A stretch of DNA of 51,304 nucleotides from contig CAJXFW010000003.1 in NCBI GenBank assembly GCA_913053655.1, positions 1 to 51,304 of the forward strand, read 5' to 3'. The notes under the pieces are model-generated. The model did not search any database. It saw nothing but the letters and a program-made list of their open reading frames with translations, and had not been told where the DNA came from. Shown one piece after another: positions 1 to 51,304 of the stretch. Source of the DNA: an uncultured Thiogranum sp. (GTDB lineage Bacteria; Pseudomonadota; Gammaproteobacteria; DSM-19610). The position numbers and the translations under genes are program-made. Position 1 is the first letter of the stretch. Each line of letters begins with the position of its first letter.

Positions 1-115
1 ACCCACCCCGGATTACCCGTTATCGCCAAAGTCCCTTTAATGGCGTGGTTTTTATGTTGTAGCCAATGTACCAATCATTCCCTCCACTTTCCAGTCATTA
101 TACGATTTATATATA

Positions 116-131
116 CTGTAAATATATACAG
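116..131. promoter_or_regulatory. LexA/SOS-box-like palindrome CTGTAAATATATACAG
   Basis: Matches CTGT-N8-ACAG exactly with AT-rich core; no clear intact gene immediately downstream. Confidence 0.35.
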
Positions 132-162
132 TATATGGAACCCGGGTGCATACGTTCCACCA

Positions 163-305
163 TGTTCCGCATCGGTCCCCAGCATTTATTATGGACGCTG
201 GAGAACCTGCTCGACGGGAGTCCGGTGAATCAGGTCAAGGTGCCGGAAAAGGAAGCGCGGTTAGCCCGGACGGCGCTGGAGCGGATGCTGGTCGTATCGT
301 CCTGA
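163..305 (+). pseudogene. Possible 3' fragment of quinolinate synthase (nadA)
   Basis: Frame of ORF 66..305 reads MFRIGPQHLLWTLENLLDGSPVNQVKVPEKEARLARTALERMLVVSS*, resembling the C-terminal end of NadA (LLWxLExL...V.VP...A..AL.RML). No upstream nadA body; in-frame stop at 60. Confidence 0.45.
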
Positions 306-854
306 TGGTTGCCGGAGATGGATTGGCTCTGTCCCCATACCCCTGATAAGAAAGATAAAGTACTGCATTCCGAAACGGGCTGGCGGGTTTGCCGAGGCTA
401 ATAGTCGCGTCACAGATAAACGGCAACCCTTGAACAGCCTGGCCGCCAGGCGTATAAAACCTCTACATATAAAAACAGGGTTGTAACCACGGAGGGTCGT
501 TGACACCGCAACGTGCTGACGAATAACAAAACGGAGAAAGTCTTGATGGCGATTTTGGGGAGTTGCTTGGCGGTTAAGGTGGGAAGCTACCTTCTTAGTG
601 TGTGGTGCCGGGCTTGGTCGAATTTTCGATCAAAGCTATCCGCTTTCCCTTCAGGAAAAGAGCAAAAAAACCACCCCTGGAAAATAGATTCGCCACCTTT
701 TCAGCCCCAAAAAAACTTGTGGCGTTGTTTCTGGTATTTCTGCTAAGTGGCTTTGGTACCACTTTTAGTATCGATGCCGACGCGGCGCCTGCGCTCTATG
801 AAACAAACAGACACATACTAATGACTAACCGTTCTCACTTAGAACTCGGGACTC

Positions 855-2072
855 TCAAGTAACCAGCTGGTTAAGATTAAAGATTGGCAGCAAAATCGCC
901 AGCACGATAATCAGTACCACGGCGCCCATCACCAGGATCAATATCGGCTCGAACAGGCCCATGACGGCGGCAATCAGCGTTTCGATTTCACGCTCCTGGT
1001 TGGTTGCTGCGCGCTCCAGCATTTCTTCGAGCTTGCCACTGGCCTCACCACTGGCGATCAGATGCACCATCATGGGGGGGAAATAGCCACTTTTTTCAAG
1101 CGCTGCAAAAATACTCGCACCTTCGCGCACCTTGCGTGTTGCCTCTTCTACCGACTCCCGCATGGGCAGGTTCGATATGACCTCCGATGCAATACGCAAA
1201 CCGTCAAGTACCGGCACACCACTGGCCGTGACAATACTGAAGGTACGCGCAAAACGTCCGGCGTTAACGCCACGTTCCAGACGGCCAATCAGTGGCAGGA
1301 GTAACAGGATCTCATGGAAACGGCGCTTCGGACCTTCCTTTTTCAGCAACCAGACCAGGCCACCACCCGCCAGGGCCAGCAGAATCAACATCACAAATCC
1401 GTAGTTGCGCAGGAAGTCGCTCATCGCAATCAGCGTCTTGGTCAGTGCGGGTAATTCCTGGCCGATGTTGTCGAACACCTGGACCACCTGCGGCACTACA
1501 AAGGTCATCAGCCCGATGACAACGCCCACGGCAACCAGCGTAAGCAACGCGGGGTAAAACAGTGCCAGCTGAATTTTTGACTGCATTTGCTGACGATTTT
1601 CTGTGTAGTCAGCCAGACGCTCCAGCACTACCTCGAGGTGGCCGGACTGCTCGCCTGCCGATACGGTAGTCCGGTATATCTCGGGGAACACGTGCGGGAA
1701 GTCACCCAGTCCGGTCGCCAGCGTATGGCCTTCCATGACGCGCGAACGCACCGCCAGTAACATACTTTGCAGCCGGGGTTTCTCGGTTTGTTGTGCAGCG
1801 GCCTGCAAGGTCTCTTCAAGCGGCAGCCCGGCGCGTACCAGGGTGGCGAGCTGCCGTGTTATCAGCGCAAGGTCAGTGGCGCTGACGCCGCGACGGATTT
1901 TGATTTTCTCTTGCCCGGTCTGGCTTACGCGCTCTCTGGACTCACTGACATCCAGCGGCATCCAGCCCTGGTCGCGCAACTGCTGACGTACCTGGCGCGC
2001 GGTATCGCCTTCCAGCACACCTTTTTTTTCCTTACCGCTGGTATCCAGCGCGACGTATTCGAAAGCACCCAT
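855..2072 (-). CDS. gspF: Type II secretion system inner membrane protein GspF
   Basis: 405 aa, GspF/PilC family (MGAFEYVALDTSGKEKKGVLEGDTARQVRQQLRDQG...), follows gspE. Confidence 0.95.
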   Translation of the reverse strand: MGAFEYVALDTSGKEKKGVLEGDTARQVRQQLRDQGWMPLDVSESRERVSQTGQEKIKIRRGVSATDLALITRQLATLVRAGLPLEETLQAAAQQTEKPRLQSMLLAVRSRVMEGHTLATGLGDFPHVFPEIYRTTVSAGEQSGHLEVVLERLADYTENRQQMQSKIQLALFYPALLTLVAVGVVIGLMTFVVPQVVQVFDNIGQELPALTKTLIAMSDFLRNYGFVMLILLALAGGGLVWLLKKEGPKRRFHEILLLLPLIGRLERGVNAGRFARTFSIVTASGVPVLDGLRIASEVISNLPMRESVEEATRKVREGASIFAALEKSGYFPPMMVHLIASGEASGKLEEMLERAATNQEREIETLIAAVMGLFEPILILVMGAVVLIIVLAILLPIFNLNQLVT

Positions 2073-2086
2073 AGCAGTCCGTAGCG

Positions 2087-3616
2087 TCAGCCCTCCTGGC
2101 TTACTCGTAACACTTCTTCGACGCTAGTCTCACCCGCCAGTACACGCCGCCAACCATCCTGACGCATACCTGGAGAAGACTGTCGTGCATGCGTTTCGAG
2201 TTGCTGTTCGCTGTCGCCGTCGTGAATTTTGGTGCGCATTTCGTCATCAACACCGACCAGCTCGTAGATACCGGTTCGACCCTTGTAGCCCAGCTGGCTA
2301 CATTCGGCACAGCCGACCGGGCGATACAGGGTAGGCGGACTGGATACATCGACTCCCAGCATCTCGCAATCGGCCACCGATGCGGTATAAGGTTCCTTGC
2401 AGTTGCCACACAGGACACGTACCAGGCGCTGTGCGAGGACACCGATCAGGCTGGAAGACAACAGGAAGGGTTCAACACCCATGTCCCGTAAGCGGGTGAC
2501 TGCGCCCACGGCACTGTTGGTATGTAATGTTGAAAACACCAGGTGACCGGTAAGACTGGCCTGCACGGCAATCTCGGCTGTTTCCAGGTCGCGAATCTCA
2601 CCCACCATGACCACGTCCGGGTCCTGGCGCAAAATGGCGCGCAAGCCACGCGCAAAACTCATTTCAACCTTGGTATTCACCTGCGTCTGGCCGATTCCGT
2701 CCAGGTAATACTCGATGGGATCCTCGACCGTCATTATATTCCGGCGTTTGTTGTTGAGTCGCTCCAGCGCTGCATACAGGGTGGTGGTTTTCCCTGAACC
2801 TGTCGGGCCGGTAACCAGTACGATACCGTGCGGTTTCTGGATAAGTTCATCAATAACATCGCGGGTATCGGCCGCCATACCCAGGTGCTCCAGGTTCAGT
2901 CGCCCGGCCTGCTTGTCCAGCAAACGCAACACCACACGTTCACCATGACCGGAGGGCAGGGTGGAAACGCGTACATCAACGGCGCGCCCGGCCACACGCA
3001 AGGAAATCCGTCCGTCCTGCGGCAGCCGTTTTTCAGCGATGTCGAGCTTGGCCATGACCTTGATACGCGATACCAGTATCGGCGCCAGTACACGCTGCGG
3101 CTCCAACACCTCGCGTAAAACACCGTCAACGCGGAAACGCACGACCAGCCTGCTTTCAAAGGGCTCGATATGAATGTCCGAGGCATTTTCCTTGATCGCC
3201 TCGGTCAGCAAGGCATTGATGAGACGAATGATGGGGGCGTCGTCTTCGCTTTCCAGCAGGTCTTCGGTTTCAGGCAATGCCTGGGCAATCTGGAACAGGT
3301 CCATATCATCGCCAAGCCCTTCCATCATCTGCATGGCTTCATTGGAACCCTGCTCATAGGTCGTTGCGAGCAGGGCATCGAACTGTTCTTCGTCAATCTG
3401 TCGAAGCTTGAGCCGACAATCCATAAAGCGACGTAGTTCGACCAACCCCTGTGGATCGGACGTGGGCGTCAGCACCACATCGACACCATCTTCGCCAAAC
3501 TCCGACACCAGCATCCGGTGCCGCTTGGCGAACATAAACGGCGGACGCCTGTCAGTGACTTCCGCTGCTTCAGCTTCGGGCGCCGGCGCAGCACTGTCTG
3601 CTTCACTATTGCTCAT
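2087..3616 (-). CDS. gspE: Type II secretion system ATPase GspE
   Basis: Walker [16 protein letters not shown], Walker B/Asp and His boxes; start MSNSEAD overlaps the gspD stop (ATGAGCAATAG). Confidence 0.95.
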
Positions 3617-5621
3617 CGACGTCCATACCGGTCGCCTTCCCGGCGGATTCAGGGGCAGGATAAGTGTGCGCCTCGAATGGAGGCGGTAACTCCAGCAATT
3701 CCCGTAAAACCGGCATATGAGGAGCACCCTTGCCGGACATCAGAGGCACGCCTTCATTGTCTTTTTCCATCTGCATGGCGCGGATATAGCTGTACTTGGC
3801 ACTCGAATAACTGTCAGCCGTGGCATTATCCCGCAATATAACCGGATGCAGGAAAACCATTAGATTAACCTTGTCCCGGTTAACGCTCCGGGAGCGAAAC
3901 AGCGCTCCAAGGTAGGGGATATCCCCCAACAGCGGCACTTTCTGTTCGCTTTGGCGAACCCGGTCCTCAATCAGCCCCCCCAGAACCACAACGTGATTGT
4001 CATCAACCAGGACCTTGGTCTTGATAGTGCGTTTCTGGGTAATGAGATCCACCGCCTGCGCAGAATCGGAAAGCGAGGAAACTTCCTGGGTGACCTCCAG
4101 CAAAATGGAGTTGCCCTCGTTGATCTGTGGTTTCACTTTGAGTGTAATACCTACGTCTTTGCGCTGCACTGTCTGGAAAGGATTGACCGACCCGGTAGCG
4201 GCACCGGTATTGGAAAAGGATCCTGTAACAAACGGCACATTCTGGCCAACGACAATCTCGGCTTCTTCGTTATCCAGGGTCACCAGTGAAGGTGTGGACA
4301 GTATATTGACATCAGAGTCCCCTGCCAGTGCATTGATTACCGCGGCAAAATTCACACCATTACCGCCAATCTTGCCGGCGCCGAAAGATAAACCCGGGGT
4401 TAGACCTACTAACTGCTTATCGATAACACCTTGTAAGATATCGGTCAGCTTGGTGCCGGTCTTGGTGAAATTGGTGCCACCGAGCGGGGTGGTACCGCCG
4501 CTCAGGTCAAACACCGCCCACTGGACACCCAGTTCACGCGCCCGGTTCTCACCGATTTCAGCGATGATGGCATCCACCAACACCTGTGAGCGCCGAATAT
4601 CGAGTTGACGAATCACTGCTTCCAGCGAGCGCATCAAAGCCGGCGGCGCCGTTATGACCAGTGCGTTGGTGGATTCGTCCGCCTGGATATCCAGCCGTTT
4701 GTCTAAATTCCTGGCAGCCGCAGCTGCACCTTTCTTGGCATCCTGGCCCTGGGTTTTGCCGACACCGCGCAACACGTCGACCAGATCGGCCGCCTTGGCG
4801 TATTTGAGGTAGAGCACCTTGGTGTTACCACCGCGCTCCAGCGGTGTATCCAGATGCGCAATGATGGCACGCAGCCGCAACCGGTTGGATCGATCCCCAC
4901 CGAGCAACACGCTGTTGGTGCGTTCGTCCGCCACCAGCGCCTGCTGCTGGGCGGCCCCTTTTGCCTGCGTCGGTTGCGCCCGGCTGATAGCCGTCAGAAT
5001 ACGTACCACTTCCGCCGCCGATGCATATTCCAGGCGAATTACCTCGATCTTGCTGTCACTGACCTTGTCGATGCGGCGAATAATATTCACCAGTCGCGCA
5101 ACATTGTCGGCACGATCCGACATGATCAGCACATTGGTCGCCGGGTACGCAGCAAGATGGCCCTGCTGCGGCACCAGGGGTCGCAAAATGGGCACCAGCT
5201 GGGCGGCCGCCACATGGTTGACCTGCACAACACGCGTAACCATCTCATCGCCTCGCCCCGGGGCTGTATCGCTGGCAGTGGGAATGGCATCCTGCTTGGC
5301 GCTGACATCCGGCAGAATCTTGATAACGGGTCCGGCGGGAACGGCGGCAAAACCGTGTACCTTCAGGATTGACAGAAAAACCTGATAGACCTCATCGCTG
5401 TCCATGGCGCGCGAGGAGATGACCGTCACCTTGCCCTTTACGCGCGGGTCAACGATAAAGTTTTTACCCGTCACCTCGGCAACCGTACCGATGAGGGCAT
5501 TGATATCCGCATCTTTCAGGTTCAGGGTAATGGTTTGTGCGAACAGTGGGCCCACCCAGATCAGGCATAGCACCCAAATGCTGTGCTGCCAGTGCTTTTT
5601 ATCAGTAATCCGGGATACCAC
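3606..5621 (-). CDS. gspD: Type II secretion system secretin GspD
   Basis: Signal peptide, N-domains, secretin domain ([35 protein letters not shown]). Confidence 0.96.
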
Positions 5622-5638
5622 TTAAATCCACTCCTGCT

Positions 5639-6547
5639 CTATCGACCGGATGAAGGCAACGTCAGGCTCATTGACGTTTCCTGGCCACCCCTTAACAGCG
5701 TTATATTAATGCTACTGCCCTTGCCAAGCGCCTGCATCGCTTTCATTCCCTTGGCGGGCGAATCAATCTGCACACCATTAATACTGGTGATGACATCGCC
5801 GGGCTTCAGCCCAAGTTCCTTCATAGCGACCGGGTTCTTCCCTGTCTGCAAGCGGAAGCCAATAAATTTGCCGTTCTTGCGTTCCGGCGTTGCCCTTATA
5901 TAGTTCATCAGCGAGGCCGGATTCTTTTTGATCTCACTCCTGTACTTACTAAAGGCTGTCGCGCGGCCCGCAGGCATGGCGCGACCTGTACTGCGTTTGT
6001 TAAATCTGGCCGAACCCGCTTTCATGGTTTTCTTTGGCAGGCGCAGTGTCTCAAAGCGACCGTTGCGCTCCAGGATAATCCGATCCGGATAAATCTCCGA
6101 CAGCTTTGCGCCACCCGGTAACGGGTCACCTGGTGCATAACTGTTTTCCTTGCCCCTGGGATCCCCAATGATCGCGCGCGCCTCACTTGCGCTACTGCTA
6201 CCCTCGCTTGCAAACACCCCTCGCAACGTCAACTTCAGGCGTGTTTCCGGCGCATTGACCGCAGATTTCACTACCGACTTGTCTTTCCTGGCCTCGCCAA
6301 ACAGATGCCAGCTGGCGATCTGTCGCTCGTCGATGCGCGGCTCTTGCCTTGCCACCGGTGTAGGTGCCACTTTGACTGACTGCAGCTCATTATTGTCGGT
6401 ACCGGGCAACAGCGCCCAACTCAGTTCTGCCAGCAACCACGCCAACCAGATCACCAGCAACAGGTTTACGGGTCTGGCAAGCCGGTCTATTTGCACCAGA
6501 CGAATCCGGCTCAGGACGGCAGACTGTGGTAAGGCAAGGCTGACCAT
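5639..6547 (-). CDS. gspC: Type II secretion system protein GspC
   Basis: N-terminal TM, HR domain, C-terminal PDZ (LGLKPGDVITSINGVQIDSPAKGMKAMQAL). Confidence 0.9.
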   Translation of the reverse strand: MVSLALPQSAVLSRIRLVQIDRLARPVNLLLVIWLAWLLAELSWALLPGTDNNELQSVKVAPTPVARQEPRIDERQIASWHLFGEARKDKSVVKSAVNAPETRLKLTLRGVFASEGSSSASEARAIIGDPRGKENSYAPGDPLPGGAKLSEIYPDRIILERNGRFETLRLPKKTMKAGSARFNKRSTGRAMPAGRATAFSKYRSEIKKNPASLMNYIRATPERKNGKFIGFRLQTGKNPVAMKELGLKPGDVITSINGVQIDSPAKGMKAMQALGKGSSINITLLRGGQETSMSLTLPSSGR

Positions 6548-6746
6548 GGAATATTGAATTCACTATATCGCTGAATAAGTAACCGCGGCCGGCTGGTGAA
6601 TAACTTAAATGCCTGACTCTAATCCGTTATTTTATCAATCGTCCCCATTGTAGCTCAATTTGACCGCAGGTTCCCGCACGGGTTCAGCGACGCAGCTCCG
6701 TGTATTATAACCTTCAAACTGATGCTGACCGGGTAACCCGGCGCAC

Positions 6747-8027
6747 TTAAGGGCTGGATTTTCGCCTTCTGGCGCTGTTTCCGGACGCCCCACGCCCGCC
6801 GCCGCGCCCTTTTGGTGCGAATTTTCTCTTCGGTCTTGCTACCGGAGGGGATAGATCGGCCAGCATACCCTCCTCAATACGCGCCACCGGGATGGATTCA
6901 CCGATAAATTCCTCGATTTCCGGCAGTGAATAGACAAAGCGCTCGCAAGCAAAACTGATGGCATCGCCATCTGCACCCAGGCGCGCGGTGCGGCCGATGC
7001 GGTGCACGTAATCTTCGGCATCCTGGGGCAGATCATAGTTGAATACGTGGCTGACATCGGGAATATGCAAACCCCGCGCGGCGACATCCGTGGCCACCAG
7101 TATGTCCAGTTCACCCTGCTGGAATTTCCCCAGCAGCGACTGACGTTTTTTCTGCGGCACATCGCCCGACAGGATCGCGGATTTAAACCCGTTACCTTCC
7201 AGGTAGCTCCATACCTTCTCCCCGTCACGCTTGGTGTTGACAAAGACGATGCTGCGGTGCGCACCCATGCGACCCATCAGGCCCAGCAGCAGGGGAATCT
7301 TGTCTTCGTTGGCCGTGTGGTACAGCACCTGCCGCACATGCTGGGCAGTCACCTGCTCAGACTCGACCTGGACGGACTGTGGATGATTCATATGTTCATA
7401 GGCCAGCTCGCTGACGCGAAACGACAGGGTGGCGGAAAACAGCAACCCGAGGCGCTTTTCCGGTGGCGGACAACGGCGCAGCAAAAAACGCACATCTTTT
7501 ATAAATCCCAGATCGAACATCCGGTCCGCTTCATCGAGCACAACAACCTGCGCTTTGAGCAAATCAAACACATGCTGTTTGAAATAATCGATAATGCGCC
7601 CCGGGGTACCAATCAGCACATCAACCCCGTCGCTCAGCCGTTTACGCTGCAAGTCATAATCAGTACCCCCGTAAGCCAGGCCCAAACCGAGCCCGGTATG
7701 TTGACCCAGAGTCATGGCGTCCTTATGGATCTGTATTGCAAGCTCGCGCGTGGGCGCAAGTATCAGTGCCCGGACCTGATTCGGTTTACGTGGCTCTTCA
7801 ACCGGGTTGCGCAACAGGTGATTGAACGTTGCGATCAGAAAAGCAGCTGTTTTACCGGTACCGGTCTGCGCCTGTCCGGCAACATCCTTACCTTGCAGGG
7901 TGAGGGGCAAGGTCTTCTCCTGGATGGGGGTGCAGGCAATAAAACCAGACTCCTCAATACCTTGCATCAGATTTTCAGGTAAACCAAAGCTGCTGAACGT
8001 ACTATTACTCAAGTGTTCATCTGTCAT
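6747..8027 (-). CDS. rhlB: DEAD-box ATP-dependent RNA helicase RhlB
   Basis: [26 protein letters not shown] motifs; adjacent to trxA-rho as in many gammaproteobacteria. Confidence 0.9.
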
Positions 8028-8266
8028 GGTCGTAAAGCATAACGAATTTATTCAACTTATTCTCAGCTTTAGACTTGCAATCTTTGGCTTTTTGGGCTGA
8101 AATTGGCACCGCTGCACTACGAGCGCTTTGGCTTTAAGCCATTTTGATCGAAAAACGCAAGCACATTTGTAGCGCAGTCCGGGATGGCCCGCGTTTCAAT
8201 TTCAAAATCCCCGTTTCGAACTTAATCAAAAGTTACAGATGAGTACATGGTCAGGAGCCGCATAGC

Positions 8267-8593
8267 GTGAGCGATAGTATCGTTTTTTTAACCGACGAAT
8301 CTTTTCAAAGTGAAGTGATTGAATCCACCGAACCGGTACTGGTGGATTACTGGGCGGAATGGTGTGGCCCGTGCAAGATGATTGCGCCTATCCTGACCGA
8401 GATTGCAGCTGAGTATCAGGGCAAGCTCAAGATAGCAAAACTGAACATCGACGAGAATCCGCAGACGCCGCCCAAATACGGTATTCGCGGCATACCGACA
8501 CTGATGCTGTTCAAGGACGGCAATGTTGAGGCGACCAAAGTCGGGGCGTTATCCAAGTCCCAGCTAACCGCATTTATCGACACGAATCTGTGA
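8267..8593 (+). CDS. trxA: Thioredoxin
   Basis: [15 protein letters not shown] active site, 108 aa. Confidence 0.96.
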
Positions 8594-8758
8594 ACACTAC
8601 CGTAATAGATGACCGTGTTTGCTCCCGAAGAAACCAACCCTGATCAAGGGTAACGGGTCCACCCCGCGTCGTTGCAACAACAATGCGCCAATAACCGCCA
8701 CTGCCAATCATTCCAGTGGTGCAATTAATACAAACCTCTAAATGACTAAAGCACAATT

Positions 8759-10012
8759 ATGAATCTGACTGAACTGAAGCAAAAACCCGCCACCGAGCTC
8801 ATCACCATTGCCAAAGGCATGGGTATCGAAGGCTCTCGCTCACGCAAACAGGATGTTATATTTTCCATCCTCAAATCCCACGCCAAAAGCGGCGAGGATA
8901 TTTTCGGCGATGGTGTGCTGGAAATACTGCAGGACGGCTTCGGCTTCCTGCGTTCAGCAGACAGCTCCTACCTGGCCGGTCCGGATGATATTTATGTCTC
9001 GCCCAGCCAGATTCGACGTTTCGGCCTGCGCACCGGCGATACCATCTCCGGAAAGATACGCCCGCCCAAAGAAGGCGAGCGCTATTTTGCGCTGCTGAAA
9101 GTCAGCGAAATCAACTTCGACAAACCCGAAAATGCCAAGGGCAAGGTACTGTTTGAAAACCTGACACCGTTACACCCGGATGAGCGAATGAAGCTGGAGC
9201 TGGGTAATGGCAGTACCGAAGATATTACTGCGCGCGTTATTGACCTGGCCGCACCGATCGGCAAAGGACAGCGCGGCCTGATCGTGTCACCACCCAAAGC
9301 CGGCAAAACCATGCTGCTGCAGAATGTGGCGCAGTCGATTACCGCAAACTCCCCGGAGTGCTATCTGATCGTTCTGCTTATCGACGAACGCCCGGAAGAA
9401 GTGACCGAGATGTCCCGCTCGGTGCGCGGCGAAGTCGTCTCCTCGACCTTTGACGAACCGGCCAGCCGCCATGTGCAGGTCGCCGAAATGGTCATTGAAA
9501 AAGCCAAGCGCCTGGTGGAACACAAACATGATGTAGTCATACTGCTGGACTCGATTACCCGTCTGGCGCGTGCCTATAACACGGTAATCCCGTCCTCGGG
9601 GAAAGTGCTTACCGGTGGTGTTGACGCCAATGCACTGCACCGCCCCAAGCGTTTTTTCGGTGCCGCTCGCAATATCGAGGAAGGTGGGTCGCTCACCATC
9701 ATCGCCACTGCGTTGGTGGAAACCGGCTCACGCATGGATGATGTCATCTACGAAGAGTTCAAGGGTACCGGCAACCTGGAAATCCACCTGGACCGCAAGG
9801 TGGCCGAAAAACGGGTCTACCCGTCCATCAGTATCAACCGCTCCGGCACACGACGCGAAGAGCTGTTGACCAAACCGGACGAGTTACAAAAAATATGGAT
9901 CCTGCGCAAACTGCTCCACCCCATGGAAGATCTTGCGGCGATGGAGTTTTTACTCGACAGGCTCAAGGCCGTCAAAACCAACGATGAATTCTTTGATTCA
10001 ATGAAGCGGTAG
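8759..10012 (+). CDS. rho: Transcription termination factor Rho
   Basis: 417 aa, [24 protein letters not shown]...; P-loop [15 protein letters not shown]. Confidence 0.98.
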
Positions 10013-10019
10013 GATAACT

Positions 10020-10166
10020 GTAGGAGCGGTCTCCTGACCGCGATAGCGAACTGGAACATTCGCGCCGAAGGCCGGCGCTCCTACAAAATACGCCACAACC
10101 TGTAGGAGCGGTCCCCTGACCGCGACAGCACACCAAAACCATCGCGCCGAAGGCCGGCGCTCCTAC
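10020..10166. repeat. Pair of REP/BIME-like palindromic repeats (GTAGGAGCGGTC[T/C]CCTGACCGCGA ... TCGCGCCGAAGGCCGGCGCTCCTAC)
   Basis: Two near-identical ~65-bp units at 10020-10084 and 10102-10166 between the convergent 3' ends of rho and the carbonic anhydrase gene. Confidence 0.85.
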
Positions 10167-10186
10167 ACACGCAACACCGATTTCAC

Positions 10187-10720
10187 CTAGGCGATTTTCT
10201 GGTGGCGGTTTTTCAAGCGCACATAATGTTTGGCTGAATATTCAAGAAACCGCTTTTCTTTCCCGGTTAGCTCCCGCACCCGCTTAACCGGCGCCCCCAC
10301 ATACAGGTAACCGCCTTCCAGGTCCTTGTTGGGCGGTACCAGCGCTCCGGCACCGACAATGGCACCACTGCGCACCGTAGCACCATCCAGAACAATGGCC
10401 CCCATACCGATCAGGCAGCGATCTTCGATAGTACAGGCGTGCAACACCACCTTGTGCCCCACAGTTACATCGTCGCCGATTCGCAGTGGCATGCCACCCT
10501 CGGCAAACTCGCTGTCGTGTGTAACGTGTAAAACGCTGCCATCCTGAATATTGGTACGCTCACCGATCTCGATACTGTTAACATCACCGCGCACCACACT
10601 CATCGGCCAGACAGAGCTGTCCACACCCATTTTGACATCACCGGAAACCAGCGCCATTTCATCAACGTAAACCGTTGAGTGCAGGTCGGGCTGTTTATCT
10701 TCGAAGCAACGAATGGCCAT
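10187..10720 (-). CDS. Gamma-class carbonic anhydrase family protein (YrdA/PaaY-like)
   Basis: Left-handed beta-helix hexapeptide repeats, SVWPMSVVRGDVNSIEIGERTNIQDGSVLHVTHDS. Confidence 0.88.
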   Translation of the reverse strand: MAIRCFEDKQPDLHSTVYVDEMALVSGDVKMGVDSSVWPMSVVRGDVNSIEIGERTNIQDGSVLHVTHDSEFAEGGMPLRIGDDVTVGHKVVLHACTIEDRCLIGMGAIVLDGATVRSGAIVGAGALVPPNKDLEGGYLYVGAPVKRVRELTGKEKRFLEYSAKHYVRLKNRHQKIA

Positions 10721-10723
10721 GTG

Positions 10724-11371
10724 TCAAATCCGGTACGCACTACCCGTCATGATTTTCGAAACCAGCTTCATCAGGCGCCGCACCGGTCGTGGCAGGTCAG
10801 CGCCGCCGGCACGTTTCGCGGTCGCGCTGTGCTTCATCTCGTCAATTTTCATCTGTTCCAGAATGGCCCGGCTTTTCACATCTTTATCGGCAATCCGGTG
10901 CAGGTGACTGTCAAGGTGTTCCGTCACCTGCTGCTCGGTTTCGGCCACAAAACCCAGACTCCACTTGTCGCCGGCGATACCGGCCGCGGCACCAATCACA
11001 AAGGAGCCCAGGTACCAGACCGGGTTGAGCAGGCTGAGCCGGCCGCCCAACTCCCTGATACGCCCTTCGCACCATGCGAGGTGGTCATTTTCTTCTGCCG
11101 CGGCACGCTCCATACGCTCGCGCACAGCACCGAGTCGTGCGGTCAGCGCCTGTCCCTGATAAAGCGCCTGCGCCGCTACCTCACCACTGTGATTCACCCG
11201 CATCAGACGTATCGATTCATCTTTCTCTGATTCGGTGAGTTCCGCTTGCTCCGCACAGGTCTGTGCCGGATTGGGACGTTCCGTTACCAGAGGCTTGCCG
11301 GCCAGGGTGCGCAGCGCCTGATCAGCATTCATAACCAGATGATCAAACGGATTGTACTGACGTGTTCGCAT
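10724..11371 (-). CDS. coq7: 2-polyprenyl-3-methyl-6-methoxy-1,4-benzoquinone monooxygenase (Coq7)
   Basis: RVNHSGEVAAQALYQGQ, EENDHLAWCEGRIRELG di-iron motifs; likely start MRTRQYNPFDH. Confidence 0.92.
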   Translation of the reverse strand: MRTRQYNPFDHLVMNADQALRTLAGKPLVTERPNPAQTCAEQAELTESEKDESIRLMRVNHSGEVAAQALYQGQALTARLGAVRERMERAAAEENDHLAWCEGRIRELGGRLSLLNPVWYLGSFVIGAAAGIAGDKWSLGFVAETEQQVTEHLDSHLHRIADKDVKSRAILEQMKIDEMKHSATAKRAGGADLPRPVRRLMKLVSKIMTGSAYRI

Positions 11372-11391
11372 GCCCCGAGTTTCCCCTTTAA

Positions 11392-11574
11392 TCACCGCCG
11401 CGGCAAGTTGCGCCCGGAAAATATTCCCATGATCTCGTGCTCGACCTGGCGACTGATTTTGCGTTTTTCGGCAGCATTCACCGCCTTTTCCCCGCCACCA
11501 AACATGTAGTCATTCAGTGCAAGGTCCTTGAGTCGTATTCCCACCAATTTTGTATTGACGAATACGCTCACTTG
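11392..11574 (-). pseudogene. speD: 3' remnant of S-adenosylmethionine decarboxylase (speD)
   Basis: Not in the ORF track. - strand reads ...LQVSVFVNTKLVGIRLKDLALNDYMFGGGEKAVNAAEKRKISRQVEHEIMGIFSGRNLPRR*, resembling the E. coli SpeD C-terminus (...[54 protein letters not shown]). Lies between coq7 and an osmC gene, where Pseudomonas aeruginosa carries speD. Confidence 0.75.
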
Positions 11575-11623
11575 CAGGAGCGGGCTTTGCCCGCGAAAAA
11601 TTCGCCACCAAGGTGGCTCCTAC
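11575..11623. repeat. REP-like palindrome (CAGGAGCGGGCTTTGCCCGCGAA...GGTGGCTCCTACA)
   Basis: Shares AGGAGC/GCTCCT ends with the repeats at 10020 and 12927; abuts the speD breakpoint. Confidence 0.6.
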
Positions 11624-11634
11624 ATCCATCAATG

Positions 11635-11713
11635 TTAAGGAAACTCTGATTAATTCGTCATACCGGCGTACGCCAGAATGACGGAAAACGAATTGATCAG
11701 AGTTTCCTTAAAT
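11635..11713. repeat. Long imperfect palindrome, AAGGAAACTCTGATTAATTCGTCA...ACGAATTGATCAGAGTTTCCTT
   Basis: Arms are nearly perfect reverse complements; core AATTCGTCATNCNGGCGTANGCC recurs at ~25190. Confidence 0.8.
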
Positions 11714-11723
11714 TGATGGAGCA

Positions 11724-12143
11724 CTAGTACGCCCTGATTTCGAAATCGTGGGTGATGGTCGCGGTTTTCCCCAGCATGATCGACGCAGAACAGTACTTCT
11801 GTGCCGAAAGTTCGATGGCGCGCGCTACCTGTTTTTCGCTCAATTCCTTACCCGTAACAATGAAATGCAGGTGAATTTCAGTAAAGATTTTCGGATCCTG
11901 GTCAGAGCGCCCGGCCTCAATCTCGGCCACACAGTCTGTTACAGACTGACGGGACTTTTTCAGGATACCCACCACGTCGAACGCGGCACAGCCCCCCATC
12001 CCCAGCAACAGCATCTCCATCGGTCGAACGCCAAGATTCCGTCCACCGTGCTCCGGCGGACCGTCCATAACGACCGCGTGGCCACTGCCGGACTCACCCA
12101 GAAACGTTGCATCCTGGACCCATTTGATACGCGCTTTCATCAA
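11724..12143 (-). CDS. OsmC-family peroxiredoxin-like protein
   Basis: 139 aa, [25 protein letters not shown] motif. Confidence 0.88.
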
Positions 12144-12274
12144 CTTCCCCGCTTAACCGACCTAGTAGTGAGATCCCTGTCACAGATTACGCTGGCCCGT
12201 TGCTTGCATCCGCTAATGAAACACGCCAATCAAACGCTATATCAAGGGACAAGAACCCGCGAAGGTACATTCTG

Positions 12275-12925
12275 ATGATGCCGAATACAATACCTGTTCA
12301 ACCACAACCCGTCGGTGATTCGACGGTTGACGATTTTCTGGAACACTGCCACCGGCGGCGCTACCCGGCCAAGAGCGTCATAATCTACGCCGGCGACCAG
12401 TCCGATGTCCTGTACTACATCGTCGAAGGTTCGGTAACGGTGTTGATCGAGGACGAAGATGGCCACGAAATCGTACTGGCCTACCTCAATCCCGGTGATT
12501 TTTTTGGTGAAATGGGACTGTTTGGCGAAGACAGCAACCGCAGCGCCTGGATCCGTACCAGGACCCAGTGTGAACTGGCGGAGATCAGCTACAGCCGCTA
12601 CCGTCAGCTGGCCGAGGAAGATGCCGGTATTCTGTTTGCACTGGCAGGACAGATGGCCACGCGCCTGCGTCACACCAGCCGCAAGGTCAGCGATCTGGCA
12701 TTCCTTGACGTCACTGGACGGGTCGCACGTACCCTGCTCGATCTGTGCAAACAACCGGACGCTATGACGCACCCGGACGGCATGCAGATCAAAATCACCC
12801 GCCAGGAAATCGGCCGTATCGTCGGTTGCTCACGCGAGATGGTCGGACGCGTGCTGAAATCGCTCGAGGAACAGGGACTGATCACGGCCCGCGGCAAAAC
12901 CATGGTGGTATTCGGGGCTCGCTAA
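12275..12925 (+). CDS. crp: Crp/Vfr-type cyclic AMP receptor transcription factor
   Basis: cNMP domain ([15 protein letters not shown]), [32 protein letters not shown]. Confidence 0.92.
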
Positions 12926-12926
12926 C

Positions 12927-13111
12927 GTAGGAGCGCCGGCCTTCGGCGCGATGGTTGTGCGGAACCCTTCGCGGTCAGGGGACCGCTCCTACAGGATTAG
13001 ATAAACTTCATCCCTCGGGGTGACAACAAAACACACCATCACCAGTGTAGGAGCGGTCTCCTGACCGCGACAGCAGGCCCCAACCATCGCGCCGAAGGCC
13101 GGCGCTCCTAC
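12927..13111. repeat. Two REP/BIME-like palindromic repeats in opposite orientation
   Basis: Units at 12927-12992 and 13047-13111, same family as 10020-10166, between the convergent 3' ends of crp and trpC. Confidence 0.85.
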
Positions 13112-13115
13112 GGAA

Positions 13116-13916
13116 TCAGCTTTGAAACAACTCCGCCAGTTTTTCACCTGGCTCATCGGCTTTCATGAACGCCTCGCCTACCAGGAAGGTATGTACGCCG
13201 TTACGGCGCATCGCATCCACATCATCCCGCGTATGAATTCCGCTTTCCGTTACCAGCAGGCGATCTTCGGGAAAGTCTTTCATCAATTCAAACGTTGTCT
13301 CGAGTGAAGTCTCGAACGTTCTCAGGTTACGGTTATTGACGCCGATCAGAGCCGCAGGTATCGCCAGTGCACGTTCCATTTCCTGTGCATCGTGCACTTC
13401 AACCAGCGCATCCATCTGCAAGTGGCCGGCAAGCTGCAACAGTTCAAGCAACATGGCGTCATCCAGCGCCGCCACTATCAACAGGATACAGTCCGCGCCC
13501 AGTACCCGGGCTTCGTAAACCTGGTAGGGATCGATCACGAAATCCTTGCGTAATACCGGCAGGCTACAGGCGGCACGTGCCCGCTGCAGGTATTCGTCAG
13601 CGCCCTGGAAATAATCCACATCGGTCAGTACCGACAGGCAGGCAGCGCCGCCGCGCTCATAATCGGCGGCTATAGCGGCTGGCTCGAACTGTTCGCGGAG
13701 CACGCCCCTGCTCGGCGAGGCCTTCTTTATTTCCGCAATAACCGCGGCACCACCGCTGTCCACCTTCTTTTGCAGCGCACTGGTAAATCCGCGCACTTTC
13801 CCCGCTTCCTCGACGCGCCGGCTGAGTTCCTGCTGCGTAATTTTCCCGCAACGCTCGGCGACCTCCTCAGCCTTGCGCTGCAGGATCCTCTTCAAAATAT
13901 CCGGTGTATCTGACAT
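13116..13916 (-). CDS. trpC: Indole-3-glycerol phosphate synthase
   Basis: [41 protein letters not shown]. Confidence 0.96.
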
Positions 13917-14933
13917 CTAGAACCCGCTACTGACTTCGATCAGGCGGGCGAATTTATCCTTTGCAGCACCGGAAGCGATGGCCTCCCCCGCAACCCGGAT
14001 ACCCGCCTCCAGACTGTCTGCGATACCCGACACATAAATGGCCGCACCTGCATTCAGCTGCACAATGTCGCGCGCCGGACCCTCCTCATTCTCAAAAACC
14101 CGATTAATCAAATCCAGGCTTTGCCTCGCACCATCGACAGCCAGGCTTTCAACGCTGCCGGTTTCCATACCAAACTCCTGTGGCGAGATCCGGTAACAAC
14201 TCACCTTGCCATTGCTAAGTTCCGCAACCTGCGTTGGCCCGCCAATACTGATCTCATCCAGTCCGTCGTCCGCATGCACCACCAGCACATGACGGCTGCC
14301 GAGCCTGCCCAGTACCTGCGCCAGCGGTTCCAGCCACTCGGTACCGAATACGCCGAGTACCTGGTTAGGTGCGGCGGCTGGATTGGTCAGCGGTCCGAGC
14401 AAATTGAACAGCGTACGGACACCCATCTCCTTGCGTGGACCAATTGCATGTTTCATAGCACTGTGGTGTTTGGGCGCAAACAGGAACCCTATGCCGATTT
14501 TCTCCACGCACTCCGCCACCTGCTCCGCATCCAGGTCAAGATTGACACCCGCCGCTTCCAGTACATCGGCACTGCCACAGCTCGACGAAACAGAGCGGTT
14601 GCCGTGCTTGGCGACCTGTGCTCCCGCTGCCGCAGTAACCAGCGCACTGGCAGTAGAAATATTAAAGGTCGACGCACCATCACCACCCGTACCACAGGTA
14701 TCGACGAGATTTGCGCCACTAACCGGAACGCGGGTCGCCAGCTCACGCATAACCTGGGCTGCACCCGCAATTTCATCTACGGTCTCTCCCTTCATGCGCA
14801 AGCCGATCAGAAAGCCGCCGATCTGGGCCGGTGTTGCCTGACCCGTCATGATCAGCCGCATAACTGCGATCATGTCATCGGCGGACAAATCCTGTTTTTC
14901 CGTTATGCTGCGAATCGCAGCCTGCATATCCAC
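13917..14933 (-). CDS. trpD: Anthranilate phosphoribosyltransferase
   Basis: [39 protein letters not shown]. Confidence 0.96.
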
Positions 14934-14936
14934 AGC

Positions 14937-15515
<579 letters not shown>

Positions 15516-15530
15516 TATACAACCATCCAA

Positions 15531-15544
15531 TTGATATATATCAT
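15531..15544. promoter_or_regulatory. FNR/ANR-box-like palindrome TTGATATATATCAT
   Basis: TTGAT-N4-ATCAT, 9/10 to TTGAT-N4-ATCAA, just upstream of trpG. Confidence 0.35.
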
Positions 15545-15648
15545 AAATTTCCCCCGTAGCGGGCTAGCGCTGACACCTGCCCCGCTTCCTGGCAATTTTC
15601 CACAAAATCGATGCTGAGTGATAGTGGTAAAAAGACAGGCAACTCTTG

Positions 15649-17136
15649 TTACGCGTCCTGTCTGGCCGAAAGTGGCAACGCGCCAATCGACTGGTGCGGG
15701 TCAGCCAGTGCGCCGGTAAGCATGGCCCGGTAGTCTTCAGCAAGACGTGCCATCCTCGGCTGTTTGAACAGGTCAGTGCAATATTCCCAGAACCCGGACA
15801 GATTGCCGTCCTTTATGTTGATACACAGAGACAGGTCGAACTTGCTGGTACCGTTCGATATCTTGATCGGCGTGACTTTAGCACCATGGATATGAAGCAC
15901 TTTTTCCGGCGTATTCTGTAATATAAACGCAACCTGGAACAGTGGTGTGCGAGAACGATCCTGATCCGGGTGCAACTCGGCAACAAGTTCTTCGAAGGGC
16001 ATATCCTGGTACATGTAGGCGTCCAGGGCGATTTTCTTCACGCGCTGTACAAGTTCCATAAACCCGGGATTCCCGGACAAATCCATTCGCAGCACGTTCG
16101 TATTAGTAACATATCCGATCAAAGGCTCCAGCTCCGGAAGCGTACGATTGGCAATAGGCGAACCTACCGAAATATCAGGTACCCCCGTATACCGATGCAA
16201 CAACGTATAGAGCACAGCTATCAGCAACATGAACAGGGTAATGCCATGCTCCCGGCAAAATCCGTGAACGGCTTCCGAGAGCCCGGGACCGAGATCAAAC
16301 TGCAACTTGCTTCCGCGGTCGCTTTGTATGGCCGGTCGGGGGAAATCTGACGGCAAGTCCAGCGGATCCAGGGAGCCGGACAGCTGTTCGCACCAGTAGC
16401 GTAACAGAGTCGTTCGCCGCTGACCGGAAAACAATGTGCGCTGATAGCGCGCAAAATCGCCGTACTGAAAAGGCAAATCAGCAAGCTCCGGTACCCGACC
16501 ACAACTGAAAGCCTCATAGCAGCGTGTCAGCTCATCGCGGAACACGCGACACGACCAGCCATCCGAAGCTATATGGTGGAGTACAATCAACAATACATGG
16601 TAGTTTTCCGCAAGCTTGACCAGCACTGATCTGAGAAACGGACCCGCCGACAAGTTAAAAGGGATCCCCGCCTCCTCTGATATCTTCCCGATGGCAAGTT
16701 TTTCCCTGTCCTGTCGGGGGCTGGATCCGAGATCCACGAAAGTGGTGGGCACTGCTGCAGACGTATTCCCGTCCTGTATCAATGCACCACCGGATTTTCT
16801 GATACGCATCCTGAGGACCTGATGGCGATCAAGGATTGACTGCAGTGCTGAATCCAGAGCGGGCAGATTGAGCGGCCCGTCTATGTACCAGGCCCGATAT
16901 ACATTGTATTGCGCACTGCCGGGTCGTAGTTGATCCAGAAACCACAGGCGCTGCTGATTATACGATAAAGGTGCCGGCAACCCCGAGGCATCCACTGCCG
17001 GCATACTGTCATCTGTTGACAGGATTCTACCCTTAAGCTGTCTCTTGAGCAGCTGCTGCTTAACCGGCGAAAGTTGCTTCAGCTTGTTCGCGAGAAGCAT
17101 CCGCAAATCGGATTCTGATCTGTGCCCTTTAACCAT
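15649..17136 (-). CDS. Stand-alone NRPS condensation-domain protein
   Basis: LSYNQQRLWFLDQL, HHIASDGWS (HHxxxDG), N-terminal NRPS-linker-like LKQLSPVKQQLLKRQLKGR. Confidence 0.88.
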   Translation of the reverse strand: MVKGHRSESDLRMLLANKLKQLSPVKQQLLKRQLKGRILSTDDSMPAVDASGLPAPLSYNQQRLWFLDQLRPGSAQYNVYRAWYIDGPLNLPALDSALQSILDRHQVLRMRIRKSGGALIQDGNTSAAVPTTFVDLGSSPRQDREKLAIGKISEEAGIPFNLSAGPFLRSVLVKLAENYHVLLIVLHHIASDGWSCRVFRDELTRCYEAFSCGRVPELADLPFQYGDFARYQRTLFSGQRRTTLLRYWCEQLSGSLDPLDLPSDFPRPAIQSDRGSKLQFDLGPGLSEAVHGFCREHGITLFMLLIAVLYTLLHRYTGVPDISVGSPIANRTLPELEPLIGYVTNTNVLRMDLSGNPGFMELVQRVKKIALDAYMYQDMPFEELVAELHPDQDRSRTPLFQVAFILQNTPEKVLHIHGAKVTPIKISNGTSKFDLSLCINIKDGNLSGFWEYCTDLFKQPRMARLAEDYRAMLTGALADPHQSIGALPLSARQDA

Positions 17137-17179
17137 TCTCTTGCCTGACGGTACCTTGCATCCCCGCGACGGCCGGCCC

Positions 17180-18916
17180 TTAAAACTCAGACATGTATTT
17201 TTCGTAAGGATCTACTTTTACGTTGATACAGGTTAGCTTGTCAGATTTCAATGCACGCTCCATGGCCGGACGAAGCTGTCCAGGGTATTCAACATACTCC
17301 CCGTGGGCGCCAAATGCTTCGGCAATCTTTTCATACCGGATTCCAGGCCCAAACATCGTTACGCGCTCATGTCCTTCCGGGTAAAGCTCGCGTTGTTTAC
17401 GACCACCCGAGAGGCCCTCATTGTTAACAATCACGACGATCAGTTTCACTGCGCAACGAATCGCCGTCTCCAGTTCCATTCCGGAAATACCAAAAGCCAT
17501 GTCGCCGCTTATGACCACTACAGGCCGTGACGGATCACCAAGCCCGGCACCAATACCGAACGGGATGCCCACCCCCATGCACCCGTTCGTACCCGCTGTA
17601 AATCTTGAAAACGGCGTCTGTCCGGGAATGACATTCTGAACAGCCATCATACTAATGTTCCCGTCTGCGACCAGGATCGTGTTCGCCGGCAATGACTCTC
17701 TCAGCTCTTCCATCAAACGATAGCTGGACATTGGAAGCCGGTTGGATACGCAACGTTCTTCCACCATGACCCTGTGCCTCTCACCAGCCGCTTCCAGGGT
17801 TTTATGCCAGAGTCCTCGAACAGTGAGCAGTTTCTGTTCCGGACGCCCATTAAGGGCTGCCTTCAATCCGGTGGTGAAATCTCCGGCGTCAGCAACAATG
17901 CCAAGGCAGACCTTTTTGTTCTTTACAACCTCTTCAGGATCAGTATCCACCTGGATAACTTTTGCGTTCGGATTAATCTGGCTTCCGAAGCGGAACGTCC
18001 AGTTGAGCCGTGCACCCAGCACAACAACGACATCCGCCGTCGCCTGCAACTGATGTTTGGCACGATTGAAGCAGAGCGGATGCTCATCAGAGAGTATACC
18101 TCGACCCATTGGAGAACTGATGAAGGCGATGTGCTGCTGCTCCAGTAATCCTGAAAGGTCATCAGGTATCAGACCCCATCGCGTCCCTCGTCCGAGGATA
18201 AATGCCGGCTGCCGCGCATTGCGCAGCAGTGCAGCCACCTGGTTGATCTCACCCTGGTTTATGATGACTTTATCCCTTTGACTGACCGTCGGCTCAACAG
18301 AGCCGCACGTGTATAACATGCGCAAAACACACTCTGGAACATCCAGGTATACCGGACCAGGGCGGCCGGTGACAGCCACATCAAATGCCTTGTTGATAAG
18401 GCACGAAATGTCGTCGGTATTATCAATATACCGGGTCCATTTAGTAATCGATTTATATAGTTCCGTTGCGTCAAGCTGCTGAAAGCCCTGCTGCCCCCCG
18501 GTGTCTCCTGTACGGTAACCACCAAGCACAATGACCGGCCAGGCATTGTCTCTTGCGACCAGCAATCCGGTAGCCACATTGGTAACAGCCGGACCAGCTG
18601 AAACGACCACAACGGCGTTTAGCCTGCCAACCGTGTAGTTGTGGGCAATAGCCATCAGTACGGCAGCCTGTTGGTGGCGGGTCCCGATGACACGGATACC
18701 CGCGCCAACAGCCGCTGCCAGCAGCTCCTGCACGGGGATACCGGAAACAGCGTAAATGTGTGTAACTCCATTGGCCAGGAGTGCCTGGACCACCAGCTGG
18801 TTTCCGCTCCTTCTTGTGCGACTGGCGATTAAATCCAGCAGCGCTCTTTTCTCCGGCGACAGGTTCTTTAGTCGATCACCGAGCCTGACTGGTTGAGGAG
18901 AAGGCCTGTCAGACAT
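17180..18916 (-). CDS. Thiamine-diphosphate-dependent enzyme (acetolactate synthase/oxalyl-CoA decarboxylase superfamily) with N-terminal NRPS-linker-like extension
   Basis: ThDP motif GDMAFGISGMELETAIRCAVKLIVVIVNN; N-terminal PYR domain with RHQQAA where the family usually has RHEQ.A. Confidence 0.85.
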   Translation of the reverse strand: MSDRPSPQPVRLGDRLKNLSPEKRALLDLIASRTRRSGNQLVVQALLANGVTHIYAVSGIPVQELLAAAVGAGIRVIGTRHQQAAVLMAIAHNYTVGRLNAVVVVSAGPAVTNVATGLLVARDNAWPVIVLGGYRTGDTGGQQGFQQLDATELYKSITKWTRYIDNTDDISCLINKAFDVAVTGRPGPVYLDVPECVLRMLYTCGSVEPTVSQRDKVIINQGEINQVAALLRNARQPAFILGRGTRWGLIPDDLSGLLEQQHIAFISSPMGRGILSDEHPLCFNRAKHQLQATADVVVVLGARLNWTFRFGSQINPNAKVIQVDTDPEEVVKNKKVCLGIVADAGDFTTGLKAALNGRPEQKLLTVRGLWHKTLEAAGERHRVMVEERCVSNRLPMSSYRLMEELRESLPANTILVADGNISMMAVQNVIPGQTPFSRFTAGTNGCMGVGIPFGIGAGLGDPSRPVVVISGDMAFGISGMELETAIRCAVKLIVVIVNNEGLSGGRKQRELYPEGHERVTMFGPGIRYEKIAEAFGAHGEYVEYPGQLRPAMERALKSDKLTCINVKVDPYEKYMSEF

Positions 18917-18925
18917 TAAATCAGT

Positions 18926-19804
18926 TCATTCCTGGTCATCTTCAGGCCCTGCCTGGCCGGTCGGTAACACAAGGCCGCCATGATTTTCGTTTAACAGGCG
19001 GGTGCAACTCTCAACACCTATGTTTCCAGGCCGGGTTACCGGTAACCGACCATCATCTTTTTTGAGCGCTGACATTGCTGCGTTGACCGCATCGTGTGCC
19101 GCAAACAGGCAGGGCGTACTGTAATTAACAAGCGACACCCCGGTGCCGGCTAACTGGCTCAGAGTTGCGGGCGGGGATTTTCCGCCGGCTATCTGGTTGA
19201 ATACCAGGGGACAGTCTATTTCCTTGCGCAAATCCCGCAGCAACTCCAGATCCCGTACACCCTCCACAAGCACAGCGTCCGCGCCTGCCTCAGAAAACCT
19301 GCGTGCACGAACCATAGCCTCATCGGGATCAGTAGCGTCGGTGCGCGCTACTACGAACAGATCTTTACGCGCATCCAGCACCCGCTGCAGCTTATCAACA
19401 AAGCTATCCAGACCCATAATCTGTTTGCCGTCCAGGTGACCACATTTACGCGGACGCTGCTGGTCTTCGAGTACCACCCCGGAGGCGCCAAGCGCTTCCA
19501 GCTGCCGGACCACATGGCAGGCAACTTCAACATCCGCGTAACCGTCATCAATATCGACGACAATATGGTGCGACGGCAGGACTATCCTGACGCGCTGCAC
19601 TAACGCCACAATATCAGGCCAGGCTATGTACCCTGCATCGGGAAGTCCATAGTAGCTTGCAGCAAAGCTGAAGCCACTGATAAAGATTCCATCAAAATGC
19701 CGGCCCGCGACCGACGCCGAAAACACATCATAGACGCCTATCAGAGGCACAATATCGCGCCGTAGAATATCAGCTCGTAAACGATTTCCGGGGCTTGACG
19801 TCAT
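18926..19804 (-). CDS. Isocitrate lyase/PEP mutase superfamily enzyme (methylisocitrate-lyase-like)
   Basis: VVDIDDGYAD, VVLEDQQRPRKCGHLDGKQ (KCGH lyase motif rather than the PEP mutase EDKxxxxxNS). Confidence 0.85.
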   Translation of the reverse strand: MTSSPGNRLRADILRRDIVPLIGVYDVFSASVAGRHFDGIFISGFSFAASYYGLPDAGYIAWPDIVALVQRVRIVLPSHHIVVDIDDGYADVEVACHVVRQLEALGASGVVLEDQQRPRKCGHLDGKQIMGLDSFVDKLQRVLDARKDLFVVARTDATDPDEAMVRARRFSEAGADAVLVEGVRDLELLRDLRKEIDCPLVFNQIAGGKSPPATLSQLAGTGVSLVNYSTPCLFAAHDAVNAAMSALKKDDGRLPVTRPGNIGVESCTRLLNENHGGLVLPTGQAGPEDDQE

Positions 19805-19809
19805 AAACC

Positions 19810-21741
19810 TTAATCCTTATCAGCTTCGTTGCTATCCTGACCGAGCTCCTCTGCCAGGAGCTGTGCCGCTTCTTCATCAGACAGCGATTCCAGTTTCTCC
19901 AGGAGGTCCGAAATAGCGTCCGGATCAATGAAGTCTGCCGACGCCGCTATATACTCAGCCAACCCGGCAACGGTGGGTTTGTGGAAAAGCGTAACTATCG
20001 GGAGTTCCACATGCATACTGGCCTGCAACCGTCCAATTACCTGCGTGCCACGAATCGAGTCACCACCCAGGCTAAAAAAATTATCGTTGACACCAATTCT
20101 GTCCTGGCCGAGAACCATTGAGAAGACATCTGCAATCGTCTGTTCCATATCATTTCGCGGAGCCACATAGCGGCGATCAAGATGTTCACCCAGGAGTTCA
20201 GCCAATCCGATGCGCTGAAGTTTTCCTGTTGCTCCTTTGGGGATCGCATCGACAATTAATATCTGACTGGGAACCTTGAAATCCGCCAGCTGCTCAAAGG
20301 CAAAAGTGCGAATGGTCGATTCGGTCAATCCGGATTCGGGCGATATAACCACGGCAGCTGCAAGATCCTCACCGAGAGTAGGATGCGGAACCGCAAACGC
20401 CACAGCCTGGCGAACGCCGGCAAGATCCATCAGGGTCTCATCGATTTCTCTCGGTTGTATATTCTCACCACCGCGATTAATGATTTCCTTCAGACGACCC
20501 GTAATAAACAGATAGCCATCACTATCAACATGACCCTGGTCACCTGTTCTGAACCAGCCGTCGTGAAAGCTCGCCCTGTTGGCCTCGGAGTTACTTTCAT
20601 ACCCGGCTGTAACATTCCCCCCACGGATAACAATTTCGCCTGTCGTACCCTGTTCCTGCAGACTACCAGCTTCATTCATAATCGCCACTTCGGGACCTGC
20701 GGGCAGACCCACGGATCCGGCCTTGCACTCACGAGGTGGCAATGGATTGCTCGTCATCTGGTGCGTGGCTTCGGTCATTCCGTAGGCTTCTATCACGGGA
20801 CAATCAAACATTGTTCCCAGCTCTTTCATTACGCTGGGTGCCAGTGCTGCGGAAGATGACCGGATAAATCTCAGCGAAGTATCAGTAAGTCTGTGGTCTC
20901 GTGATCTTGCATCGTCCAGTATCATCTGGTGCATTGTCGGTACCGCCGAATACCAGGTCGGGCGGAATATTTTCATCCAGTCGAAGAAATTATCCGGATC
21001 AAGCCCGACTGTACATACCACACGCCCCCCGGTAGCAAGCGGTGCGATCAAACCCGCAATCAAACCGTGAATGTGGAACAGCGGCATGATATTCAGCCCA
21101 CAATCATTGCCATCAAGCCGGAGCGTGCGAACAATATTTCCGGCAGATAAAGCGATGTTGGCATGTGTCAATGGAACCTGTTTCGGCTTTGATGTTGTTC
21201 CCGACGTATGCAGCACAAGGGCGACTGAGTTCTCCTCGACTGTGAGCGCTCCACCCGGAAGATCATCGCTCTCTATAACGGGTCTACCCGGGAATTTAAA
21301 AATTCCCGCAGCCGAATCCGGAGAGCAGACAAGTTCGATGACGGTGGCTCCATAAGACGGCGCCAGATCACGCGCCGGTGTATCCAGACGGGAATCCACC
21401 AGCAACACCCTGGGACGAAGATCGGAGAAATAGAATTCCAGTTCTTTGGCTCGGTAAGCCGGGTTTAACGGCGCGGCGCGGCCGGCACTTGCAGCCGCGA
21501 GAAAAGCCACCGCCATTTCGGGTCCGTTCGGCAGCAACAGAGCGACTCGATCAGCAGGACGCACGCCGGCCGCCTTCAGCATGTGTACAGTAGAGGATAC
21601 TTGCTCCCACAAGCATTTGTAGGTGAGCGCCTGACGAGCGGGTGCCTCCAGAGCAGGCATAGCCGACAGCGCATCCGCCTGTTGCTCCAGTAGCTCTGGT
21701 AGTGTCATGAACGGAAAGAAGGAATTTTCAGCGTAGCTCAT
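19810..21741 (-). CDS. AMP-forming ligase (oxalate-CoA-ligase-like/adenylation) with C-terminal peptidyl carrier protein domain
   Basis: LHTSGTTSKPKQVPLTHAN, YGMTEATHQM, TGDQGHVDSDGYLFITGRLKEIINRGGENIQP; carrier motif NFFSLGGDSIRGTQVI. Confidence 0.9.
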   Translation of the reverse strand: MSYAENSFFPFMTLPELLEQQADALSAMPALEAPARQALTYKCLWEQVSSTVHMLKAAGVRPADRVALLLPNGPEMAVAFLAAASAGRAAPLNPAYRAKELEFYFSDLRPRVLLVDSRLDTPARDLAPSYGATVIELVCSPDSAAGIFKFPGRPVIESDDLPGGALTVEENSVALVLHTSGTTSKPKQVPLTHANIALSAGNIVRTLRLDGNDCGLNIMPLFHIHGLIAGLIAPLATGGRVVCTVGLDPDNFFDWMKIFRPTWYSAVPTMHQMILDDARSRDHRLTDTSLRFIRSSSAALAPSVMKELGTMFDCPVIEAYGMTEATHQMTSNPLPPRECKAGSVGLPAGPEVAIMNEAGSLQEQGTTGEIVIRGGNVTAGYESNSEANRASFHDGWFRTGDQGHVDSDGYLFITGRLKEIINRGGENIQPREIDETLMDLAGVRQAVAFAVPHPTLGEDLAAAVVISPESGLTESTIRTFAFEQLADFKVPSQILIVDAIPKGATGKLQRIGLAELLGEHLDRRYVAPRNDMEQTIADVFSMVLGQDRIGVNDNFFSLGGDSIRGTQVIGRLQASMHVELPIVTLFHKPTVAGLAEYIAASADFIDPDAISDLLEKLESLSDEEAAQLLAEELGQDSNEADKD

Positions 21742-21889
21742 TTGTTAACTTCCCAACTGCAACAGCACAATCCGGCCATACAGACGTTATTAGTCGTCAT
21801 GATCAGTATTTTTCTTAATGAAAATATTGAAAAACTTGCCGGACATACTGTTTGTCTAAACTTTGCAGAGGTGGAACAACTATCCATCG

Positions 21890-21903
21890 TTGATTTATAT
21901 CAT
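21890..21903. promoter_or_regulatory. FNR/ANR-box-like palindrome TTGATTTATATCAT
   Basis: TTGAT-N4-ATCAT, ~150 bp upstream of the AMP-ligase-PCP gene (- strand). Confidence 0.4.
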
Positions 21904-22025
21904 ATAAAACAGCAGTCTGCCGCCTTACGGGGAGGAACCACCATACAGGTTGCAGCTTGCATCCGGATTCCCCCTGACGCTAACGAATCCTTGACTGTTG
22001 TAGATCACATACGACATGGGAACTG

Positions 22026-23522
22026 CTAGTGGTCTTTCCCGTCAAGACCCGCCTGTGCCAGCGCCACAGCCCTGAATATTGCACGCCCCTTGTTCATGGT
22101 CTCGGCCCATTCATTCTCCGGCACGGAGTCAGCCACAATACCGGCACCGGCCTGTATATTCAGCGTGCCGTCCTTGATCACCGCGGTGCGGATAGCAATG
22201 GCGGTATCCATATTGCCGGACCATGACAGATAACCCACGGCGCCGGCATACACGCCGCGCTTGACCGGCTCAAGTTCATCGATAATCTCCATAGCACGTA
22301 TCTTTGGCGCACCACTGACGGTGCCGGCCGGAAAAGTAGCGCGCAAAACATCGATAGCGGACATATCGTCCTTGATGCGTCCGGTTACGTTGGAAACGAT
22401 GTGCATGACATGCGAATACCGTTCGACAATCATTTTATCGGTCAGCTCAACGCTTCCGATCCGGCTGACCCGCCCGGCATCGTTGCGGCCAAGATCGATC
22501 AACATCAGGTGTTCGGCAAGTTCTTTGGGATCGGCCAGCAGATCAGCCTCCAGCGCCTGGTCTTCGGCTTCGTCCTTGCCGCGCGGTCGCGTACCGGCAA
22601 TCGGTCGCACGGTGACAACGCCGTCTTCCAGACGCACCAGTATCTCCGGCGACGAACCCACGACATGGAAATCGTCGAGGTCCAGGTAGAACATGTACGG
22701 TGAGGGATTGAGTCCGCGTAGCGCTCGATACAGGTCCAGCGGTGGCGCATGAAAAGGCACCGATAGACGCTGTGACAGCACCACCTGCATGGCATCACCC
22801 TCAACAATGTATTCCTTAACGCGCTCTACAGCAGCTTCAAAACCCTCACGCGTGAACCCGGACACAAAATTTTCTTCCGTCACCTGGCGCGACTCTTTCA
22901 GCGCACCGGGTATCACCACCGGCCGGCGCATGGCGTCCATCAGCTGACCAAGCCGCACCTGTCCCGCATCCCAGGCGTCAGACCTTTCTGAGTCCATATG
23001 CACTATCAGCTGCAGCTTGCCGCTGAGGTTATCGAAAACCACGACTTCATCCGACACCATCAACAGTATATCCGGGGTCTGCAGGGTATCCTCGTTCACT
23101 CCGTCTCTGAGCCTGGACTCTATGTAACGTACCGTATCATAGCCAAAATACCCGACCAGTCCGCCAGCGAAACGCGGCATACCATCAAGCTGCGGCACCC
23201 GGTAACGCTGCTGAAATTCTTCTATCCATTGCAGGGGTTCCGGGCACTGTTCCTCTTCGACAAGGCGACCGTCAGTATGTAGCTGGATGTGCTCGCCATA
23301 GACCCGCACAACGGTACGGCACGGTAAGCCGATAATCGAATAGCGGCCCCACTTCTCGCCACCCTGCACTGACTCGAACAGATAGGAATACGGGCCATTG
23401 GCCAGCTTCAGATAAGTACTTAAGGGGGTGTCGAGATCAGCCAGTACTTCACGGGTCACCGGAATACGGTTGTACCCTTCCCCGGCCAGCTGTTGAAATT
23501 TTTCAGGTGTCATATTCCTCAC
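22026..23522 (-). CDS. trpE: Anthranilate synthase component I
   Basis: [44 protein letters not shown]. Confidence 0.96.
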
Positions 23523-23619
23523 CGTTGAGACATTTTTTATTCACGAACTACAGACAAACAGTGGATCAGGTCCACCATCGCCTTCTGTGCTCGTGCAAAC
23601 CTGTCTTTACGGTGAACAT

Positions 23620-24300
23620 TTATGCAGCCTGTTCCAGTTCGGTTTTCAAATGTGCCAGGGTTTCTATGATGACATCCGGTTCTGCGACCCGGATGTCCTC
23701 ACCATGGTTGTAACCATAGGGCAAGCAGACGATCTGGAACCCGGCTGCGCGTGCCGCTTTGACGTCGCTGATCGAATCACCCACCATCAGCGACTGTCCA
23801 GGACTCACCTTAAAGAATTCTGCCGCGTGCAGCAATGGTGCAGGGTGAGGTTTTTTGTGTTCCAGCGTATCACCGCTAATCACGATGCTGAAATACTCGT
23901 ATATTCCCAGATCCCTGAGCAAGGGGATGGTGAACTGTTCCGCCTTGTTGGTGACACAGCCCAGCGCATAGCCGGCAGTCTTCAGGTAATCGAGGCCTTC
24001 AAGAACACCGGGGTATAAAAGAGAGCGCTTTGAGGTGTTATCGGCATAGAGTTCCAGGAAAACGGGGTAGGCCTTTTCGAAGTCCGCTTCGTCCGGCTCG
24101 CCGTTCAGCTGACCAACCAGCGCACGACGCACCAGACGCTCGACACCGTTACCGACCCAGTCACGTACCCGGGTTTCACCGCAGGGCTCTCGCCCCATCT
24201 GGCTCATCATTTCATCAACACAAAATGCCAGATCCGGCACGCTGTCGACCAGCGTACCGTCTACGTCAATGAGGATCATTTCGGGTTTACTGATAGCCAC
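23620..24300 (-). CDS. gph: Phosphoglycolate phosphatase
   Basis: HAD motifs ILIDVDGTLVDSVPDLA, VGDSISDVKAARAAG. Confidence 0.92.
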   Translation of the reverse strand: MAISKPEMILIDVDGTLVDSVPDLAFCVDEMMSQMGREPCGETRVRDWVGNGVERLVRRALVGQLNGEPDEADFEKAYPVFLELYADNTSKRSLLYPGVLEGLDYLKTAGYALGCVTNKAEQFTIPLLRDLGIYEYFSIVISGDTLEHKKPHPAPLLHAAEFFKVSPGQSLMVGDSISDVKAARAAGFQIVCLPYGYNHGEDIRVAEPDVIIETLAHLKTELEQAA

Positions 24301-24327
24301 AACCGATATCCCGCCTTCCGGCGCTTC

Positions 24328-25017
24328 CTAGCCGGCCTTCGACAGCTCATCACGCATCGCCTTGACGACACTGTCGTAGGTATTGGCATCACCATCACTG
24401 GCCGCACTAAAGATCGCAGAACCGGCGACAAAGGTATCCGCACCGGCCGCTGCAACCTCACGGATATTGTCGACTTTGACGCCACCGTCAACTTCCAGGC
24501 GAATATCACGCCCGGAGGCATCGATGATTTTGCGCGCCTCGCGTAACTTATCGAGTGTGGCCGGAATGAAACTCTGGCCACCAAAGCCGGGGTTGACCGA
24601 CATCAGCAACACCATATCCACTTTGTCCAGAACGTATGTCAGGTAATCCAGCGGTGTGGCCGGATTGAATACCAGGCCAGCCTTGCAACCCTCTCCCTGT
24701 ATCAGTTGCAGGGTGCGGTCTATATGTTCACTGGCCTCCGGATGAAACGTAATATAGCTGGCACCGGCCTTGGCAAAATCCGGAACCAGGGCATCCACCG
24801 GCTTGATCATCAGGTGCACATCGATCTCGGCAGTCACTCCGTGTTTGCGTAACGCATCACACACCAGTGGACCAATCGTCAGGTTGGGCACGTAGTGGTT
24901 GTCCATCACATCGAAGTGGACAATGTCAGCCCCGGATTTGAGGACGTTATCCACTTCTTCACCCAGACGGGCGAAGTCCGCGGACAAAATAGACGGTGCA
25001 ATCTTGTAATCTGGCAT
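24328..25017 (-). CDS. rpe: Ribulose-phosphate 3-epimerase
   Basis: [49 protein letters not shown]. Confidence 0.97.
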
Positions 25018-25187
25018 AATCCGGGCCTCTCAAAGTTAGAATCTACGGGTAAATTCAAGACCGCGCACTTTACCCGAACATAGAGTCGTTTGCAGCCCGG
25101 GATAAACGACGGTCATCGATAACCCGAACCCGACACCGGAAACATGCTGAAAGATACAAATAGTTTATTGTTATTTATAGGGAAATT

Positions 25188-25285
25188 CTAATCAATTCGT
25201 CATGCTGGCGTATGCCGGTATGCAACTCGCTGAAACCACTGGACTCCGGCATACGCCGGAGTGACGGAAGGCTCTATTCAGGTAA
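25188..25285. repeat. Dispersed imperfect palindrome related to 11635-11713
   Basis: AATTCTAATCAATTCGTCATGCTGGCGTATGCCGG...CCGGCATACGCCGGAGTGACGG. Confidence 0.65.
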
Positions 25286-25291
25286 CCCGTT

Positions 25292-25756
25292 ATGACGCTA
25301 GCCAGCCTCGCCATCGCCCTGCACATACTGTCTGCCGTCGTGTGGGTGGGCGGGATGTTTTTTGCGTACCAGATACTACGCCCGGTCGCCGCACAGCAGC
25401 TTGAACCGCCACAACGCCTGCAACTCTGGGCACAGGTGTTCAGGCGCTTCTTCCCATGGGTCTGGGTATGTATCGTCCTGCTACCGCTCAGCGGCTACTG
25501 GATGGTATACAGGCGGTTTGGCGGGATGAGCGGTATCGGCCTGCATATCCATATCATGCAGGTCCTCGGCTGGCTGATGATACTGCTGTTCCTGCACCTC
25601 TACTTTTCGCCGTTTCGCCGCCTCAGGGAAGCGGTAATCACCGAACAATGGCCGGAAGCAGGCAAACGACTCCGTCAGATCCGGTTTATCATTGGCGTCA
25701 ACCTCAGTCTCGGCCTGATCGTTATTGCCATCGCAGCTGCCGGGCGTTACCTGTAA
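25292..25756 (+). CDS. CopD-like four-helix membrane protein
   Basis: 154 aa, LHILSAVVWVGGMFFAYQILRP, several TM helices. Confidence 0.75.
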   Translation: MTLASLAIALHILSAVVWVGGMFFAYQILRPVAAQQLEPPQRLQLWAQVFRRFFPWVWVCIVLLPLSGYWMVYRRFGGMSGIGLHIHIMQVLGWLMILLFLHLYFSPFRRLREAVITEQWPEAGKRLRQIRFIIGVNLSLGLIVIAIAAAGRYL

Positions 25757-25770
25757 ACCCAGGTCAGGGG

Positions 25771-26571
25771 CTAACCGCGAGCCTCCTTCACCAGATCGTA
25801 GGCTTTCTTTATCTCCTGGGTTTTTTCGGTAGCCAACCTGGTCATTTCCTCGGGCAAACCCTTGGCTACCAGTTTATCCGGATGATGCTGATTCATAAGA
25901 CGCCGGTAGGCCTTTTTTACCTCTGCATCGCTGGCCGATTCTCCTACGCCCAGTATTTCGTAGGCCCCGCGCAGAGACACCTGGTGCGATGCTGCAGATT
26001 CGCCCCCGAATCCATCACCGCCAAAATGGCGTGTGTTGCGAACCAGTGCTTCGATATGCTGAAATTCGCTGGTGGAAAACCCGAGCTCCTGGCGCACTCG
26101 CTCCAGGATGCCGCGTTCCGCACTGTCCAGATTGCCATCAGCATAGGCGGCGTGCATCAGAATCTCGACAAACATCTGCATCAGATTGCGGCGCCGGTGA
26201 CATTCCTGACGAAACTGGCGCAAAACCTCCAGCAGCTGAAAATCCGGCTGCTTGCCCTGGTTAAATAAACCGATCGCCGCTGCACGCATCTGTTCGTTCA
26301 GGTTCATACGCCGCATCACGTCGCGTGTCAGCTCAATTTCGTCTTGTGAAACCCGTCCATCGGCTTTGGCAAGATGCCCCATGACAGAGAACAGCGTCGT
26401 AAAAAACGCGGTCTGGACACGCTCCTGCGCACCGGGTTCGAAGTGGCCGCGAAGGGCGCCGCCAAGCCCTTTATCAAAGTTGTGCCCAAGCGCTGCGCCA
26501 ATCAGAGCGCCAAGCGGCCCTGCCAGCAAATACCCGAAAGTACCCCCCAATAACTTGCCCCACCAGCTCAA
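25771..26571 (-). CDS. djlA: Co-chaperone DjlA (TerB-like + DnaJ domain)
   Basis: N-terminal Gly-rich TM, C-terminal J-domain with HPD (RLMNQHHPDKLVAKG). Confidence 0.93.
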   Translation of the reverse strand: MSWWGKLLGGTFGYLLAGPLGALIGAALGHNFDKGLGGALRGHFEPGAQERVQTAFFTTLFSVMGHLAKADGRVSQDEIELTRDVMRRMNLNEQMRAAAIGLFNQGKQPDFQLLEVLRQFRQECHRRRNLMQMFVEILMHAAYADGNLDSAERGILERVRQELGFSTSEFQHIEALVRNTRHFGGDGFGGESAASHQVSLRGAYEILGVGESASDAEVKKAYRRLMNQHHPDKLVAKGLPEEMTRLATEKTQEIKKAYDLVKEARG

Positions 26572-26873
26572 GGCATTACTCCCTTATTTTCGAAAATTCT
26601 AATGTAGCGATCGATTAAACCACAGATGCGGTATTTTACCGCTTCCTGCGGCGGAAATTCGACACCTTCAGGCAACTTCCCATCGTCTACAGCAACGGTG
26701 TTTATTGTGATACCAGGGTTCTCGAAACTCATCAAAAATGTTTGCTTGCAAAACCTGGTTTATGCGCCTATAAATTTACCAGAGTCGAGATATAGCCGTT
26801 TTCGGTGGTCTGTGAAAACACAGGTTGCACAGCTGCCAGGTATCAGCAGTTTGGTCAGAGAGGTAAACCCGCT

Positions 26874-27173
26874 ATGAATTTTGAGCATGCACCGAAGATT
26901 GGCGACTGGTACAAAAGCACGATTGGTGATGCCTTCGAAGTGATCGCGCAAGATGACGACGATGATACACTGGAGCTGCAATATTTCGATGGCACGCTGG
27001 AGGAACTCGACGTTGAAACCTGGGAATCCATGCGTCCCGAACCCATAGAACCACCTGAAGACTGGAGTGGCTCCATGGACATTGCTCCCGAAGACACCCC
27101 CGCGCTGGACATCTTGCCGGAAACCGAAGACTGGATGAGTATGCTGGAACGCATAGATCGCAATCCATGTTAA
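26874..27173 (+). CDS. Small conserved acidic protein of unknown function
   Basis: 99 aa, MNFEHAPKIGDWYKSTIGDAFEVIAQDDDDDTLELQYFDGTLEELDVETW. Confidence 0.7.
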   Translation: MNFEHAPKIGDWYKSTIGDAFEVIAQDDDDDTLELQYFDGTLEELDVETWESMRPEPIEPPEDWSGSMDIAPEDTPALDILPETEDWMSMLERIDRNPC

Positions 27174-27424
27174 TTTTATGGGTAACAACCACGCTGGCAG
27201 ATATGCACAGTGCCGGACCCACCATACTGCCTTCCCCTGATAACTAAACCACTAACTTTGCTGCAAAAAAAAGAGTGCTGCGCGCAGGGTTCATTTTTCC
27301 TGTACCCGGCACATAACTTGCTGAAAGTGTAGCTGAGTGCGCCGGATTTAATGTTTGCAGACCGGCGCCGATAGTAGTTTTGAAGGCTGACTTATCAGCC
27401 GCGACCACCTTAAGGAGGTGCGCC

Positions 27425-27652
27425 ATGACACTCATACTTGATATGGCAACTGGCGAAGAGTACCAGGGAGAAGGAATGAGCTGCCCAAGCGCAACAGGCT
27501 CGACACCCACTCGCAGGGACAGGTTGCAGGAGCCTTCACAACACCTACAACTGCAACTCGCGATGGTCGAGGCCACACCATCCCGACATAATATTTCTTT
27601 CGACATGGCCGGCATGGACATCCAGACCCTGCTTGAATCCATCGAAGACTAA
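27425..27652 (+). CDS. Hypothetical 75-aa protein
   Basis: ATG preceded by TAAGGAGG ribosome-binding site and followed by a strong intrinsic terminator. Confidence 0.6.
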   Translation: MTLILDMATGEEYQGEGMSCPSATGSTPTRRDRLQEPSQHLQLQLAMVEATPSRHNISFDMAGMDIQTLLESIED

Positions 27653-27668
27653 AGATACCGAACACCGG

Positions 27669-27707
27669 AAGGGGTTGGAGTAAACCGTTACTCCAACCCC
27701 TTTTTTT
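27669..27707 (+). terminator. Rho-independent terminator
   Basis: AAGGGGTTGGAGTAA-ACCG-TTACTCCAACCCCTT followed by T-tract. Confidence 0.93.
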
Positions 27708-27730
27708 ATAACCAGTCCGTTGTCAGCTAT

Positions 27731-31978
<4,248 letters not shown>

Positions 31979-32442
31979 GCTCTGCTGATCCGTCCGATCT
32001 GATTGTCTGAATGCGCTTTCAAGACGCCCGAATGGGGGCTTGCGCGGTGCCCTGCCACGCTCCACTGGTAGCGGCCATTCAGGTCAAAATCTTAGCCATC
32101 AGGTTAATACCAAATGTGTGAAGTGACTCACAATTCCTGTGTTCTTCCACAGGCCGGTTACCCGTTGTGTATTTTTTGTTCAGTAAGCAAGACGGGGATA
32201 CGTCAACAGACGCAGGTGGGGTTGCCGGCTGTTCAATGTCGTAGTGTTGGCCGGCTGATTTATTCCTGGCTGCTTCTCACAGGGATAAAGTCTGATACTG
32301 TTTTTTTACATGCATTAACGAAGCCACTCTCATTTGAGACTTAAAAAACAGGCCTGAATTGCATAAAGGGGTTTCACTTTTTTTTCTTTGTGCTATCTTT
32401 GCGCGGTCACGTCCCAGACAACTACTGTAAGGAGTACATTGA

Positions 32443-32808
32443 ATGGCCGTAAAGAAAAAGACTGCCAAGAAAACCGCCAAGAAAAAGGTTGCTGCCAAGG
32501 CGGTCAGGAAACCTACTACCAAAGCTGAAACCTTTACCTATGTCGCAGATAAAACCGGCCTGACCAAGAAAGACGTCGGCGCCGTATTCGAATCGCTCAA
32601 CACCCTGATCAAGCGCGACCTCAGACGCAACGGCCCCGGCGTATACACAGTCCCCGGCCTGATGAAAATCAAAGTGGTTCGCAAACCGGCCACCAAGGTG
32701 CGCAAGGGTGTAAATCCCTTCACTGGTGAGCCCATGACCTTCAAGGCCAAACCTGCCCGCAATGTGGTCAAGGTGCTGGCTCTGAAAGCGCTGAAAGATA
32801 TGGTCTAG
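32443..32808 (+). CDS. HU-family DNA-binding protein with Lys/Ala-rich N-terminal tail
   Basis: MAVKKKTAKKTAKKKVAAKAVRKP tail then HU fold with RKGVNPFTGEPMTFKAKPARNVVKV. Confidence 0.85.
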   Translation: MAVKKKTAKKTAKKKVAAKAVRKPTTKAETFTYVADKTGLTKKDVGAVFESLNTLIKRDLRRNGPGVYTVPGLMKIKVVRKPATKVRKGVNPFTGEPMTFKAKPARNVVKVLALKALKDMV

Positions 32809-32832
32809 CTGGACATCAGACCTGATTTTGAC

Positions 32833-32861
32833 AAAAAAGCAGCCAGTTTGGCTGCTTTTTT
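32833..32861. terminator. Bidirectional intrinsic terminator
   Basis: AAAAAAGCAGCC-AGTTT-GGCTGCTTTTTT between the HU-like gene (+) and TerB-like gene (-). Confidence 0.9.
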
Positions 32862-33315
32862 ATTGCCGGTCGCCCAGCACCTTGTGCTTGGCGCGAATGA
32901 AATCCCTGTGCGGTACATGCAGTAACTCCGTTATCTTACGCACTGCTGCCTCTTCATAGCGGTCCAGGCGACCGTCTGCATACGCCACCTGCCACAGCAT
33001 TTCTATTAACCGTACTTTTTCTTCAGCAGAAAAATGCTGATTAATCAGACCCGTAAACTGATACAGCGAGACCGCTTCGGCCGCTTCGCTATCCGCCAGT
33101 TCCGCCAGCTCACGGGTTTCGCTGTCGCTCAGAGCAAAGGCATTGCGCAACGCCTGCTCCAGCATTGTGCGCTCATCCGGGTGTTCATCGTAATCAGCAC
33201 GCAGCACCTCGAACAACAACGCAGCCGTCGCCAGTTGCAGTCCGCGCCCGTCCGAACCGACGGCCGTATCCGGCTCGATTTTCGCGCGGAAAAATTCTTG
33301 AATAGCCGCTAACAC
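32860..33315 (-). CDS. TerB-family tellurite-resistance-like protein
   Basis: 151 aa, VRLIEMLWQVAYADGRLDRYEEAAVRKITELLHVPHRDFIRAKH. Confidence 0.82.
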   Translation of the reverse strand: MLAAIQEFFRAKIEPDTAVGSDGRGLQLATAALLFEVLRADYDEHPDERTMLEQALRNAFALSDSETRELAELADSEAAEAVSLYQFTGLINQHFSAEEKVRLIEMLWQVAYADGRLDRYEEAAVRKITELLHVPHRDFIRAKHKVLGDRQ

Positions 33316-33331
33316 AGTGCATCCAACATCA

Positions 33332-34951
33332 TCACCTGCGAGGTACGAAAACGCGTATTCTACCTGGCCGGCACCGCCAGGCGGAGAAAACCATCAACAA
33401 CCAAAACACAGGATCAAAACCTGAAGTCGTAGCCAACGCAACGGTACAGCCACCACCACCGGTGTTGGCCTTTACACCCAGCACCGACGAGGGGTCTGCA
33501 GCACCCGCCAATGCGGCATCAGCGTCCAGGATTCCACTCCCGCACGAGCTGGTATCACAACTTGCATCCGGGAACATACGCGTTGTCAGCCGCAATATAT
33601 CCCGGACCTGGCTGGCGCTGAGCGCACTGTTTACCGCCAGCATAAGCGATGCCGTGGCAGAAACCTGCGCAGTAGAAAAACTGGAACCCGCGATCCTGGC
33701 ATTAATATCCTGAGCCGGTGTAGTTGCACCGCTGTTGGACAGCACCAGGATGCCGTTCGCCGGCTGCTGTTGTGTCAGGCCACCGGGCGCACTCAGGGTG
33801 ATTCCCCCGCCGCTGTTGGTATAGGGTGCGCGCGAACCATCGCGCAGCGTTGCACCCACCACCACTACCTTCTTGCAGTTGGCCGGACTCTGACCGGCGA
33901 CATCACCACCGTCGTTGCCGGCCGATACAATGACAATAGCTCCCACGTCCACAACAGCATCGATCGCACTCTGTTCTTCCGGTGTACAGCTTCCAGCACC
34001 ACTCAGACTCATATTGATCACCCGTGCCGGTGTGGGATTAACAGGCACACCCGCCACCGAAAGCCCCGCCGCCCAGCGCAGGGCATCAGCGACATCCAAC
34101 ACACTTCCACCGCATTTTCCCAGCACCCGAACCGGCAGCAAGCGGGCAGCAAAATCGATCCCCGCGATATCTGTGTTGTTATTAGACTCGGCGACCATGA
34201 CGCTGGCCACTGACAACCCGTGCCAGGAACTGTTGTTTCCAAGCATCCCGGTTTCGCATTCATCGTTGACCGTGGCATCACCCGGATCCGTGGGATTATT
34301 GTCGCGCCCTACCGGATCACCCAGGATAGTGTCATTGTCCAGTTCAGTAGCAGGAACGAGATTACTCGGCCCACCACTGAAGAAATCGTAACCCGGAAGT
34401 ATCCGGGCGGGATCAATATCGCGGTGCGGCAGAAAACCGGTGTCCAGTTGGGCAATAACACCGGTAACCGAACCCGTTTCCAGATTCCAGCCACTCTGCA
34501 TTCTGATACCACCGGTGTCTTCAAACAGGTTCCACTGATTGGAGAGCACGCCACCAGGAAGCGCGGTACCGGGAAGATAGCCGGGATCCAGGGGTATCAG
34601 CGCCGGGTACATACGCTTGTCCGCCTGCGCGGAAGCCACTGAAGGATCGGCGACAAGCCGCGCTGCAATCTGTTCGGCCTGTTCATAAGTAACAGCCTGA
34701 GGCAGACGCACCACGATGCCATTACCGTCGAATTGCCGGACGAAAGTCAGCGGGCTTCCGTCCGGCAAGCGGATATCCGGGACAACCTCGTTATGTCGTA
34801 CTGCCTGCATACGACGGACGCCATCATCCTTCAGACGAAGTATGATCTGGTGCGTATCAAGCCTCGCCCCCGGACCAGCCGCCAGCACCGGTAAAAAGCC
34901 GGCGGCCGTACACAGCGCCAGCGCCAAAACCATAATTCTTTTTAACATCAA
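33332..34951 (-). CDS. S8 family serine peptidase (subtilisin-like) with C-terminal GC-TM-basic sorting-like tail
   Basis: Signal peptide; catalytic regions AQLDTGFLPHRD, SWHGLSVASVMVAE, AGSSFSTAQVSATASLML; C-terminus GGGGCTVALATTSGFDPVFWLLMVFSAWRCRPGR. Confidence 0.9.
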   Translation of the reverse strand: MMLKRIMVLALALCTAAGFLPVLAAGPGARLDTHQIILRLKDDGVRRMQAVRHNEVVPDIRLPDGSPLTFVRQFDGNGIVVRLPQAVTYEQAEQIAARLVADPSVASAQADKRMYPALIPLDPGYLPGTALPGGVLSNQWNLFEDTGGIRMQSGWNLETGSVTGVIAQLDTGFLPHRDIDPARILPGYDFFSGGPSNLVPATELDNDTILGDPVGRDNNPTDPGDATVNDECETGMLGNNSSWHGLSVASVMVAESNNNTDIAGIDFAARLLPVRVLGKCGGSVLDVADALRWAAGLSVAGVPVNPTPARVINMSLSGAGSCTPEEQSAIDAVVDVGAIVIVSAGNDGGDVAGQSPANCKKVVVVGATLRDGSRAPYTNSGGGITLSAPGGLTQQQPANGILVLSNSGATTPAQDINARIAGSSFSTAQVSATASLMLAVNSALSASQVRDILRLTTRMFPDASCDTSSCGSGILDADAALAGAADPSSVLGVKANTGGGGCTVALATTSGFDPVFWLLMVFSAWRCRPGRIRVFVPRR

Positions 34952-34970
34952 TTAGCTACCTGGATGGACC

Positions 34971-35648
34971 TTATTGGGCACGGACCAGAAACTGTTCTCC
35001 CTGAAATGACAGTATCACGCCCTCTGGTGTTATTTCGTCCACTAGTGGCCCTTCCTGTAATCGTTCACCCGTGCGGTACTTTCTCAGGTTTACTAACACG
35101 AAACGATCCTGCGGAAGATCGCTGTAAACGTGCACGTCGAGATGTATACCGCCCGAGAGTTGCCGGAACAGGCGGTCTGGAATTTGAGGCCAGACCGGCA
35201 GGCTGTATATATCCGTGACGGCGGCTTCTACAGGCTGCACATCCATCGCCAGTTCAGGCTCGGACTCAGCAGGCGCTAACGGTTCGACCACCGGCGCTGG
35301 CAGCACTGGTTTTGGTTCCTCGGGTGCTGCCGATAGCGTGGGTTCTGGCTCAGCCGGAACTGACGGTTCAACGACAGGTGCAGGTCTACTCACCTGTGCC
35401 GGCTCGCGTATGACGGGCTCACGTTGTGATAAGCCGGGACCATATTGGCTTGCTGTCTCCAGGTCGGAAGCGGGCCACAACAGATATATCAACAGGACCA
35501 GGTTCAGAACCAGAACGGCTGCAACTATCCATATCCAGTTCCCGACTGCCGTACGTGCCGGTTTTTCGTACTCGCTGCCTATCCCCGGGACCTGCCCGAT
35601 ATCCCTTTGCAGTTCGGCTTTTTTGAGCGCTTCCAGAATGTATGACAC
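34971..35648 (-). CDS. gspB: General secretion pathway protein GspB
   Basis: MSYILEALKKAELQRDIGQVPGI, TM, C-terminal GspB domain. Confidence 0.88.
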   Translation of the reverse strand: MSYILEALKKAELQRDIGQVPGIGSEYEKPARTAVGNWIWIVAAVLVLNLVLLIYLLWPASDLETASQYGPGLSQREPVIREPAQVSRPAPVVEPSVPAEPEPTLSAAPEEPKPVLPAPVVEPLAPAESEPELAMDVQPVEAAVTDIYSLPVWPQIPDRLFRQLSGGIHLDVHVYSDLPQDRFVLVNLRKYRTGERLQEGPLVDEITPEGVILSFQGEQFLVRAQ

Positions 35649-35660
35649 TGGATCAGCCCG

Positions 35661-37430
35661 CTATCTGCTCGCCGTGACGGCGCCAAGGCGCGGCACCGAC
35701 GACGCGCGATCCAGATTGTTCAGGCTGATAAAGGTCCGTGCACCGACCACACCGTCGGCATTCATCTCCAGATCACGCTGAAAGGATTGCACGAGTCCCT
35801 TTAACCCGACGTCGAAATAAAAAGGATCCGGCGCAATCGCCGTCAACCCGGTAGCCTTCGCCAGGCGATCACGCAGCCATTTCACGTCTGCGTTACGATC
35901 CCCGGGGTGCAGGGCGGCATTGCCGCTGGGCGGTACTTTCCATAACAGGCGGTACTCACCAAACCAGTGGCGTTCAATCTCACCGATCGGTACTTCGAGA
36001 TCGCGACCATCCACCTGCACCCTGACCTGTGATCCCACCACCTCCCGAATCAACACCGGGACACGCCGACCTTCGGCCGCAACCAGCAGCAACAGAGTCG
36101 GTCTGTCAAAAAGTTTCAATGCCGTCCAGGTACCGCCACCTTGCAGGCAACGCAACCCGGCAGCGGGGGCTTGCGCGCAGGCCTGTTCATCGCTAACCGC
36201 CGACGACCGCACACCCCACAGGCCGTACAGTGATTTCCAGGCTCGCGAGGAAGCATAAGGACCGGCCTCGGCCAGGGCCCGCCTCAAATCCATGACCAGC
36301 GACTCACTTTCAAGTTGCGACTCAATTTCGGCTTCGGACAAATCTTCTGATTCATTTGTCTGCGGGACTTCTGCTCCGCTAGTGGCAAGCTCAATAGGTG
36401 GCTCTTCAGACAGCTGCTCCTTAAACTTCGGTTTTTCAGCCACCACGGCCTTAACCACCGGATTTTCCAACACCGGCTCATCGACCGAATTCATTGCCAG
36501 CTGCGCAGACCCGGGCAAGGGTATAGTCACTGCGAGGAAATAGCTGAGCAGCCCCGCAAGAACCGCAACAGTACCCATTCTCAACCAGTGCCAGACACCT
36601 TTTCCAGGCATCTCCAGGCCCTCTTCCGGAAGCACCTCGCGTGCAGCGCGCTGAACAATCGGTGCGTCAACCATGCGCTTCCCCTCGACAAAGGCACCGA
36701 GCATCGCACGATCACTTAATACATTTATCAAGCGCGGAACACCACCCGACAGTTTGTGTATTAACTCAACTGCCGTATCGGTAAACAGCGTCGCGCTGGC
36801 ACCACAGACCTGCAAGCGATGCCGGATATACGCCGAGGTTTCCACCCGGCTTATCGGCTCAAGGTGATAACGTGCTGTGATGCGCTGGGACAACTGACGC
36901 AAATCCTCGCGCGCCAGCAACTCCCTTAACTCCGGTTGGCCGACCAGGATAATCTGCAACAGTTTTTCGCGGGTGGTCTCCAGGTTAGTCAGTAAACGAA
37001 CTTGCTCCAGCGCTTCTGCGCTGAGATTCTGCGCCTCATCGATCATAAGCACAGTACGCCGACCCCGGGCGTGTGAATCCAGCAGGTAGGCATTCAGAAC
37101 GTCGATCAGCGTCTTGATACTGGTGGTATCTCTTGCGTACTGGATCTGCAGCTCATCACACAGGCTGCCCAGCAGTTCGAGTGCTGTTACGCGCGGATTA
37201 AGTATCAGCGCAATATCAACGTGCTCGGGCAACTGTTCGAGCAGGCAACGGCAGACCGTGGTTTTGCCGGTACCGACTTCTCCCGTCAACTGGACAAAAC
37301 CACCGCCTTCGCCAACGCCGTACAGCAAATGCGCCAGCGCTTCGCGGTGCTGCTGGCTCATGTAGAGAAAGCGTGGATCAGGTGCGATCGAAAAAGGGCG
37401 TTCTGTCAGTCCGAAATGTTTTTCATACAT
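35661..37430 (-). CDS. gspA: ExeA/GspA-like AAA+ ATPase with C-terminal peptidoglycan-binding domain
   Basis: MYEKHFGLTERPFSIAPDPRFLYMSQQHREALAHLLYGV, GEVGTGKTTVCR, C-terminal PG-binding repeat. Confidence 0.9.
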   Translation of the reverse strand: MYEKHFGLTERPFSIAPDPRFLYMSQQHREALAHLLYGVGEGGGFVQLTGEVGTGKTTVCRCLLEQLPEHVDIALILNPRVTALELLGSLCDELQIQYARDTTSIKTLIDVLNAYLLDSHARGRRTVLMIDEAQNLSAEALEQVRLLTNLETTREKLLQIILVGQPELRELLAREDLRQLSQRITARYHLEPISRVETSAYIRHRLQVCGASATLFTDTAVELIHKLSGGVPRLINVLSDRAMLGAFVEGKRMVDAPIVQRAAREVLPEEGLEMPGKGVWHWLRMGTVAVLAGLLSYFLAVTIPLPGSAQLAMNSVDEPVLENPVVKAVVAEKPKFKEQLSEEPPIELATSGAEVPQTNESEDLSEAEIESQLESESLVMDLRRALAEAGPYASSRAWKSLYGLWGVRSSAVSDEQACAQAPAAGLRCLQGGGTWTALKLFDRPTLLLLVAAEGRRVPVLIREVVGSQVRVQVDGRDLEVPIGEIERHWFGEYRLLWKVPPSGNAALHPGDRNADVKWLRDRLAKATGLTAIAPDPFYFDVGLKGLVQSFQRDLEMNADGVVGARTFISLNNLDRASSVPRLGAVTASR

Positions 37431-37949
37431 GATTTTATGTGCCGCCCAACCGGCGAGAGTCTTATTATGCCTATTCTCCGGGTCGACGTCCTGAAACCGG
37501 GACCGGGCAGCTATAAGTGGCTACAACACCGTCGATGTACTTTACCATCGCTGCGCCAGGCGCAGTATAATAATAGTGTTTGTTATTCAGTTGGTTACGC
37601 CTATTTTTCGCACCAGCGCATGAATCCGGGTGTTGGTTTTCCTTACATTTTTGCAGGATACACCAGCGTGGAATATTCCGGCTCAGGAAAGCATCTTTAT
37701 AATTGAGGGGGTTAGAACCAGTGGCATGTCACTTGCTCTGATATTATGGATAAACAATAAAGAACCGGGGATTTGCATGAATGCGAAAATAGAAAAACAC
37801 ATTAATGGCCGCGCAATCAGTGCAAGTCCTGTTTTCAAAGGTGGTGTCCTGCCCGCTTACTGGAATTGTGCCATCAACGATCGCATTATCGATAAAATAT
37901 TCAATTCCGCCAGCGAGATTTTTCGCTTCGCCGAAAACATAAAAAAGAA

Positions 37950-38567
37950 TTAGCCTGTACCGAAACTGCTAATAATCGCCTGTTTCAAATCATTAAGCCG
38001 GCCATGAAAAAAATGGCCTGCGCCTTCAAGCAACACCAGCTGCGGCTGGACTTCCTGGCCGGCTAACCAACCCGTCACCTGTTCGGCAGGCACGATATCA
38101 TCAGCGTCACCCTGAATCAGCAGCCAGGAAATACCGGATAGATTTAGAGAACTATCAGGGCAGTAGTTGACTGCCGGCGCCACGGTGACCAGTCGTTGCG
38201 GCGCAAGTTGCCGGGCACCTTGCAGCGCAATAAATCCACCGAACGAAAATCCGCCCAGCCACAGCGGCAACTCCGGCCAACGCGCCCGCGCCCACGCAAC
38301 CACGGCAAGCAAGTCCTGCAATTCGCCCCGACCTTTATCGTATTCACCCTCACTCTCGCCGACACCGCGAAAGTTAAAGCGCAGACACACCGCACCCAGC
38401 GCAGCAAACGTTTTCGCCAGCTGGTGGACAACTTTGTTATTGAGATTACCACCGTGCAGCGGATGGGGGTGGCAAACCACCGCTACCGCTGCAGGTATCC
38501 CGGCGGGCATCTCTTCCAGGATCTGCAACGCACCTGCAGAACCTGCAATGGATCGGGTTTTTAACAA
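37950..38567 (-). CDS. Alpha/beta hydrolase
   Basis: VVCHPHPLHGGNLNNKVV, RFNFRGVGESEG, WLGGFSFGGFIALQ. Confidence 0.9.
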   Translation of the reverse strand: MLKTRSIAGSAGALQILEEMPAGIPAAVAVVCHPHPLHGGNLNNKVVHQLAKTFAALGAVCLRFNFRGVGESEGEYDKGRGELQDLLAVVAWARARWPELPLWLGGFSFGGFIALQGARQLAPQRLVTVAPAVNYCPDSSLNLSGISWLLIQGDADDIVPAEQVTGWLAGQEVQPQLVLLEGAGHFFHGRLNDLKQAIISSFGTG

Positions 38568-38638
38568 TGTCTCTTGAAAAACTTACCCGTCATTGCGATG
38601 CCTTGACCCGAAGGGTAAGGTACCCGTAATGACACGTA

Positions 38639-38881
38639 CTAGGATGATCCTTTACCGGGATCGTCGGATCCACGCCTTTGCCTGCGTTCGTTACCCGGCG
38701 AGTGCAGGGCCAGATCAAGCCGGTGCCAGCCGTCCAGGTCCACAATCCGGCGCCGGCCATTGATGTTTTCCAGTACCACCTTGCACGGATCGCCCCCTTC
38801 GTGCAGCACCATACGCACCTGCTGCAACTGACCGGTAACACTGGCGTACCAGTATCCGGGTATTGGTTTATGCACCAGCAT
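38639..38881 (-). CDS. Small conserved hypothetical protein
   Basis: MLVHKPIPGYWYASVTGQLQQVRMVLHEGGDPCKVVLENINGRRRIVDLDGWHRLDL; internal start avoids overlap with nrdJb. Confidence 0.55.
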   Translation of the reverse strand: MLVHKPIPGYWYASVTGQLQQVRMVLHEGGDPCKVVLENINGRRRIVDLDGWHRLDLALHSPGNERRQRRGSDDPGKGSS

Positions 38882-38948
38882 TTTCGTTCTTTTGTATTCT
38901 TTATCGAGTAAATTCACAGGACAGCTACTCCTCCGGGAAACAGTGGGT

Positions 38949-39650
38949 TTATCCGCATTTTGACTCACCGCAATTCAGACAGGTCATGCAACCATCCATC
39001 TGTACGGTCGCCTTGGTATTACACTTGCTACAGAGCTGGGCGCCTTCCGGAAAATCATTGGCTTCAGCTGTTTTCGCTCCTTGCACTGAATCTTCATACT
39101 GGGCGCGCTTCTCGGCAACCAGTTTTTTCTGGTGTTCGTCGAGTCCGTCATCTTTCAGCATGCCTATCATGCGCAGGTGACATTCTATCGCATCGCCGAT
39201 CTCGGCTACCAGCGACGGCATGTAACGACCTCCCTTCTTGAAGTAGCCGCCGCGCGGATCGAACACCGAATGCAGTTCTTCAACCAGGAAAGTTACATCG
39301 CCACCTTTACGGAACACCGCGGAGATAATGCGTGTCAGCGCCACAATCCACTGAAAGTGGTCCATGTTTTTCGAATTGATAAAAATTTCGAACGGGCGCC
39401 GCAACTCGTGTTTTGTGCCCTGATTAAGCACCACATCGTTGATGGTAATATACAGCGCATGCTCTGACAACGGAGTTTTTACCTTGTAGGTGGAACCCAG
39501 CAGCATCTCCGGGCGTTTCAGCTTTTCGTGCAGCTGGACGATGTTGTCCTCTTCCTTGACCTCGGCCGGTGCGGCTTCTACTGCCGGCTCTGGCTCTTCA
39601 TCCTTCAGGACTTCATAGCCCACTATTTTCTGGCCAATTTTCTTCGTCAT
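38949..39650 (-). CDS. nrdJb: Class II ribonucleotide reductase C-terminal subunit/TSCPD protein (NrdJb-like)
   Basis: TSCPD-type domain plus Cys-rich C-terminus CSKCNTKATVQMDGCMTCLNCGESKCG. Confidence 0.8.
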   Translation of the reverse strand: MTKKIGQKIVGYEVLKDEEPEPAVEAAPAEVKEEDNIVQLHEKLKRPEMLLGSTYKVKTPLSEHALYITINDVVLNQGTKHELRRPFEIFINSKNMDHFQWIVALTRIISAVFRKGGDVTFLVEELHSVFDPRGGYFKKGGRYMPSLVAEIGDAIECHLRMIGMLKDDGLDEHQKKLVAEKRAQYEDSVQGAKTAEANDFPEGAQLCSKCNTKATVQMDGCMTCLNCGESKCG

Positions 39651-39682
39651 ATCAATCTCCTCCCACGCCTTGTACGCGCTAC

Positions 39683-42600
39683 TCAGAATTTACCGTAGTA
39701 CCCTTCTTTCAGGGCATCGTACAAATTAGCGGCGCTGTGTATTTCTCCGTCGTATTCAATATCTTCGTTGCCTTTTAGCTGCACAAGGCTGCCATCTTCC
39801 AGCGTGAACTGGTAGACGGTATTTTCGAGATCCTTGTCCTTTACCAGCACACCCTGGAACGCCTCAGGATTAAAGCGAAACGTCGTGCAACCCTTGAGGC
39901 CCTGCTGGTAGGCATACCGGTAAATATCCTTGAAATCATCGAAAGGATAATCCGTCGGTACGTTAGCGGTTTTGGAAATCGAGGAATCCACCCACTTCTG
40001 CGCTGCCGCCTGGATATCGACGTGCTCCCGGGGGCTAACGTCGTCAGCTGCTATAAAATAGTCGGGCAACCTGTTGCAGCCGTCCTCGCTGTGCGGCACC
40101 GCATCGGGGTTAACCAGGGTGTGATAAGCCAGCATTTCGAAAGAAAATACATCGACCTTTTCCTTGGTCTTGCGTCCTTCGCGGATCACGTTACGCGAGT
40201 AATGGTGGGCAAAACTGGGTTCTATACCGTTACTGGCGTTATTCGCCAATGACAGCGAAATGGTGCCGGTCGGTGCAATAGAGGAATGGTGGGTAAAACG
40301 TGCACCGGTTTCCACCAGCTGTTCAACCAGCTCCGGAGCCACTTCCGCAACCTGCTGCATGTAACGGCTGTACCTGGCGTGTAACACCTTGCCCTTGATG
40401 CGGTCGCCAGGCTTGTAACCGTCGCACTTCATCTCCGGTCGCTTGCGCAACATTTCCGGCGTTACTTCAAAATCCTCTTCGAGTATCGGCGCCGGTCCCT
40501 TCTCCTTCGCCAGGTCCAGTGCCACCCGCCAGCCGGTCAACGCCAGTTCGCGACTGATTTTTTCCGTAAATTTCACCGAATCGGCTACGCCGTATCTCAT
40601 ACGCAACATGGTGATAGTCGAACCCAGCCCCAGAAAACCCATGCCGTGCCGACGTTTGCTCATAATCTCGTCGCGTTGTTTTTCCAGAGGCAAACCGTTG
40701 ATCTCTACCACGTTATCCAGCATGCGGGTAAAGACAGCCACCACCTTGCGGAACTCATCCCAATCGAAACTGGCTTGTTCCGTGAACGGCTGGCGCACAA
40801 ATTTAGTCAGGTTAACCGAGCCCAGCAAACACGAACCGTAAGGCGGCAATGGCTGTTCACCGCATTGCCCCGTCACCAGCCCGTTGAATACCACTGTATT
40901 GTGGTCCTCCTGGGTGGTATCAAAGACGGCTTCCCGACCCACGTAGGTAATGGATTTAATCTTGCTGACAAAGGGCTGGGTCTTTCCAAGCGCCTTGTCT
41001 TCGACCCAGGCGTTATAGCGATCATTCTTGTTGTCGAGCAGAAAACCGATTTCCCGCATAAACTGCTCTCGCGACTCCCCATCAATTATTAATTCATGGT
41101 TAGCCCGGCAAGCATAATATTTCCGTCCACCATGGCCATCCGGCAACAGCCGCTGACCCGCGTCGCGCCGTTTGCGGATGCGGCAGAACACACCATAGTT
41201 GGCCAGCAACATCTGCACATCTTTAAGCAGATTCGGGGTGCTGGAAGCCAGACGCACGGAACAACTTTCGCTTTTGCTTGAAACATTGACAGTGCCATCA
41301 CACTGAAACAAGGCGCGCAAATAACCGGTAACGCAGGCTTCGCTGCCACGCCAGATAACTTCAGGTACCCGCAGTTTGGAACGTTGCGTGAAACCATAGT
41401 GCTCCAGTACCCGCGCCAGGATAACGGAACGGATAAAGACATGGTTACGTTCCGGCACAGCGACCGGCGACACCTGGTAGACGCGCGGCCTGTTGGCCAC
41501 GTCGGCGATTAGCGTATTAACATACGCCGCAACCACTGGCGCCAGCACCCGGTCTTCGCCCCAGAAACTGACAATAGCCGCCTGCTTGCCTCCGCCACGA
41601 TTAGTAAAATGGCCGTCACCGGTAACCAGGCCCAGTAACATGCCCAACTCGGCACTGCCCTGTCCGCCAAACTGGCCCTTACCCGACTGGATCAGCAGGC
41701 CATCACCCGCCTTAAGTTCTTTAAGTTTTATCTTGCCCCGAGGTGTATAGAAGTCGTGCCATTCTGTGGCCTTGATTTCGTAGCCGTCCTCCGTCTCGAC
41801 GCGGTATACGTCCGCCTGTTTTTCCGTCATAAAAGCGGGCACAGCCGGACGGCTGCCAACCCCTTTACCCTCACCCAGGGCGCGCCGATCGACAGTCACC
41901 TGCAACGCCTCGCCACTCGCATAAAGCTCACCTATCGGAATCATGCCGTGCCGGGTATGTAAGCGGGTATCCGCCGTCACACAGGGATTGGTCGCACGCA
42001 CATCCTCCACGAACCAGTTGTTGTTCATCTCGTTGACCTTGTCGATGAGGATAAATCCCGGCTCGGCAAAGTCATACGTGGAGGTCATGATCATGTCCCA
42101 CAGGTGGTGCGCCTTGATGGTCCGGTACACCTTGCAAGCCACCAGCCCGGCCTCGTTGGCCAGGTAACCCTTGCGGGTCGGCCAATCGCGCCAGATCACC
42201 TGGTCGGGATTATCAAGATCCAAACCCTGTTCCTCAACCTCCTGCTCGTTGAGCGGGAAGGCCAGCTTCCAGTCGCCGTCGCACTGCACGGCGTCCATGA
42301 ACTCCCGGGTAATCAGTAGCGACAGGTTGAACTGGCGCAGACGACCGGCCTCGCGCTTGGCACGGATAAAATCCATCACATCCGGATGACCGACATCGAA
42401 GGTCGCCATCTGCGCACCGCGCCGGCCACCGGCGGACATCACCGTGAAACACATCTTGTCGTAGATATCCATAAACGACAGCGGACCCGAGGTATAGGCA
42501 CCGGCACCGGAAACATAAGCACCCTTCGGGCGCAGAGTGGAAAATTCATAGCCGATGCCACAGTTGTGAATCACCATCAGGCCACTGTTACCGGCGAGGT

Positions 42601-44371
42601 AGTTATTGTGTTTTTCGACGGTAAAATCAAAAAATGTCTCCGGCAAATCAAGACCACGTTTCACCGCATCCACCGGACGCAGGGTGCGTACCAATTCAAT
42701 CAGATCGGACAAGTGTGAAAAACGTTGCTGCCAGCGGTCCAGCCAGACACGACTCACAATGCGAGCACGGTGATAACCGTGATAAAACCCCAGCTGTTGC
42801 CGTTCCACATGAGAAAGCGCGCCCACCTCACGCTGCAGCGCCGTTTGCAGCGCCGTTGACATAACATAGCGGTCATACTGACCGGCACGCGAGGCGTGCT
42901 GAACGATGCGGCGGCGCTTGCCCCCATCCGCCATATAGGTGGCAACCTGCTGCAGGAAATCCGAATCGGAGATCTTGAGCATGTAACCACCGTCGTCATG
43001 GATGACGTGACCCCTGTGCTCATGGCTGCGCGGTTTGCGCCGGGTAATTCCGGCGTGTACGCCGAACAAGCCCAGCAGCGCTTTGAGCGCCTGCGCAAAA
43101 GCCGCGCATTGCGTCGCCAGGGTCACACTGCCGCGCTCAGTACTGACGGTACCGTCGGTATCGATCAAGCCCGCCAGGAAAGGCAAAAAGTATTGTTCCG
43201 GCTGTTGTGCCACCCAGGACGGGACCGACAGCGTCCTGGATTCTTTACCGGTCTGCCCATCAATAAGATCAACCGCCTTGCTGGCCTCAAAACTCGCAAC
43301 CGTATAGTCCCAGACGGGCGTGCCGTTGACCGTCTGTGTGGCGACAACCCGTGCCTGTGAACCACAAAAAGCCTGGAAAAATTCCGCATAGCGTTCGACA
43401 ACTTCACGCTCGGCCGCGCGGATCTTGAACACCAGGCGCGCACCTTTGGCTTTGGCTCGCGCTGCCCAGGCCTGACGACCCGGCTTATAAGAAAACCGCT
43501 TCTCGTAAGCGCTGCCGTCACCCAGATGCGCCCCGGCAAACCAGGCGTCCAGCGCACGGGACCGATCGGCTTTCCACGGTAGCTGGTAATGCACCAGCGC
43601 ATCGTCCTCCCGAACCTCGTCGGCACGCACATAACACAGCCGGTCATCGCGACTGACGAGCACCGGATGTCTAACCGAAGTCTTCAGCGACGTACCATTA
43701 GAGACAATTTCGATATTGTCGGAACGCGGTACATGGGTGGTCAGATGACGTTCGATGGGACGCAATTCGAAACGGCCGGTATCGCGGTCATAACTCAGGA
43801 TACGCGCGTGTTTTTCCATCACCGCACAATCCGCCGTCACCAGCCCCTGCTCGGTATACACCAGCGTGCCGGGCGCCACGCAACCCGCTTTCAGCGTCAA
43901 CCCCGCTTCATGCACGCGCTCAAGGATATTATCCATCGAATCCTGGATGGTGCCGGACACCGTGCAGTTAATAGTAGAAGTAGCAGGTTTGTGCTCCAGC
44001 GCACCGGCGTTGGAGATAATGCGGCCGGCGGGAATCGCACCGTGGCGCAGCGCCCACAGAAATTGCTCCTGCCAGTATTCCTGCTTCTCCGGAGTGACCT
44101 CAACCTCAGCCAGTGCCTGCGCCACGCGTTGGTAAGTGCCATCGATAGATTCGTCGATCGCGACACCATCCTTGCGCTTTAACCGGTACTTCGTGTCCCA
44201 GATATCCAGTGACGCATCCTGCAAGGGGATATCTGATACTCCGGTCGAAACAGACTTCAGCTGAACTGATTTCATTGCGACTCCTGACTCCTTGTAAAGG
44301 TGTAATTGTGCGGTTATTACCGGTTTTTCGGGCCAGACCCGATATACAGGGCCGGTATTCAGCACAACCAC
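39683..44371 (-). CDS. nrdJa: Adenosylcobalamin-dependent ribonucleoside-diphosphate reductase (NrdJa-like) with two inteins
   Basis: 1562 aa; exteins TSTINCTVSGTIQDSMDNI, KAG/CGIGYEFSTLRPKG, ATNP/CGEQPLPPYGSCLLGSVNL. Confidence 0.93.
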   Translation of the reverse strand: MVVLNTGPVYRVWPEKPVITAQLHLYKESGVAMKSVQLKSVSTGVSDIPLQDASLDIWDTKYRLKRKDGVAIDESIDGTYQRVAQALAEVEVTPEKQEYWQEQFLWALRHGAIPAGRIISNAGALEHKPATSTINCTVSGTIQDSMDNILERVHEAGLTLKAGCVAPGTLVYTEQGLVTADCAVMEKHARILSYDRDTGRFELRPIERHLTTHVPRSDNIEIVSNGTSLKTSVRHPVLVSRDDRLCYVRADEVREDDALVHYQLPWKADRSRALDAWFAGAHLGDGSAYEKRFSYKPGRQAWAARAKAKGARLVFKIRAAEREVVERYAEFFQAFCGSQARVVATQTVNGTPVWDYTVASFEASKAVDLIDGQTGKESRTLSVPSWVAQQPEQYFLPFLAGLIDTDGTVSTERGSVTLATQCAAFAQALKALLGLFGVHAGITRRKPRSHEHRGHVIHDDGGYMLKISDSDFLQQVATYMADGGKRRRIVQHASRAGQYDRYVMSTALQTALQREVGALSHVERQQLGFYHGYHRARIVSRVWLDRWQQRFSHLSDLIELVRTLRPVDAVKRGLDLPETFFDFTVEKHNNYLAGNSGLMVIHNCGIGYEFSTLRPKGAYVSGAGAYTSGPLSFMDIYDKMCFTVMSAGGRRGAQMATFDVGHPDVMDFIRAKREAGRLRQFNLSLLITREFMDAVQCDGDWKLAFPLNEQEVEEQGLDLDNPDQVIWRDWPTRKGYLANEAGLVACKVYRTIKAHHLWDMIMTSTYDFAEPGFILIDKVNEMNNNWFVEDVRATNPCVTADTRLHTRHGMIPIGELYASGEALQVTVDRRALGEGKGVGSRPAVPAFMTEKQADVYRVETEDGYEIKATEWHDFYTPRGKIKLKELKAGDGLLIQSGKGQFGGQGSAELGMLLGLVTGDGHFTNRGGGKQAAIVSFWGEDRVLAPVVAAYVNTLIADVANRPRVYQVSPVAVPERNHVFIRSVILARVLEHYGFTQRSKLRVPEVIWRGSEACVTGYLRALFQCDGTVNVSSKSESCSVRLASSTPNLLKDVQMLLANYGVFCRIRKRRDAGQRLLPDGHGGRKYYACRANHELIIDGESREQFMREIGFLLDNKNDRYNAWVEDKALGKTQPFVSKIKSITYVGREAVFDTTQEDHNTVVFNGLVTGQCGEQPLPPYGSCLLGSVNLTKFVRQPFTEQASFDWDEFRKVVAVFTRMLDNVVEINGLPLEKQRDEIMSKRRHGMGFLGLGSTITMLRMRYGVADSVKFTEKISRELALTGWRVALDLAKEKGPAPILEEDFEVTPEMLRKRPEMKCDGYKPGDRIKGKVLHARYSRYMQQVAEVAPELVEQLVETGARFTHHSSIAPTGTISLSLANNASNGIEPSFAHHYSRNVIREGRKTKEKVDVFSFEMLAYHTLVNPDAVPHSEDGCNRLPDYFIAADDVSPREHVDIQAAAQKWVDSSISKTANVPTDYPFDDFKDIYRYAYQQGLKGCTTFRFNPEAFQGVLVKDKDLENTVYQFTLEDGSLVQLKGNEDIEYDGEIHSAANLYDALKEGYYGKF
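40865..41983 (-). other. Intein 2 (373 aa) in NrdJa, LAGLIDADG-containing, C-terminal Gln
   Basis: Begins CVTADTRLHTRHGMIPIGEL after ...RATNP, contains MLLGLVTGDGHF and YLRALFQCDGTV, ends FNGLVTGQ/C. Confidence 0.88.
42563..43882 (-). other. Intein 1 (440 aa) in NrdJa, LAGLIDADG-containing
   Basis: Begins CVAPGTLVYTEQGLV after ...GLTLKAG, contains FLAGLIDTDGTVS, ends LMVIHN/C. Confidence 0.9.
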
Positions 44372-44763
44372 AAGATGTTGTGTGAAAGAGTATGCAGACT
44401 AGGCCGCATCAGGGCGTCTGTCAAGCCATTATCCGGCCCCAAGTGTTATTTACATTATAGTATAATTACAAGAGCTTACAGAACTATTTCAGCCACAGAG
44501 ACTCACCGGAATCTGCATATGCCGGAGAAATTTCGTCAAACAGTAAAACACTATATATTGTGGTACTGATATACGGGAATACCACTGGAAACCTGCCTAA
44601 AACCCGCTAAGCGGCCGCTCATCTTCAGTCCCCCGGCTTTGCAGCCATTGATGCACGGTATCTCCATCAATCAGCCTTCCCCGGCGCACGGAATCCAATG
44701 CTTCTAATGTCTCCCGCCAGCGATAGCGTTCCTCTGCATTGCACTCGGGAACACACTTATCGT

Positions 44764-44973
44764 TTAATTTATTATCCGATCTTTACAGTCATCATCCAAC
44801 GGCTGCAGCTTGCTGCGTAATGCACCCATTTCAGCGGCAGCTCTTTGTCGCCGCTCGCGTCGCAACAGCTCCTCCACAGCCTGGCTGATATACCGGCTGC
44901 GAGCGCCTTTGGGCACCTGCTGCAAGGATTCCCAGACAGCGTCATCTAACGTGATGTTTAAACGATGGGCCAT
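44764..44973 (-). CDS. Ribbon-helix-helix (CopG-like) antitoxin-type regulator
   Basis: MAHRLNITLDDAVWESLQQVPKGARSRYISQAVEELLRRERR. Confidence 0.7.
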   Translation of the reverse strand: MAHRLNITLDDAVWESLQQVPKGARSRYISQAVEELLRRERRQRAAAEMGALRSKLQPLDDDCKDRIIN

Positions 44974-45143
44974 ATCCACACCAAATATACACATTTATAT
45001 TACACATATTATAGGTGCGCGTAATGCTGCGGAAAACAAAATACATTTCATTCGCATGGGCACGTAGGTCAGATCAGTGCACCAAACGTGGTTGGTTCGG
45101 TCAATCTCAAGATCTCAAGGGGTTTGCTGGTGTTTCCTCTCAC

Positions 45144-48010
45144 GTTTCAATCCACGCACCCGCGTGGGGCGCGACGTTTAGCTAACAGCAGTCTCGATTC
45201 GCTCGAAGGGTTTCAATCCACGCGCCCCGCACGGGGCGTGCCCTGGGAGCGTGCCGTAGAGAGTAACGATATAGTCAGTTTCAATCCACGCGCCCCGCAC
45301 GGGGCGCGACATAATTTACTAACGCGCGGATTACCCACACCGTTTGTTTCAATCCACGCGCCCCGCACGGGGCGCGACGCCGGAACGATGAGCGAATATA
45401 CCCCGGGCATGAGCGTTTCAATCCACGCGCCCCGCACGGGGCGCGACTTATTTATTTATTCTCATTTTATGTATTTATGTATGTTTCAATCCACGCGCCC
45501 CGCACGGGGCGCGACATTGGCCGAACGCGGATGATATTGCTGAGGATTTGTTTCAATCCACGCGCCCCGCACGGGGCGCGACGACGACGAACGCCAGCGC
45601 GTGTTTGACGGAATAGGTTTCAATCCACGCGCCCCGCACGGGGCGCGACGTTCTCTGGATTGTTCTCGCTCCACCAGTTCCAGAAAGTTTCAATCCACGC
45701 GCCCCGCACGGGGCGCGACTCTGAAATTATCATTTATCGGCTATAAACAGTATGTTTCAATCCACGCGCCCCGCACGGGGCGCGACGTATCTCGGTGCAA
45801 CCGTGGCGGTGGGAAAATAATGTTTCAATCCACGCGCCCCGCACGGGGCGCGACTCGATTTGTCGGTCAATATTGGATAGTTTGATAGAGTTTCAATCCA
45901 CGCGCCCCGCACGGGGCGCGACACGATATCAATTGACGACTCAGAATTGGGTAACATCGTTTCAATCCACGCGCCCCGCACGGGGCGCGACCGTACTTGA
46001 ATTGTTGGCGCTTGGCAGTCAGGTTGTTTCAATCCACGCGCCCCGCACGGGGCGCGACAGGGCACTAACCGTGCCGTATTGAATTTCAGCATGTTTCAAT
46101 CCACGCGCCCCGCACGGGGCGCGACCAATTCCTTATCGTTTAAACCTGGGGAATTGATTGTTTCAATCCACGCGCCCCGCACGGGGCGCGACCCTTCAGT
46201 TTGGATTCAAATGCCGACATCAATCCGTTTCAATCCACGCGCCCCGCACGGGGCGCGACTTTGTACTTGTTCTAGTGTTTGTTTATTGGATTCGGTTTCA
46301 ATCCACGCGCCCCGCACGGGGCGCGACTTTCCCCATGGCTCGTTCGAGGATCCCTATGGGGTTTCAATCCACGCGCCCCGCACGGGGCGCGACGGTTCGG
46401 GTGATGATGGTCTGTGGCGCTTCAAGCAGGTTTCAATCCACGCGCCCCGCACGGGGCGCGACCCTGATAAACTTTGCAACACGCCTGGCAAAAGTAGTTT
46501 CAATCCACGCGCCCCGCACGGGGCGCGACAGCCATTCCTTGGGGTTATTGCCCGTCGGGTATGGTTTCAATCCACGCGCCCCGCACGGGGCGCGACGGGG
46601 ATCAGTGTGCTATTGATCATACCGCGCGGTGTTTCAATCCACGCGCCCCGCACGGGGCGCGACACAGGCACGCCGTGGCGCAATTATCCACCAGCAGTTT
46701 CAATCCACGCGCCCCGCACGGGGCGCGACAATATACCGGCATCCAGTTCCTGTATGGTTAATGTGTTTCAATCCACGCGCCCCGCACGGGGCGCGACCTT
46801 CTCTATAAAGCATAACTGGCGCGGGTATGGTCGTTTCAATCCACGCGCCCCGCACGGGGCGCGACTGTAATGTGTCGATATATTCAGGCGATTGCCCTGA
46901 GTTTCAATCCACGCGCCCCGCACGGGGCGCGACGTCGCGATCGGCGTAGGGACCGTGCTCTACAACGCGTTTCAATCCACGCGCCCCGCACGGGGCGCGA
47001 CCATAAACATTTAAGCATAATTTCACCTATAATAAGTTTCAATCCACGCGCCCCGCACGGGGCGCGACCGGTCTGTCGTGGCGGGCTGTGTTCGGTTTTA
47101 CAGTTTCAATCCACGCGCCCCGCACGGGGCGCGACCAAAGCATTGTACTGGCGAGAAGGGATTAAAGTTGTTTCAATCCACGCGCCCCGCACGGGGCGCG
47201 ACAGCAGGACATTAAAGCCAAGGTCATGGCCATACAGTTTCAATCCACGCGCCCCGCACGGGGCGCGACGTGGCCCAGACAAAAGGTTACTGGTACATCC
47301 CGGTTTCAATCCACGCGCCCCGCACGGGGCGCGACATTGGCTGTATCGCCCCCGGCGAACGATTGAACGAGTTTCAATCCACGCGCCCCGCACGGGGCGC
47401 GACATCCAAAAAAACACACCAGACAACGGGTCATATCGTTTCAATCCACGCGCCCCGCACGGGGCGCGACCTGCGGCTATTTGTATGGCTGCGGTGGATA
47501 AAGGGTTTCAATCCACGCGCCCCGCACGGGGCGCGACCTGGTGCGATCACCACGAATGTACCGGCATTGGCTGTTTCAATCCACGCGCCCCGCACGGGGC
47601 GCGACCGGGCAGACGAATGGCATTTATTATCCTTAAAGCGTTTCAATCCACGCGCCCCGCACGGGGCGCGACTACGTGACGGTGACGGTGTCACCGACCG
47701 TATATTTGTTTCAATCCACGCGCCCCGCACGGGGCGCGACTCGCGCGAACGCGAGCCATCGGCTTCGCTTACAATGTTTCAATCCACGCGCCCCGCACGG
47801 GGCGCGACTTTCAGCTTTAATCGTAGCTATTTCAGCTTTAAATGTTTCAATCCACGCGCCCCGCACGGGGCGCGACCGGTAGATTCAACGGCCGCACGCC
47901 GCAATGTTGGTTTCAATCCACGCGCCCCGCACGGGGCGCGACCGGGGTATTGAATAGGCAATAATACCAATAATAGCGTTTCAATCCACGCGCCCCGCAC
48001 GGGGCGCGAC
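45144..48010 (-). CRISPR. CRISPR array, type I-C-like, 43 repeats of 33 bp / 42 spacers
   Basis: + strand repeat GTTTCAATCCACGCGCCCCGCACGGGGCGCGAC; transcribed orientation GTCGCGCCCCGTGCGGGGCGCGTGGATTGAAAC. Hand-counted unit starts from 45144 to 47978, average period ~67.5 bp; first two (leader-distal) repeats are degenerate. Confidence 0.98.
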
Positions 48011-48187
48011 TGTTTAATGCTAACGTGCTAATTATTAAAGAGCAAATACCAGATTCCCGCTAACTCAAAACAATAAAGCAAAAAATATTCGGCAACAAGT
48101 GATTTCAAATGCATGCAGTTTGTTTTTCATAGCCTTAACTCATCCGCTAACCTCACACAGAATCGATGAGAGCGAACGGTTAGCGAT
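48011..48187 (-). promoter_or_regulatory. Putative CRISPR leader
   Basis: AT-rich non-coding region between the intact-repeat end of the array and the cas2 stop codon. Confidence 0.75.
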
Positions 48188-48481
48188 TCACAATATGAGC
48201 GCATCTTTAACGGGATCTGCAACAGGTTTGGCGCCAACGTGTTCTATTTTTTGGCGTCCCTTTTTGCCCAGCATATAAAACCGAAGACTATCCTCTTCAG
48301 GATCGAAGATATCCATTAATTCTTTTTTGAGCATTACGAATTGAGCCGGCGTGACCTCGCATTCAAATACTGAGTTTTGAACACGCATACCGTAATCCAG
48401 ACAGGTTTTGGCAATTCTTCGTAGCCTTCTTTGTCCGCCATCGGATATGACACTAACATCATACGTTATAAGTACCAACAT
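48188..48481 (-). CDS. cas2: CRISPR-associated endoribonuclease Cas2 (type I-C)
   Basis: MLVLITYDVSVISDGGQRRLRRIAKTCLDYGMRVQNSVFECEVT. Confidence 0.95.
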   Translation of the reverse strand: MLVLITYDVSVISDGGQRRLRRIAKTCLDYGMRVQNSVFECEVTPAQFVMLKKELMDIFDPEEDSLRFYMLGKKGRQKIEHVGAKPVADPVKDALIL

Positions 48482-48483
48482 GA

Positions 48484-49500
48484 TTATTTCATCAAGTAAG
48501 GCGGATAATATTCGGTGTCGCCGCGGATATGCCTGGCCAATAACATAGCCTGACAATGGGGTAACAAGCCAATCGGCACTTGCTCTTCAAGATAAGGATG
48601 CATGATTTCAACTTGCTTGCGCTCCTGCCAGGCGGTTAATAATGTCTTTCTGGCATCATCGGTCAAACGTACTGCGCCACTGGCCTCGGTAACAAAGTCT
48701 TTTAACTGGATTTGCTTACGATTGATTAAGGTCAACACAAAACGATCGGCCCAGGGTGCGCGAAATTCTTCGAGTAAATCCAGTGCAAGACTTTGGCGTC
48801 CCGGGCGATCCTGATGCAAAAAGCCAACATAAGGATCGAGACCTACTCCCTGCAAAGCAGATGAGCATTCATGGGTAATCAAGGTATAAACATAGGACAA
48901 TAAAGCATTGACAGGATCAGTCGGCGGGCGGCGCACCCTACCACCGAAAGCAAAACCACTGCCACGCAACAACTCGTTGAATACACCAAAATACGTACTG
49001 GCAGCATCACCTTCTATTCCCATGGCTTCGCTGACGGATTGTGCCTGTTGTGCTCGTCGTAAACTGACGGCTAATTTAGCAACCGCATCACTTAATATTG
49101 CATTTTCTCCGTGGTTGCGAATATCCCGCATCAGCACCAACCGACCATTACTGATTTTAGCTGCAACCATCAAGCGAGCTATAGAAATGGATTGTTCTTC
49201 ATCATCCGCCCAACGATATTGGCTGCGGCGTAGCAGGACATTACCGGTTTGTTTACCCTGAACACGAGCCAGAAATTTTCCGTATTCGGTATAAAACGCC
49301 AGACCTATGCTCTGTTCACCACAGTACCCCATGAGATAAGGTGAAACAGATATTTGGCCAAAACATAGAATATTGGCGATGCTTATTGCAGGAAACTGAC
49401 CGAGTTTTTCCTTACCTTGTTTGATAACAATGGTTTCCCGCTCTTTATGCAGGTAACTTTTCTGTTTAGTAATATAGAGTGTGTTGAGTAGTTTTTTCAC
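48484..49500 (-). CDS. cas1: CRISPR-associated integrase Cas1 (type I-C)
   Basis: MKKLLNTLYITKQKSYLHKERETIVI; GTG start overlaps the stop of the Bro-N gene. Confidence 0.95.
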   Translation of the reverse strand: MKKLLNTLYITKQKSYLHKERETIVIKQGKEKLGQFPAISIANILCFGQISVSPYLMGYCGEQSIGLAFYTEYGKFLARVQGKQTGNVLLRRSQYRWADDEEQSISIARLMVAAKISNGRLVLMRDIRNHGENAILSDAVAKLAVSLRRAQQAQSVSEAMGIEGDAASTYFGVFNELLRGSGFAFGGRVRRPPTDPVNALLSYVYTLITHECSSALQGVGLDPYVGFLHQDRPGRQSLALDLLEEFRAPWADRFVLTLINRKQIQLKDFVTEASGAVRLTDDARKTLLTAWQERKQVEIMHPYLEEQVPIGLLPHCQAMLLARHIRGDTEYYPPYLMK

Positions 49501-50144
49501 GGTCTTTTAGCCGCTTCGCTCATATGATCGCGCAAATTCTGGCTTTGCAGCCCTTTCAATTTCCTGTGATCCTTTACACTAACAGCCGACCATTCCTGGT
49601 GAATGATATTGGTAAGAATGGCAAATTCCTCGCCTTGTCTGATATCGTGATTGCTCCAGTAATCGGTAAGCTTGTTACGGGTTTCCTGCCCTGTCATGCG
49701 TTGTTGAATCCACTTTTCGCTACGGCCATGTTTCTGCCAGGTTTCCCTTGCGCGATTGAGAGACATTGCTGGATCAGCCATTTCCTGCATTCGCTCATAA
49801 CCCACCTTGGCCAGCCAGAGCTTGATTGGCTCGGCTTTAGGGCTGGGTACGGATTGCACAAGGCGAAGCAGGGTTTCAGCAGTGGCAACATCAGTGAGGT
49901 ATCTTTTCCCATCTGCGGCGGGTAATTTCAGTTGGTTACAATTTGTAACCAACTCACTGCCTTCCTTTTTTAGCCTGTTTTTCAATACCTTCCAGTAATT
50001 TCTGGCTGCTTTATAATCAGACTGTTGGGTTAATACCTGCACTATATCAATCACCGAAAACCACCAGATTTCCGCCTCTTCATCATAAACCCGGCGGATC
50101 TGGTAATCCTCGAATAAGGTCATATCAGTTTTCATTTGAATCAC
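49497..50144 (-). CDS. Bro-N domain protein (phage antirepressor-like), apparently C-terminally shortened
   Basis: MTLFEDYQIRRVYDEEAEIWWFSVIDIVQVLTQQSDYKAARNYWKVLKNRLKKEGSELVTNCNQLKLPAADGKRYLTDVATAETLLRLVQSVPSPKAEPIKLWLAKVG. Start uncertain (50144, 50135 or 50123). Confidence 0.88.
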   Translation of the reverse strand: MIQMKTDMTLFEDYQIRRVYDEEAEIWWFSVIDIVQVLTQQSDYKAARNYWKVLKNRLKKEGSELVTNCNQLKLPAADGKRYLTDVATAETLLRLVQSVPSPKAEPIKLWLAKVGYERMQEMADPAMSLNRARETWQKHGRSEKWIQQRMTGQETRNKLTDYWSNHDIRQGEEFAILTNIIHQEWSAVSVKDHRKLKGLQSQNLRDHMSEAAKRP

Positions 50145-50775
50145 TCCCTGTTAATTCTGTAAAAAGTCCCGCAATGTAAGCTCCCGAATGATCGCGCCGA
50201 AAAGTATCCGGCTCACATAAATCAACTAATGAGCAGGCGCGACAGCGTTTCTTTTGTTCTGTGGGTAGCGGGGTGTTGCCGGATGCCAGTACTTTATGCG
50301 CCCCTTCAATAGCCGCAAGCGTCACACGTCGCAAAACATCATCAAACAAAACAGGTTCCCGTTTTCTCACCTGCCAGTACCACAAAGCACCTTCATCAAT
50401 TTGTACCTCGCGCATTTCTTCCAGGCACAACGCCTGCGCACAAAGCTGAATTTTGTCCCAGTCTTCAATCTTCGGCTTGCCACGTTTATATTCCACAGGG
50501 AAGTATTTAATTGGCGGCTTGCCTTCTATTTCCAGCAGATCGAGCTTGCCGGTAAGTCGCATTTGCTGTGACTTGACGGCAACCCCACGCTCATAGCGCA
50601 CGTTGCCACGCTGCTCCGGTTCGCAACTATCGACACGTTCATGCAATACATTGCCGTGGGCAGTGAAATAGTTATCCGCCCACACCTGTTCGACATGGAT
50701 CAGCGCAAACTGGCGAGGACAATAGGCATAGTGTTGCAGCACCGAGATAAGAATTAATTGATCGGAATCGCCCAT
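50125..50775 (-). CDS. cas4: CRISPR-associated exonuclease Cas4
   Basis: LQHYAYCPRQFALIHVEQ...VEYKRGKPK...CRACSLVDLCEP (RecB-like nuclease with Cys cluster). Start may be 50802. Confidence 0.93.
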   Translation of the reverse strand: MGDSDQLILISVLQHYAYCPRQFALIHVEQVWADNYFTAHGNVLHERVDSCEPEQRGNVRYERGVAVKSQQMRLTGKLDLLEIEGKPPIKYFPVEYKRGKPKIEDWDKIQLCAQALCLEEMREVQIDEGALWYWQVRKREPVLFDDVLRRVTLAAIEGAHKVLASGNTPLPTEQKKRCRACSLVDLCEPDTFRRDHSGAYIAGLFTELTGSDSNEN

Positions 50776-50804
50776 AAGAGATGTAGTATCAGGTGCCTCC
50801 ACCC

Positions 50805-51304
50805 TTATTGATCGTCGCTCTCTTTTTTCTGTAAGCTGATCAGCTTGTCAAAGTCTGATTCGAACAACCTATCTTGAACAATACGGTATTTTTCAAACTC
50901 GCTTTCAGCATAATCCTTGGCAATTTTGGCGGTAATTTCACCACTGCCTTGCAATATATCGCGTTCATCAAATTCCAGAAATAAATCGAGGCGTTTACTC
51001 CAATCCTCCATGGTCATTGGGACTTTTCGCTTCGCGCGGTCTTCAGCCAGATCAAGGTAAGCGTTAACAATACGCCCCAGAGATTCAAGCTCATCTTTTT
51101 GCAAATAATTTTTAGCCACAGTCACATCGGGTTTTACAATTTTACCCTCGGGCGCCTTGTCCCAACTGGTTAGCCCCATGTGCTCTTTTTCACTGTCGGC
51201 ACGTTGCATGATGAGTTCAGCCGCTGTCTGCCCGTGAATAGCATAGTGGAGTTTGTTTTGTACCCTGGCGAAGAAATCCTGGGTGGTTTGATTGTTTTTG
51301 TTGT
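50805..51304 (-). CDS. RhuM-family protein (partial, runs off window)
   Basis: Open to the window edge: TTQDFFARVQNKLHYAIHGQTAAELIMQRADSEKEHMGLTSWDKAPEGKIVKPDVTVAKNYLQKDELESLGRIVNAYLDLAEDRAKRKVPMTMEDWSKRLDLFLEF...AKDYAESEFEKYRIVQDRLFESDFDKL. Matches Virulence_RhuM family as I remember it. Confidence 0.87.
   Translation of the reverse strand, partial: NKNNQTTQDFFARVQNKLHYAIHGQTAAELIMQRADSEKEHMGLTSWDKAPEGKIVKPDVTVAKNYLQKDELESLGRIVNAYLDLAEDRAKRKVPMTMEDWSKRLDLFLEFDERDILQGSGEITAKIAKDYAESEFEKYRIVQDRLFESDFDKLISLQKKESDDQ

Follow-up and report, generated by a model that had tools for sequence, protein, structure and literature searches.

A rare, conserved NRPS-like gene cassette between trpE and trpG of an uncultured Thiogranum sp. 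and its predicted use of carrier-bound oxalate

Between trpE and trpG of an uncultured Thiogranum sp. lies a real, conserved and rare cassette of four genes that is under purifying selection. It encodes an AMP-forming adenylating (A) domain fused to a carrier protein (A-PCP), a lyase of the ICL/PEPM family, a ThDP enzyme and a free-standing condensation (C) domain. The ligase, lyase and ThDP enzyme families separately indicate oxalate, making it the common theme upstream of the C domain, and the assignment of oxalate is well supported at the level of sequence. We propose that the cassette as a whole encodes an oxalate-fed minimal NRPS-like assembly line, a reading to which we give a probability of about one half.

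In this assembly line, the lyase would hydrolyze oxaloacetate to oxalate and acetate, as its motifs suggest. The A domain would then adenylate oxalate and load it onto its own carrier as oxalyl-S-PCP; the family placement of the A domain and its fusion to a carrier are observed, and the substrate is predicted from them. The ThDP enzyme, putatively recruited through an N-terminal docking helix like that of the C protein, could decarboxylate oxalyl-S-PCP, retain the C1 acyl anion and add it to an aldehyde to form a 2-hydroxyacyl-S-PCP. The free-standing C domain might finally couple the 2-hydroxyacyl group to an amine (or alcohol), with release of the product.

Locus and recurrence of the cassette

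The window, a stretch of 51,304 nucleotides (contig CAJXFW010000003.1 of assembly GCA_913053655.1), carries the four cassette genes intact and all on the - strand. They run from A-PCP through the lyase and the ThDP enzyme to the C domain with intergenic gaps of 5, 9 and 43 nt, and trpD and trpC come after trpG:

22026..23522, - strand: trpE, directly upstream of the cassette (284 nt gap)
19810..21741, - strand: A-PCP gene (643 aa; Pfam AMP-binding, AMP-binding_C and PP-binding)
18926..19804, - strand: ICL/PEPM-family lyase gene (292 aa; Pfam PEP_mutase/ICL)
17180..18916, - strand: ThDP enzyme gene (578 aa; Pfam TPP_enzyme N/M/C)
15649..17136, - strand: free-standing C domain gene (495 aa; Pfam Condensation)
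14937..15530, - strand: trpG, directly downstream of the cassette (118 nt gap)

The original prediction had described four tightly spaced same-strand genes at this site as a non-standard NRPS-like cassette for a small molecule; its coordinates and gene order proved exact, and the description is borne out. The main Pfam matches lie far over their cut-offs for all four proteins, with the ICL match barely over. Cassette GC content (53-56%) is similar to that of neighboring genes, and GC3 is somewhat reduced in three of the genes (A-PCP, lyase and ThDP enzyme). A scan of the cassette stretch for sigma-70-like promoters returned no more sites than shuffled sequences did.

All four genes recur in the same order in an Ectothiorhodospiraceae MAG (G376, CAMYMI010000027.1), with identities to the window of 79% for A-PCP, 83% for the lyase, 72% for the ThDP enzyme and 68% for the C domain, and dN/dS of 0.13-0.20 across the cassette genes. 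That all four occur together in a genome this distant, with identities of 68-83% and under such constraint, argues that the set is not a chance arrangement. Directly after its C gene, G376 encodes another NRPS protein, of which a docking helix and the start of a C domain precede the contig end. A second genome of the same family (G394) has A-PCP and the ThDP enzyme followed directly by a C-A NRPS. Starter machinery thus stands upstream of further NRPS proteins in related genomes, which suggests that it can also serve as a loading module. Between its ligase and ThDP enzyme genes, G394 lacks the lyase gene, and oxalate supply is therefore not always part of the set. These two were the only cassettes with a ThDP enzyme found beyond the window, in samples totaling more than a thousand genomes with overlaps counted; all 16 other genomes of the window's genus that were searched lacked a match, as did most samples of the class and phylum.

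Seven genomes of the genus have trpG at most about 30 nt after trpE. In others the space is occupied, by a GMC-oxidoreductase-like gene in two genomes (G005 and G015) and in a third (G003) by an 8.8-kb stretch containing an integrase-like ORF, gene types being read by eye. Since different DNA follows trpE in other genomes, the cassette is one of several insertions there. The DNA 3' of trpE (window position 22026) is more generally a variable insertion point in the genus, as compared across five loci (L021, L029-L032), and antiporter-like genes are also among its inserts. A phage or mobile origin was considered and rejected: lyase relatives were absent from the viral contigs searched, phage records gave only acetolactate-synthase-like matches of about 25% identity, and the search for attachment-site repeats around the insertion returned a single 9-nt match.

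Ligase and lyase as oxalate-type enzymes

Four features of the ligase and the lyase bear on the predicted supply and loading of oxalate:

21073..21075, - strand: His223 of the A domain, counterpart of AtAAE3 His214 (PLFHIHGL), from alignment
20056..20058, - strand: phosphopantetheine Ser562 of the PCP (LGGDS), from motif
19436..19447, - strand: KCGH catalytic motif of the lyase branch, residues 120-123, from motif
19175..19177, - strand: Ser210 of the lyase (GGKSP), at the position of the Ser in solved OAH, from alignment

Oxalate-CoA ligases take the top three places among solved matches to the A domain (406, 403 and 339 bits), compared to 210 bits for malonyl-CoA synthetase, the best non-oxalate CoA synthetase. 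Linear gramicidin synthetase scores 287 bits to A-PCP in a match that spans both the A and carrier domains. FHIHGL (within PLFHIHGL), RSSSA and ATHQMTSNPLPP align with AtAAE3, the plant oxalyl-CoA synthetase 6qjz and the oxalate-CoA ligase 8aff, and PLFHIHGL, RSSSA and ATHQMTSNPLPP are kept with small changes in the enzymes of the window, G376 and G394 and in a free-standing Methylobacterium relative. In AtAAE3, His214, Ser289 and His319 contact oxalate. Best solved matches and signature stretches therefore liken the A domain to oxalate-CoA ligases such as AtAAE3, PCS60 and the Lathyrus oxalyl-CoA synthetase, but unlike these it is fused to an NRPS carrier, and its predicted acyl acceptor is the PCP rather than CoA. 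A-PCP thus joins an adenylating domain (Pfam AMP-binding) to a carrier (Pfam PP-binding) whose LGGDS motif holds the serine for phosphopantetheine. The carrier is a single one of NRPS type (DNFFSLGGDS), and the protein has a C-terminal acidic helix, LLEKLESLSDEEAAQLL. The closest free-standing relatives of the ligase (about 52-56% identical) are found in G144, G100, Methylobacterium bullatum and Rhodobacteraceae SC52, and in all four genomes a PanE/ApbA-type reductase adjoins the ligase gene or lies within a few kb of it. PanE2 of M. extorquens, named for the PanE/ApbA fold family, is a characterized oxalyl-CoA reductase (PMC8411744). From this family placement, we consider oxalate the probable substrate of the A domain.

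The lyase reads EDQQRPRKCGHLDGK, with EDQQRPRKCGH where PEP mutase has EDKxxxxxNS. The original prediction had noted KCGH in place of the mutase motif, as is read directly in the sequence, and on these two features a PepM-Ppd phosphonate pair is rejected. At the position of Ser210, solved OAH has HSP, dimethylmalate lyase and methylisocitrate lyase have ATP, and petal death protein has KTP; we take a serine here to be a published marker of OAH. The lyase is like fungal OAH (3lye) in its KCGH-type motif and OAH-position serine but differs in being bacterial and distant overall. OAH is not its closest solved relative: 3lye (78.9 bits) is outscored by petal death protein (120.7 bits) and by several entries of (methyl)isocitrate-lyase type. 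In Pfam, the PEP_mutase match is full length, whereas the ICL match is partial and weak. The lyase is predicted to be OAH-like and to produce oxalate. Where the original prediction left the substrate open and listed oxalate among several acids for assay, oxalate is now indicated; its cassette type and its dismissal of a PepM-Ppd pair both stand.

Relatives of the lyase with 48-59% identity occur outside such cassettes in actinobacteria, Legionellales, Opitutales and Lentisphaerae, and its role may therefore be broader or different. Those of 56-59% identity sit on megaplasmids of Streptomyces, Embleya and Kitasatospora without the remaining cassette (L041-L045); the only other cassette-type sequence near these plasmid lyases is a 31% AMP-binding stretch about 11 kb away in L043. 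In a Legionellales MAG (L011, 8393-10774), a 49% relative directly follows a different AMP ligase in surroundings that resemble a surface-sugar gene cluster.

ThDP enzyme, C domain and alternative products

The third and fourth proteins share an N-terminal helix, listed here with one active-site feature of each:

18812..18886, - strand: N-terminal NRPS-style docking helix of the ThDP enzyme (LGDRLKNLSPEKRALL), from shuffle comparison
18671..18673, - strand: Gln82 replacing the ThDP-activating Glu (RHQQ for RHEQ), from alignment and PMC11271303
17017..17097, - strand: N-terminal docking helix of the C protein (LANKLKQLSPVKQQLLKRQ), from shuffle comparison
16558..16578, - strand: HHxxxDG catalytic motif of the C domain, as HHIASDG, from motif

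Domain make-up, ThDP motif and best matches liken the ThDP enzyme to oxalyl-CoA decarboxylase and 2-hydroxyacyl-CoA lyase-synthase (HACL), which are its best solved matches (302 bits), but it differs from both in having Gln for Glu, a docking helix and no CoA lid. Oxalyl-CoA decarboxylase is likewise its best-scoring NCBIfam model, although scores fall under the curated cut-offs (333.8 bits versus 557; 311.9 versus 739.4). The N-terminal extension, LxxRLxxLSPxKRxL, resembles the N-terminal helix of C proteins of the same cassettes (across 12 comparisons, between 0 and 123 of 5000 shuffles reached the observed score); E. coli Oxc, Gcl and IlvI lack this extension. The ThDP-activating Glu, Glu50 in ApbHACL/S (PMC11271303), is Gln in all three cassette enzymes (window, G376 and G394). 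Elsewhere this site holds Glu in E. coli Oxc, IlvI and a relative in G230, and Val in E. coli Gcl. Glyoxylate carboligase is functional with this Val.

In MeOXC, residues Y134, E135, Y497 and S568 hold a water network close to the intermediate. Substitutions that turn this decarboxylase into a carboligase, which makes glycolyl-CoA directly from oxalyl-CoA and formaldehyde, include E135G, Y497F and S568G (PMC8411744). The counterparts of Y134/E135 are F145/Q146 in the window enzyme, the HACL pattern, and are F and Q in all three cassette members (Y/E in E. coli Oxc). The Tyr that follows NNGG in decarboxylases (MeOXC Y497) has no counterpart in the cassette enzymes, and the C-terminal CoA-covering lid that bears S568 is missing in the window and G376 proteins. 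Of the features of oxalyl-CoA decarboxylase, the catalytic Glu, the Tyr/Glu pair and the C-terminal lid were thus not found. Taken together, the docking helix, Gln82, F145/Q146 and the missing Tyr and lid make the protein look like a carboligase acting on oxalyl-S-PCP. The unexplained Gln is the main caution, since its presence in all three members could mean that the ThDP chemistry is weak or different, and we judge carboligation rather than plain formylation to be an even call. A structure of the ThDP enzyme predicted from three sequences had a mean pLDDT of 56, too low a quality for fold comparison.

Were the ThDP enzyme a plain decarboxylase, it would yield formyl-S-PCP, from which the C domain could pass a formyl group to an amine. 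Its best NCBIfam model is in keeping with such N-formylation, and MeOXC releases formyl-CoA at 98 per second (PMC8411744), but the residues that protonate the intermediate in the decarboxylase (Y134, E135, Y497 and S568) are changed or missing here, as in HACL or the engineered carboligase. Formyl-tetrahydrofolate is also a cheaper supply of formyl groups, and we regard N-formylation as unlikely. The same may be said of a different small acid on the A domain (e.g., glyoxylate, malonate or a 2-oxo acid) with another ThDP carboligation. On this reading, likeness to oxalate enzymes would be at family level only. The substrate specificity of AMP ligases and ThDP enzymes shifts readily, and the solved enzymes are only distantly similar in sequence; against this, three separate families indicate one acid, and the ligase signature stretches are retained across members.

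The lyase could instead be ICL-like and make glyoxylate, to which the ThDP enzyme would add the C1 anion of oxalyl-S-PCP, giving hydroxymalonyl-S-PCP. This would explain the pairing of both carbon-carbon bond enzymes, through a lyase product that serves as aldehyde acceptor, and the KCGH-type motif is common to methylisocitrate lyases. Such a tartronyl route nevertheless appears very unlikely given the OAH-type serine and an ICL match that is partial and weak next to the full-length PEP_mutase match. Just as improbable is a catalytically dead ThDP enzyme retained as a mere scaffold, with the C domain making oxalyl amides from oxalyl-S-PCP and an amine: Gln for the activating Glu in every member would fit, but the enzyme keeps the GD...NN motif for Mg/ThDP binding and most of its fold core, and dN/dS of the gene is 0.18.

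Returning to the oxalate-fed line, its C domain and the orthologue of this domain carry HHxxxDG as HHIASDG. Like OaaC of gut bacteria (PMC13142362), it would be a free C domain that joins one carrier-bound acyl group to a small amine, but OaaC has (D/H)HxxxDS and fatty acyl donors, whereas the cassette motif is the canonical HHxxxDG and the predicted donor is C1/C2-derived. The Gly variant also occurs in 17% of the OaaC clade (PMC13142362). The window genome (85% complete as assembled) encodes a 4'-PPTase of Sfp length (an ACPS-family protein in a 249-aa open frame, G000:C24) and no second condensation domain; a second carrier or full elongation module was not found there, whereas G394 and G376 have more NRPS after the cassette. 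With no other condensation domain, the line there appears to stop with its one C domain, from which the product would be released to a free amine or alcohol. Release as an amide is, on balance, the favored outcome. Neither an aldehyde source nor an amine partner is encoded within the cassette.

Relation to known pathways

The original prediction would have fallen to a match with a characterized cluster of known product; neither such a match nor a published description of the four-gene set was found in the literature searched, of which coverage is incomplete. Oxaloacetase and oxalyl-CoA synthetase were paired deliberately in engineered yeast (PMC12686821), and C1 extension by MeOXC4 and HACL (PMC8411744, PMC11271303) resembles the predicted course from an oxalyl or formyl thioester through a C1 anion to aldehyde addition. 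Unlike those pathways, which use CoA thioesters and, for MeOXC4, an engineered enzyme, the cassette would be natural and carrier-protein-bound. Tentatively, we suggest a natural carrier-bound C1 umpolung module for peptide assembly, in which oxalate made on site becomes oxalyl-S-PCP and is then converted to 2-hydroxyacyl-S-PCP by a docking-equipped, Glu-less ThDP carboligase.

If so, this would be an unrecognized NRPS starter route, in which oxalate and aldehydes give 2-hydroxyacyl (or formyl) units bound to a carrier protein rather than CoA, and a new start for nonribosomal peptides that anticipates synthetic oxalyl-CoA/HACL C1-extension chemistry. It would provide a natural catalyst for comparison with the C1-extension enzymes being engineered from oxalyl-CoA decarboxylase and a handle for genome mining, namely an oxalate-ligase-type A-PCP beside a ThDP enzyme with docking helix and Gln for Glu. 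The cassette would also offer a directly testable example of a ThDP enzyme that lacks the activating Glu.

Elsewhere in the window, a CRISPR array with repeat GTTTCAATCCACGCGCCCCGCACGGGGCGCGAC and a period of about 67 bp occupies positions 45277-47942. A 1444-aa protein (27731-32065) has, as read by eye, cNMP-binding and rhodanese-like N-terminal parts, followed by a long Q/E-rich coiled coil and a sulfatase-modifying-factor-like C-terminus.
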